Source: a virus. Taken from it: a stretch of 40,359 nt of DNA. The notes under the pieces are model-generated. The model worked only from the letters and a program-made list of their open reading frames with translations. It ran no database searches and was not told the DNA's origin. Position numbers and translations under genes: made by a program. This document shows, piece after piece, positions 1 to 40,359 of the stretch. Location: the IMG/VR virus record IMGVR_UViG_3300042923_000724, positions 1 through 40,359 of that record; one strand, written 5' to 3'. Positions within the stretch are counted from its first letter, which is position 1, and the number at the start of each line of letters is the position of its first letter.

Positions 1-15
1 GCCCCTCCTGACGGG
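1..15 (-). promoter_or_regulatory. Ribosome binding site of the gene beyond the left edge (probably portal)
   Basis: Directly downstream of the terminase stop the minus strand reads CAGGAGGGGC and then leaves the window. This is a strong Shine-Dalgarno sequence for a gene whose start lies outside. In tailed-phage gene order the next gene after the large terminase is normally the portal, which is an inference here. Confidence 0.6.
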
Positions 16-1707
16 TCAGTAATAGATGAAGTTGTCGGCCGGATCGTCGAACTGGCCATCCTTGAGCGCGTCCATGGCCGCCTCGTGGGCCAGATTCGAA
101 CTCATCGCCTGGTCGATCTTTTGGTGGTCAGCGCCGTGCGGCTTCCCCAGCACGTACCGCTGCATTGTCTTCGCGATCATCACCGCGTTCGTGACGTGAG
201 TGCGGGTCACCGTGTCGCCGTCGTGACGGAACCGGGAATCCGGGTTACGGATCGCTGACCGGAACTGCTCGAGCGACTTGTGCATCGCCGTTATCGCGTT
301 CGTCTGCCACGGAAGGAAGACCTTCGGGCCGTACTTGGCAGCCCACTCTGCGAGCTCGGTCCGCCAGGAATCGTCATCCTGAAGGGCCGCGTCATCGATC
401 GCACCCATTGCCGACCCCGCAGGGTCGATGTAGGCACGGACGATGCGGTACTCGCTGGCAAGGTAATCAACCGCTGCGCGAACCTCACCACGAGGGATGA
501 ACCCGCCATAGTTAGCGGGATCCCAAACCGTGAGGCGCTTGTCACCGCCAACGTCGTAAGTCGGCGTGAACTGATACAGGTCCTTGGTTTCCAGCCGAAT
601 GCCGGTCCAGTCGTTGTTGTTCGACAGGTCCATACCCATGGCGACCGCAGTGCGCGGCTTCACCTCGAGCGGGGCGCGCTTCGCATCCCACTCCTCGGGA
701 GTCACCCACTTGCCGGCGCCCGCAACCAACCTGTTACCGAAGAACCGTTCCGCGTCCGCGGGGTCCTTCTCCAACATCTCGGCCGCTTCGCCCTCAATCG
801 TGTCCAGAGACACCCACGGGGCACCCTCATAGTTGAACGCGAAAATCTTGCGGCGTTCCTTCTTGTTGCGGAAGGACAGGTTCGCCGGCGGATGACGGAA
901 GTCGCGGTTGACGTCCTTCGCCTGAGACTCATACGTGCGCTGCGCAACCGAATCAGCCGCAGGATCCCACGCGTTCGTCGTCTCGATGGCGCGCCCACCC
1001 ATACCGGCCAGACCCTGACGTTGCTTCTTCGCCAGGTTGTGCCCACCATTGGACTTCAACCACAGCCCGGTCTCGTCCTGAACCACGAACGTGACACGCT
1101 GCCCCAGCCGAGAGTTACCCTTTGACGTCACTACATCGATACGCCCGTTGCCGGGAAGCCGAATAAACTCCTCACCCGTCTTCGGGATCAGATCCGACAG
1201 TGGCCCCTGCTCGATCATCGGACGCAGCACGTCATACGTGTTGTCCGTCTGATCTTCCGACGTCGCCGTGATCTGAATCAACGGTGTCGCCCACGGGCGC
1301 CCCATCGGAGCACCCTCCGCGTACCGTTCGACCCAGCCGCAGTAACAACCGTGCTCAGCACAGTCGTAAACCTCGCCGCCCTTCGCCCAGCCAGCGAACA
1401 ACACCGGACCGACGCCCTCGGCGCACACAAACGCCGAAATCAGCGGAGACTTGCCCCACTTCTGCGCCCGCACAAGCTGCGAACGACGGTAAACGAACGC
1501 CGCAGCGAGCGGGTTCGCGGGAAGAGAAGGGTCCGACTCCGCACGCGGATCGAACTTCGCAGCCCCCCGCACCATGTAGTGCGTGCCCACGAACTTGAAC
1601 TGCTCATCAGCAAGACGAAAGGGCAGACCCATGTGAGAGCGGTCAGGAACAACGCAATGACGCTCAATCCACTTCGGAACAATCAGCAGAGGCCGGTCAG
1701 CCACCAT
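16..1707 (-). CDS. terL: Terminase large subunit (packaging ATPase and nuclease)
   Basis: The packaging motor subunit drives DNA into the prohead and cuts the concatemer. With the ATG at 1707 it is 563 aa. A Walker A-like AQKWGKSPL lies at about residues 81-89, and a Walker B segment VTFVVQDET ends with D211-E212. The C-terminal RNase H-fold nuclease begins near MGMDLSNNND (D360). The upstream open frame runs to 1797, but the 1707 start gives only an 11-nt overlap with the small terminase, which fits the local style. One oddity is an insertion of about 18 residues in the ATPase domain (residues 113-131) with Cys116, His119, Cys121 and Cys123, possibly a zinc knuckle, at a place where relatives usually have a short loop before GRPW. 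The family assignment is firm. Confidence 0.95.
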   Translation of the reverse strand: MVADRPLLIVPKWIERHCVVPDRSHMGLPFRLADEQFKFVGTHYMVRGAAKFDPRAESDPSLPANPLAAAFVYRRSQLVRAQKWGKSPLISAFVCAEGVGPVLFAGWAKGGEVYDCAEHGCYCGWVERYAEGAPMGRPWATPLIQITATSEDQTDNTYDVLRPMIEQGPLSDLIPKTGEEFIRLPGNGRIDVVTSKGNSRLGQRVTFVVQDETGLWLKSNGGHNLAKKQRQGLAGMGGRAIETTNAWDPAADSVAQRTYESQAKDVNRDFRHPPANLSFRNKKERRKIFAFNYEGAPWVSLDTIEGEAAEMLEKDPADAERFFGNRLVAGAGKWVTPEEWDAKRAPLEVKPRTAVAMGMDLSNNNDWTGIRLETKDLYQFTPTYDVGGDKRLTVWDPANYGGFIPRGEVRAAVDYLASEYRIVRAYIDPAGSAMGAIDDAALQDDDSWRTELAEWAAKYGPKVFLPWQTNAITAMHKSLEQFRSAIRNPDSRFRHDGDTVTRTHVTNAVMIAKTMQRYVLGKPHGADHQKIDQAMSSNLAHEAAMDALKDGQFDDPADNFIYY

Positions 1708-2161
1708 CGGACAACGCCGCCCAACGATCATCAGCATCAGAAGCCACAAACTCAGCCGCCGCAGCCGCCTCACGCTTCCTAGCGAGCTCGTCAACACTGA
1801 ACTTCCAGCGCAACTGGCCCATCCCCACAGTCGACAGACCCAACTCCGCTTCCATGCGAAGCACAGCCGTCTTCAGGCCAGCCGAAGCCTTCTCCTGAAC
1901 CGACTCAAGATAAGCGCGCACATACGCAGCCACCTGAAACTCAAGGCCCAGCCGGTCCCACATCACAGCCTGCGGCTTCCGCCACAACCGCGCCCACAGA
2001 ACCGACTCCGTCTCAGACCGATCCGCCAACGGGAATGCCGGGATCTCGCCCGCAAACCCCTCAACCGGAAGCGTTACCCACTCCCGATCGCCGGCACGAT
2101 CTCGTCGCATAGCATTCGGATCAGCAGGAGGCCCACTACGGCCATGTCCACCAGAAGGCAT
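1697..2161 (-). CDS. terS: Terminase small subunit
   Basis: This 154-aa protein sits directly upstream of and overlaps the large terminase. It would recognise the packaging site and load the large subunit. The sequence has the usual actinophage small-terminase look: a charged N-terminus, a helical core around LWARLWRKPQAVMWDRL, a long amphipathic helix (about residues 72-112) suited to oligomer formation, and a basic Ala-rich tail. GAGGAG lies upstream of the ATG at 2161. The call rests on position and general composition, because the family diverges strongly. Confidence 0.8.
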   Translation of the reverse strand: MPSGGHGRSGPPADPNAMRRDRAGDREWVTLPVEGFAGEIPAFPLADRSETESVLWARLWRKPQAVMWDRLGLEFQVAAYVRAYLESVQEKASAGLKTAVLRMEAELGLSTVGMGQLRWKFSVDELARKREAAAAAEFVASDADDRWAALSDGG

Positions 2162-2217
2162 ATCACCAGCTCCTCAGCATCACGCTGCGCCGCATCACGC
2201 GACGACGGAAAACGGTC

Positions 2218-2333
2218 GAACATCCGTGCGATCCGAACATGTTTGACCTGGAAAACCTCGGAGCCACCTCTCCGGCGGTTCTCTGGCCGAGGGGTGCGAG
2301 GGGGCTCCCCCCTATGGGTTCGAACGGATGTTC
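2218..2333. other. Candidate cos / terminase-recognition region with a 10-bp inverted repeat
   Basis: The 170-nt gap between the HNH gene and the small terminase holds no convincing gene. It contains a perfect inverted repeat, GAACATCCGT (2218-2227) and ACGGATGTTC (2324-2333), around a very G/C-rich tract (2290-2315, with GGGGG and CCCCCC runs). In cos phages with an HNH partner, the cohesive-end site and terminase binding sites typically lie here. The cut site itself cannot be read from sequence alone. Confidence 0.4.
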
Positions 2334-2682
2334 ACCGTTGGTTCCAGCCTCCGGGCTGTCTGCTGGCGGTCTGTGTTGAGTCGCATGGCTTACAGAGTCC
2401 GCGGCCAGCGGCGGGGTTGTTGGGGTCTAGTCCACGTGCGATGAGTTCGTCGCGTCCGAGTGGGTAGTGGTCTGCGATGGTGCTGAGTGCTGTGTTGCAG
2501 CTGACGCAGATGGGGTCGCGTGTGAGTACTGCGGTGCGGAAGGTGAGGTGTCCGCGTGTTGAGTAGCCGCGGTCGCGGGTGGTGCCACGCGCCCTGTCCG
2601 CTGCTCTGCGGTGCTCTAGGCAGCGTGAGCCCTCGGTGGTGGGGAAGATGGTGGGGCAGCCGTGGACGGAGCAGACACGCAT
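2332..2682 (-). CDS. HNH endonuclease of the packaging module
   Basis: The protein is 116 aa with an HNH fold: RDPICVSC (first cysteine pair), the ADHxxP core histidine near residue 70, and GRGLCKPCDST (second cysteine pair) near the C-terminus. A second cysteine-rich motif is at the N-terminus (CSVHGCP and CLEH). HNH proteins of this size next to the terminase genes act with the large terminase in cutting cos DNA (known for HK97-type phages). The usual catalytic CH ending is CD here, so the last metal-binding His is replaced; catalysis might use another residue. The tRNA-Asp gene lies 38 bp upstream. Confidence 0.85.
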   Translation of the reverse strand: MRVCSVHGCPTIFPTTEGSRCLEHRRAADRARGTTRDRGYSTRGHLTFRTAVLTRDPICVSCNTALSTIADHYPLGRDELIARGLDPNNPAAGRGLCKPCDSTQTASRQPGGWNQR

Positions 2683-2720
2683 GTGTCCTCCGTGGGCTTT
2701 GGGGTCGAAGGGAATCGTTG

Positions 2721-2794
2721 CGGTACTGACCGGACTTGAACCGGCGACCTCCCGCGTGACAGGCGGGTGCTCTAACCAACTGAGCTACAGAACC
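2721..2794 (-). tRNA. tRNA-Asp (anticodon GTC)
   Basis: A full cloverleaf can be folded on the minus strand. The D-arm is AGCTCAGTTGGTTAGAGCA-like. The anticodon arm is CCCGC-CTGTCAC-GCGGG with anticodon GTC, and the T-arm is GCCGG-TTCAAGT-CCGGT. The acceptor stem has 7 positions with one T-T mismatch at position 4. The discriminator is G73, an Asp identity base. CCA is not encoded. It lies between the HNH gene and a second tRNA-like element. Confidence 0.9.
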
Positions 2795-2936
2795 AGGTGC
2801 CCCATGCCGTCGACCTATGCTTCGGCCGCTCACCACCCTCGGTGGTTCACATGAGGACTATGCGAGGGTTGCAACTCCCGGGATTTACGGCTGAGCGTCG
2901 GTTTCACCGGCTTGCACAACCCAGGCACTCGCATTG

Positions 2937-3017
2937 TGGAGCTGCGCGGATTCGAACCGCGTTTGTCCGGTAGCAGGGAACTAAGGCCCATACTCCCCGG
3001 GCTTTCCTGTCAGCCCC
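2937..3017 (-). ncRNA. Ala-type tRNA-like element lacking an anticodon arm
   Basis: The minus strand begins GGGGCTG and ends CAGCTCC plus A. This is a 7-bp acceptor stem with a G3:U70 wobble and A73, the identity set for alanyl-tRNA synthetase in tRNA-Ala and tmRNA. A perfect T-arm precedes the 3' strand: CGCGG-TTCGAAT-CCGCG at 2945-2961. Between acceptor and T-arm there is no standard D plus anticodon pair. Instead a single imperfect hairpin forms: CAGG (3006-3009) with CCTG (2974-2977), enclosing GCCC (2999-3002) with GGGC (2986-2989). No CCA is encoded. It may be a degenerate tRNA-Ala, a tag-less tmRNA-like RNA, or a tRNA mimic. The fold is seen in the sequence; the function is unknown. 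Confidence 0.55.
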
Positions 3018-3073
3018 GTGGTGTGGTTTGCGCCGTCACCTCGGCGAGATACGGAACCCCCTGCGGTTGCGTG

Positions 3074-3325
3074 TCAATCGTCGTCTTCGTCGTCGTAGGC
3101 GTTGTCCCACGAGTCGCGGATGATCATCTTCGCCATCTCAACGAGCCCAGCGTCCGTGTGTATGGGTTGCACGTCGGGCGTCACGATCCGATAATTCGAG
3201 ACGGTGTGAGCGTCTAGTGAACTTGAGTGGCAGACAAGCACCCACGCGTCTGTGATCGCACCCTCGAAGGCGTTAGCGATGTGTGCTTGGATCGCGTCGT
3301 CGAGGTTGCGGAGGGTGTCGGTCAT
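3074..3325 (-). CDS. Hypothetical acidic protein
   Basis: This is an 83-aa protein of unknown function. It starts MTDTLRNLDDAIQ and has a central hydrophobic strand-like part (AWVLVCHSSS) and a C-terminal tail of Asp/Glu residues ending YDDEDDD. The start at 3325 was chosen because it shares ATGA with the stop of the upstream 43-aa gene. Nothing identifies a family. Acidic-tailed small phage proteins sometimes mimic DNA or bind host proteins, but that is only a possibility. A 56-nt gap separates it from the tRNA-like element. Confidence 0.75.
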   Translation of the reverse strand: MTDTLRNLDDAIQAHIANAFEGAITDAWVLVCHSSSLDAHTVSNYRIVTPDVQPIHTDAGLVEMAKMIIRDSWDNAYDDEDDD

Positions 3326-3453
3326 CGGTCGTACTGCCAGAACACTCGCCCGCCTGCACCGTCGCACTTGTGTGGGCCTGCGTGACCGGCAGGCAGGTAG
3401 CAGGTGAGGTTGTCGGATTCGATAACCAGGGTTGCCGTGCAGTGCTCACCCAT
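3322..3453 (-). CDS. Small cysteine/histidine protein (43 aa)
   Basis: The frame MGEHCTATLVIE to FWQYDR overlaps the next gene by ATGA and begins inside the stop of the previous gene (TGATG). It contains a C-x18-C-x5-H-x3-H-x2-C-like arrangement (HCTA, TCYLPAGH, AGPHKC). This resembles small zinc-binding actinophage proteins of the form C-x-L-...-GH-x-G-x-H. Perfect coupling on both sides supports it as a real gene. Its role is unknown. Confidence 0.7.
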   Translation of the reverse strand: MGEHCTATLVIESDNLTCYLPAGHAGPHKCDGAGGRVFWQYDR

Positions 3454-3656
3454 CAGTCGTACCCCCGGTCGAACTTGTCATCACAACACGCATCCGCGGC
3501 CATCTGCGTCCCATATCGGGATGTGCAGTCCGGGCACTCGAATTCAGTGTCAGGACTCACAATCGCCAACTTAAGTCCATGCCCGTGTTCACAGGATTCC
3601 CGTTCCCCCTCGGACTCAAAACGCACCCCACACGCACACAAAAACGGGCCGAACAT
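3453..3656 (-). CDS. Putative zinc-ribbon miniprotein
   Basis: The 67-aa protein has several cysteine pairs: CACG near the N-terminus, CEHGH in the middle, CPDC at about residue 42 and ACCDD near the end. They suggest one or two zinc-binding knuckles. The ATG at 3656 overlaps the stop of the upstream membrane protein (TGATG), which is preferred over the GTG one codon earlier. The function is unknown. It belongs to a run of tiny coupled genes between the metallophosphoesterase and the packaging genes. Confidence 0.75.
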   Translation of the reverse strand: MFGPFLCACGVRFESEGERESCEHGHGLKLAIVSPDTEFECPDCTSRYGTQMAADACCDDKFDRGYD

Positions 3657-3844
3657 CACACGCCACGTTCAAGCAGCACCCGCAACCCCTCATCCCACGT
3701 ATCAACGAGTGGTTTCGCCCACCATGCGACCGTCAACGGGATGAGTGGCAGGAACCCGGGGGCAACGATCGCCATGATGGTGATAGTCACGCCAGCGGCG
3801 ACGAACCCTGCGATCGCGTACAACACGACCCGGAACGGGTTCAT
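3656..3844 (-). CDS. Small membrane protein, two helices
   Basis: This 62-aa protein has two hydrophobic stretches, about residues 5-27 (VVLYAIAGFVAAGVTITIMAIV) and 29-43 (GFLPLIPLTVAWWA), followed by a short charged tail. It is probably an inner-membrane protein. It is coupled on both sides: ATGA with the upstream gene and TGATG with the downstream gene. The family is not recognised. It is far from the lysis genes, so a holin role is less likely than for the pair at 26.2-26.8 kb. Confidence 0.75.
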   Translation of the reverse strand: MNPFRVVLYAIAGFVAAGVTITIMAIVAPGFLPLIPLTVAWWAKPLVDTWDEGLRVLLERGV

Positions 3845-4047
3845 GGCATGTCCAACATGAACCGGAAGTCACGGATCCTGGTAGCAACCTCAACGAGCTT
3901 CGCTTCGAAGCGGCGGTAGTGGTTTCCGCAGTACATGAGGTTCGTGCCGTTCACGGTCACACACACCCACGCCTGCGCCCCACACTCGAGGCCATCGCAA
4001 CGGTCGGCCGCGACAGGACGCCACTCGCTCAGGGATTCGTCGTCCAT
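3841..4047 (-). CDS. DUF7455-like zinc-binding protein
   Basis: The protein is 68 aa. The pattern ADRCDGLECGAQAWV, then LMYCGNHYRR, matches a widespread actinobacterial small protein type (DUF7455-like), in which Cys and His residues around GAQA and FCxHH bind a metal. Its function is not established. The ATG at 4047 is 16 nt from the stop of the metallophosphoesterase, and the stop overlaps the next start. The family name is from memory of the motif, so moderate confidence applies to the name and high confidence to the gene. Confidence 0.75.
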   Translation of the reverse strand: MDDESLSEWRPVAADRCDGLECGAQAWVCVTVNGTNLMYCGNHYRRFEAKLVEVATRIRDFRFMLDMP

Positions 4048-4062
4048 GGCGGCACCGCCCGT

Positions 4063-5187
4063 CTAGAGCACCGTGAGTGAAGACAGGTCGAACCCGTCCT
4101 CAGTGATGTCGAACACGAGGATGCCCGGGTCGGAGTCCTCGCCTGCGACGTTGCGGAACCAGTCGGAACCGTTGTCCGTGGTCGGGCACTGAAGCCACCA
4201 CTTAGACCGGCCCGTGTACGGGTTGCGTCCAGTGGGGACCACCGTCAGACAGTGGAAGTGTCCCGAGATCAGGATGTCGGCCGACCCGATCGGCTGGCCA
4301 CCATGCTGCTGCTTCGACCACCAGTTCACGATCCCGTTCTTGGGGGAACGGTGTCCGTGGACCACGCCGAGGCGGGTTCCGATGACATCGAGGACTGCTG
4401 ATTCGTCGTACTCGGCGGGAATCGTCCATGTCACGTCGAGGCCGGCTGCTTCAGCAACCTTCCGCACCTGCTTGTGGACGAAAATGCCGAGGTCGTCACC
4501 GGGACGCCCAAGGTCCGCCTTGCCGCGGCGCCAGGCAGTGTGGTTACTCGGGACCGCGACGACATCCACGTGACCGTGACGGTGCATGAGTTCAACGAAC
4601 TTGTACACCTCGGTACCGGCAAGGTCCATCTGCTGCGCCAACGACAGATCGTTGGTGAACATCGGGTTGCCACCTGATTCGAAGTTCTCGAACAGGTCGC
4701 CCACCTCGGCGAGCACCGTCGACTGCGGGCGGACACGCTTGAGGTGCGCCGCCAGTTTGACGCGCTTCTCCTCAAGACGATCCACGAGCTCGGGCGTACC
4801 GCCTCGAGCCCCAGTTTTCCCCGCCTGCACGTCCGACAATGCGACGACAGTCACTCGACGGTCAGCCGTAACCCCGAAGGGTTTTCTCGGTACGCGTCTC
4901 GCTGTGGCGTACAGGGCGGGAAGATCCAGTCGCACCTCAAGGGGTGCGACTTTGAAAAAGTAGGACGTGAGCCATTCACCGTCAGGCTGCTGCTTGCGCC
5001 ACTGGTTGACGGTCCCGACGATCTCGTACTCGCCGGCGTCATACCCGAACTGTTCGAGCAGGTCGCGGTGGTTCTGGACTTCACGGATCGGGCCGGTGGT
5101 GATCTCGGCTTCGTCGCCGATGATGACCTGTCGTGCCTGCCATTCGGTGGGGATAGCGCCCAATGCGAGGCGGTTCTCGAGGCTCAT
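4063..5187 (-). CDS. Calcineurin-like metallophosphoesterase
   Basis: The 374-aa protein carries the order of metallophosphoesterase motifs in its C-terminal two thirds: SDVQAGK (D-x-Q in place of D-x-H), EVGDLFEN (GD), PSNHTAWR (NH), VVHGHR (GH) and ISGHFHC (GHxH). Such phage enzymes act on nucleic acids or nucleotides; the substrate is unknown. The N-terminal 115 residues are not typical of the fold. They may bind DNA or a partner. The start at 5187 shares ATGA with the upstream gene. The open frame further upstream is antisense noise over that gene. Confidence 0.88.
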   Translation of the reverse strand: MSLENRLALGAIPTEWQARQVIIGDEAEITTGPIREVQNHRDLLEQFGYDAGEYEIVGTVNQWRKQQPDGEWLTSYFFKVAPLEVRLDLPALYATARRVPRKPFGVTADRRVTVVALSDVQAGKTGARGGTPELVDRLEEKRVKLAAHLKRVRPQSTVLAEVGDLFENFESGGNPMFTNDLSLAQQMDLAGTEVYKFVELMHRHGHVDVVAVPSNHTAWRRGKADLGRPGDDLGIFVHKQVRKVAEAAGLDVTWTIPAEYDESAVLDVIGTRLGVVHGHRSPKNGIVNWWSKQQHGGQPIGSADILISGHFHCLTVVPTGRNPYTGRSKWWLQCPTTDNGSDWFRNVAGEDSDPGILVFDITEDGFDLSSLTVL

Positions 5188-5420
5188 GCGATGTACCCGA
5201 CCTTGACTCGCCACATGCGGAACGACGTGTCCGACATGTTCGGTGCGCCCTCGGCGACCAGTTCCTTCAACAGGGCGACATGCCCCCACGCTTTGTTGCG
5301 TGCGGCGTCAAGGATTGCTTCCTGCTCCTGTGCGGGGCGGGAGTCAACCCAAACGTCCATGATCGACTTGCCGACAGGGCGACCCGTCGGGGGTGTTGCG
5401 AGTTTGCTGACGAGATCCAC
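5184..5420 (-). CDS. Small helical protein upstream of the metallophosphoesterase
   Basis: A 78-aa protein starts at GTG 5420 after AGGGGAG. The C-terminal half (WGHVALLKELVAEGAPNMSDTSFRMWRVKVG) reads like a helix-turn-helix with MSDTSFRMWR as recognition helix, the style of small DNA-binding proteins next to phage packaging genes. It is the first gene after a 275-nt structured leader, so it heads the operon that runs through the terminase. A DNA-binding role is an inference. Confidence 0.7.
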   Translation of the reverse strand: MDLVSKLATPPTGRPVGKSIMDVWVDSRPAQEQEAILDAARNKAWGHVALLKELVAEGAPNMSDTSFRMWRVKVGYIA

Positions 5421-5690
5421 GGGAACTCCCCTGGTTCGGGTACGCTCCCGAAACCGCGGGAGCGGAACGGAAAACGAAAGGGTGCCGACCTACAGCCACC
5501 CGTGTGGGTGCTGGCTCCGGCATGTGACAGGCTGCGCGTTTGCGGCGACGGCTTATGCCTGTGGTTGTGATGATGGCCGGCTCCTGGGCTCGGCTTCTCT
5601 ACCCGCTTCGACGCTTCTGGGTGAGCGCACAACGGGGAGTCTCGGGTTAAACGAGAAACCGGTGAGAACTCAGAGTTCTCCACCGGCACT
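5421..5690 (-). promoter_or_regulatory. Long structured 5' leader of the packaging operon
   Basis: No convincing gene is present in these 270 nt. The RNA would start with a strong hairpin, 13 bp with one bulged G and a tiny loop (5659-5686). Later it has CGCTCCCG-CGGTTT-CGGGAGCG (5443-5464) and an AGCCACCC/GGGTGCTGGCT-type stem (near 5491-5518). The leader separates the promoter at 5695-5723 from the first gene at 5420. Possible roles are attenuation, put-like antitermination or a free small RNA; only the pairing is seen. Confidence 0.5.
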
Positions 5691-5694
5691 AGAC

Positions 5695-5723
5695 ATAGTA
5701 CACGAACGTTCGTGCTTACACAA
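5695..5723 (-). promoter_or_regulatory. Promoter with a 14-bp palindromic operator in its spacer
   Basis: On the minus strand TTGTGT (5718-5723) and TACTAT (5695-5700) are separated by exactly 17 nt. The spacer contains the perfect palindrome CACGAACGTTCGTG (5701-5714). The octamer ACGTTCGT recurs twice at the second early promoter near 11.25 kb, so a shared regulator is likely. This promoter would drive the operon from 5420 to the terminase. Confidence 0.6.
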
Positions 5724-5732
5724 GATGTGGGA

Positions 5733-6224
5733 CTAAGAGTTTTCCGCCGGGTCGCGGCCCTCGATCTCACGCGTAGGCACGGTCGCGTCACGCAAGTCGT
5801 CGATCACGTCAATGGTGAACCCGTAGCCGTAGTAGAACGGGTTGCCGCAAGACCATCCGACTTCGAGTTGCATGACGTCGCCCAAGTGGGCGTAGATGTG
5901 CCATTGGGTGTACCCGCCCGTGGTGCCGACACCGGTTATGACGTGGTCTACGAGTTCAGGGTTCAGGAAGAACTTCCCGACAGCGGTGAATGCGCAACAG
6001 TCGTCAGAGTTGGCGAGGAGTACTTTTCGTCCATCGTCGAGGGTCAGGATGAGGCCCTCATCGCGACCCCAGTACTTTCCCTTCCACTCCCCCTCCTCGG
6101 CGCGCACAATTCGCTTACCCACCACAGCCGACGCCAGCTCGGCCACATTTTCGGGCATCGTGCCGTCGTCGTCGTCCTCGTCGAGCACTTCGATGGGATA
6201 GCGGTTTGCTTCACTGTTGGTCAT
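5733..6224 (-). CDS. DUF7448-like protein
   Basis: The protein is 163 aa. The centre VVGKRIVRAE, LTLDDGRKVLLANSDDCCAF and LVDHVITGVG resembles a phage/actinobacterial domain of unknown function known as DUF7448, a beta-rich domain with the conserved DDGR and DCC-type motifs. The N-terminus is very acidic (DEDDDD). The ATG at 6224 overlaps the stop of the upstream gene by 14 nt; the longer open frame upstream is out-of-frame overlap. It is the last gene of the long early transcript before the 5.7 kb promoter. Confidence 0.75.
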   Translation of the reverse strand: MTNSEANRYPIEVLDEDDDDGTMPENVAELASAVVGKRIVRAEEGEWKGKYWGRDEGLILTLDDGRKVLLANSDDCCAFTAVGKFFLNPELVDHVITGVGTTGGYTQWHIYAHLGDVMQLEVGWSCGNPFYYGYGFTIDVIDDLRDATVPTREIEGRDPAENS

Positions 6225-6867
6225 AGCGTGTCTCCGATCTGTGCGCGTTCCGTGTGGCGGTTCCTGCGTTGAGTGCGGTGAGGAAGAACATGAACTGCCC
6301 CGGGAGCCAGACCACACCGCAGGGTCCGCACCTGGCGTCCAACGTGTCTCCGGTGTTGCGGTCGCGTCGGAACGCGAGCGCGGCGGACCTAACTTCTTCT
6401 CCGTCGAGGACCCGGTATTCGTATCGTTCACCGCATGCGGGGCATGGGAGTTCGATGGGCGCGAGGCGGGGCGGGTCGAGGTAGTCCTCGATGGCTTGGA
6501 TCCACTGTGCGACCACGGCGGGGGCGTACAAGTTGCGGCCGTTGATGGTGACGATGGTTTCGGTGGTTGCCCACGCCGCCCACTCGATCAGCAACGTTTC
6601 GGGGTGGACGGCTCCCATGACCTTGTGGAACGCCGCCCGGTGCACTTCCCACACCTGTGTTTCGATGAGGTTGTACAGGTCGAATGCGGCAGCCTGAAAC
6701 GGGAGCTTCGCTTTCCCCCCGGCGCCGACACCGTCCTGGGCTGACCCGCCGTGGACGGCGTCACGCATCTGGGAAAGAAGAGACGGCACCGAATGGAACT
6801 CGATGCCGTCCGTCGTGTGGATCGCTTTCTTGTGATCCGAGACCAGTTGTTCAACGTCCAGCGTCAT
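6211..6867 (-). CDS. Hypothetical protein with C-terminal zinc ribbon
   Basis: The protein is 218 aa. Residues 1-150 are helical with many aromatic residues (FDLYNLIETQVWEVHRAAFHKV). The C-terminal third has CPACGERYEYRV and RCGPCGVVW, two CxxC pairs forming a likely zinc ribbon. Similar two-part proteins are common and uncharacterised in actinophage early regions. The ATG at 6867 follows ACAGGAGAACGGGC, one copy of the repeated start-associated sequence, and shares ATGA with the upstream gene. Confidence 0.8.
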   Translation of the reverse strand: MTLDVEQLVSDHKKAIHTTDGIEFHSVPSLLSQMRDAVHGGSAQDGVGAGGKAKLPFQAAAFDLYNLIETQVWEVHRAAFHKVMGAVHPETLLIEWAAWATTETIVTINGRNLYAPAVVAQWIQAIEDYLDPPRLAPIELPCPACGERYEYRVLDGEEVRSAALAFRRDRNTGDTLDARCGPCGVVWLPGQFMFFLTALNAGTATRNAHRSETRYDQQ

Positions 6868-7145
6868 GCCCGTTCTCCTGTCGCAGCCGGGGCAGGCGGG
6901 GCTGCGAGAAGATCCGCAATCCACCTGCACATCCCGTCGATTCGCTCGTGCTCGAACAGGGCTGTCTCGAGCGCGGTCATGGTCTCGTCAGATATTTCCC
7001 GGCCGACAACGATGCGGCGGCGATCATCCTCAAACTGTGCCCCGTCCATCACGATCACCTCAGTGCCTCTGAGAATCGCTGACCTCGATACGAGTGGCGT
7101 CTTGTCCGTGAGGCGGAAGATGGGCATGGGCAGGTTCAGGGTCAT
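6864..7145 (-). CDS. Hypothetical protein (93 aa)
   Basis: The family is not recognised. The N-terminal half is beta-like (PIFRLTDKTPLVSRSAILRGTEVIVM) and the C-terminal half is a helix rich in Ala and Glu. The C-terminus PPAPAATGERA is encoded by the same repeated DNA that gives PADTTGE tails to neighbours. The start follows ACAGGAGAACAGAC. It overlaps both neighbours by 4 nt. Confidence 0.7.
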   Translation of the reverse strand: MTLNLPMPIFRLTDKTPLVSRSAILRGTEVIVMDGAQFEDDRRRIVVGREISDETMTALETALFEHERIDGMCRWIADLLAAPPAPAATGERA

Positions 7146-7363
7146 GTCTGTTCTCCTGTCGTGTCAGCCGGAATCGCCCGCAACTGCATCGCGAACGCCA
7201 TCAATCGGAGCTGCTGAAGGTCGCCGCCCGCGAGCAGGAACCGGTTCAGGGTCTCGATGTGCTCGGTTGCAGACTCGGGTCGCTCGGTTGCTAAGCGTTC
7301 GAGGTCACGGATTGCGGCTTCTCGTCGCGCCGCTGCGGCCTGGATCAGCGTGTATGCGGTCAT
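7142..7363 (-). CDS. Hypothetical helical protein (73 aa)
   Basis: The start at 7363 (MTAYTLIQAAAARREAAI) shares 4 nt with the upstream gene. The protein is almost entirely helical with heptad-like spacing and ends IPADTTGEQT. That tail is encoded by the repeated start-associated DNA which also supplies the ribosome binding site for the next gene. There is no known family. Confidence 0.7.
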   Translation of the reverse strand: MTAYTLIQAAAARREAAIRDLERLATERPESATEHIETLNRFLLAGGDLQQLRLMAFAMQLRAIPADTTGEQT

Positions 7364-7563
7364 GGTCGGTCTCCTTCTCCGTCTACTGGGGCCGGTGGCT
7401 CGTACTCGCGATCGAGGTATGCTCCGCCCCGCGCCTCTTCGCCTGTAAGCATCCAGATCAGCTCCGAAGCGGTGGGCTCCGCTAGTTCCCTGCTGGCCCA
7501 TGTCGCGTCGTAGTATTCGCGAACGTTTGAGAGGCGGCGGCGTACGGCTTGTTCGGGCTGCAT
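7360..7563 (-). CDS. Hypothetical protein (67 aa)
   Basis: The small protein MQPEQAVRRRLSNVREYYD has a proline/acidic C-terminus. The ATG at 7563 overlaps the stop of the upstream gene (TGATG) and follows ACAGGAGGAGCC, one copy of the start-associated repeat. No motif is recognised. Confidence 0.7.
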   Translation of the reverse strand: MQPEQAVRRRLSNVREYYDATWASRELAEPTASELIWMLTGEEARGGAYLDREYEPPAPVDGEGDRP

Positions 7564-7943
7564 CAGTTGGCTCCTCCTGTTGTGTCAGCCGGAACCGGCG
7601 ACCGGAAACGGTTCACGTGGCGTCGTAGTGCCCAGTAGTAGATCGGGCGACGGAGACCGAACCAGCGCGCTTTGGCGTACCACTCCCAGAGAAGCCACCA
7701 GAAGAGCGCCCTAACCTCGGAACTGCCCATGTGGTGCTCCCAGTGGTCATTCCACCCGAACCAGAGCTCGAACCCGTCGTTGTTCGACGCGATGATCTGG
7801 TACTCTCGGTCGCCTGCTTCGGCGGGCACCATATCTCTACCCTCGAAGCGGTAGCGGAGCGGCTTCGGCTCAGGCGGCATCGCCTGCCCATCGCCCCACA
7901 CGTTCGTTCCGGTCGCCTTCATGACTCGTTCCTCGATGCTCAC
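7563..7943 (-). CDS. Hypothetical Trp-rich protein
   Basis: The 126-aa protein has an aromatic-rich middle (FELWFGWNDHWEHHM, ALFWWLLWEWYAKARWF). The GTG start at 7943 was chosen because GGAGG precedes it by 6 nt and it forms GTGA with the stop of the 51-aa gene upstream. The C-terminal PVPADTTGGAN comes from the repeated junction DNA. Its role is unknown; the Trp/Tyr-rich helix could contact membrane or protein. Confidence 0.72.
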   Translation of the reverse strand: MSIEERVMKATGTNVWGDGQAMPPEPKPLRYRFEGRDMVPAEAGDREYQIIASNNDGFELWFGWNDHWEHHMGSSEVRALFWWLLWEWYAKARWFGLRRPIYYWALRRHVNRFRSPVPADTTGGAN

Positions 7944-8095
7944 GGTTGGCCTCCTTCTCGGTCGTTTCGGAGGACTGGTCCCAACGGTGTCGGGGTGAGG
8001 CGCATGAGACGCCGCCACCACTGGGCATGCACAACCCGCTTATGCCTGTCCCGGGCTAATGCGCCACCGCAGTAAAGGCAGAATCGTCTGCTCAT
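7940..8095 (-). CDS. Small zinc-finger-like protein (51 aa)
   Basis: The frame MSRRFCLYCGGALARDRHK has one CxxC pair followed by basic residues and a Trp pair. Its stop overlaps the GTG of the next gene, and its ATG overlaps the stop of the previous one (ATGA). GAAGGAGG near its end serves as ribosome binding site for the next gene. Coupling on both sides supports it as a real gene. The function is unknown. Confidence 0.65.
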   Translation of the reverse strand: MSRRFCLYCGGALARDRHKRVVHAQWWRRLMRLTPTPLGPVLRNDREGGQP

Positions 8096-8556
8096 TCGTG
8101 AACCTCCTTGTAGAAGCGTCGGAAGTTGGTTTCGCTGATTCGAACCACCGCGGCCCGTTCACCTGGTGGCAGGTCCGCGTACACCCACCCGAGATAATGG
8201 CCAGCCCTACGCGGGAACGCATCAACAACCCGTACTGGCCGGTCCCATCGCACCCAACGCCGGTTGAACCCGTACTGGGTGAGGAGTTCCCCACGCTTCG
8301 TTGCAACAGCCCTCGCGAGTCGGTATGCGTCGTAGATGGTGCCGTCGAAGTCGATGTCGTCGTAGATGGCGTCCAGCTTCTCGGTGAGGTCGAAGCGGCG
8401 GGAGAGCTCGTCGGCGATCCATGCCTTTGCTGCCCGCTCGGCCGGCTCGAGCGCTGCGCGACCCGAAAGGATCTGGAGTGCCGCTTCGAGGTTGGCGGTG
8501 CTCTGCTTGGCAACGTGGGCGTCTGCTGCGGCGATGGGTGCGGTGCTGTTCGTCAT
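8092..8556 (-). CDS. Hypothetical helical protein (154 aa)
   Basis: It starts MTNSTAPIAAADAHVAKQ at 8556. The central part (AKAWIADELSRRFDLTEKLDAIYDDIDFDG) is helical and acidic; the C-terminal part (VYADLPPGERAAVVRISETNFRRFYKEV) is basic. The family is not recognised. Upstream of the start lies a remnant gene on the opposite strand, so this gene is not coupled to MazG and its start is less certain. Confidence 0.7.
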   Translation of the reverse strand: MTNSTAPIAAADAHVAKQSTANLEAALQILSGRAALEPAERAAKAWIADELSRRFDLTEKLDAIYDDIDFDGTIYDAYRLARAVATKRGELLTQYGFNRRWVRWDRPVRVVDAFPRRAGHYLGWVYADLPPGERAAVVRISETNFRRFYKEVHE

Positions 8557-8600
8557 GCAAGGACGCCCCGCTCGAGACGCTCGCCGCATTCCAAGCCCGC

Positions 8601-8753
8601 ATGGACGCCATGCCAGCCCGACGCGCCGAGCTCATCGCCGACGCCCGAGCGGCCGGCTACTCCTGGCCCAAGATCGCCGAAGCCATGCACATGACCCACC
8701 CGGGAGCGATGAAAGCTGCGAAGGTCACGCACTCGAGTCCTCCTGTGCGCTAA
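8601..8753 (+). pseudogene. Helix-turn-helix fragment on the opposite strand
   Basis: The plus strand encodes RRAELIADARAAGYSWPKIAEAMHMT, a typical HTH of the 'xxWxxIAxALGMT' type, with strongly GC-biased third positions. Coding character begins at about 8564 (PLETLAAFQARM) before the first ATG at 8601. No ribosome binding site is visible, and an upstream GTG (8538) would overlap the minus gene. It fills the only minus-strand gap between MazG (ends 8725) and the next gene (starts 8556). It looks like the truncated remains of a once longer gene left by a rearrangement. Confidence 0.5.
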
Positions 8754-9126
8754 TCGCCGCGTACTCGCCGCCACGCATCATGGCGCCAGGTTCGGCGCCG
8801 AGCTTGACGCGATCGAGTAGGTCGTCGAGTTTGACCGCGAGGGCCAGCCCCGCTCGCCCTCGGTTGCCGTCCATGTGCTCCCACGCGCCGAGCGCGGTCA
8901 CGGCCACGTCGAGGAGTTCGGATTTCACGTCGTCGGCCGTGTGCGTGACCCCCTTGCGGGGGTTCTCGCCGGTGTACCCGCCGAGCGCCTGGCCTGTCTC
9001 GCCCACTTCCTCCATGAGCTTGTCAATCCTCCGACGCAGCACAAGCTCGGGGTGCATGTCGCAGTCATAGCTACCGTCAATCCACGACGACAACCGCGCC
9101 AGAGAACGCCCGATGACGCCACTCAC
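8725..9126 (-). CDS. MazG-like nucleotide pyrophosphohydrolase
   Basis: The 133-aa protein has the MazG helix pattern: KLMEEVGETGQAL (metal-binding EExxE-type) near residues 37-49 and DDVKSELLDVAVTALGA (ExxD) near residues 66-83. These all-alpha enzymes hydrolyse NTPs or (p)ppGpp-like nucleotides, and phages use them to adjust nucleotide or alarmone pools. The start is GTG at 9126, sharing GTGA with the upstream gene. Its tail runs into the opposite-strand HTH fragment by 29 nt. Confidence 0.85.
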   Translation of the reverse strand: MSGVIGRSLARLSSWIDGSYDCDMHPELVLRRRIDKLMEEVGETGQALGGYTGENPRKGVTHTADDVKSELLDVAVTALGAWEHMDGNRGRAGLALAVKLDDLLDRVKLGAEPGAMMRGGEYAAISAQEDSSA

Positions 9127-9335
9127 GGCTTCCTCATCTCAGCCAGAGCGCGGGTGAGGTCGAGTGAGCGGCGACGGAGCGCGCCCGTGGTCTTCGTGCC
9201 GCCGTAGTAGGGCCACTGACCGCCTTCCATGAATTCGCGGCGGTGGGTGTCGCCTTCGGCGATGGTCGCCTCGGCGAAGTGCCTCACATCGTTGCAGAGC
9301 GCGATGACGCGCCGAAGTTCCGCCTTGTCGTACAT
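9123..9335 (-). CDS. Hypothetical protein (70 aa)
   Basis: A small mixed-charge helical protein, MYDKAELRRVIALCNDVRHF to LTRALAEMRKP. It is coupled to both neighbours (TGATG and GTGA). The conserved-looking core GQWPYYGGTKTTG suggests a loop between two helices. No family is recognised. Confidence 0.7.
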   Translation of the reverse strand: MYDKAELRRVIALCNDVRHFAEATIAEGDTHRREFMEGGQWPYYGGTKTTGALRRRSLDLTRALAEMRKP

Positions 9336-9523
9336 CAGCGATCTCCTTCAGGTGAACTACGAACCGTGTGGTTGGATGTTTCGTTGGGGCATGGGAGGGC
9401 GCTGCGACCGAAAGGTGTTCGACAGCGCCCACAGGCGTGGGCGGGTGGTTCCGGTGGGGGCGTCTTCATCTGCCGGAACCAGGCGTCTTGTTCCTTCGTC
9501 ACCCGGTAATAGACGTCATCCAT
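9335..9523 (-). CDS. Small zinc-binding protein (62 aa)
   Basis: The start at MDDVYYRVTKEQDAW (9523) was chosen because the upstream extension overlaps SSB. The motif HACGRCRTPFGRSALPCPN carries a CxxC pair and a further Cys, likely a half zinc ribbon. It lies 4 nt after the SSB stop, so it is co-translated with it. The function is unknown. Confidence 0.68.
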   Translation of the reverse strand: MDDVYYRVTKEQDAWFRQMKTPPPEPPAHACGRCRTPFGRSALPCPNETSNHTVRSSPEGDR

Positions 9524-9527
9524 GGGC

Positions 9528-9962
9528 CTAGAACGGCACGTCCGATTCGGGGATCGGGGTCGTCGCCCACGGGTCACCAGATATGTCTTCGGAGACATAA
9601 TTTGGCTGCGGCGCCGGCGCCTGTGCGGGCTGGTCGGTGCGTGTCTTCGTGACGGTTGCGGTTGCCCATCGCAGTTCGGGGCCGAATGCGGTGGCGTCGA
9701 TGAACCATGCCGTCCGCTTGCTGCCGTTGCCGTCTTCGTATTTGCGGGACTTGTAGGTGCCGACCGCGATGACGCGGGTGCCTCGGGCGAGGGTGGCTGC
9801 GTTCTCGGCGAGGGAACCCCACAGGGTCACGTCGTGATAGTCAGTGATCTCCTGTTCCCGTTCCTTCCGGTTCACGGCGACGGTGACGTTCGCGACGGCG
9901 GTTCCGGCCTGCGTGTGACGGACGGTGGGAACCTCGGTGATGTTGCCGACGATGGTGGTCAT
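9528..9962 (-). CDS. ssb: Single-stranded DNA-binding protein
   Basis: The 144-aa protein has an N-terminal OB fold (MTTIVGNITEVPTVRHTQAGTAV, then VNRKE, DVTLWGSLAENAA, GTRVIAVGTYKSRKYEDGNG) and a flexible Pro/Gln-rich linker. It ends in the acidic tip ESDVPF, the usual docking peptide for SSB partners. It coats ssDNA at phage replication and recombination intermediates. It is shorter than bacterial SSB (about 165-180 aa), as is common for phage forms. It sits in the recombination cluster with RusA and the exonuclease. Confidence 0.95.
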   Translation of the reverse strand: MTTIVGNITEVPTVRHTQAGTAVANVTVAVNRKEREQEITDYHDVTLWGSLAENAATLARGTRVIAVGTYKSRKYEDGNGSKRTAWFIDATAFGPELRWATATVTKTRTDQPAQAPAPQPNYVSEDISGDPWATTPIPESDVPF

Positions 9963-9972
9963 GGTGTTCCTT

Positions 9973-10374
9973 TCACCAGGCTTCGACGTCGATGCCGACG
10001 CCGGGCTGGTCGCCTGGGGTTGCGTAGCGTTTGGTTACGTGGAGTTCGACAACCCGGGAGTCGTCGTAGAGGAGTCCCCCATCGGTGAGCCCGTCGAGGG
10101 TTGACCGGGTGAGCTTGTCGATGTCGGGTTTCACGGCGGGGACGAGCCAGCGGGGTCGTTTGGGGCGTGGGAGGACAAACGAGAGGGTCACCTTCACTGG
10201 TGCGTCGAAGGTGACCCCTTGGTCTGCTGCTGCGGCTACCGTGTGCCGCCATGGTCTGAGGCGGTTTGCGTTCGCGTCCCGCAACCATGTCTTCGTACCC
10301 CGCCGGGCGATCGTCTTACTGCCTTGAGGAATTGGGGTGCCGACCACGTAGAACGACACTTTGTCATCGGTCAT
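9973..10374 (-). CDS. rusA: RusA-like Holliday junction resolvase
   Basis: The 133-aa protein begins with the RusA signature VVGTPIPQGSKTIARRG and contains KPDIDKLTRSTLDGLTDGGLLYDDSRVVEL, with the acidic catalytic residues (PDxDK and YDD) in their usual places. It cleaves four-way junctions during phage recombination or clears branches before packaging. Length matches the family (about 120-140 aa). It overlaps the WhiB gene by 4 nt. Confidence 0.93.
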   Translation of the reverse strand: MTDDKVSFYVVGTPIPQGSKTIARRGTKTWLRDANANRLRPWRHTVAAAADQGVTFDAPVKVTLSFVLPRPKRPRWLVPAVKPDIDKLTRSTLDGLTDGGLLYDDSRVVELHVTKRYATPGDQPGVGIDVEAW

Positions 10375-10718
10375 GCTGCGGCCTTTCGTCTGGCTCGTGC
10401 GCGTTCAGTGGCGGTCTTCCCGCCACGGATGGAGTGCCGGTCCCATGAGGGTGCGTCAGCGAGGCACAGGGCACGTACGGGGCAGGAAGCGCACACCTCG
10501 AGCGCATGCCTGTTCGGCGCCCACCCCTTCTCCGGATCCGGGAAGAAAAGTTCGGGATCGACCTGCGCACACGCGGCCTTAACCATCCACCCCCTGTCGG
10601 TGTGGGTGTCCGAGTGCCCGGCTTTACAGTCCCGGCAGAACGGGGAACGAGTTGATGTGTTGGTCCGGTTGATTTGGCGTTTGATGCCACACCGTTCACA
10701 AGCCGCCTCATCAGTCAT
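10371..10718 (-). CDS. WhiB-family iron-sulfur regulator with N-terminal zinc finger
   Basis: The protein is 115 aa. The WhiB part has Cys in KAACAQVDPELFFP, then VCASCPVRALC, giving the four cluster-binding cysteines. SIRGGKTATERARARR follows as the GGxT turn and basic C-terminus. WhiB proteins bind sigma-A region 4 and redirect transcription. An unusual extra N-terminal pair CERCG and CRDC (residues about 7-38) could form a zinc finger. The ATG at 10718 is preferred over GTG 10724 because AGGAGG lies 7 nt upstream and it forms ATGA with the upstream stop. Confidence 0.93.
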   Translation of the reverse strand: MTDEAACERCGIKRQINRTNTSTRSPFCRDCKAGHSDTHTDRGWMVKAACAQVDPELFFPDPEKGWAPNRHALEVCASCPVRALCLADAPSWDRHSIRGGKTATERARARRKAAA

Positions 10719-10888
10719 CTCCACGCCTCCTGCTCAGCCCGCGACATCGTCCCCCGACAATCACGACACAACCCCCAACGAGAACCCGGGCCGCGTCCAC
10801 CTGCCTGCCCGCACCGGTCGCAGAGGATCGGTTCGGGCCAAGCAGCGCACCCGGCAGACGGCATCACCATGTCAACACCACTCGTCAT
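10715..10888 (-). CDS. Small zinc-ribbon protein (57 aa)
   Basis: The frame MTSGVDMVMPSAGC to MSRAEQEAWR holds two CxxC pairs, LCDRCG and LCRDCR, forming a probable zinc ribbon. AGGAG lies 5-9 nt before the ATG, and both ends overlap neighbours by ATGA. It may act as a DNA- or RNA-binding miniprotein; nothing more specific can be said. Confidence 0.75.
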   Translation of the reverse strand: MTSGVDMVMPSAGCAAWPEPILCDRCGQAGGRGPGSRWGLCRDCRGTMSRAEQEAWR

Positions 10889-11085
10889 TGGGTCTCCTGT
10901 TGGCCAGCGATGAACCTGCGCAGGTTCTCGGTCTCCGCGTCGTACTCGGCGAGGGCACGGATCGTGTGGTCCTGCGGGCGCTCCATACGTTCACGCACCG
11001 CCTTGCCGCGGCGCCGTGAGTCTCGGAGTAGGCGGGACATCCATTCGTCCCTCCAGTCGTCGGCTGTCATCCGTTGCATGCTCAC
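10885..11085 (-). CDS. Basic helical protein (66 aa), first gene after terminator
   Basis: The start is taken as GTG 11085 (MSMQRMTADDWRDEW), with GGAG 7 nt upstream. The protein has a highly basic middle (RLLRDSRRRGKAVRERMERP) and an acidic helical tail. It may be nucleic-acid binding. It follows the hairpin terminator at 11108-11137, so its expression depends on read-through or antitermination from the 11.26 kb promoter. Confidence 0.68.
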   Translation of the reverse strand: MSMQRMTADDWRDEWMSRLLRDSRRRGKAVRERMERPQDHTIRALAEYDAETENLRRFIAGQQETQ

Positions 11086-11107
11086 TTGGGGTCTCCGGGG
11101 TATGAGA

Positions 11108-11137
11108 AAGGGCCACACCAGCGGCGGTGTGACCCTT
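11108..11137 (-). terminator. Hairpin terminator or attenuator between promoter and the WhiB operon
   Basis: AAGGGTCACACC and GGTGTGGCCCTT pair over 12 positions (one G-U) around a 6-nt loop, followed on the minus strand by TCTCAT. It lies 125 nt downstream of the 11.26 kb promoter and 22 nt before the next gene, an attenuator-like position. Confidence 0.6.
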
Positions 11138-11335
11138 AATGGATGGTGATGTTCAGTTCTTCGACGCGCGGATCATCCTTCTTCCACAGCCTCAGCCGCA
11201 CATGGAACAGAAGGATTTAGATCAATGTCTTAGAGGACGTTCGTTCCGTACGTTCGTCCGTACGTACGTTAGGGTACGACCTTTGTCAAGACTTAAAAGG
11301 TGACCGAATGGGTTACCTATAGGTCTGTGGATGGG
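11138..11335 (-). promoter_or_regulatory. Non-coding early control region with promoter and tandem repeats
   Basis: The region after the replication gene contains the consensus-like promoter TTGACA (11284-11289), 17 nt, TACGTA (11261-11266) on the minus strand. The -10 lies inside tandem repeats with units ACGTTCGTTCCGT (11237-11249), ACGTTCGTCCGT (11250-11261) and a partial copy to 11271. The leader that follows could encode only a 21-aa peptide from GTG 11201 to a TAA inside the terminator, without a visible ribosome binding site. The repeats share ACGTTCGT with the 5.7 kb promoter. Confidence 0.6.
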
Positions 11336-11707
11336 TCACCTATCCCAACGTTCTGCGGCACCCTTCTTCCCACCCTCGACCTGTGCGGCACGGATGGCGT
11401 CGGCGACGACCTGTTGGGATGCGCCGACGACGTTTCGTGTGCCGTAGTTGACGATCTCCCAGCCACCCTCGACGGGGGTCCAGAGTCTCGCGTCGACTAG
11501 AAGTCGCGCGTCGGCTGGTGTGCCGTGGACGAACGGGAGGACGGCTTTCTTGATTAGTCCGCCCGTGTCTTGTCCGCCGGCGTAGGCGAGCGACATCCAG
11601 TAGACGAACCCTGCGGCTTTCCCCTTCGCACCCAGTCCGACGAGCTCGAGGAGTTTGTCGTGGGTGTTGACGTTGGTGTCGCAGCGAATCCATGGCAGTC
11701 CAGCCAC
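11336..11707 (-). CDS. Putative replication protein (DnaD/helicase-loader-like N-terminal domain)
   Basis: The 123-aa protein starts at GTG 11707 after GAGGGG. The pattern LPWIRCDTNVNTHDKLLELV, then AAGFVYWMSLAYAGGQDTGGLI, LLVDARLWTPVEGGWEIVNYG, is typical of the winged-helix N-terminal domain of phage replication initiators or helicase loaders in actinophages. The frequent C-terminal region is short here (about 25 basic residues), so it may be a reduced version. It lies at the end of the early transcript before the 11.26 kb promoter. Confidence 0.75.
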   Translation of the reverse strand: MAGLPWIRCDTNVNTHDKLLELVGLGAKGKAAGFVYWMSLAYAGGQDTGGLIKKAVLPFVHGTPADARLLVDARLWTPVEGGWEIVNYGTRNVVGASQQVVADAIRAAQVEGGKKGAAERWDR

Positions 11708-11720
11708 TAGCCTGTTCCCC

Positions 11721-12005
11721 TCATTGGTTCTCTCCGGACTTACTGGCAGACGACGCCCGCCTGCGCTCGCGGCTAAGCCGCCGCGCCTCTTCGAGTAGTG
11801 GCGGGGCCGTGACCGTGAAGCCCTCCGACTCCCACCACGACTGGTCCTTTTCGACGAACCTCTGGGCGCCGTACTCGCGGACATGGATGCCGCCCCATGG
11901 CGACTGGAAGCCGATCAACGTCTCGGATTCGTCGGCTTTCATTCGAGTCAGCAGAACCTCGATGCTTCCGTAAAGCCCGCCGTCGCCGCTTCGTCGCAGG
12001 GTCAT
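11721..12005 (-). CDS. Hypothetical protein (94 aa)
   Basis: It starts MTLRRSGDGGLYGSIEVLL at 12005, forming TGATG with the upstream gene. It contains a compact beta/alpha part (ETLIGFQSPWGGIHVREYG, SWWESEGFTVTAPP) and ends in a basic, Ser-rich tail. No known family. It is probably a small accessory protein next to the replication gene. Confidence 0.68.
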   Translation of the reverse strand: MTLRRSGDGGLYGSIEVLLTRMKADESETLIGFQSPWGGIHVREYGAQRFVEKDQSWWESEGFTVTAPPLLEEARRLSRERRRASSASKSGENQ

Positions 12006-12199
12006 CAGTCGTCTCCGGTTCGTTTGGTGGCATCCTTGAGGATCGCTTGCTGCACCCGCCACACAGGCAACCCGGAAATCTCCGCGATCTCTGGCACGGT
12101 GAACCCGTAGTTGAACGCGGTCGTGCAGGCGGCGATCTTGACCGGCCCATGGTCGGACGTCAGGTGGGATTCGATGAACATGCGTTCCCAGATCCTCAT
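12005..12199 (-). CDS. Helix-turn-helix protein (64 aa)
   Basis: The protein has YGFTVPEIAEISGLPVWRVQQAI, a clear helix-turn-helix with the turn at SGLP, in the second half. Size fits a small DNA-binding regulator or a primase/terminase-associated HTH. It lies 3 nt after the stop of the HNH gene, at 12203, and overlaps the next gene by one base. Confidence 0.75.
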   Translation of the reverse strand: MRIWERMFIESHLTSDHGPVKIAACTTAFNYGFTVPEIAEISGLPVWRVQQAILKDATKRTGDD

Positions 12200-12202
12200 G
12201 GC

Positions 12203-12589
12203 CTAGTCCTTCCTGAATGGGGTTGGGTGGGGGTCGAATCCGCCCGTGTCGGTAAGCCACCCGTACCCGTGGCGTGCGTGCTGGATGGGGATGTCGGCGG
12301 GGAGGTCGGTTGAGTGGCGGCGTACGAGCCAGCCGGTGTCGTATGCGTCTTGACGGTTCGCTTCGATGAACCCATGGCATTTCGTCGTCCCACCGCCACA
12401 CAACAGGACGAGGTTGCCAGGCAGGTTCACCCACGGCAGCCGGCTCGAGCCCATGCCTCTAGCCGATCGATGGTGGACCGACCATGCGAATCCGCGGTCG
12501 GAAAGCGAAAGGCCGATGCCGCATCGCGCGCACCGACCTTGGTCCCTCTCCCACACTTGTTCGACTACCCGCTTGCTTGGGCCTGCCAT
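12203..12589 (-). CDS. HNH endonuclease
   Basis: The 128-aa protein is a complete HNH nuclease: WERDQGRCARCG (zinc Cys pair), WSVHHRSARGMGSS (catalytic HH), NLPGNLVLLCG and TKCHGFIE (Asn and final His). This free-standing type is common in actinophage early regions and may act in homing or DNA processing. The reading frame overlaps the neighbouring HNH gene by 25 nt. Confidence 0.92.
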   Translation of the reverse strand: MAGPSKRVVEQVWERDQGRCARCGIGLSLSDRGFAWSVHHRSARGMGSSRLPWVNLPGNLVLLCGGGTTKCHGFIEANRQDAYDTGWLVRRHSTDLPADIPIQHARHGYGWLTDTGGFDPHPTPFRKD

Positions 12590-13164
12590 GTCTCTCCCTT
12601 TACGATGTGGGCGACGTTGGACTGCGAAGTCCCGTACTTCGCGACCAGTTCCCTGTAGGTGAAGCCCGCGGCTCGATCCCGCCTAATGGCTTCAACCTGA
12701 CCCCACGTCAGCCGCGCCGACGGATTCGTCTCTCCGCGCTGATCGAATGTCCGCCGAATCTTGTCGGCAGTGTTCTGCTTGGGCGTGCCGAGCTCGAGAT
12801 GATCCGGTCGAACGCACGGCGGGTTGTCGCACCTGTGCCGTACCAGCAACCCCTCGGGGATGGGGCCGTTCGCGAGTTCGAACGAGACGCGCGACGCCAC
12901 GCAAGTCTTGCCGTCGGCGCTTTTGACAGATCCGTAGCCGTCAGGCGTTCGATACGCCGTCCAAAGCCAGCAGTCTCCCGACTTGTCCACGTTCCACCAG
13001 AACCGCTCAACCATTGGCACTGCACGCGATACTCGCGGTGGCAGGTCGGTGGTGCCGTACTTCCACTGCCGCTGGTGGTGCATCTTGCACAGACCCAACC
13101 CGTAGAACGGCTTCTCGCAGCCGACCAGCGTGCACCGTTTCGTCTGCCCCGTCACCCGGCTCAT
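12565..13164 (-). CDS. Homing-type HNH endonuclease with HTH
   Basis: The protein is 199 aa. An N-terminal zinc knuckle (CTLVGCEKPFYGLGLCKMHH) leads to an HNH_3-type core: VSFELANGPIPEGLLVRHRCDNPPCVRPDHLELGT. A C-terminal HTH follows (GFTYRELVAKYGTSQSNVAHIV) of the NUMOD type that places the cut. This build marks a mobile homing endonuclease. ATG 13164 overlaps the upstream stop by ATGA. Confidence 0.92.
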   Translation of the reverse strand: MSRVTGQTKRCTLVGCEKPFYGLGLCKMHHQRQWKYGTTDLPPRVSRAVPMVERFWWNVDKSGDCWLWTAYRTPDGYGSVKSADGKTCVASRVSFELANGPIPEGLLVRHRCDNPPCVRPDHLELGTPKQNTADKIRRTFDQRGETNPSARLTWGQVEAIRRDRAAGFTYRELVAKYGTSQSNVAHIVKGETWQAQASG

Positions 13165-13424
13165 ATCGGGTTCACCCGAACGATCTGGTGGTAGTCGGCG
13201 TACCCGTGCATGTGGCCGCAGCCGGCGCACGTGATGTACGCGTTCCGGGTGGCTTCCTTGGACCGGATCAGGCAGCGAGTGCAGAGGGTCGCGGACGCCG
13301 GGCAGCACCGCATGACACAGTTCCACTCGGCCGCGTGTGAGCATCCCTGAGCGGACTGGCATCCGGGTTCGTCGTCTAGCCAGGTTTCGTTGAGGGTGTC
13401 CGACGATTCAAGAACAGAAGTCAT
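13161..13424 (-). CDS. Cysteine-rich zinc-binding protein (87 aa)
   Basis: It starts MTSVLESSDTLNETW at 13424. Cysteines come as CQSAQGC, NCVMRCC, LCTRCL and CAGCGHMH, enough for two zinc sites. The C-terminal part CAGCGHMHGYADYHQIV has CxxC plus two His. This matches a type of small treble-clef proteins often seen in actinophages. The function is unknown. Confidence 0.75.
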   Translation of the reverse strand: MTSVLESSDTLNETWLDDEPGCQSAQGCSHAAEWNCVMRCCPASATLCTRCLIRSKEATRNAYITCAGCGHMHGYADYHQIVRVNPI

Positions 13425-13588
13425 GGCGCTTTCCTCGATGTGTCGAGTGCTTCGAGGACGATCTGCTCGATCTCGTCGAACGCGTCCTGTTCCCACGACA
13501 GCCCGTGACTGTTCACGAGTCCGCGAAGCGAGTCGAGGCACCCGTGGATGTCCTTCTCGTACTGGATCCGAGACACGCCTTCGTTCAT
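13421..13588 (-). CDS. Hypothetical protein (55 aa)
   Basis: Small helical acidic protein, MNEGVSRIQYEKDIHGCLDSL to ALDTSRKAP. The start at 13588 overlaps the upstream stop by ATGA and follows GAAAGGA. No family is recognised. Confidence 0.65.
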   Translation of the reverse strand: MNEGVSRIQYEKDIHGCLDSLRGLVNSHGLSWEQDAFDEIEQIVLEALDTSRKAP

Positions 13589-13740
13589 GTTCCGTGTCCT
13601 TTCTGTCCGCACGTCGGCAACATCACCCCGTCAACATCCGGCGCCGTACCAACCATGGGCCGTTCCCCGCACCACGCACACGTGAGCGTGGAGAACGCCA
13701 TGGCCCGCACAGCATCACCAATCCGAGACGGCTCAGTCAT
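13585..13740 (-). CDS. Small zinc-finger-like protein (51 aa)
   Basis: The frame MTEPSRIGDAVRAMAFSTLTCAWC to GQKGHGT contains CAWC and a later Cys and His (LPTCGQKGH). Both ends share bases with neighbouring genes. This arrangement supports a real coupled gene. Its role is unknown. Confidence 0.65.
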   Translation of the reverse strand: MTEPSRIGDAVRAMAFSTLTCAWCGERPMVGTAPDVDGVMLPTCGQKGHGT

Positions 13741-13913
13741 GACAACCCCTTCAACGCATCAGTGACAACGTTTCTTACACGGGTGGCGGTGTACGCGTAG
13801 TCGTACGCGTCACGCCAACGGGTGAACCATCTCGGGGCACCACCGGGGACGGTCGCAACCCATTCGTGGACGCCGTTGTTGAAGTTCACGCGGCGCACTT
13901 TCGTCTCAGCCAT
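13737..13913 (-). CDS. Hypothetical protein (58 aa)
   Basis: It starts MAETKVRRVNFNNGVHEW at 13913, overlapping the upstream stop by one base. It is a small beta-hairpin followed by a helix (RWRDAYDYAYTATRVRNVV), a layout often seen in small DNA-binding proteins. No family is recognised. Confidence 0.65.
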   Translation of the reverse strand: MAETKVRRVNFNNGVHEWVATVPGGAPRWFTRWRDAYDYAYTATRVRNVVTDALKGLS

Positions 13914-14461
13914 CACGACTCCTCCAGTTCTGTTTTGCGTTTGTCTTTCGCCGCAACCACGTCCGGGTGTGACTGGACGCCACGAGTCCCGGCAAGATCC
14001 CACGCAGCCTTCAACGCAGGCATCGATTCGGCTTGGGCGATGTCGTCGAGTGCGGCTGTGAGACCGTCTGTGTCGACGGTGAGTGGCTGCACGGTGAACG
14101 GGGCACGACGACCGCGGGTGACCGTCAGAGCGACCGTCAACGGCTTGTCGAGGTGCGACAGTGCCCGGATCCGGATGCCGCCGACAGCGTCGCGCCCGAA
14201 GGTGATCGACGGGTCGCCGTAGAGGGCGATGCGCCGGCCAACATACGCCGACGCCTCCGTACCCCACGCGGCGATCAGAACCCGACGCATCGACTTCCCC
14301 GGCTTATACGGGCGACCCGGATACTCCGCGTTGTGCAGTTCCACGGGCTGATCCGGCGGCCCCTGCTTCACCTCAGTGATCGTGATTGTCAGGTCACGGG
14401 AGGCGACGTCGTCGAAGTTGAGCTGCGCCGAATCCGGCTCCGTAGTTCTGGCAATGTCCAC
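13913..14461 (-). CDS. Recombination-associated protein partnered with the exonuclease
   Basis: The 182-aa protein has an OB-like N-terminal part: SRDLTITITEVKQGPP, RRVLIAAWGTEASAYVGRRIALYGDPSITFG, GGIRIRALSHLDKPLTVALTV. The same order of elements (WG, VGRRIALY, FG, GGIRI) occurs in uncharacterised phage proteins coded next to Cas4/RecE-like nucleases. The C-terminal helical part (DDIAQAESMPALKAAWDLAG) resembles a region found in ssDNA-annealing systems. An ssDNA-binding or annealing role is an inference from position and fold pattern. Confidence 0.7.
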   Translation of the reverse strand: MDIARTTEPDSAQLNFDDVASRDLTITITEVKQGPPDQPVELHNAEYPGRPYKPGKSMRRVLIAAWGTEASAYVGRRIALYGDPSITFGRDAVGGIRIRALSHLDKPLTVALTVTRGRRAPFTVQPLTVDTDGLTAALDDIAQAESMPALKAAWDLAGTRGVQSHPDVVAAKDKRKTELEES

Positions 14462-14464
14462 TGG

Positions 14465-14764
14465 TCACTCCTTCCCGTTCGCTAGTTCGAGTAGCACGTC
14501 GGCGTGACACGGCTGATCGAGCGGGCAGAAGCACATGAGATTCTTGCCGCGAAGCTCTGCGCGCGCCTCCGCGGCATACGCCGGGTTGTTCTCCCAGAGC
14601 CACCGGTACGCGGCGACGAGTTCACTGTTCGTGCGGAGAGGGACGCCGATCCACAGGTCACCGCGCTTCAGCGGGTTACCGTACTTGTGCGGACGAGCGA
14701 CGCTCACCGTGTTCTCCGGCTTCCGCCACCCCTTAGTGCGTTTCTGCTGGATGCGTTCAGGCAT
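14465..14764 (-). CDS. DUF4326 protein
   Basis: The 99-aa protein matches DUF4326 clearly: PERIQQKRTKGWRKPENTVSVARPHKYGNP at the start and ELRGKNLMCFCPLDQPCHADVLLELAN at the end, with its conserved Cys-x-Cys and CHAD motif. The family is common in phages and its function is unknown. The ATG at 14764 overlaps the exonuclease stop by one base. The two are therefore co-translated. Confidence 0.9.
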   Translation of the reverse strand: MPERIQQKRTKGWRKPENTVSVARPHKYGNPLKRGDLWIGVPLRTNSELVAAYRWLWENNPAYAAEARAELRGKNLMCFCPLDQPCHADVLLELANGKE

Positions 14765-15612
14765 CAGACTGTGATTTCCGTTCCGATTCCGTGGCGTTCG
14801 TCGAATGCCATTGCCGCCCACACGGGAGGCTCGAGGGTTTGTACTTCGTCGGGGTGTCCGGGCCACACGTTCGACGCTTCACAGGCCGCGTACGTGGTGC
14901 GGGCGATGCGTGAGAGGGTGCGTCCCATCTCCTCGAACATGAGGCCGAGGCGGTGGACGGCGACGAGGTATGGGGCGGAGGATTCGACGACAACGAACAC
15001 GAACTGGATCTCGCCGTGGGGTCGGTACGCGTCCCGGTAGAACTCCTGCTGAACCTGATACCCGTACTTCACGACCGTCTTCGTGAACGAATCAGCGTCC
15101 GCCCCATCACCCGTCGTCTTCAGGTCGATGCCGAACACACCCTGCGGTGTCTCGTCGGTGAGCGCGTCGAACCGGGCACGCACAGGCACCCCGTCAACCT
15201 CACCGAACACGGACACTTCACGATGCCCGGGCAACTCGAACAGGGCGCGCGCGGTGGGGTGTCCGAGGACTGCCTGAGCCATTCCCCGGATGGGTCGCAG
15301 GTCGGCGGCTTTCATGGGAATCTTCCCCTCGAACCGCACGGCCGCAGCCCATTCCTTCGCCGCGTTCGTTGTCGCGTTTCCCCGTGCGTCCAGCACGTCC
15401 CGCGGGTACTCAACCGCTTCCGCACCAACACCGAGGACTTCCGCATGCACCGCCTTGCCGACGTCGAACGCGGCGCTGGTGTATTCGCGTCCTTGCCGGT
15501 ACTTGAACTTCGCCGGCGACCCACCGAACTCGGGGAGAAGAAGTCGCGCCCCGGTGCTCGAGAGCTCGGGGCGCGAATGGTAAGACTCGTCTGGGAGGTC
15601 GTGGACGATCAT
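14764..15612 (-). CDS. RecE/Cas4-like PD-(D/E)XK exonuclease
   Basis: The 282-aa protein starts MIVHDLPDESYHSRPELSST, typical of phage exodeoxyribonuclease VIII-like proteins. The nuclease core shows GKAVHAEVLG (motif I His), VPVRARFDALTDE (catalytic Asp), GVFGIDLKTT (D-x-K) and YGYQVQQEFYRDA (QxxxY). It would resect double-stranded ends for phage recombination. It overlaps both neighbours and forms a recombination set with the 182-aa protein, SSB and RusA. Confidence 0.88.
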   Translation of the reverse strand: MIVHDLPDESYHSRPELSSTGARLLLPEFGGSPAKFKYRQGREYTSAAFDVGKAVHAEVLGVGAEAVEYPRDVLDARGNATTNAAKEWAAAVRFEGKIPMKAADLRPIRGMAQAVLGHPTARALFELPGHREVSVFGEVDGVPVRARFDALTDETPQGVFGIDLKTTGDGADADSFTKTVVKYGYQVQQEFYRDAYRPHGEIQFVFVVVESSAPYLVAVHRLGLMFEEMGRTLSRIARTTYAACEASNVWPGHPDEVQTLEPPVWAAMAFDERHGIGTEITV

Positions 15613-16133
15613 GAGTCCCCCTCTGGCCAGAGGCGACGGCCAGACGTAAACCGTCCGTCGTGCACCGGGATCCTGGTGGTGATGCTCGCGACGTACTCGA
15701 ACACGAGTTCATCGTTGACGTCGGCCACGCGAGCGGCGATCTCGTCTCCGACGTTCTCTGTCGTCAGCGCCCACACCTCGCCCGGCTTGGCGTCGTGCCA
15801 TGCGGGTTTCGGTTCAGGGTGAGCATCGAAGTACGCCTTCGCTGCGGCTCCGAAGTCCCCCGCGAATCCGACGCTGTCCCGCGAGAAGATGCGCGCTTCG
15901 TCGAGGGCTTCGTCATCGAAGACGCAGACCTCGTCATCGTTGGGAACCACGATGTAGTTCGGCTTCACCGGCCAGCGCCACCGGCCGAGGCGTTCGTCTT
16001 CCTCAGCACGGAAGAACTCACGCAGCGCGCGCCGGTAGATGCTTCCTGCCCCGACGATGCAGTGCCCGTCAAGGATGATTGACCCTCCGCGGTCCTCCAC
16101 GACGACCCCGTTGGTTGCGGTGTATTCGTTCAC
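15609..16133 (-). CDS. Hypothetical protein (174 aa)
   Basis: MNEYTATNGVVVEDRGGSIILDG starts a beta-rich N-terminal part. A central part is rich in Asp and Glu, and a C-terminal part reads KPGEVWALTTENVGDEIAARVADVNDELVFEYV. No family is recognised. It overlaps the exonuclease start by 4 nt and so is part of the same translational unit. Confidence 0.75.
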   Translation of the reverse strand: MNEYTATNGVVVEDRGGSIILDGHCIVGAGSIYRRALREFFRAEEDERLGRWRWPVKPNYIVVPNDDEVCVFDDEALDEARIFSRDSVGFAGDFGAAAKAYFDAHPEPKPAWHDAKPGEVWALTTENVGDEIAARVADVNDELVFEYVASITTRIPVHDGRFTSGRRLWPEGDS

Positions 16134-16297
16134 TGGTTCTTCCCCTGTGTGGTTGCGCCTGCGATGAAGGCCTCGATGTATGCGGCGTACCTGTCGTAGT
16201 CGGGGTCGCCGTAGTTTCGGTGGCCCATACGGTTGCGTGCGTACACGACGGCCTGCGTTTCAACATCCGCAGTCGACGGTGGTGGCTTGATGGACAT
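16130..16297 (-). CDS. Hypothetical protein (55 aa)
   Basis: It starts MSIKPPPSTADVETQAVVY at 16297 with GGGAGGG four nt upstream. It is a helical protein with RNRMGHRNYGDPDYDRYAAYIEA in the middle. It is the first gene after a strong terminator, so it may depend on read-through. No family is recognised. Confidence 0.68.
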   Translation of the reverse strand: MSIKPPPSTADVETQAVVYARNRMGHRNYGDPDYDRYAAYIEAFIAGATTQGKNQ

Positions 16298-16320
16298 GTG
16301 TCCCTCCCTGGCAGGAGAAA

Positions 16321-16350
16321 GGGTGGGGCCGGCGCCAACCGACCCCACCC
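16321..16350 (-). terminator. Hairpin terminator in the early region
   Basis: GGGTGGGG and CCCCACCC (8 bp, all G-C) pair around a 14-nt loop and are followed on the minus strand by TTTCTCC. It lies 24 nt before the gene at 16297 and 78 nt after the end of the membrane protein gene. The other bases of the 130-nt gap show nothing. Confidence 0.65.
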
Positions 16351-16427
16351 GGGGAATGCTCTGTTTCGACAACCCGCCGAGCGGCGCGGACACAACGGGC
16401 AGGAGGGGCCCTTGTCGTCTAGTGGGC

Positions 16428-16616
16428 CTACTGTCGGCCAGGTCGTTCGTTCGCGGCGCGGACGAACATCGTGAGCACGTACCAGAGCAGCGCTGCCCCA
16501 CCGACCGCCGCCAACACCCGCGGGCTTCCGGTGGTCACCCACTCGACGACTCCGATGACGGCGAATGCGACCCACACTGAGGCGGGATGGCTCAGGGCTC
16601 GATTCAACTTCTCCAT
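16428..16616 (-). CDS. Small membrane protein, two helices
   Basis: The 62-aa protein has two hydrophobic segments, ASVWVAFAVIGVVEWV and LAAVGGAALLWYVLTMFV, separated by a short loop, and a basic C-terminus. It belongs to a group of three small genes of which two have membrane helices. A role in superinfection exclusion or membrane remodelling is only a guess. Confidence 0.7.
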   Translation of the reverse strand: MEKLNRALSHPASVWVAFAVIGVVEWVTTGSPRVLAAVGGAALLWYVLTMFVRAANERPGRQ

Positions 16617-16617
16617 G

Positions 16618-16791
16618 TCAGGAGTCCTTTCGGTAGGGGTTCTTCTCCTCGCGGGTGCCGAAGTACCCGTCCAAACTTCCCGCGCGGTATCCGGCATCCC
16701 AGGCGTCCGCTGCGATCGTCGGGAGAATCATTCGAGTGATGGTCGCCACGTCTTCCTCGGTGATGTGTGGCGCTAGCCTCATCTCGGTCAT
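16618..16791 (-). CDS. Hypothetical protein (57 aa)
   Basis: The frame MTEMRLAPHITEEDVATITR to EEKNPYRKDS is preceded by AGGAGGAACCC and overlaps the previous gene by 4 nt. A helical N-terminal part is followed by WDAGYRAGSLDGYFG, a Gly/aromatic motif seen in many small phage proteins. The function is unknown. Confidence 0.68.
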   Translation of the reverse strand: MTEMRLAPHITEEDVATITRMILPTIAADAWDAGYRAGSLDGYFGTREEKNPYRKDS

Positions 16792-16967
16792 GGGTTCCTC
16801 CTGGGGCTGAACAGCACGGTCAGTACGGCGTGAACAATGAGGGCGATGAGTAGCCCGTTCCTTACCGCGAGTGCGATGGCGTGGGCTTTATGGATCCGCA
16901 CTAGCCCCCCGTAACCGTCGAGAGCTGGACGACGACCCCAACGACGCGGAGACCGAACGATAGTCAT
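16788..16967 (-). CDS. Small single-pass membrane protein (59 aa)
   Basis: A basic N-terminus (MTIVRSPRRWGRRP) is followed by one membrane helix, GLLIALIVHAVLTVLF. Its end overlaps the next gene, and its ATG overlaps the stop of the HNH gene. The positive-inside pattern suggests a cytoplasmic N-terminus. No family is recognised. Confidence 0.68.
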   Translation of the reverse strand: MTIVRSPRRWGRRPALDGYGGLVRIHKAHAIALAVRNGLLIALIVHAVLTVLFSPRRNP

Positions 16968-17440
16968 GACTGCTCCCGGACTTTCTTGAGGCGTCTCTTC
17001 TCAGCACGCGTGATTCTGCGGTGCTCCAGGCATGTCGCGCAGGACCTGTACCCCTTGGCGTAGGTCACGTTCGAGGCATCGAGTGGGTGTCCGTATGTGC
17101 AATGCGTTCGTGCGCTGCTCCGGTGGGTGCCGTGTCGGACCTGATCCCGGATGTTTTCCGACCGCGTTCCCCACTTGAGGTTCTCCGCCCGGTTGTCTGC
17201 CTTGTCGCCGTTGATGTGACATGCATCTAGCTCGGGCTGATGGCCATCCACGAACGCCGCGGCGACGAGGCGATGGAGGCGCCGCTGGACGCGCCGGCCA
17301 TCCAGGGCGATGCCGATCTTCCGATACCCGTTGCTAGTCAGCGTGGGCGACAGTAGCCCTCTCGGGCCGCGAGCCCTCCCGGCATCGCTCACCTCGTACG
17401 TCCCGTTCGTCCCCGGGATCATTCGCCATCTTTCGGTCAT
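16964..17440 (-). CDS. NUMOD4/HNH homing endonuclease
   Basis: The 158-aa protein has NUMOD4 at its N-terminus (ERWRMIPGTNGTYEVSDAGRARG). The HNH core follows: LHRLVAAAFVDGHQPELDACHINGDKADNRAENLKWGT. A C-terminal zinc motif comes last: HCTYGHPLDAS, then CATCLEHRR. It is a standard mobile homing endonuclease. It lacks a visible ribosome binding site; instead a hairpin with a T-arm-like loop (17448-17468) lies 7 nt before its ATG, at the end of a 436-nt non-coding structured stretch. Confidence 0.92.
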   Translation of the reverse strand: MTERWRMIPGTNGTYEVSDAGRARGPRGLLSPTLTSNGYRKIGIALDGRRVQRRLHRLVAAAFVDGHQPELDACHINGDKADNRAENLKWGTRSENIRDQVRHGTHRSSARTHCTYGHPLDASNVTYAKGYRSCATCLEHRRITRAEKRRLKKVREQS

Positions 17441-17876
17441 GTGCTCGGCGGTGGAGTCGAACCACCGCTGCGACCATCCGAGCCACCCGCGCCTTCATTC
17501 CCCCGACCCATCACGGGTTCGTTCGGAAAATCCTTGAGCGCGATGTATCAGAGCCCCACTCGTGGGATTCTGGAAGTGTGTGATCCCTTCGACCACATAT
17601 GCCCCCGGGCCGACTGGTACTCGGCGCGTGGGTTTCCGTAACGGGACATACCGTTACTCGGGACCGACCGTCCCGTCTGGTCGCCATGCGCGTCTAGGGG
17701 GCTTTTCGCTACCTGCCCGACGTTCGGTCGGTCCCACCCGCTGCCCCCGGTGTAACTCGGCTCCGGGGCGCATCCTCATGGGTACGCATGGCTGTGTAGT
17801 TGTAATCCGGGCATGCCGGATAGTGCTACCGACGCCGGCCTGTGAGGGCTATCGGAAGCTAGAAGATGAGCGCGGG
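17441..17876 (-). ncRNA. Large structured non-coding region upstream of a homing endonuclease
   Basis: No frame in these 436 nt has both a start with ribosome binding site and a protein-like product, although the rest of the genome is packed. Many stems can be read. They include an 11-bp inverted repeat (17660-17670 with 17725-17735), a 7-bp hairpin (17638-17644/17651-17657) and GCCGA/TCGGC with a 7-nt loop (17609-17625). Further ones are a GCCCCGG stem (17743-17769), TCCGG/CCGGA (17806-17820) and CCCAC/GTGGG (17555-17566). At the 3' end is a T-arm-like hairpin GCGGTGG-TTCGACT-CCACCGC closed by GCTCG/CGAGC (17443-17483). It may be an intron-like, HNH-associated or regulatory RNA. A decayed gene is the alternative. 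Confidence 0.45.
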
Positions 17877-18116
17877 TTATTCGCGGTCGGGTGGAAGTGT
17901 CTCCAACACCGGGTCATCCGTGTCCAACACGAACGCTTCCCCCGTCGTAGGGTGCGCAACCCACAAATGCCGGGAACCCCAATGGACGGTGTACGAAACG
18001 TGGTCGATCTGGACGACGATGCCGTGTGCGTTGTGGCCTAGGTAGGTTGCGGGGAGTTCCCCAACCTCGTCTCGGAAGATGACCGGGTCACCCACACGCA
18101 GGGTTGCGGCGTTCAT
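17877..18116 (-). CDS. SH3-like small protein (79 aa)
   Basis: It starts MNAATLRVGDPVIFRDEVG at 18116. The strands LRVGDPVIFRD, LPATYLGHNAHGIVVQI, VSYTVHWGSRHLWV look like a small SH3/KOW barrel, followed by an acidic tail. Such domains often bind nucleic acid or protein partners. ATG overlaps the stop of the upstream gene. It is the last gene before the structured region. Confidence 0.72.
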   Translation of the reverse strand: MNAATLRVGDPVIFRDEVGELPATYLGHNAHGIVVQIDHVSYTVHWGSRHLWVAHPTTGEAFVLDTDDPVLETLPPDRE

Positions 18117-18147
18117 CGCGCCGCCTCCGCAGCTTCGAGAGCGATGG
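18112..18147. repeat. Gene-junction repeat, copy 1
   Basis: This 36-bp segment matches 18444-18479 with about five differences. Both copies begin at the stop of a gene and encode the C-terminal IALEAAEA(A/K)R. The copies mark a past exchange or duplication at the 3' ends of two unrelated genes. Confidence 0.7.
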
Positions 18148-18448
18148 CGGTTCGAGAGACCCACCATGAGTTCGGGTCTGCGCCAGGCGAGTTCTCGAGC
18201 ACGCCACGCTCCCAATCGGTGAAGTCATCACGGATCGAGGCCCATGAGACAGCGGCATCCGTCTCGACCTCGAAGCGAACAGCCATGCGGCGTCGCCGAG
18301 GGAATCCGAGCGCGGTTGGCCTGGGAGCCGGGTCGTCCGTCAGCCACAGGAGGTGCTGGCCGAGAACTGGGTGCAGGCTCGTGCGAAGCTCCCCGGAGTC
18401 TCGGATATCGCGCGCCCAGAACTCGCTGGTGAAGTGGAAGAGCTTCAT
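18113..18448 (-). CDS. Possible ADP-ribosyltransferase-fold protein
   Basis: The 111-aa protein begins MKLFHFTSEFWARDIRDSGELRTS and has LLWLTDDPAP followed by MAVRFEVETD. The opening 'hydrophobic-H-x-T-S ... I-x-x-S/G-x-L' with a later LWLT strand resembles the start of ADP-ribosyl- and RNA phosphotransferase folds (as in DarT-like and KptA-like proteins) and also small uncharacterised proteins. No catalytic Glu can be placed with certainty. The assignment is an inference from the N-terminal pattern. The last residues IALEAAEAAR repeat those of the next gene upstream. Confidence 0.6.
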   Translation of the reverse strand: MKLFHFTSEFWARDIRDSGELRTSLHPVLGQHLLWLTDDPAPRPTALGFPRRRRMAVRFEVETDAAVSWASIRDDFTDWERGVLENSPGADPNSWWVSRTAIALEAAEAAR

Positions 18449-18479
18449 CGCTTCGCCTCCGCGGCTTCGAGCGCGATGC
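18444..18479. repeat. Gene-junction repeat, copy 2
   Basis: Second copy of the junction repeat at 18112-18147. It covers the stop of the 158-aa gene, the start of the next gene, and the last codons encoding IALEAAEAKR. Confidence 0.7.
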
Positions 18480-18921
18480 GGATCCGCCGCGTGAGGAGTT
18501 CCTGGCGGTGCGGCGACATTCCGTCATAGCCGGCGGTGGTGGTGGGAGCATTTGCTGCCCAGGAGCGTCGCGCGGCATCCACCACTGCGTCGGTGATCGG
18601 CCCCTGTCGGCGGAAGCCAGCGGCTAGACGATCGAACTCGCGGATGACGTCAGCCGTGGACATCGGCGTGCTCCGCTCATCCGGCGTCCAGTGGGTCTCG
18701 ACGTAGTTCAGCCGACTCGCCAGGTTTGCGACCAGTTCGCGGATCGGTGCCAGCGCTTCGCGTTCGTCGGCGGGTTCCGTCTCATCGAGCAGGGCGGTGA
18801 TCTTTTCGGCGGCGCGAGTCAGCCATGAGCAGTAGATATCGACGCTGCAATCGGGCGGGTATCCCTCAGCCATCGCTCGCGCCTGAACGGCAATCAGCGC
18901 CACTTCGTCTCGTGCGTTCAT
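18445..18921 (-). CDS. Hypothetical helical protein (158 aa)
   Basis: It starts MNARDEVALIAVQARAMAEGYPPDC at 18921. It is predicted to be all-helical, with conserved-looking VDIYCSWLTRAAEKITALLDE and DVIREFDRLAAGFRRQG. It ends RIALEAAEAKR, nearly the same tail as its downstream neighbour, because a 36-bp DNA segment is repeated over both gene junctions. No known family. It overlaps both neighbours by 4 nt. Confidence 0.72.
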   Translation of the reverse strand: MNARDEVALIAVQARAMAEGYPPDCSVDIYCSWLTRAAEKITALLDETEPADEREALAPIRELVANLASRLNYVETHWTPDERSTPMSTADVIREFDRLAAGFRRQGPITDAVVDAARRSWAANAPTTTAGYDGMSPHRQELLTRRIRIALEAAEAKR

Positions 18922-19043
18922 GACACACCTCCTGATGCGTCCCAACCAGCGTTGAACACGGTCTGCGCCAGATCCCGTTCAAGCTCCGACATCGGCTCTA
19001 GGGTCAACGTGTACTGTTCGAAAGCGAACTCCCGGTCGCTCAT
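18918..19043 (-). CDS. Small protein (41 aa)
   Basis: MSDREFAFEQYTLTLEPMSE to DASGGVS overlaps both neighbours by ATGA. The last codons contain the ribosome binding site (AGGAGGTG) of the next gene. It is acidic and helical and the function is unknown. Confidence 0.65.
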   Translation of the reverse strand: MSDREFAFEQYTLTLEPMSELERDLAQTVFNAGWDASGGVS

Positions 19044-19252
19044 GACACCCTCCCCGTGTGGTCAGTGTCGAGCGGGCTGGGCCGGCGGGACACGGCAGCC
19101 TGCCGCTCCTCCACCTCCGTGTCGACCCAGATCAACGCGACACCCACGGCCGCGAGAACAGTCCACCCGTCCGGGTTCCACGTGAAGATCGTGTGGAGCA
19201 TGCCCACCATGAACAAGGCGGCGCCGGCGACAGCGATCAATGCACGGAACAT
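19040..19252 (-). CDS. Small membrane protein, two helices (70 aa)
   Basis: Two hydrophobic stretches (MFRALIAVAGAALFMVGMLHTIF and WTVLAAVGVALIWVD) are followed by a polar tail. ATG 19252 overlaps the excisionase stop (TGATG) and is preferred over the GTG one codon earlier. It is co-translated with the excisionase. No family is recognised. Confidence 0.7.
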   Translation of the reverse strand: MFRALIAVAGAALFMVGMLHTIFTWNPDGWTVLAAVGVALIWVDTEVEERQAAVSRRPSPLDTDHTGRVS

Positions 19253-19437
19253 CACGACACCCGTTCCGGCAGATCATCGAAGTAGCGGTCGAGCTCGTCC
19301 CGATCGAACAGGACGGTGGTGCCGCGCTTCTTCGCGGCGATGCGGTTGTTGCGCATCTCGTCACGCAGCACCCACTCGGAAATGCCGAGGTACTGGGAAG
19401 CCTCCGCGACGCTGAATCCGCGCTTCTCAACGGCCAT
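19252..19437 (-). CDS. xis: Excisionase / MerR-like HTH protein
   Basis: The 61-aa protein is a classical excisionase-type winged helix: FSVAEASQYLGISEWVLRDEMRNNRIAAKKRGTTVLFDRDELDRYFDDL. It has the recognition helix at SEWVLRDEM and the wing at RGTTVLF. It probably directs the integrase at attP/attL/attR toward excision; it could also be a general regulator of the leftward early transcript. Its place as second gene of the leftward operon, with integrase divergent, fits lytic-phase expression. Confidence 0.85.
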   Translation of the reverse strand: MAVEKRGFSVAEASQYLGISEWVLRDEMRNNRIAAKKRGTTVLFDRDELDRYFDDLPERVS

Positions 19438-19603
19438 CGAAGATCACCTCCGCACCAAGCACATGCGTAGCGCGTGCGATCTCAACGGCGGTCAGAGAGT
19501 CGCGGTCTACCGTGAGGTGGGTCCGGGCGATACCGTTATCGTCAGCGAACCGCCCGACAGCGGCGTCTACAATGAGGCCGGCTATGTACGATGGGGTGTC
19601 CAT
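19427..19603 (-). CDS. First gene of the leftward early operon, Cro-like candidate (58 aa)
   Basis: The frame MDTPSYIAGLIVDAAVGRFADDN to LGAEVIFDGR starts at an ATG (19601-19603) located in the centre of operator site O1, without a Shine-Dalgarno sequence, so the mRNA would be leaderless or nearly so. The protein is small and alpha/beta with no sure HTH. Position next to the operators is that of a Cro-like or antirepressor gene, which is an inference. It overlaps the excisionase start by 11 nt. Confidence 0.65.
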   Translation of the reverse strand: MDTPSYIAGLIVDAAVGRFADDNGIARTHLTVDRDSLTAVEIARATHVLGAEVIFDGR

Positions 19604-19641
19604 GTGGACACGTTAGCAGTGTCCATGTGGACACGTCTATA
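19596..19641 (-). promoter_or_regulatory. Leftward early control region with two repressor operators
   Basis: Two identical 16-bp sites, GTGTCCATGTGGACAC, lie at 19596-19611 and 19619-19634, 23 bp apart. Each is a dyad GTGTCC-N4-GGACAC. A TATAGA -10 candidate (19636-19641, minus strand) stands just upstream of both, so a bound repressor would cover the transcription start. Related dyads occur at 21119-21134 and, with one mismatch, at 20985-21000. Both are in the attP/integrase control region. Confidence 0.75.
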
Positions 19642-19686
19642 GGTTCGCGAAAATTTCTGGGGAGAATGTATCAGGGGGGTTGAATC

Positions 19687-20016
19687 GTGCTCGCTCGGAG
19701 CGTGATTACTACGAATTCCGTTGGTTCAGGTACGGTGGGCGCGGTGGGGATTTCAGACGAGGCTTACGAGCACGCCATAGCGGCGGAGTTCGCGGCGCGC
19801 GTTGACGCGTACGGTGGGGTGACGGCGTACTGCGATGACTTCGGCTACGACCGGCGTAACTTTTCGCGGTATCTGCGCGGGAGGAAGCTGAAGGGGCGCA
19901 TGGTTCCGAACCTGCCGCCGACCCCAGCACTGTTGCGCCACATCGCGAACATGGGGGTCGACCCGGCAGAGTTCTTCCGGTCAGTTAGCGAGCGCGCTGC
20001 GGCTCTCGGCGACTAG
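19687..20016 (+). CDS. HTH regulator, candidate immunity repressor
   Basis: The 109-aa plus-strand protein starts at GTG 19687 after AGGGGGG (7 nt). An HTH-like part reads AAEFAARVDAYGGVTAYCDDFGYDRRNFSRYLRGRKLKG, with RRNFSRYLRG as recognition helix. The C-terminus is NMGVDPAEFFRSVSERAAAL. It is divergent from the leftward operon with the twin operators between them, the classical place for a lysogeny repressor. Which of the two plus-strand regulators (this or the RHH protein) binds the GTGTCC dyads cannot be settled from sequence. Confidence 0.7.
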   Translation: MLARSVITTNSVGSGTVGAVGISDEAYEHAIAAEFAARVDAYGGVTAYCDDFGYDRRNFSRYLRGRKLKGRMVPNLPPTPALLRHIANMGVDPAEFFRSVSERAAALGD

Positions 20017-20136
20017 CACCGGCCGGTTGTCGTTGTACCACCGTGCAAGCTCGACGGGTGTCGGACATGCGCCACCCTTGTTGAAAACGGGGCATAGGGT
20101 GGCGGATTTGCATACCGCGCAGACGTGCTCGATCAA
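19981..20136 (-). CDS. Cysteine-rich miniprotein antisense to the regulator's 3' end (51 aa)
   Basis: From TTG 20136, preceded by GGGGGG at good spacing, the minus strand encodes IEHVCAVCKSATLCPVFNKGG, then ACPTPVELARWYNDNRP. It has four cysteines (CAVC, C, C) in a likely zinc site and a protein-like second half. The last 36 nt lie antisense to the HTH gene. The TTG start and antisense overlap make it less certain than its neighbours. Confidence 0.5.
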   Translation of the reverse strand: MIEHVCAVCKSATLCPVFNKGGACPTPVELARWYNDNRPVLVAESRSALAN

Positions 20137-20410
20137 TTGGTTCCCCCCCGGGAGTTGGATGCTGGATCGTTCTAAAGGGCGAGGTACCTCACCGGGGCCA
20201 GGGGTGAGTATGAGGGGACTCTAACCCTTGCCGGGGACAACCGAACCCCCACTGGACATCAAATGCCCTGCGCGCGGTAAAGATTGGGTAAAGGCGTTCC
20301 CGTTTGTCCCCCGAAGTACCACTACCGGTAGGCCAGCATCTGTGCTACTCCCTACACTCCACCGGACCGATGTCGCCCCTTCGCGATCATGTCGCGCGGC
20401 GCTGTGCGTG
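20137..20410. other. Intergenic stretch without a recognisable gene
   Basis: These 274 bp hold no supported gene. CTCACC/GGTGAG (about 20189-20209) can form a short hairpin. No clear promoter for the minus-strand miniprotein was found. Confidence 0.5.
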
Positions 20411-20451
20411 GGTGTATTGCACCCGGGCGCTGGACGTGGTGTAATACACCC
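20411..20451 (+). promoter_or_regulatory. Autoregulated leaderless promoter of the RHH gene
   Basis: TTGCAC (20417-20422), 17 nt, TGTAAT (20440-20445) form a good promoter. The -10 ends 6 nt before the GTG start, so the transcript should begin at or next to the start codon. The -35 lies in the inverted repeat GGTGTATTGCACC (20411-20423) and the -10 in GGTGTAATACACC (20438-20450). Such paired dyads 27 bp apart are typical for ribbon-helix-helix autorepression. Confidence 0.7.
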
Positions 20452-20871
20452 GTGCCGAACAAACCGAAAACGCCCAATCGCTCATTTCGACTCGACGAGG
20501 AGACCGTGACCAAGATGCAAGACATCCAGCAATCGATTGGAACGACGAACCTGTCCGATACTGTGCGATCCACCGTCCAAGCGATGCACGTTCTCGGTGA
20601 GGCGATGCGACAGGGGCTTCCCGAGGGCATCAGCCTGGATGCCGTCGCCGCAGCCGACGAGGCATCCTGGCTCAACGCTTTCATGCCCGACCCCGAGGCA
20701 AGCCGTCGCCTCGTCGCGGCGCTCGTAGCGGCTAAGCCTTATCTTGAGGCCGAGTCGCGCGCCGACGAGAGGCAGAAGACTTTGCGCGACGTCATCACCC
20801 GCCTAGAAGGCTGGAGTCCGAAGTCCGTCGACCCGATGGTGATCGCACATCTTCGGTCGTTGCTCGACTAG
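20452..20871 (+). CDS. Ribbon-helix-helix regulator
   Basis: The 139-aa protein starts at GTG 20452 (MPNKPKTPNRSFRLDEETV). Residues 9-50 form a ribbon-helix-helix domain: RSFRLDEETVTKMQDIQQSIG, then NLSDTVRSTVQAMHVL, with RSFRLD as the DNA-contacting strand. The remaining 90 residues are helical and may bind an effector or oligomerise. It likely represses its own promoter through the two GGTGTA dyads, and may control lysogeny functions nearby. Confidence 0.8.
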   Translation: MPNKPKTPNRSFRLDEETVTKMQDIQQSIGTTNLSDTVRSTVQAMHVLGEAMRQGLPEGISLDAVAAADEASWLNAFMPDPEASRRLVAALVAAKPYLEAESRADERQKTLRDVITRLEGWSPKSVDPMVIAHLRSLLD

Positions 20872-20918
20872 GAAGACAGCGTTCGTACGTATACCCGCAG
20901 TCCGGTAGATGTCGTCCA

Positions 20919-20934
20919 CCGTCATTCGTGACGG
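20919..20934 (+). terminator. Hairpin with TTCG tetraloop after the RHH gene
   Basis: CCGTCA-TTCG-TGACGG is a perfect 6-bp stem with a stable tetraloop 47 nt downstream of the RHH stop. It has no T-run, so it could be a weak terminator, an mRNA-stabilising end or an integrase arm-region element. Confidence 0.4.
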
Positions 20935-21019
20935 GGTCGGGGTGCACCGAATTGGACTCGGGTACACGGAGGGGTTCACCTGATGTGTCCGTCTGGACCC
21001 CGTCCCTTACTCTCTACTG

Positions 21020-21066
21020 TGCCCCCGACAGGAATCGAACCTGCGACCTTTGGTACCGGAAACCAA
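21020..21066 (-). other. attP: attP core: 3' half of a tRNA-Arg(CCG) gene
   Basis: On the minus strand 21066-21020 reads as the anticodon arm to 3' end of tRNA-Arg: TTGGT-TTCCGGT-ACCAA (anticodon CCG), T-arm CAGG-TTCGATT-CCTG, acceptor CGGGGGC and A73. The 5' half (D-arm and acceptor partner GCCCCCG) is absent upstream. Phage integrases use such 3' tRNA copies as attachment cores, so insertion rebuilds the host tRNA. It is 740 bp upstream of the integrase gene. Confidence 0.88.
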
Positions 21067-21118
21067 CGGTAAGGGGTAGACTGGTGCTAGAAACCGCGGG
21101 AATCTCGCGGAATCCACC

Positions 21119-21157
21119 GTGTCCAACTGGACACAACAGAGGGGCCAGGGGTACACT
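21119..21157 (+). promoter_or_regulatory. Rightward promoter of the integrase operon, with operator
   Basis: TGGACA (21128-21133), 18 nt, TACACT (21152-21157) form a promoter whose -35 lies inside the dyad GTGTCCAACTGGACAC (21119-21134). This is the same operator type as at 19.6 kb. A related, one-mismatch copy lies at 20985-21000. Binding here would repress the small genes and integrase at 21.2-22.9 kb. Confidence 0.7.
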
Positions 21158-21180
21158 AGTGAGGTACACCAAAAGAAGAA

Positions 21181-21209
21181 GCCCCGCACCTGCGCGAACA
21201 GGTCGGGGC
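21181..21209 (+). promoter_or_regulatory. Hairpin leader, copy 1
   Basis: GCCCCG-C-ACCTG and CAGGT-CGGGGC pair around a 6-nt loop, 26 nt before the first gene of the integrase operon. A close copy lies at 23132-23161 and a looser one at 36598-36626. On the opposite strand the hairpin is followed by TTCTTCTTTT, so it can also act as a terminator for leftward transcripts. Confidence 0.6.
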
Positions 21210-21234
21210 GATGGCCGATCGGAAAGGGATCGAC

Positions 21235-21420
21235 ATGACTAAGACTACCGAATGCCGCCGTGAGGACCGCGCAGTCCGAGCGGCGCGTGCCTGGAGCTTT
21301 GCGATCTTTCAGGCCTTTCAACCCCTCCACGCTCACGTTGGAAGCCGCGAGGGACGCATCATGAGCTCGACTCTGACGGCGGCAGAAGTCCGTGACGAAA
21401 CCGTGAGGGACGCGCCGTGA
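21235..21420 (+). CDS. Small lysogeny-region protein with an internal start (61 aa)
   Basis: It starts MTKTTECRREDRAVRAARAW after AAAGGGATCGAC. It is basic at the N-terminus. An in-frame internal ATG at 21361, preceded by GAGGGACGCATC, could give a 19-aa product MSSTLTAAEVRDETV. The stop overlaps the next GTG (GTGA). The motif REGRIMS around the internal start is shared with the gene at 23186 (PEGRVMS). The function is unknown. Confidence 0.65.
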   Translation: MTKTTECRREDRAVRAARAWSFAIFQAFQPLHAHVGSREGRIMSSTLTAAEVRDETVRDAP

Positions 21421-21596
21421 CCGGGCAATGTGCCTTCGCTTCCGACCGATCAGGCATCCGCTGCCAGGAAGGGGCCGATGGCGAGCACCCGCTGCACTGG
21501 GCGCGAGACACAGAGGGCCGGATCGTCATGAAGCGCTGGGGCCCCCAGGTCCCCGCTGACACGACAGGAGAAGAGGCCGCGAGGGACTTATCATGA
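21417..21596 (+). CDS. Small zinc-finger-like protein (59 aa)
   Basis: The frame begins at GTG 21417, MTGQCAFASDRSGIRCQEGADG, and continues EHPLHWARDTEG. Cys, Cys, His and His form a plausible zinc site (CxxxxxxxxxxC, EHPLH). The C-terminus VPADTTGEEAARDLS repeats the PADTTGE tails of minus-strand genes at 7.1-7.6 kb, since the same start-associated DNA is used. GTGA and ATGA overlaps tie it to both neighbours. Confidence 0.7.
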   Translation: MTGQCAFASDRSGIRCQEGADGEHPLHWARDTEGRIVMKRWGPQVPADTTGEEAARDLS

Positions 21597-21784
21597 ACGA
21601 TTCCACAGACTGGAAGCCGGGAGACCGCGCCGTGCTCGTCGTCACCGGGCGCGAGTACACCGTTCGAGCAGTCACCTACGACACGTTTGGGTCGAGACAG
21701 CGCCCGCGCGTGGAGGCAATCCTTCATCTCTCTGGAGACTCGGGCAACACAAGCATGCGTGCCGCGCACTTCAGTCATGCGTAA
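21593..21784 (+). CDS. Small SH3-like protein (63 aa)
   Basis: MNDSTDWKPGDRAVLVVTGREYTVRAVTYDTFG looks like a small barrel with the W-x-PGD and GREYTVR strands, often called SH3-like. It follows the start-associated motif GAGGGACTTATC and overlaps the previous stop. It lies 20 bp before the integrase gene. No family is recognised. Confidence 0.68.
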   Translation: MNDSTDWKPGDRAVLVVTGREYTVRAVTYDTFGSRQRPRVEAILHLSGDSGNTSMRAAHFSHA

Positions 21785-21804
21785 GCCGTCGCCGCGTAAG
21801 AACC

Positions 21805-22956
21805 ATGGCTAGGGCAAAGGGTGAGGGGGGCCTCTTCTACAGTGAGGCCCGTGGACTGTGGATCGGGCGGATACAACTCCCCCCAGGCCCAGACGGCAAG
21901 CCGCGACGCAAGCAAGTCACTGCGAAGACGCAGGCCGCGCTACAGAAGAAACTGTCCGAGTTGCGGAAGCAGTTGGAGAAGCAGGGTGACCTGCACACCG
22001 CTTCGTTCAGGGTGGACGACTACCTCGACTACTGGATGCGTGAGATCGTCACTCCCAGCCGGCGCCCGAAGACGGCCGCGTCGTACCGGTCGAACCTTAA
22101 GTGGGTGCGGACAGCCATCGGGAGGATGCGTCTCCCCGACGTGAAGCCGGAACACATCCGCCGCGTCATCACCGTCATGCGTGACAACGGCCTGTCATCC
22201 ACCTACCAGCGGAACGTGCACTCCGTGATGGCCGCGGCGTTCATGGACGCCGAACGTGAAGGCAGGATCGCACGCAACCCCGTCGATCTCGTACCCGCAC
22301 CGAAGAAAGCCGTCACCGACCTACACGCACTCACCGCACAAGAAGCCATCGACCTGCTCGAGGTGTTCTCCCAAACAACGGAAGGTGCGCTGTGGGCGAC
22401 GTTCATCCTCACCGGCGCGCGGCGTGGTGAAGTGCTCGGGTTGCAATGGGATCGGGTCAGCGACGTCCTCGACCTGTCATGGCAGTTGCAGCGCATCACC
22501 GACGGCCAGCAACTCCCCGACGGCTTCGAATACCAGCACCTCACGGACGGTCTCTACCTCACGCGCCCTAAGACGCGTGCGGGGTGGCGCATCGTGCCCC
22601 TCGTAGACCCCCTGGCGTCCATTCTGACGCGCTACCGCGACCAGTCAGTCACCAGCCCCTACGGCCTTGTTTTCGCACGCCCTAACGGGCACCCCTTCGA
22701 CCCCGACTTCATCACGAAACAGTGGATCAAGATCCGGGAGCTCGCGGGCATCAACCGCAACGTGCGTGTCCATGACCTCAGGCACACCACAGTCGACCTG
22801 CTGTACGCGGCCGGAGTCGACGAGGTCACCATCACAGCCATCATCGGCCACTCGTCACGGGTCATGTCGAGGGCGTACAAGTCCCGGTCAGACATTGAGG
22901 CGCTGCGGCGCGGGATGCTCCAGCTCTCCGCGTCCCTCACTTCCCCCGAGTCCTGA
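21805..22956 (+). CDS. int: Tyrosine integrase
   Basis: The 383-aa site-specific recombinase has three parts. These are an N-terminal arm-binding part (GEGGLFYSEARGLWIGRIQLPPG), a SAM-like core-binding domain (about residues 65-160: DDYLDYWMREIVTP, TAASYRSNLKWV), and the catalytic domain from about 170. Catalytic residues are Arg in GARRGEVLG, HDLRHT (H-x-x-R), GHSS (His) and the nucleophile Tyr in MSRAYKS. It would recombine the tRNA-Arg attP with the host tRNA gene. The length is usual for actinophage integrases. Confidence 0.96.
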   Translation: MARAKGEGGLFYSEARGLWIGRIQLPPGPDGKPRRKQVTAKTQAALQKKLSELRKQLEKQGDLHTASFRVDDYLDYWMREIVTPSRRPKTAASYRSNLKWVRTAIGRMRLPDVKPEHIRRVITVMRDNGLSSTYQRNVHSVMAAAFMDAEREGRIARNPVDLVPAPKKAVTDLHALTAQEAIDLLEVFSQTTEGALWATFILTGARRGEVLGLQWDRVSDVLDLSWQLQRITDGQQLPDGFEYQHLTDGLYLTRPKTRAGWRIVPLVDPLASILTRYRDQSVTSPYGLVFARPNGHPFDPDFITKQWIKIRELAGINRNVRVHDLRHTTVDLLYAAGVDEVTITAIIGHSSRVMSRAYKSRSDIEALRRGMLQLSASLTSPES

Positions 22957-23005
22957 CCGTTGAGCAGTCTGGTATGCAGTGCCGGTTACTGGGGGCTACT
23001 TTGTC

Positions 23006-23037
23006 CTACTGTTCCGCGTGGTTCCGCGGAAGAGTAG
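23006..23037 (+). terminator. Terminator after integrase
   Basis: CTACT-G-TTCCGCG and CGCGGAA-G-AGTAG pair over 12 positions with one G-G mismatch and a 6-nt loop, 50 nt after the integrase stop. The outer GGCTACTT (22995-23002) and AAGTAGCC (23076-23083) also form an inverted repeat, possibly an integrase arm-site pair or an extended stem. Confidence 0.55.
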
Positions 23038-23131
23038 CCGTGGGTAGCGTCAAGTAATCTCCGAAAACATCCACTAAGTAGCCACCTGGCCCCTGTTAAT
23101 TGTCCGGGTCAGACGGTAGTATCACAGAGAA

Positions 23132-23161
23132 GCCCCGCACCTGCTGTGAACAGGCCGGGGC
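23132..23161 (+). promoter_or_regulatory. Hairpin leader, copy 2
   Basis: GCCCCG-C-ACCTG and CAGG-C-CGGGGC form the same hairpin as at 21181-21209. It is followed by the similar GATGACCGGAAAC and, 24 nt later, by the ATG of the next gene. A TAGTAT (23117-23122) 10 nt upstream could be a -10 element, putting the hairpin right at the 5' end of the RNA. No good -35 is visible. Confidence 0.55.
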
Positions 23162-23185
23162 GATGACCGGAAACGAGGTTCCGAT

Positions 23186-23566
23186 ATGACCACTGTAGAC
23201 GAGGCCCGCGCCGCACTGGCGGCTGAGATCCGGGCAGGGGACTTCGAGGATCGCGGCTGGATGATCGACGCGCTCGACCGCGCCCTCGCCCTGCTCGAGC
23301 CGGCCCCTGACGCCGAAGCTCGACCCGAGGGACGCGTCATGAGCCACTTCCTGGCCGTGCGTCACGAGTCATACGACAGCGACGCCATGTACGGAATCTT
23401 CGACACGCTCCAGGAAGCGGTGCACGCGCTTGAGCAGGCAGACGACCGGTCGGCGGCGATCGAACTGTGGGTCGGAACGAACATCGTCGAGTCGCGGGAG
23501 TGGATATCAGACGACTGGATGACCTGGGAGCAGTACCGGGCACTCGGGTCCGCGTCGGGGGCGTAG
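23186..23566 (+). CDS. Hypothetical protein with internal start-associated sequence (126 aa)
   Basis: An N-terminal acidic helical part (MTTVDEARAALAAEIRAGDFEDRGWMIDALDRALALLEP) leads into a second part from MSHFLAVRHESYDSDAMYG. The junction PEGRVMS carries GAGGGACGCGTC before an in-frame ATG (23337), as in the gene at 21235. So a shorter 76-aa product is possible. No known family. Confidence 0.68.
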   Translation: MTTVDEARAALAAEIRAGDFEDRGWMIDALDRALALLEPAPDAEARPEGRVMSHFLAVRHESYDSDAMYGIFDTLQEAVHALEQADDRSAAIELWVGTNIVESREWISDDWMTWEQYRALGSASGA

Positions 23567-23600
23567 CCGGGAGTCGGACCTTGCTCGTACGCTCCCCCGT

Positions 23601-23882
23601 ATGGGCCGGTTGAGTAAGGCGACACTGCTAGACATCCGGCTCTCCGCGATCTGCACCCGCAACCAATACACCCACGACCCGGGACCAGTCATCGACGAGC
23701 TGCGACAAGTGGCCGGGTCGCACACCGACATTCTTGCGATGGTCGCCGGCACGTGGGCTGGCTATTACAGGAACCCGCACACAAGTGAACTAGCGGACGC
23801 GTTACTCCAGGTTGAGGGTGCGACGGACTGGGTGGAGTTGGGGATCAAGCGTCGCGGGGCTGAACCACACAAGACCCCGTAA
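23601..23882 (+). CDS. Hypothetical protein (93 aa)
   Basis: MGRLSKATLLDIRLSAICTRNQYTHDPGPVIDELRQVAG is followed by a helical part (HTDILAMVAGTWAGYYRNPHTSELADALLQVEGA). It is the last plus-strand gene before the convergent late operon. Helical build resembles small unclassified proteins near integrases in actinophages. The function is unknown. Confidence 0.68.
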   Translation: MGRLSKATLLDIRLSAICTRNQYTHDPGPVIDELRQVAGSHTDILAMVAGTWAGYYRNPHTSELADALLQVEGATDWVELGIKRRGAEPHKTP

Positions 23883-23888
23883 ACGCAG

Positions 23889-23931
23889 AGAAGCGCCCCC
23901 CGAACCTCCCGAAGGAGGCCCGAGGGGCGAT
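23889..23931 (-). terminator. Bidirectional terminator between the lysogeny and late regions
   Basis: The 43-bp segment folds as CGCCCC...GGGGCG with an inner CCTCC/GGAGG stem and a GAA-type loop. It lies between the convergent ends of the plus-strand gene (23882) and the minus-strand esterase (23953). On the minus strand it is followed by CTTCTCTGCGTTT. Confidence 0.75.
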
Positions 23932-23952
23932 CTTGCATAGGTGTGTCAATCT

Positions 23953-24843
23953 TCACACGATGTCGAGTATCTCGACGGGCTGCCAGCACACGCCCACACG
24001 TGAGAGCACCCTGGCGAGCTCACCGTCAACAAAGACGGACTTACGCGCCCAGAACACGTCCCCCGCGGGCAACGGTTCCAGGGTGGACAGCACGAACGCT
24101 TCCACATCGGCCGGGAAGTAGTTCGACACGTCAACATGCGGGCCGGTGCCGGTCAATCTTGACAGTTGCGCCGGGTGCCCATCGATGTGCGTCACGAACA
24201 CGTCCGCGTGCTGCGCCTTTGGGATGGCCGTGTCGCCGGTGGACGCCTCGAGCAGCATTCGCTTGCCGTCGTATAAGGTCGCCGCGATGACGCACGGGTC
24301 ATGCCCGACCGTCTTGGCGGCATAGTCGGACCCGTCCGAGGCGATGCCATACGCGGTGCGGATAGCCGACCGGTAGGAGGCGTTCGCGTGCGCCACGGAC
24401 AGGTTCACTGCACCGTCGATGGTGACCATGCCGCGTACGTCGGGGATGACGTCGTTGGCGTACAGCAACGCGACGATCAGCCCGCCCATCGACTGTCCGT
24501 GGAAGACAGTATCCGTGACGGGGAACTGCGTGTGCACCCACTCGGACAGCAGCACGTACGCGTCTTGCCCGGCCTGGTTGCCCCACGAGTTCCCCTGGGC
24601 GTAGGACGAGGCGACGATCCACCCCTGATCGATCATCCGGTCCCGGGTCTCGACCATACGGACGTTGTTGATCGTCGTCTGGTCGCCGGAGTGACCGTGC
24701 GCACATAGCAGCAGCGCGGTCGCGTCCTCGCTGGGGATGCAGACGAGGCACGTGTCACCGTCGAGCGACAACGTGACCTCAACGTACGCGGTCCCGTTCG
24801 CCGTCGTCTTACTCAGCCGAGACACCTCATTCGGGTAGGGCAT
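23953..24843 (-). CDS. Alpha/beta hydrolase (esterase-like) virion or lysis protein
   Basis: The 296-aa protein is a serine hydrolase. ALLLCAHGHSGDQ gives the oxyanion hole, GQSMGGLIVALL the nucleophile elbow with Ser, a likely acid Asp is in GDTAIPK, and a His in GTGPHVDV. It could deacylate cell-wall polysaccharide or act in host-surface degradation. The GQSMGG elbow is not the cutinase form of mycobacteriophage LysB (GxSQG). It is the last gene of the late operon, directly after the lectin-like tail protein (TGATG overlap). A tail-associated esterase is therefore the best guess. Confidence 0.82.
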   Translation of the reverse strand: MPYPNEVSRLSKTTANGTAYVEVTLSLDGDTCLVCIPSEDATALLLCAHGHSGDQTTINNVRMVETRDRMIDQGWIVASSYAQGNSWGNQAGQDAYVLLSEWVHTQFPVTDTVFHGQSMGGLIVALLYANDVIPDVRGMVTIDGAVNLSVAHANASYRSAIRTAYGIASDGSDYAAKTVGHDPCVIAATLYDGKRMLLEASTGDTAIPKAQHADVFVTHIDGHPAQLSRLTGTGPHVDVSNYFPADVEAFVLSTLEPLPAGDVFWARKSVFVDGELARVLSRVGVCWQPVEILDIV

Positions 24844-26087
24844 CAGGCCACCCCGTACCATGTCTTCAGCTCGTCCACCTTGGCGTCGATATCGGCGTCA
24901 GACACGGCACCCGCGTACAGTGCCCCGTCGTAGAACTCCATCGCCGTACGGGTCGCGCCGGTCGTGTTGGCTGCGAGGCGCCAACCCTCACACGATTCGG
25001 TACCTGGCGACGAGATCGCATACACGGTCCCGTCGATGTTTACTCGACCACTAGCACCCTGATAGCGGATGGCTGCAACGTGGATGGTTGTGGTCGGCGC
25101 CGGCCCCGCAGCCTGGGTAGACCCGGCGAACACCGAATACTGACTCGCACCAGTGGCGAACGTCTCACGGTTGGCGGCGCTGTTTGTCGTGCCGAGGATC
25201 GTCCTGCCACTGGTGGTCGCTAGAAGTCGGAAGACGACGAACTTCGTAACGGGCTGGGCGAAGACGCCAACCGCTGCGGATGCTGCGTCGTTGGTCCCGT
25301 CGAAAACAATCGAGGGCTTCACCGACCCGGTCTCGTACTTCGGGGCTCCGAACGGCACCAGATCTGCGCCGTCGCCTACACGGTTCTCCAGCGTCGGGAT
25401 CGTTGCCCCGTCGGCGTATAGGCCCTGGAAGTCTGAGGCGCGGAAATGGGCAACCAGCGGCGCGCTGGACAGGCTGCTGGGGAAAGCGGGAGCCCCCGCG
25501 AGACCGCGAGTCGCGACAGCCGCGGAGGAGACTGCGGACTCGTTGCCGAAGGGGTCAGTGGCGCTCACCGTGTAGCTGTACGCAGTGTCGAATGCTGCTG
25601 ACGTGTCAGAGTGAGTGAGCGCTGTAACCGTCGTGAGCGACACGCCATCCCGGTAGATGGTGTAGTGCCCGATCGCACCAGAGTCATCCACCGAAGCGGT
25701 CCATGCGAGGTCCACGCCACTAGCGGTCACTGTTGCCGTGAGCCCGGCGGGCACGCTCGGTGGCGTTGCGTCCACGCGCGTTGTTACCCACAGCGCACCA
25801 TCCGGAAGGTCCGGGGGCAGGGTGTCCGCAACCTGGCCGAGCAGAACGCCCTCGAGACTGTTCGCCACATCAAGAACGCCCGTGGCGCGGGACGAGTATG
25901 CAAGCGCAGTGTCTACAGCTTCGGCAATGTAGACCCCGGATGGCAGGGTCCACGACAGCACCACCGGCCCGTGAGCAGAACTCGCGGAACCGGCGGTGCC
26001 AGTCTCGACTACCTCACCAGCGGCATCACGGACTGTCACCGATCGACCCGCGGCGGACGCGGGGAATGAGAATGAGTAAACAGGCAC
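24843..26087 (-). CDS. Tail protein with fibronectin III and lectin-like domains
   Basis: The 414-aa protein has an N-terminal beta part (1-100). A fibronectin type III domain follows at about 107-195 (PPSVPAGLTATVTASGVDLAWTAS, YTIYRDGVSLTTV, YSYTVSATDPFGNES). Last comes a jelly-roll, LamG/concanavalin-like part (about 205-414: VAHFRASDFQGLYADG, PSIVFDGTND, MEFYDGALYAGAVSDADID). Such proteins bind cell-surface sugars at the tail tip. GTG 26087 follows GGAGG by 6 nt. Confidence 0.85.
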   Translation of the reverse strand: MPVYSFSFPASAAGRSVTVRDAAGEVVETGTAGSASSAHGPVVLSWTLPSGVYIAEAVDTALAYSSRATGVLDVANSLEGVLLGQVADTLPPDLPDGALWVTTRVDATPPSVPAGLTATVTASGVDLAWTASVDDSGAIGHYTIYRDGVSLTTVTALTHSDTSAAFDTAYSYTVSATDPFGNESAVSSAAVATRGLAGAPAFPSSLSSAPLVAHFRASDFQGLYADGATIPTLENRVGDGADLVPFGAPKYETGSVKPSIVFDGTNDAASAAVGVFAQPVTKFVVFRLLATTSGRTILGTTNSAANRETFATGASQYSVFAGSTQAAGPAPTTTIHVAAIRYQGASGRVNIDGTVYAISSPGTESCEGWRLAANTTGATRTAMEFYDGALYAGAVSDADIDAKVDELKTWYGVA

Positions 26088-26117
26088 CAGGATCCTCCAG
26101 GTAGTCGATAGGCGGGT

Positions 26118-26189
26118 TTAGAACCAGCGGAAGGCGAACCGGAGGAGCAGTCGGACGCTGTTGCCCTTGAATGGGGTCGGACGGATCAC
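26118..26189 (-). CDS. Tiny coupled ORF (23 aa)
   Basis: GTG 26189 sits in the stop of the holin gene (GTGA). It encodes MIRPTPFKGNSVRLLLRFAF plus RWF. It is basic and hydrophobic, could be membrane-active, and fills the only gap between holin and tail protein. Support is the coupling and the absence of other content; the length keeps confidence low. Confidence 0.4.
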   Translation of the reverse strand: MIRPTPFKGNSVRLLLRFAFRWF

Positions 26190-26404
26190 TCGTCGGCCCC
26201 GTCAGACGGGACGTTCGGGAACTGGTAGACGCTGAACGCGGTCAGGATGGCGATGCCGATACGGATGTACCGGACCACCTCGTCGTCGAGCGCGAGCTCA
26301 CCCGTGATGATGACGAGGGCGCCACCGACCACCGCTACCCAGAATTTCGTGTACTGCTGCGCCGTCTTGATCCAGGCGGCGACCTTGTCGTGAAAGGTCT
26401 TCAT
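26186..26404 (-). CDS. Holin
   Basis: The 72-aa protein resembles actinophage holins: an amphipathic N-terminus (MKTFHDKVAAWIKTAQQYTK), a first membrane segment FWVAVVGGALVIITG, and a second around IRIGIAILTAFSVYQF, with a short polar C-terminus. It would form membrane holes for lysis timing. It is next to a second membrane protein and the endolysin. Confidence 0.82.
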   Translation of the reverse strand: MKTFHDKVAAWIKTAQQYTKFWVAVVGGALVIITGELALDDEVVRYIRIGIAILTAFSVYQFPNVPSDGADE

Positions 26405-26431
26405 TTTTCCTCCAAAGAGTTGGTTTCTGGG

Positions 26432-26752
26432 TTACCGGGGCAGATTCACCGGCCAGATAGGGCGGGGTCGGTCTGTCGTCTCGACGTAGCCGCCCCACTC
26501 GTGCAGGACGTGCGCATGCGACCGGTACGCGTTGCGTTCGTTCTCCAGCAACGTGACGCGGTCCTCGAGCTTCTTGATGTCGTCGCGCATGCCCTGTGCG
26601 TACTCGAGGGCGAGTTGGCCGGCGTCGACCTTCGCGTTGCGACGGTTCGTCAGCCACGTGCCCAGGGAGGCGCCGCCTGCCGTGAGGAACGCCGCCACGA
26701 TCAGCCCCAGCGCGCCCCAGACAGCCGCCGGTACGGATCCGAGGTCAACCAT
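26432..26752 (-). CDS. Lysis-module membrane protein with coiled coil
   Basis: The 106-aa protein has one N-terminal membrane helix (VWGALGLIVAAFLTAGGASLGTWL), then a long coiled coil (KVDAGQLALEYAQGMRDDIKKLEDRVTLLENERNAYR) and a Trp/Pro-rich tail. Such proteins beside the endolysin are often a second holin or a spanin/antiholin-like factor. ATG 26752 overlaps the endolysin stop (TGATG). Confidence 0.8.
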   Translation of the reverse strand: MVDLGSVPAAVWGALGLIVAAFLTAGGASLGTWLTNRRNAKVDAGQLALEYAQGMRDDIKKLEDRVTLLENERNAYRSHAHVLHEWGGYVETTDRPRPIWPVNLPR

Positions 26753-27720
26753 CAGCTCAGCGGTCGCTTCACGAACTCATCACGCACAGCGGTGGCGATG
26801 GCCTGCTCGTCAACGTCGACCGACAGCGACTTCAGCGCTTCCCGTACCGCGAGCTCTGCGCGAGCGGCGATCATCTCTCCGTCAACGCCCGTAGCGAGGC
26901 TGCCGTCGAGTCGCACACCGGCCGGTGCGAACATCTCCCAGTAGCGGACCAGGACAGCCCAGTTACCGCCGGTCGTGAGAGGAGTTGCACGCGAGTAGAC
27001 CGTCTCCCCATCCCCATCGACGTACACGCGAGCGATGTCGTTGGCGGGTCCGCCGATCTTCCGCCAGTGCCCAGGGGCGACGACGTAGATGCCGTTGTCT
27101 GCGTCGGCGCTTGCGTGCGTGATGATGTAGAGATTGCGCATCTTCTCGGCGATGTCTTTGATCTGCTGCTCGGTGGCCATTTCGTCCCACTCCTTCAGAA
27201 GGGGCGACGATGTGCCGCCTGCGGGCGCCGAGTCCATGACCCACTGTTCAAGGTCAAGGAGCCCGACAAAGTTGTTGTATGAGTGCGTGGGGAACAGGGT
27301 CGCGTGGGTGTGCGGCCCGCCCGTGGTGAGGATCATCTGGGAGTCGTACGGCGACGATGCGCCGAAGTATTCGGAGCCGTAGCCGGAAGCGCCGGAGATA
27401 GCTAGCGGCTCACCCCTGCGCACACGGTCGCCCACCCGTTTGAGGCAGTGGCGCGGCCCGAGATGCAGGAGCCGGAAGCTCTGCCCGTTGTCCAGGTTGA
27501 CCTTCACGTACCGTCCCGCCGCGGCGCGGATGCTCCCGCCAACCTCGGAAACGTAGCCGTCGCCGATCGACACGAGCGTCGTCCCGAGAGGGCAGTAGTA
27601 GTCCACGCCCGGCTCTTTGCTGGGCGGGTTCCGGCGGGTGTGCGCCGAGTACGTCGACCGCCACTTGTCCGCGGGATAGTCGGGGATCGGCCGGACGTAG
27701 ATCCTGGGAATGCCACCCAT
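26752..27720 (-). CDS. Endolysin with M23-type peptidase domain
   Basis: The 322-aa protein starts MGGIPRIYVRPIPDYPADKW after GGAGGTGCGCC. Residues 45-145 read as a LytM/M23 fold: EPGVDYYCPLGTTLVSIGDGYVSEVGG, GRYVKVNLDNGQSFRLLHLG, RVRRGEPLAISGASGYG, GGPHTHATLF (the H-x-H metal motif). The first metal motif, usually HxGxD, appears as GVDYYC, so catalysis would rely on D48 and the later His residues. The C-terminal 170 residues are probably wall-binding or linker. Holin genes follow. Confidence 0.85.
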   Translation of the reverse strand: MGGIPRIYVRPIPDYPADKWRSTYSAHTRRNPPSKEPGVDYYCPLGTTLVSIGDGYVSEVGGSIRAAAGRYVKVNLDNGQSFRLLHLGPRHCLKRVGDRVRRGEPLAISGASGYGSEYFGASSPYDSQMILTTGGPHTHATLFPTHSYNNFVGLLDLEQWVMDSAPAGGTSSPLLKEWDEMATEQQIKDIAEKMRNLYIITHASADADNGIYVVAPGHWRKIGGPANDIARVYVDGDGETVYSRATPLTTGGNWAVLVRYWEMFAPAGVRLDGSLATGVDGEMIAARAELAVREALKSLSVDVDEQAIATAVRDEFVKRPLS

Positions 27721-27746
27721 GGCGCACCTCCGTGGGCATAACAAAA

Positions 27747-27773
27747 CCCCCGACCGGAGACCGTGGTCGGGGG
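27747..27773 (-). terminator. Intrinsic terminator between tail genes and endolysin
   Basis: CCCCCGACC and GGTCGGGGG (9 bp) pair around a 9-nt loop and are followed by TTTTGTT on the minus strand. It is a good Rho-independent terminator 27 nt upstream of the endolysin start. Lysis genes may depend on read-through or their own promoter. Confidence 0.85.
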
Positions 27774-27789
27774 CTAGTTCAGCCTGTGT

Positions 27790-27984
27790 TTAGTTGGCTT
27801 GTTTCTTCCACTGCGTGATGGTGTCGGGAGAGATCCCGGCTACCTTCGCGGCGGCTCGAACACTCGAGCGGGCGGCGACGTCAAGTACGACTTGTCGCCA
27901 GTTCGCGTCCGCAGCAGTCTTCTGGTTGCGGGCCGCGGTGATGCGGTCGGCGTCCTGTTGAGTCACGGTGCCGCGTGGGTTCAC
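27790..27984 (-). CDS. Small HTH protein (64 aa)
   Basis: It starts at GTG 27984 within the stop of the upstream gene (GTGA): MNPRGTVTQQDADRITAARNQ. The C-terminus VRAAAKVAGISPDTITQWKKQAN is a helix-turn-helix (AAAKVAGISPDTITQW). It sits at the end of the tail operon just before the terminator, a place where a regulator of lysis could be coded. The target is unknown. Confidence 0.75.
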   Translation of the reverse strand: MNPRGTVTQQDADRITAARNQKTAADANWRQVVLDVAARSSVRAAAKVAGISPDTITQWKKQAN

Positions 27985-28217
27985 CCGCCAAAGGTATCGA
28001 AGTCGGGTCGTCCTCCGCGGACGTAAGTGTCGCGGTGGCAAACCTGGTGCCTGTCGCAGTCGGTGTCGTCGTCCATGTGCAGCCATCTTGCGGGGAAGAT
28101 GCTGGTGTCAAGGTCCATGATGGTGGTCTCCATTCCTGAACTGTACTGCTCATCGTTACGGTTGGCAAGAGGTTCGCCCATGTCCACGTAGAGCAGATAC
28201 ACCCACCCCTGATACAC
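27981..28217 (-). CDS. Hypothetical protein, start uncertain
   Basis: The longest frame begins at GTG 28217 (78 aa). A later ATG at 28118 (MDLDTSIFPARWLHMDDD) has GGAG 9 nt upstream and would give 45 aa. The C-terminal part with CDRHQVCHRDTYVRGGRPDFDTFGG has Cys and His for a possible metal site. No family. It is coupled to the HTH gene. Confidence 0.6.
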   Translation of the reverse strand: MYQGWVYLLYVDMGEPLANRNDEQYSSGMETTIMDLDTSIFPARWLHMDDDTDCDRHQVCHRDTYVRGGRPDFDTFGG

Positions 28218-28225
28218 CGCGGGTG

Positions 28226-28375
28226 CTATTGGATCGCGACGGCCGTCCCACCCACGTTCAAGAACCGCTTCGGTTCGACTGGTGTGCCGCCGGAACCAGC
28301 GATCACCGGCTCGTAGTCGGCGACAACATGCGGCGACGTCGTCGGAGTAAACGTTGCTGTCCCACGATCAGCCAT
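28226..28375 (-). CDS. Small tail-region protein (49 aa)
   Basis: The frame MADRGTATFTPTTSPHVVAD to LNVGGTAVAIQ starts next to the stop of the tail protein (28377). It is a small beta-strand protein without charged helices, in the style of short fibre-associated or capping proteins. The function is unknown. Confidence 0.68.
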   Translation of the reverse strand: MADRGTATFTPTTSPHVVADYEPVIAGSGGTPVEPKRFLNVGGTAVAIQ

Positions 28376-28376
28376 G

Positions 28377-29318
28377 TCACACCTTCTCGATGAGAATGCA
28401 GGCACCCGAAGTGACAGTCGAAGTCGCGAAAGCGTCCCCGTCGACAGTTACCACGTCGCCTCGGACGACCGCCGCGTCAGCGTACGCGCACTGCACACCG
28501 TCAAGCTCGCCAATGTGCGCGGTGAGACCGCCGGCCCACGTCGCCCCACCCATCCCGACAAGGTACGGGACGCTCGTGATCTGGTTGTCGCCTTCCGCCG
28601 CAGCGCCGCCGACCTTGCCGTTCATGCGCATCGTGTTCGGCCCGACGACGCAGTGGGCATTCCAGTTCGCAACCGTGTACTTCGGGATGCGGGTAAGCGC
28701 CGCCGTCACCGAAGCCGCCGTTGCGGACGGGAACCTGTCGGACGTGCCAACGAGTCGTGTGGTGACGAGGGGCGCCAGCGCCGCGCCCGCATGCGACACA
28801 TGCGCCGCCGTTGGAGTGAAGAACCCCACGTACGAGACCGCGGTAGGAGCGGTACTCAGCAGAAGAATCACCCGGTCGCGGGTCGCGGATGCGTACAGGT
28901 TGAACGCGCTCGTCAGCAACGACGCGCTGAGGCCCGTGTGGGAACCGGTGTTCGCCCAGTTGGTTTCCAGCGCAGACGTCGTGGCGCCGAACCGGGAGTA
29001 CGTGGTCGCGTCGATCGTTGTGCTGTTCGCCGTGTGAGGACCCCGGAGTCCGACGTCACTTGCCGCCGTGTACCCCTCGAACGGTGTCATCAGCACGCCG
29101 GTCGCAATACCCGTAGTCGGGTACGAAATGTCGAGGAACCAGTCCAGCCCGCGACTGTTCCCCGCGGCGGCTGACTTCAGCACCTTGTGGGTGCGCGCAC
29201 CGATGACCACCGTGTCGTCGAGTGTCCACCCGAGCGCGAGCAGTTTCGTTTCGATCGCCGTGTAGACGAGTGGCCCAGGGTTCGCGTCGGCGGGGATGGT
29301 CTCTTCCCAGTACGTCAT
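28377..29318 (-). CDS. Tail/baseplate structural protein
   Basis: The 313-aa protein starts MTYWEETIPADANPGPLVYTAI. It reads as a beta-rich, Ala/Thr/Gly-rich virion protein with many repeated beta segments (STTIDATTYSRFGATTSALETNW) and a final part with LDGVQCAYADAAVVRGD, FATSTV. It belongs to the tail-fibre gene cluster. A specific family is not recognised. It may form a tail-tip or receptor-binding head. Confidence 0.75.
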   Translation of the reverse strand: MTYWEETIPADANPGPLVYTAIETKLLALGWTLDDTVVIGARTHKVLKSAAAGNSRGLDWFLDISYPTTGIATGVLMTPFEGYTAASDVGLRGPHTANSTTIDATTYSRFGATTSALETNWANTGSHTGLSASLLTSAFNLYASATRDRVILLLSTAPTAVSYVGFFTPTAAHVSHAGAALAPLVTTRLVGTSDRFPSATAASVTAALTRIPKYTVANWNAHCVVGPNTMRMNGKVGGAAAEGDNQITSVPYLVGMGGATWAGGLTAHIGELDGVQCAYADAAVVRGDVVTVDGDAFATSTVTSGACILIEKV

Positions 29319-30118
29319 GCGTTAATCCATTCGTCGCCGGCTGTCCAGTTCGTCGGGTCATCGACGCCCTCGGTTCCCGTGTACTGCCAGAAGTTCTTCG
29401 GGAGCGAGCTGTTCCGCGCGGCACCCTGCGTGATGTGCGGGTTGTTCGCCGACCCGGCCGCGATGGGTGAAACGGTCTCGCTGATCGTGATGGTGTCAGC
29501 ACCGTCATTCGGCGTGATGGTGATGTTTGCCCCCGCCACGAGCGCGGTCCCCATCGTGTCGCGGATGAGTTCGGGGGCAGCGGAAGTGTCCAGCTTCCCC
29601 GTGATCCCCGCAACAACCCGAGCATCGGCCGCCGCGTTGAAGTCGGTGATGTTCGACGAGGTGTGTGTGTGCCCCGTGTCCGACTTGCCTGCGAGGGCGG
29701 CGGTAAGTCCGGTGACATCAGATTGGGCGTGCGTATGACCGGTGTCGGACTTGCCCGCAAGCGCAGCTGTGAGTCCCGTGACGTCGCTCTCCGCGTGCGT
29801 GTGCGAGCTCGCCGCCTTGCCGCCCAGCGCGGACGCAAGGTCGGTCTGGTCGGTGAGGGTGCCCGTGATCGAGCCCCACGTACCGCCACCGCCTACCCCG
29901 TCCTCACCCGGCTCCCCCTCGGGGATCGTGAAGTTCAAGATCGCCGCAGTAGCCGTGCCGACGTTCTCAACCTCAGCATCCGTCCCCGGAGCCCCAGTCG
30001 TGACCGTGCCCACCGTGATCGTGCCAGCGGGGCCATCGCCACCCTCCGGGCCAGGCGCACCGCCCGGATGAATCTCAATCGTGGGCGGCGGGTTGACGAT
30101 GATTTCGATGTCGCTCAA
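29315..30118 (-). CDS. Tail fibre with collagen-like and DVTGLTAALAGK repeats
   Basis: The 267-aa protein has an N-terminal strand (MSDIEIIVNPPPTIEIHP), then Gly-rich collagen-like PGGAPGPEGGDGPAG and PEGEPGEDGVG. Phage fibre repeats follow: SHTHAESDVTGLTAALAGKS and its near copies up to SDTGHTHTSSNITDFN (about residues 108-166). A C-terminal sandwich ends NFWQYTGTEG, NWTAGDEWINA. It builds a trimeric tail fibre. The repeats make it a recombination hotspot. It overlaps its neighbours by 4 nt. Confidence 0.85.
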   Translation of the reverse strand: MSDIEIIVNPPPTIEIHPGGAPGPEGGDGPAGTITVGTVTTGAPGTDAEVENVGTATAAILNFTIPEGEPGEDGVGGGGTWGSITGTLTDQTDLASALGGKAASSHTHAESDVTGLTAALAGKSDTGHTHAQSDVTGLTAALAGKSDTGHTHTSSNITDFNAAADARVVAGITGKLDTSAAPELIRDTMGTALVAGANITITPNDGADTITISETVSPIAAGSANNPHITQGAARNSSLPKNFWQYTGTEGVDDPTNWTAGDEWINA

Positions 30119-30465
30119 GAGTCCGTCACCTCACCCTCGAACGTGACCGTACCGTTCGTGTAAACGTCATCCGCATCCGCACAGTCGACATCCCAGTAGC
30201 CACGTTTGGCAGTCACAGCGGCGACATCCGCACCCGTCCACGACACCACCACAGACCCCTCATCGGCCGACGAACCATCCACCGTGAACGACATCAGCAG
30301 CTCAGCAGTGATCGTCGGCTTGAGGCGCACCTGAGCAGCCCACCCCGTAGTGGGAAGAACCATCGGGTCCCCGTCAGCGTCCTTGAACACCATCGTGAAA
30401 GATCCACCCTTGCCGCGGTACAGGGCAAGGTTGGTCTCCTCGGGAGTGAAATCGAGATCAGCCAT
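30115..30465 (-). CDS. Small tail/baseplate protein (BppU-like N-terminal fold)
   Basis: The 116-aa protein MADLDFTPEETNLALYRGKG, then GSFTMVFKDADGDPMVLP, WAAQVRLKPT, SWTGADVAAVTAKRGYWDVD, is typical of small Ig-like proteins coded beside phage fibres (baseplate upper protein N-terminal type). ATG 30465 overlaps the stop of the upstream gene by one base. It may link fibre to the tail tip. Confidence 0.75.
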   Translation of the reverse strand: MADLDFTPEETNLALYRGKGGSFTMVFKDADGDPMVLPTTGWAAQVRLKPTITAELLMSFTVDGSSADEGSVVVSWTGADVAAVTAKRGYWDVDCADADDVYTNGTVTFEGEVTDS

Positions 30466-31289
30466 CAGGCGCACCCTCCGCAGCTCTTGTTGTCTAGTTC
30501 GGTGATGCGCGCCTCCGCACGCTCGAGCCGCGCGAGCAGTTCCGCGATCTGCGCCGTCTGCAACTCCTGAGTCGCGATACCCGCCACACGCCCCTCGGCG
30601 TCATACGTCAGAAACCGCTCCGCATCCGTCCCCACGAGTTCGTCGGCGATAGGTCCGATGCGTCGACGACCATCGCCCCGTATGTACTCCCACTCGTACA
30701 ACTCCGGGAACACCCCACGCAGGACCGGCGCCGGGACGATGTTCCGCTTCAACCGCCGTGCGGACGGGTTCGAGAACGTGCCCCGCACCACAACACTGGC
30801 GTCCTCAGAACCGACCGCGATCTCGTTGTCCGCAGCCGTGAACGCGAACGGCCCGATAGCGACACCGTTCTCATGGTCGGCGTTCGCCGCCCGACCAATC
30901 GCAACCGACCTGTACGCGGACGCCGCCGAAAGGTACCCGATGGCGGTAGATTCCTCACCGGACGCGTCCGCACTGAACCCCAGCGCCACGTCACCGTTAG
31001 CGTCGGCGTGCGCAGACCGACCGATCGCAATCCCGTCTGCCAGGTCCGCGGACGCGCTGAGTCCTATGACGATCGTGTAGTAGTTGGCAGCGACCGCGTA
31101 GGCGCCGAATGCGATGGAGTAGTTTCCTGCGGCGTCCGCCTCCGTGCCCAGTTGGATACTGTCGGCCCCCGACCCCGGATGGGTGCTGTCTCCACCAAAA
31201 CCGGACCCATTCGCACCCGACTGGGTCTGCAACTCACGAATCTTCCGCTGCACCTCAGCGAGCTCATTAGGGTTATCGATCGCGCTCAA
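30465..31289 (-). CDS. Fibre with adhesin-head repeats and S74 chaperone
   Basis: The 274-aa protein has a coiled-coil N-terminus (LAEVQRKIRELQTQ). Residues about 46-160 form repeated adhesin-head units of the YadA/Hep_Hag type: IAFGAYAVA, IVIGLSASA, IAIGRSAHA, VALGFSADA, TAIGYLSAA, VAIGRAANA, VAIGPFAF. The C-terminus from SARRLKRNIVPAP through IGPIADELVG is an intramolecular chaperone of the endosialidase S74 type, which tr imerises and cuts itself off. It ends with a coiled coil and CGGC. The phage uses it as host-surface adhesin. Confidence 0.85.
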   Translation of the reverse strand: MSAIDNPNELAEVQRKIRELQTQSGANGSGFGGDSTHPGSGADSIQLGTEADAAGNYSIAFGAYAVAANYYTIVIGLSASADLADGIAIGRSAHADANGDVALGFSADASGEESTAIGYLSAASAYRSVAIGRAANADHENGVAIGPFAFTAADNEIAVGSEDASVVVRGTFSNPSARRLKRNIVPAPVLRGVFPELYEWEYIRGDGRRRIGPIADELVGTDAERFLTYDAEGRVAGIATQELQTAQIAELLARLERAEARITELDNKSCGGCA

Positions 31290-32386
31290 CCCGTCACCTC
31301 CTGCATCGTCAGCGTCAACTCGTCGCCGACGCCACCCGCCAAACCGATCAACCGGTAGGTTGCCGGCCCGTCAGGAAGGAACGGGTCATCATGGAGGATC
31401 ACCGTCACCGAAGACCCCAGCACCAAATCAACCGGAGACACCGCAGACGCCTGCACCTGAATCGCCGGCTGCACAGTCGGATTCCGGTACTTATCAACCC
31501 GCTCATACGCCAAATTCGACGCATGATTGTTCGTCTGAACGTCCTTCCAAATCACCGCGTCATCACGAGCCGGAATGATGTACGGGTCAGCACCCGGGGT
31601 CGCACCAATCGTCAGCGCTTCCCCATACCCCTGCCCAATACCGAACACACCCGTAACCTGCTTCAGCCCGTCAATGTTCACCTTGTACGACGACGCCGGC
31701 GACTGCTCCGCCGCCAAGTTGAACTCAAACTCGTTACCCGTCAACGCACCCGCACGAGTCACCCACTCCAACGTGCCCGCACCCGACCAGCGGGGAGCGA
31801 ACTCGATATCCGGGCCACCCTCCATCTCCTGCAACTGGTCAAGAATGTCCGCCACCCGACGCATGTTGTAGTTGTGGTAAACGGTCGAGAACGTGCCCGA
31901 CTCGCTCAACGACGGCAACACCACCGGCAGCGTGTAATCCGCCTCACCAACCGGCCCCAACATCCCCTGCTCCAACACCAGGCCAACAGCGGACACCAAC
32001 GACTTGCTCGTGATCGTGAGACTCCCGATCTCACCGAACTCGATCTGATCCACCCAGTACGAGTCCTCACCGAACGGGAACCGTGCCAGGAAAATCGCGC
32101 GCAAGTCCGTATGCCGAACCGTCAACGTCATCGAGTCCCGGTCATACGGTGACCCTGTAACAAGGCCCGCATAAACCGGCTCATCATCCCAACACTGAAC
32201 GAACGTCCGAGACCACGGCGCGGTCACGTCATTCCACACGTCCCGCGAGAACCTACGATCCCCGAGGGCGAACGTGTGCGAACCCGACTGAGCCATGTTC
32301 AACCGGCGCGCCCACGAACCCCCCGAAGGTTCAACTTGCAGCAGCTTCTCGCCCGTAATCGTGTCGCAGAACCAGTAAGTCCACAC
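31286..32386 (-). CDS. Tail-tip protein (Gp37/Tal-like minor tail protein)
   Basis: The 366-aa protein fits the Siphovirus Gp37-like/tail-associated family: MWTYWFCDTITGEKLLQVEP, WSRTFVQCWDDEPVYAGLVTG, MTLTVRHTDLRAIFLARF. It continues RRVADILDQLQEMEGGPDIEFAP, TQVQASAVSPVDLVLGSSV-like strands and TYRLIGLAGGVGDELTLTMQ. It forms part of the tail tip below the distal tail protein. Position after Dit and before fibres supports this. Confidence 0.82.
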   Translation of the reverse strand: MWTYWFCDTITGEKLLQVEPSGGSWARRLNMAQSGSHTFALGDRRFSRDVWNDVTAPWSRTFVQCWDDEPVYAGLVTGSPYDRDSMTLTVRHTDLRAIFLARFPFGEDSYWVDQIEFGEIGSLTITSKSLVSAVGLVLEQGMLGPVGEADYTLPVVLPSLSESGTFSTVYHNYNMRRVADILDQLQEMEGGPDIEFAPRWSGAGTLEWVTRAGALTGNEFEFNLAAEQSPASSYKVNIDGLKQVTGVFGIGQGYGEALTIGATPGADPYIIPARDDAVIWKDVQTNNHASNLAYERVDKYRNPTVQPAIQVQASAVSPVDLVLGSSVTVILHDDPFLPDGPATYRLIGLAGGVGDELTLTMQEVTG

Positions 32387-32400
32387 GGTTCAGCCCCCAC

Positions 32401-33141
32401 TCATACGTACGTGTCGCGAACAGTCGAAGTCACCGTGCCCGCCGAAACCAACACCGTCACCGACGCGCCCACAGGAACCGTCCACGGCTGATACACACTG
32501 ATCCCACCGACAACCTGCGCCCCATCGACGAACAACGTCCCCGAGAACAAGTCGAGAGTGTGCGGGTGGCCAGAAACCAGCGGCTCAGTAACAGTGATGA
32601 CCTTGCTGTCCGGCCCCGACAACGTGTAACCGCCACCAGACGAACCCGCCACCACAAGCGACTGGAACGCTTCCGCGTTCCCGTCATGCTCCGCATCCAC
32701 CGACGTCAACGGCCCCACCACATGCGACACCCCATACAGGCGCGGGTCCGGGGCGTTCCACGACACCATGTACCGGCCCAACGACCCATACACCAAGTGC
32801 CGCACCTCCACCGAACCCACCCGACGCGCCTCAAGAGACACATCACCCAACGCAAGCTCAGCGACCATCGTCGACAGTGCCCGCGGAGGGATGCCGGTGA
32901 GTTGACGCACAGCCGTCTCATAAGCCGCAGCCGAATCAGCGTGGATCAGCCCAGTGATCGAACCCGACCGAGCACCCAGATACGCGGGAGCATCGAACGC
33001 ACCATCCGCGTTCGGCCTATCCGGACGCTCACCCCGAACCGAAACGCCATCCAGCAGACCAGAAGCGCCAGAACGATCAATCGTGAACGTTGCAGGCCCC
33101 TCGTCTCCAATGAACTCGATCCCATGCCAGAGAATCCGCAT
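32401..33141 (-). CDS. Distal tail protein (Dit-like)
   Basis: The 246-aa protein starts MRILWHGIEFIGDEGPATFT with internal segments ARSGSITGLIHADS, GSVEVRHLVYGSLGRYMVSW, PDPRLYG and SGHPHTLDLFSGTLFVDG. This pattern (PDPR, galectin-like end) is typical for Dit proteins that cap the tail tube. ATG 33141 overlaps the tape measure stop (TGATG); the GTG one codon earlier is less likely. Confidence 0.82.
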   Translation of the reverse strand: MRILWHGIEFIGDEGPATFTIDRSGASGLLDGVSVRGERPDRPNADGAFDAPAYLGARSGSITGLIHADSAAAYETAVRQLTGIPPRALSTMVAELALGDVSLEARRVGSVEVRHLVYGSLGRYMVSWNAPDPRLYGVSHVVGPLTSVDAEHDGNAEAFQSLVVAGSSGGGYTLSGPDSKVITVTEPLVSGHPHTLDLFSGTLFVDGAQVVGGISVYQPWTVPVGASVTVLVSAGTVTSTVRDTYV

Positions 33142-35873
33142 CACGCCCCCCGCAGATCAAACGCCATCTTCTCCGCAGAGATCCGGGCAATTTCCGCCTC
33201 CGACTGCCCCGGCTGCGGGTAGACGTTCTGGGTCAGCTCAACGCTCACACCAGCCCCACCACCGGAACCCCAACGAGGCACAGCCGGCGCGTACTGGGGT
33301 TGAACCTCACCACCATCCGCATACCCACGGATCCGACCACCGTTGTTGATGTAGTGGAGAAGCGCCTTGTTCCGCTGCGCCGCATCCGTGTTGACGACAA
33401 ACTCACCCGTCGCCGCATGGATGAGCACGTTGTCCTCACGGGAAGGTGTCCCCGGGATCTCGCCACCGTTCGCAAACCCACCAGACGCGGCGCCGTCACT
33501 CATCGAACCCTCACGGGTCGCGCGGTACACGATCGTGCCCCGCAGCGTCCCATACCGGGTCATGAAGTTGTCGATCGTTGCCGCCGCAGCCGCGGTATCC
33601 GCAAGGAACTTGATCTGATGCTCGTCAGGCAGGGCGAAAACCTTGTCAGCAAGGATCTGCACCTCATCAGCGTTGTAACCAGCCTCGATCGCCGAGTCGA
33701 TGAAAGCCTGCCGCTGCTTCGCCAACGTATCGAGATAGATGGCCGTCGCCTTGTCAGCACCAACCGTCGCCGAATCAACCGCGAGCTGCGCCTCCGCAGC
33801 GTCCTGCGCCTTACCCGCAACATCCGCAAGCATGGCCGCGTTAGCCGACCCCGCCTCAGTGGTCTCGTCCAACGAAAGGGTGAAACCCTCCAGCGACCCA
33901 ACGAAACCATCCAGCGTGCCATGAGCCTCCTGGAACGCGTCACGCTGCAAGTCGATGAACGCTTCCTTCTGGCGGTCCACCTCATCGCTGATCCCGGCAA
34001 GCGCAGACTGGTAGGCGGCGTTCGTGCTGACCGCATCCTGTCCGACGCCGTTCGCCTCGTTGATCGTGTCGATCAGTTCCCGCAGGTTCGACTGAAGTTC
34101 GCCGGCCTTGTCCGCCGCGTCCTGATAGGCCGTAGCCGCGTCGGTCGTCTTGTCGGCCGATTCCCCCGCCGCAGCAGCCTGATCCTCGAAGTCCTTATCG
34201 GCCCGCTCCAAACCATCCGACAGATGGTTCACCGCGTTCACAGAGTTCGCGATCGCAGGGTCGAACGGGTTCCCGTTGGCGTAGTCGTACAGCTTCTTGC
34301 GAAGCTCCTCGACAGCTTCGCCGCCCTTGAGGATCGTCTCTGTCAGTTCCTCCTGCGAGATGCCCGCATTCTTCGCACCGTCGAAAGCGCCCGCCTCAGC
34401 AAGCTTCTTCGCCACGAGTTCACGGGTGTAGTCCGTCACCGCGCCGGTCGTCTTGTCCAGCGAGTCCTCGAACTCCGACGCCGTAGCCGTAGCCTCTGCC
34501 TGCCTCTGCGCCCAGATCGAGAACGCCGTGCCGGCAAGAGCCAGCGCCCCGGTCGCAAGACCGATGCCCCTCGCGGCGGAAGCGCCCGAGATGTTCAGCG
34601 TCGTCAACGCAAGCTTGAACTGTGCGATCTTCGGCACAGCGAGCAACGCCGCACCACCCACGAGCCCCACAGCCGCGACAATGCCCGCGATCTGTGTGCC
34701 CAGACCGATGACTGGTTCCGGGAGGCTCCCGATCGCGTCGACAACACCCGTCGCGCCCTGAGTAAGCGACCGCAGAAGGTCATTCACGCTCGAGCCGGAC
34801 TTGATGAGCGCCGTATCGATCGCGCCCCCCAGCTTCTCCACGTCACCGGTCAGATTGTTCAGCCGGTCGGCTGCGACCTTCGCCGCATACCCGGACTCGT
34901 TCGTCTGGTCGATGTACTTGCGGATGCCCTCGGCGCCCTCGTCATACAGAACGTTCGCGACGCGGAGAGCGTCGTTGCCGAAGATCTGAGTGAGCGTAGC
35001 GTTCCGCTGCTCATCTGTCAGATCGCTCAGGTTCCCCTTGAGCTGGCCCGCGATCTCGTCGAACGCGAGCATCTGGCCGTTGGTGTCATAGAACGACAGG
35101 TTGTACTGCTCCATGATGTCGCGGGCTTTGTCCGTGGGAGCCTGAAGCGCAATCAGCGCGGCCTTCAGCGACGTGCCAGCGTCGGAACCGAGGAGTCCGG
35201 CGTCCGCGAAAGCGGCGAGCGTCCCCGTGGTGTCCTCGATGGACTGCCCTGCGCCATTCGCGACAAGACCCACCTGGCCGAGCGCGGCCGACAGGTCCTC
35301 GACGTCACCCACAGCCTTACCTGCACCAGCCGCCAGCAGATCGGCAACGTGAGGGATGTCTTCACCCTCAAGGTTGAACTGCTTCAGCGCGACAGCGGCA
35401 ATACCCGCCGCCTCGGCAACCTCAAGCTGCCCCGCAGCAGCAAGGTCAAGCGCACCCGCCAAACCGCCGCCAAGGATCTGCTCGGTCGTCAGGCCCGCCT
35501 TGCCCAGCTCCTCAATCGCGTTCGCCGCCTCCGTGGCAGAAAACACCGTCGAAGCACCAGCCTCCAACGCCGCATCACGCAGCTTGCCCATGTTCTCGGC
35601 AGACTCCTGCGTCGCCGCCTGAACATTCGACATCGCCTGGTCAAACTCGGCAAACCGAGCCACGGCCAGCCCAAAGGCGACGGCTGCGACAGCCCCGATC
35701 GCTGCGATACCGGCGCCGACCTCAGACATCGCCTGGTGCTGCTTCTCCAGCTTCGCCGCAGCCTTCGCGGCCTCGTCACCAACCTTCTCAGTGGCGCTCG
35801 TCGCCCGCTGCATATCAGCGATATAGCTGTTCACCGATGCGATCAAAGTGACCTTAGTTTGCCTGTCAGCCAC
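33141..35873 (-). CDS. Tape measure protein
   Basis: The 910-aa protein begins at GTG 35873 (MADRQTKVTLIASVNSYIADM). Residues 60-380 form a TP901-type phage tape measure domain (FDQAMSNVQAATQESAENMGKLRDAA, STVFSATEAANAIEELGKAGLT, AAGQLEVAEA). After a hydrophobic segment (about 395-460) come long coiled-coil stretches. The last 120 residues with GEIPGTPSREDNVLIHAATGEFVVN are a common C-terminal form. At about 1.5 A per residue the tail would be roughly 135 nm. The extreme C-terminus overlaps Dit by one base. Confidence 0.95.
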   Translation of the reverse strand: MADRQTKVTLIASVNSYIADMQRATSATEKVGDEAAKAAAKLEKQHQAMSEVGAGIAAIGAVAAVAFGLAVARFAEFDQAMSNVQAATQESAENMGKLRDAALEAGASTVFSATEAANAIEELGKAGLTTEQILGGGLAGALDLAAAGQLEVAEAAGIAAVALKQFNLEGEDIPHVADLLAAGAGKAVGDVEDLSAALGQVGLVANGAGQSIEDTTGTLAAFADAGLLGSDAGTSLKAALIALQAPTDKARDIMEQYNLSFYDTNGQMLAFDEIAGQLKGNLSDLTDEQRNATLTQIFGNDALRVANVLYDEGAEGIRKYIDQTNESGYAAKVAADRLNNLTGDVEKLGGAIDTALIKSGSSVNDLLRSLTQGATGVVDAIGSLPEPVIGLGTQIAGIVAAVGLVGGAALLAVPKIAQFKLALTTLNISGASAARGIGLATGALALAGTAFSIWAQRQAEATATASEFEDSLDKTTGAVTDYTRELVAKKLAEAGAFDGAKNAGISQEELTETILKGGEAVEELRKKLYDYANGNPFDPAIANSVNAVNHLSDGLERADKDFEDQAAAAGESADKTTDAATAYQDAADKAGELQSNLRELIDTINEANGVGQDAVSTNAAYQSALAGISDEVDRQKEAFIDLQRDAFQEAHGTLDGFVGSLEGFTLSLDETTEAGSANAAMLADVAGKAQDAAEAQLAVDSATVGADKATAIYLDTLAKQRQAFIDSAIEAGYNADEVQILADKVFALPDEHQIKFLADTAAAAATIDNFMTRYGTLRGTIVYRATREGSMSDGAASGGFANGGEIPGTPSREDNVLIHAATGEFVVNTDAAQRNKALLHYINNGGRIRGYADGGEVQPQYAPAVPRWGSGGGAGVSVELTQNVYPQPGQSEAEIARISAEKMAFDLRGA

Positions 35874-35890
35874 GGTGATCTCCGTTCACG

Positions 35891-35920
35891 ACTAAGGGCA
35901 CCCTCTCGGATGCCCTTAGT
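35891..35920 (-). terminator. Hairpin between the HNH gene and the tape measure gene
   Basis: ACTAAGGGCA and TGCCCTTAGT form a perfect 10-bp stem with a 10-nt loop, 18 nt before the tape measure start. No T-run follows, so it may trim or stabilise mRNA rather than terminate. It could lower tape measure expression relative to the chaperones. Confidence 0.5.
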
Positions 35921-35935
35921 GTCAAATTCGTTTCG

Positions 35936-36571
35936 CTATGAAGTTTCGGGGTGCTTCGCGCCCTTGCTCGCATTGCACTTGAAGTGGCTCGCCTGGCAGT
36001 TAGCGTAGGAGTGATCGCCACCCACGCTGATCGGGACGATATGGTCCATCGAAGCGCTCATCACATCGGGCCAGATCGCATCGCGGGGTATGTCGGTGTG
36101 GCACAACTGACAGATCCAGTCGTCGCGGTCGAACACGATCGCTGGGTCGACGACCTCGACGGCGACCATCTTTCGCAAGGCGCGCGTCACAGGGGACTCG
36201 ATGCGCTGGAATCGACGGCGCCTCATCTCTGAGCAGGCCGCCGAACAGGTGTAGACGGTCCGTCGTCGAGGGCGGAACCGGTGTCCGCACTCGACGCAGT
36301 AGCACGCTGGAAGTGGAAGGTTCGTCGCCACATACTCCGAGCGCTTGTTCGCCTTCGCGCAGTCAGCGCACCAGCCGCTCGACTTGGAGTAGAACTCAGC
36401 AGGATGCTTGACCTCGCCGCAGGCAGAGCACCGACGCTCCGTGGCAGAAAGGAACGCCTTCGGGCGAATCTCGCCGCCCGCCCGATGCCACCGACTGTAG
36501 TGAGTGCTGCACATGTTCCGGGCCAGAACGGGCCGGTCACAATTCTCGAGCGTGCAGGTAAGATGGGTCAC
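35936..36571 (-). CDS. HNH endonuclease inserted in the tail operon
   Basis: The 211-aa protein has three zinc motifs in the first 120 residues (CTLENCDRP, CSTHYSRW; CSACGEVKHPAEFY, CADC; CYCVECGHRF, CSAACSE). The HNH core follows: RDDWICQLCHTDI, SASMDHIVPISVGGDHSYANCQASHFKCN. It separates the tail assembly chaperones from the tape measure, which are normally adjacent, and probably is a homing nuclease. GTG 36571 has AGGAG upstream; a hairpin leader (36598-36626) precedes it. Confidence 0.9.
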   Translation of the reverse strand: MTHLTCTLENCDRPVLARNMCSTHYSRWHRAGGEIRPKAFLSATERRCSACGEVKHPAEFYSKSSGWCADCAKANKRSEYVATNLPLPACYCVECGHRFRPRRRTVYTCSAACSEMRRRRFQRIESPVTRALRKMVAVEVVDPAIVFDRDDWICQLCHTDIPRDAIWPDVMSASMDHIVPISVGGDHSYANCQASHFKCNASKGAKHPETS

Positions 36572-36597
36572 ATCAACTCCTATCCGAGTTGGTCACG

Positions 36598-36626
36598 CCC
36601 CCGGCCTGCGACAACAGGTGCGGGGG
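36598..36626 (-). promoter_or_regulatory. Hairpin leader, copy 3 (minus strand)
   Basis: On the minus strand CCCCCG-CA-CCTG and CAGG-C-CGGGGG pair around TTGTCG. The layout equals copies 1 and 2: purine-rich 5' flank, hairpin, GTGACC, start codon about 27 nt later. On the plus strand the hairpin is followed by TTCTCCTCTC and could protect the moron from plus-strand read-through. Confidence 0.5.
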
Positions 36627-36682
36627 TTCTCCTCTCATGCTACCGCCTAGGTCAGACACTCCCAGGACTGTAGAGTCAGCGC

Positions 36683-36991
36683 ATGAAACGCGCCATGGCC
36701 GTGCTGGTCCCCGTGCTGTTGTTGCTCACTGGTTGTGCGGCGCCCAGCGTCGATGACGCATACGTTTCGGTGGTACGCGAGGGTGTGCCGGCGCTCGCCG
36801 ACGCCGGTGCCGCAGAACTCACCAAACTTGGTCACCAGGTGTGCGACATCCTCGAGGACCGAGGATTCGAGGCGGGGCTCACCGAGTTCATCCGCATCGC
36901 GAAAGAAACCGGCATCACAGCCGCCGAAGCGGGACACGTCGCCGGAGCCGCATCCGTGGCGTACTGCGACGAATACGCGGACGAGTTCTAG
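36683..36991 (+). CDS. DUF732-like lipoprotein (moron) on the opposite strand
   Basis: The 102-aa protein has a classical lipoprotein signal: MKRAMAVLVPVLLLLTGCAAP with lipobox LLTGC (Cys18). The mature part DDAYVSVVREGVPALADAG, GHQVCDILEDRGFEAGL, AASVAYCDEYADEF matches the DUF732 domain, with the conserved Asp-rich start, C-D and YCxxY. It would be lipid-anchored on the outer side of the cell membrane. It is the only intact plus-strand gene in the late region. Its stop codon overlaps the minus-strand tail chaperone stop (shared CTAG), so it is a compact insertion, probably expressed by the prophage. Confidence 0.88.
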   Translation: MKRAMAVLVPVLLLLTGCAAPSVDDAYVSVVREGVPALADAGAAELTKLGHQVCDILEDRGFEAGLTEFIRIAKETGITAAEAGHVAGAASVAYCDEYADEF

Positions 36992-37401
36992 TAGTCGAAC
37001 CTGTCTGCGGTGAAGTACACGCCATTCAGGTTCGCGTTCTCACCCATCTGCTTCCGGTACGCGTCGAGAGCGTCAAGACGCTCCTTCTCGGCCCAGTTGG
37101 TGAACGGCCCGTCCGCCTTGTACCGGTACCCGCTGTACTTCATCGGGTCAGCATCGTCCGACGTCGCGTCCGGCATCCATTCGCCGTTCGGACCCGTCAT
37201 GTTGCGGACCATCTGTTCCGCGATCACAAGGTCGAGCTGATCCTCGTCCCACTCCGGTTCAACAACCGAAGCGATCATCCGGCCGTTCTTGTCGTACTCG
37301 TAGTACGTGTGTGGCTCCCACCCCCAGAGTCGCCGTGGGGCGATCCCGGAGCGCGCGGCGAAAGCTACTTGCTGGCGGAGCGCGACGCTGCCCCGGAGCC
37401 T
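36988..37401 (-). CDS. Tail assembly chaperone 2 region, reached by -1 frameshift
   Basis: This is the second half of the G-GT pair. Its frame is open from the slippery site, with RLRGSVALRQQVAFAARSGI, then APRRLWGWEPHTYYEYDKNG, and VEPEWDEDQLDLVIAEQMVRNM and ends YFTADRFDY. The WGWEP and VEPEWDE motifs are typical of chaperone 2 in actinophages. It has no start codon before residue 52 of this frame, so it is made as a fusion to the first chaperone. The joined product covers 37937-37401 plus 37401-36988 (about 316 aa). Confidence 0.82.
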   Translation of the reverse strand, partial: RLRGSVALRQQVAFAARSGIAPRRLWGWEPHTYYEYDKNGRMIASVVEPEWDEDQLDLVIAEQMVRNMTGPNGEWMPDATSDDADPMKYSGYRYKADGPFTNWAEKERLDALDAYRKQMGENANLNGVYFTADRFDY

Positions 37402-37937
37402 TTTACCAGTGCCTGAAGTCGCTGCTCCGGTTCGTACTGGTTGAGTTCCCAGACGGCGTCACGGATCTTGCCAATGTCGCTGCCCGACAGCACATCGAAC
37501 AGCTCGCCCCATTCGTCATCGTCGATGGCAACGGGTTCACCGTCCTCGAGACGGTGGCCATACGTGGCGCCCTGCGGGTCACGGTAGCGGGCTGCTGCCT
37601 CACACGCCGCGTCATAGTTGTACCCGTAATGCCGGTCCACGGGGACGTCGGGTCGCACGGGGCACTTCGACGTCAGCACCGACCAATCCCGACCCGGGAG
37701 ACGGGTCAGGCGGAGGGTGAGCAGAGAGTCAGCCGACGACTCGGCGAGCTCATCCAGGCGCTTCTGGATCTCCTCAGCGGGCGACACAACGCCCATACGG
37801 CTATCGGTCTCATCAACGGCGGCAAGTTCCTTCTCAAGACGCTCCCGCTCCGCAGAAACCGCCCCATCGAGAACAACCACCACATCCTTGAAAGGCCGTG
37901 CGGCACGCGCAGCAGCCAACTGATCCTTGAAGTTCAT
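37365..37937 (-). CDS. Tail assembly chaperone 1
   Basis: The 190-aa protein MNFKDQLAAARAARPFKDVV, with helical middle (EEIQKRLDELAESSADSLLTLRL, RHYGYNYDAACEAAARY) and C-terminal IDDDEWGELFDVLSGSDIGK, EPEQRLQALVK, is a classical tail assembly chaperone between major tail protein and tape measure. The slippery site GGTAAAAG (37400-37407) near its end lets about a fraction of ribosomes slip to the second chaperone. Without slip it ends GSGAASRSASK. Confidence 0.88.
   Translation of the reverse strand: MNFKDQLAAARAARPFKDVVVVLDGAVSAERERLEKELAAVDETDSRMGVVSPAEEIQKRLDELAESSADSLLTLRLTRLPGRDWSVLTSKCPVRPDVPVDRHYGYNYDAACEAAARYRDPQGATYGHRLEDGEPVAIDDDEWGELFDVLSGSDIGKIRDAVWELNQYEPEQRLQALVKGSGAASRSASK
37401..37407 (-). 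other. -1 frameshift slippery site
   Basis: Minus strand G-GTA-AAA: in the zero frame it reads GTA AAA GGC, and after a one-base slip AAA AGG CTC. The Lys tRNA re-pairs perfectly on AAA. The new frame continues uninterrupted to the chaperone 2 stop. Confidence 0.8.
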
Positions 37938-37971
37938 GGGCTCACCGTTACTTTCACCGTGGAGGAACAAA

Positions 37972-38009
37972 CCTGTCCCGGGGGCACGGTGAGAAACCCC
38001 CGGGACAGG
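37972..38009 (-). terminator. Strong terminator between major tail protein and chaperones
   Basis: CCTGTCCCGGGGG and CCCCCGGGACAGG pair over 13 bp with a 12-nt loop; TTTGTT follows on the minus strand. It lies 8 nt after the major tail protein stop. It would make the abundant major tail protein the end of one transcript class and reduce chaperone expression. Confidence 0.85.
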
Positions 38010-38017
38010 AACCAACG

Positions 38018-38542
38018 TCAGGCCGCGATAACGCCCTGAACAATCGGACCCGTGATGGACGCACGCTGCTTGATGAGCGCCTTACCATCCGGGGTGACCG
38101 GGAAAATCTGCGTACCCAGCGTCACCGGAACGGTGTACACCTTCTGCGCCGCAGTCGCGATGGTCGTGTTCGGCACGTTGCGACGGATCACAAAGTAACC
38201 GGAGATCGACGTAGCCGAACCGACAGGCTTCAGCACCACAGCGGCCGAAGACGCGTTCGTGGAGTCGACGTACTCGAGCATGCCGAGCGTGTCAGTGCGG
38301 ATGCCGAGGGCTTCCAGGTCGACCGTGAGGCCGAGGCGGGAGTCCGTGTCGATCACCTGATCGGCGTCGAGCGCGAAACCGCCCGGGGTGAACGAGTGCG
38401 TCACGCGGAACGTGGTCGCAGCGTCAAAGACAGCAACCTTCCCGGGTGCGGTGAGATCCGTGATCGTCCCACCAACCCACCAGATGACCAGGTTTCCCTT
38501 TACGTCAACAGCGGCGGGAACAACGTCAGCAACATCTGCCAT
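38018..38542 (-). CDS. Major tail protein
   Basis: The 174-aa protein MADVADVVPAAVDVKGNLVI, WWVGGTITDLTAPGKVAVFD, HSFTPGGFALDADQVIDTDSR, LGMLEYVD, YFVIRRNVP shows the typical beta-sandwich tube protein pattern. It sits between the tail terminator and the chaperones. The start at 38542 is preferred because AAAGGA lies 6 nt upstream; the ATG two codons earlier lies too close. Two hairpins precede the start. Confidence 0.88.
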   Translation of the reverse strand: MADVADVVPAAVDVKGNLVIWWVGGTITDLTAPGKVAVFDAATTFRVTHSFTPGGFALDADQVIDTDSRLGLTVDLEALGIRTDTLGMLEYVDSTNASSAAVVLKPVGSATSISGYFVIRRNVPNTTIATAAQKVYTVPVTLGTQIFPVTPDGKALIKQRASITGPIVQGVIAA

Positions 38543-38559
38543 GTTCATTCCTTTCTTCT

Positions 38560-38607
38560 CCCCGACAACCGGGGTTTTCCTTGGGTTGCCCTCTGGGAGA
38601 CAGAGGG
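38560..38607 (-). promoter_or_regulatory. Two hairpins in the leader of the major tail protein
   Basis: CCCTCTG/CAGAGGG (38589-38607, 7 bp) and CCCCG/CGGGG (38560-38574, 5 bp) lie between the tail terminator stop and the ribosome binding site. Such hairpins may protect the mRNA 5' end after cutting or act as a partial terminator, raising the yield of the tail tube message. Confidence 0.5.
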
Positions 38608-38611
38608 AGTC

Positions 38612-38989
38612 TTACGAGTGCGTCAGGTCGAACTGGTCGACGAGATACCAGAGAGGCGGGTTCGAGTCCGCGTCTAGGCGCGGAGGCAACGACACCGGAT
38701 GCGTGAGCCGCCCCACACCGGGGATCGTGTAATCCGTGAGCAGCCCCACAACACGCCGACCCACCCACTTCGCCTGCTCCACCGAGACCCCGACGCTGTG
38801 GATCGTGTACGTCGTCGCATTGACGTTCGAAGGGCCACCGAGCCTGTCCGACGTGTCGGCACCGAGCGGAGCGAACACAGACGCGTAACGCACCGGCGGA
38901 TTCGTCACAGTGCCCTCATAGACAGCGTTCGCGAGTTGCGCGTCAGACCGGAGGCGGGCAAGAACGCCCGCGTCGCCGGCGGCGCTCAC
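38612..38989 (-). CDS. Tail terminator protein
   Basis: The 125-aa protein starts at GTG 38989 (MSAAGDAGVLARLRSDAQLA). Its build, helix then strands TNPPVRYASVFAPLGADTSDRLGG, NATTYTIHSVGVSVEQAKWVGRRVVGLL, is typical for tail terminators of actinophages (the NVTTYTVHSVG and WVxxxV pattern). It caps the tail end that joins the head. GTGA overlap with the connector gene. Confidence 0.82.
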   Translation of the reverse strand: MSAAGDAGVLARLRSDAQLANAVYEGTVTNPPVRYASVFAPLGADTSDRLGGPSNVNATTYTIHSVGVSVEQAKWVGRRVVGLLTDYTIPGVGRLTHPVSLPPRLDADSNPPLWYLVDQFDLTHS

Positions 38990-39360
38990 AGGATGTCCGC
39001 CGCGGCGATCGAGAGACCCTTCACAAAGTCTTCCTCGTTCTTCTGCAACGCCGCGTGCCCGTACCCAGTCGGAGGCGTCGAAGGGGTTCCGTACTCGAGC
39101 ATGCCAACGAGCGCACCGGGACCGCCGATGACTGGACCGATCTCAGCGGCAACACCCTCGGGCGACACCGTGACGTCATAACTCACGGACTGGGCACCGC
39201 GCGGGATGGACTCGGACTGCGACAGCGGGTCGCGCCAATCATCCTTCACATGACGAGCAGTCACTTCCGTGGCAGTGCGAACATTCCGCTGCACCTTCGC
39301 CGGAACAGCACCAAGATCCGCAGCGAGCTTCGAAAGCTCGGAGAAGTCGAAGGTCGTCAC
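38986..39360 (-). CDS. HK97 gp10-like head-tail joining protein
   Basis: The 124-aa protein MTTFDFSELSKLAADLGAVP, then VRTATEVTARHVKDDWRDPL, YDVTVSPEGVAAEIGPVIGG, VGMLEYGTPSTPP, is typical of HK97 gp10/tail-completion proteins (EYGT and HA-LQ end). It helps join head and tail. It overlaps both neighbours by 4 nt. Confidence 0.88.
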   Translation of the reverse strand: MTTFDFSELSKLAADLGAVPAKVQRNVRTATEVTARHVKDDWRDPLSQSESIPRGAQSVSYDVTVSPEGVAAEIGPVIGGPGALVGMLEYGTPSTPPTGYGHAALQKNEEDFVKGLSIAAADIL

Positions 39361-39755
39361 GTCTGCACCTCCACCGGGAATCGGCGTGCCGTCGCATCCG
39401 TCTGAAAGAAGACGCCCTCAACGTTGAGCAGCAGCCCGACAATCGCCGGGTCGTTCACCGACGCAGTCACCTCAACGGAATCGTTGACCTGCACATCGCC
39501 AGAGGTAGAGACGGGCAAGTCCAAGCGTGGGGACTGCGCCGCAAGGTTCTGACCCTGCGCGTCAACCGCCGACACCACAGACGACGTGAGCTTCAGCCGC
39601 GCCGGCCCCGAATACACGGTCGTCGTCGTCGGGGTGTACACGCCGGTGTCCTCATCAAACACAGGCTCAGACGCGCGGGTAATGAGAACCGTGTCAGTCA
39701 TGCGCGACTCAGCCATCCGACGCCCCATACTGAGTGCACCCGAAGCGACGCTCAC
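39357..39755 (-). CDS. Head-closure protein (DUF6093-like)
   Basis: The 132-aa protein starts at GTG 39755: MSVASGALSMGRRMAESRMT, DTVLITRASEPVFDEDTGVY, TTTVYSGPARLKLTSS, matching DUF6093-like head-closure proteins. Those are short beta barrels that seal the connector. It ends FFQTDATARRFPVEVQT. It overlaps the next two genes by 4 nt on each side. Confidence 0.82.
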   Translation of the reverse strand: MSVASGALSMGRRMAESRMTDTVLITRASEPVFDEDTGVYTPTTTTVYSGPARLKLTSSVVSAVDAQGQNLAAQSPRLDLPVSTSGDVQVNDSVEVTASVNDPAIVGLLLNVEGVFFQTDATARRFPVEVQT

Positions 39756-40312
39756 CGGGTCTCCACCACCGTCACATCACCACGACCAAACTCGCGGCGA
39801 ACCAACGCCTGCTGCGTCGCCGGAAGCACCATCCCCGACTCCGCTCCCCCGTTGGAGAACGCAGCCCGGAAATCGTCAAGCGCGACAGACGACAGCCCCC
39901 CGAACGTGAGGCCCGTCCCCGTCTCCACCGACATGATCGCCTGCGACACCAACACCGCCGTCAGCGACACCAGCAAGTCGGGTGCTTCAGCAAGCCCCCA
40001 CGTGAACGTGACGTCCACCGGGTCGTCACAATCGACCGTGATGTACCCGGGACGGTACGTGTATTCCACCGCCACCGAATCCCGTTCGACCGCATCGACA
40101 GACACGACCGGATACTGGGGCAGGTCAACCCGCCCAGCATCCGGCCATGCCGTAAACGTCGATTCTGTGACCGGGTAAACCTGCTGCCCGATCACCCCCC
40201 GAAGGTACGCGGAAGCGTCCACGAGCAGCAGATTGACCCAATCCTCCTCAGCGGACGTGAACGTACGCTTGAGGCGACCAGCAACCTCATCAGCAGTCGT
40301 GAACGCTTCCAC
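39752..40312 (-). CDS. Head-tail connector protein (adaptor)
   Basis: The 186-aa protein starts at GTG 40312 after GGAGG. Its helical N-terminus (FTTADEVAGRLKRTFTSAEEDWVNLLLVDASAYLRGVIG) and later DLPQYPVVSVDAVERDS, DPVDVTFTWGLAEAPDLLVSLTAVLVSQAI are typical of gp6/gp15-like adaptors that bind below the portal. It is the first complete late gene in the window. Confidence 0.86.
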   Translation of the reverse strand: MEAFTTADEVAGRLKRTFTSAEEDWVNLLLVDASAYLRGVIGQQVYPVTESTFTAWPDAGRVDLPQYPVVSVDAVERDSVAVEYTYRPGYITVDCDDPVDVTFTWGLAEAPDLLVSLTAVLVSQAIMSVETGTGLTFGGLSSVALDDFRAAFSNGGAESGMVLPATQQALVRREFGRGDVTVVETR

Positions 40313-40330
40313 GCGAACCTCCTAGTTGTC

Positions 40331-40359
40331 TTACGCGGTGGCGTCGAACTCGACCACTG
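40331..40359 (-). CDS. 3' end of the upstream structural gene (partial)
   Basis: Only the last codons are inside the window, reading VVEFDATA then TAA. In the gene order this is the end of a capsid, head-fibre or head-associated gene. Identity cannot be given. Confidence 0.55.

Follow-up and report, generated by a model that had tools for sequence, protein, structure and literature searches.

The window analysed here is the whole of a 40-kb virus record from IMG/VR (40,359 nt). Its terminase has its closest counterparts in Streptomyces and Arthrobacter phages (~50% identity), from which we infer that the host is probably actinobacterial. The tail genes are encoded on the minus strand, as is a short array of RNA genes which begins behind a conserved leader, ends with a conserved trailer and is followed by an HNH endonuclease gene (Table 1). 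The element under study is the first RNA gene of this array. A tyrosine integrase is encoded 19 kb away from it.

The leader (3046-3018) comprises the hairpin CGCCG-AGGTGA-CGGCG followed by CAAACCACACC. Its 5-bp stem covaries (CGCCG/CGGCG versus CGTCG/CGACG) and its loop has the form NGGTGA. The RNA array behind the leader is exchanged as a whole, in a cassette-like manner. Two further blocks of the minus strand separate the element from the tRNA-Asp gene. The block at 2862-2936, right after the element (TGCGAG...AGTTGCAACCCTCGCA), recurs in six related contigs; its closing stem is kept in relatives, it belongs to no Rfam family and its folding energy is unremarkable. The block at 2797-2861 folds better than shuffled sequences (z -2.3) and recurs in one of these six contigs.

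Table 1. Coordinates of the element, its parts and neighbouring features in the window. TLD, tRNA-like domain of tmRNA, the ribosome-rescue RNA of bacteria.
Feature	Position	Strand	Basis or remark
Terminase	16-1797	-	
HNH endonuclease gene, directly downstream of the RNA array	2332..2682	-	phrog_589 / phrog_144
Conserved trailer TTCCCTTCGAC, closes the RNA array in relatives	2704..2714	-	comparison with relatives
tRNA-Asp(GTC), last RNA gene of the array	2720..2794	-	ARAGORN; RF00005 69 bits
TLD-only, tmRNA-like RNA, 81 nt	2937..3017	-	fold; RF00023 sub-threshold match; R1 68 bits, R2 29.8 bits
Discriminator A73; CCA not encoded	2937..2937	-	sequence; relatives
Acceptor stem, 3′ strand CAGCTCC, U70 at 2940	2938..2944	-	sequence; covariation in relatives
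T-arm CGCGG TTCGAAT CCGCG	2945..2961	-	sequence; 5/5 pairs covary in relatives
Linker ACAAA, P2 to T-arm	2962..2966	-	constrained-fold parsing
Capped P2 hairpin with hypervariable tip; replaces tmRNA P2, messenger domain and pseudoknots	2967..3000	-	fold, relatives
D region ACAGGAAAGC, unpaired; A8 (tRNA: U8); GG as in tmRNA D-loops, without UUCGAC	3001..3010	-	sequence, relatives
Acceptor stem, 5′ strand GGGGCTG, G3 at 3015	3011..3017	-	sequence; covariation in relatives
Conserved leader: hairpin CGCCG-AGGTGA-CGGCG, then CAAACCACACCAC	3018..3046	-	common to 42 viral contigs
Tyrosine integrase	21805-22956	+	

The element and its relatives

Inspection of the window sequence located the 81-nt RNA gene on the minus strand (3017-2937) as the preliminary description had given it, with a 7-bp acceptor stem in which G3 pairs with U70, the discriminator A73 and an intact T-arm. 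From 5′ to 3′ the element reads GGGGCTG-ACAGGAAAGC-(34-nt hairpin)-ACAAA-CGCGG TTCGAAT CCGCG-CAGCTCC-A. The 49 nt between acceptor and T-arm had been thought to form a single hairpin and not D plus anticodon arms; folding bears this out and divides them into 10 unpaired nucleotides, the 34-nt hairpin (CCGG, AGTA, GGG) and a 5-nt linker. Neither in the fold nor in the sequence did we find an anticodon arm, a D stem, a tag frame or pseudoknots.

In the window, ARAGORN called tRNA-Asp (2794-2720) alone, and Rfam at gathering thresholds returned tRNA-Asp and nothing besides. At relaxed thresholds the tmRNA model RF00023 matched acceptor and T-arm alone, 46 nt of the element standing in for 328 of the model, with 20.8 bits against a cut-off of 47. 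The canonical tRNA fold that would have contradicted the preliminary description was found neither by ARAGORN nor by Rfam, relaxed thresholds included. A permuted (two-piece) tmRNA, in which the 3′ half of the acceptor comes first and a message is present, can be excluded: the match to RF04321 is weak (20.6 bits), and in the element it is the 5′ half that comes first, covarying with the 3′ half. A descriptor combining sequence and structure matched once in the window, at the element itself, as compared with 0.003 matches per Markov-shuffled window. An over-strict exact pattern search gave no matches, and BLAST of the region against isolated phages returned tRNA-Asp and short T-arm matches, nothing more. 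The folding energy of the element is unremarkable (z -1.07); its fold is proven by comparison with relatives and not by minimum free energy alone.

Forty-two viral contigs contain the leader, and almost all of them come from three metagenomes whose accession numbers are neighbours; a pattern for the leader had no matches in 84,980 bacterial and archaeal genomes. A window-type element stands behind the leader in most of these contigs; in the rest the position is occupied by tRNAs or other structured RNAs, with tRNA-Thr at the element's site in four contigs and a tRNA-Gln-like gene in two. The RNA had been taken to belong to a phage, and in many related viral contigs the element does lie next to genes for HNH and terminase. 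In 33 of the phage records no SmpB gene turned up.

Some other RNAs of related contigs deserve mention in their own right. L104 encodes at 824-881 (minus strand) a 58-nt tRNA-like RNA, GGTCAG...CTGACC-A with the T-arm CCGGGTTCGAGTCCCGG, which is smaller than the TLD element and scores 22.6 bits with the covariance model R1 described below. In L094, L108 and L113 a tRNA-like gene of ~140 nt, which either follows the leader directly or stands further on in the array, has a large structured insertion close to its anticodon arm, with the sequence GGCTGATCGTCTAAYGGAAYGGCC...CGGGTTCGAATCCCGCAAGCCGAC.

Twenty-two distinct elements, that of the window included, were parsed under a single constrained-fold scheme. 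Members of the window clade stem mostly from the three metagenomes; the existence of 22 distinct versions shows that the relatives are not assembly copies of one sequence. In every parsed element an acceptor of 6-7 pairs is combined with ~9-13 unpaired nt as D region, a single capped hairpin, a short linker and a T-arm. Among the acceptors of this set are GGGGCTG/CAGCTCC, GGGCCGA/ACGGTCC, GGGCCTG/CAGGTCC, GGGGCGA/ACGCTCC and GGGGCTC/GAGCTCC. In a hand alignment G3:U70 and A73 are present in 22/22 parsed elements, whereas pairs 4, 6 and 7 change, and the first-pass descriptor by which relatives were found demanded neither. The alanine identity proposed for the window element holds up. A further sub-clade of three contigs (L093, L098 and L100) is the exception: its acceptor is GGGGTG/CATCCC, so that G4:U69 replaces G3:U70.

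The hairpin tips are hypervariable in both length and sequence. Identical tips occur on differing acceptors and T-arms, as in the pairs L097/L125, L092/L115 and L105/L108 among others, which implies that tips are swapped by recombination. The UUCGAC D-loop motif is absent from the D region of the window clade.

Fifteen trimmed relatives were aligned with MAFFT, the window being left out. In this alignment 98.2% of cells pair and 26 double changes occur, and none of 500 shuffles reached either figure; when the structure is slid along the alignment, the paired share drops to 28-46%. Compensatory changes are seen in acceptor and T-stem, with both-side changes at all five pairs of the latter. A covariance model built from the same alignment (R1) recovers the window element with 68 bits (E 2.9e-15) and has no other credible match in the window; members were found in 39 of the 53 records examined. 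Rapid loss of pairing in relatives would have spoken against the element, and no such decay is seen. The plain alternative of the preliminary description, a decayed tRNA-Ala, is excluded by this covariation and by the fact that none of the element's relatives has a D or an anticodon arm.

TLD-only RNAs in other phages

Viral contigs were also searched with two patterns. The first described a tmRNA TLD in which no more than 16-46 nt close P2, with U70 fixed and G3 not; in the second the acceptor was left free. The first matched in at least 120 viral contigs. Three pattern matches (L145, L146 and L147) were dropped as they resembled coding sequence, and one more (L139) appears to be a tmRNA remnant. 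Parsing yielded 85 distinct TLD-only elements of 67-81 nt among the matches listed; pair 3:70 is G:U in 84 of them and A73 is present in all 85. For elements found by the acceptor-free pattern alone, again among the matches listed, G:U stands at 3:70 in 29 of 30, and the sole exception (L275) looks like a mis-parsed, shortened acceptor. Among the matches listed, pairs 4 to 6 change freely and in a compensatory way, the UUCGAC-type D-loop motif is kept, and a tRNA gene lies within 1 kb of 15 of the 85 elements. The examples tested against RF00023 score 54-81 bits, above the Rfam tmRNA threshold.

Cultured phages carry such genes too. The Streptomyces phages LuckySocke (OR725497, 17977-18054) and Shaeky (MT701595, 42932-43010) each have an unannotated TLD-only tmRNA gene inside an annotated tRNA array, and these RNAs reach 57-59 bits with RF00023. 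BLAST indicates TLD-only RNAs also in phages GiJojo, pSt2308, Alone3 and BRock. One narrow TLD pattern had no matches in the 84,980 bacterial and archaeal genomes, a result that does not rule out TLD-only genes of a broader type there; with so narrow a survey, phage specificity of the class is not established. Viral contig collections may moreover contain prophage or bacterial sequence.

Several observations touch on this class. A single marine viral contig, L083, holds two different TLD-only tmRNAs, at 1562-1638 and 5108-5183 (minus strand). An unrelated viral contig, L086, encodes at 384-474 (minus strand) a tRNA-like RNA with G3:U70 and an encoded CCA, in which two hairpins replace the D and anticodon arms (RF00023 24 bits). 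Pistol ribozymes lie in stretches with TLD-only tmRNAs at L192 6093-6154 (minus strand) and L212 1621-1716 (plus strand).

A second covariance model, R2, was built from 11 elements of the wider class with the window family excluded. It finds the window element at its exact coordinates, over the whole model, with 29.8 bits (E 3.2e-6). Reciprocally, R1 gives 29 bits on the LuckySocke TLD and 24.5 bits on that of Shaeky, as against at most 15.2 bits in the rest of their tRNA-rich stretches, tRNAs included (Shaeky tRNA-Ala 11.3). Judged from these sequence models, a shared ancestry of the window family and the wider class is likely. It remains unproven, since some other members of the window family score only 21-23 bits under R2, near the best ordinary tRNAs, and convergence on the shape is possible.

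Possible functions

Pairing in acceptor and T-arm is under strong selection, G3:U70 and A73 are fixed, and D stem, anticodon arm and message are all missing. In related phages tRNA genes may occupy the same site, and unrelated phages have a class of RNAs that matches in structure. As data on expression, charging and binding are lacking, the role of the RNA can only be inferred; its sequence does not tell a decoy from an inhibitor or from an active rescue adaptor. The reading we prefer, and which in our judgement could equally prove right or wrong, is that the element is an alanylated tmRNA mimic competing with host ribosome rescue. It draws on the mycobacteriophage DS6A, which has a TLD-only tmRNA (tmID 11587); an RNA similar to the DS6A TLD is reported to inhibit tmRNA strongly, chargeable or not, perhaps via SmpB titration (PMC4131195, PMC11915505).

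The phage RNA would be matured by host RNase P and the CCA-adding enzyme and then charged with alanine by host AlaRS, whose determinants are G3:U70 and A73 (PMC3968760). EF-Tu, possibly together with SmpB, would bind the alanylated RNA, which may then become a competitor of host tmRNA, the contested partner being SmpB, EF-Tu, AlaRS or the stalled ribosome. We propose that this competition damps trans-translation during infection; having no message, the phage RNA cannot add a tag. The weakest link is SmpB, which binds the elbow of the TLD and its single-stranded D-loop (PMC3968760). With UUCGAC missing from the D region of the window clade, SmpB binding is uncertain and perhaps weak or absent. 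Other points also count against the mimic. Inhibition irrespective of charging leaves the fixed G3:U70 unexplained, the RF00023 score of the element is low, some relatives reach only about the level of ordinary tRNAs under R2, and there is the G4:U69 sub-clade. That G3:U70 is fixed suggests an importance of charging which SmpB titration does not cover, and leaves room for a role as active adaptor or alanine donor.

As a minimal rescue adaptor, alanyl-TLD with SmpB and EF-Tu would enter stalled ribosomes, accept the nascent chain and help to free the ribosome without tagging, the proposed benefit being that ribosomes and phage proteins stay available. The charging determinants, which SmpB titration does not need, are strictly kept, and mitochondria have conserved tmRNAs that lack a tag frame and are considered useful (PMC11915505). 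Such an adaptor seems to us unlikely all the same: no resume frame or stop codon is present, hence no known route to finish release, and the related TLD RNA is reported to inhibit rescue, not to support it. The alanine might also be donated to a non-ribosomal reaction, or the RNA might act as a sink for AlaRS or EF-Tu unrelated to trans-translation. In the window clade strict conservation is indeed limited to the surface for AlaRS and EF-Tu, the SmpB-contacting D-loop motif being gone; against this stand the retention of that motif in the wider class and the lack of a recognisable alanyl-transferase-type gene among ten window proteins scanned (a subset of the ORFs), and we hold donor or sink to be very unlikely. 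A quite unlikely reading, to be ranked ahead of the donor, has the RNA as a decoy or resistant substrate, with no anticodon to cut, for those bacterial toxins or defences whose targets are charged tRNAs or the acceptor ends of tRNAs. Among phage genes, tRNAs are known to serve in anti-defence. The occupation of the site by tRNA-Thr, tRNA-Gln or other tRNAs in relatives, the TLD-only genes inside Streptomyces phage tRNA arrays and the conservation of acceptor and T-arm all suit such a decoy, which leaves unexplained the stemless tmRNA-type D region, the capped P2 and the UUCGAC retained by the wider class.

We give scarcely any weight to the idea that the element is a remnant, be it a decayed tRNA-Ala, a decayed tmRNA or an attP copy of the 3′ end of a host tmRNA. 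tmRNA genes are common integration sites, and in mycobacteriophage Milly a 28-bp, attP-like match to the tmRNA 3′ end, and to that end only, adjoins the integrase. Unlike in Milly, both acceptor halves are present in the window, covarying in relatives with the high paired share reported above, and the integrase is far away, so that attP of a tmRNA-integrating phage is excluded; in many phages, moreover, the element is found at one and the same place, next to the genes for HNH and terminase. Barely credible, too, is a cis-acting structure that is merely tRNA-like, for instance one that serves to process or regulate the message for HNH and terminase. The element does lie upstream of HNH on the same strand, in the leader region behind the conserved hairpin, but real tRNA genes replace it at the same spot and the AlaRS identity elements are fixed.

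Should the mimic be the right reading, its bearing may extend beyond the window. We suggest, tentatively and with a shade less than even confidence, that alanine-chargeable mimics of tmRNA with neither message nor anticodon are common among unrelated phages as an anti-rescue tool or weapon, and that the actinobacteriophage clade of the window has its own divergent, modular version with swapping tips. Inhibition or hijack of trans-translation by phage RNAs is almost unexplored; in the open-access literature searched, DS6A was the only phage found with a TLD-only tmRNA. New here are the 85 distinct examples in viral contigs (among the matches listed) and the unannotated ones in cultured Streptomyces phages, which make the idea testable with existing laboratory phages. 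A sharp prediction, that alanine charging matters, follows from G3:U70, which is never relaxed to a Watson-Crick A:U although its neighbours change freely. The window clade illustrates the divergence of such RNAs and raises the question of which contacts are truly needed.

Comparison with known systems

With canonical tRNA-Ala the element has in common G3:U70, A73, the T-arm and alanine identity, but it lacks D stem, anticodon arm and U8, and tRNA programs do not call it. The likeness to tmRNA (ssrA, RF00023) noted in the preliminary description reaches further, embracing an acceptor with G3:U70 and A73, A8, an unpaired D region, a T-arm and the P2 helix. As had also been noted, the element is far shorter (81 nt versus about 230-400) and has no tag frame; pseudoknots are absent as well, and its RF00023 score stays below the cut-off. 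By the D-region criterion of full tmRNAs, GG...UUCGAC, the window's ACAGGAAAGC is unpaired and has the GG, with UUCGAC missing.

TLDs without a message are also represented by the CDS-less plastid tmRNAs of Mallomonadaceae (~65 bp; PMC11915505), with which no sequence comparison was made; those are organellar, whereas the window element belongs to a phage. The TLD-only tmRNA of DS6A is likewise a phage RNA gene of barely more than a TLD and without a tag frame (sequences not compared). From the DS6A type the window clade differs in lacking the UUCGAC D-loop motif, in P2 tips that are hypervariable and recombine, and in its place in a cassette that tRNA genes also use. The RNAs of LuckySocke and Shaeky match the element reciprocally in covariance searches and share its layout and its setting in phage tRNA arrays, but they keep the UUCGAC-type D-loop that the element has lost. 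Of the roles first considered, a minimal tmRNA-like device is the best description: the element corresponds to a tmRNA TLD in which a hypervariable loop closes helix P2, that is, a TLD-only tmRNA.
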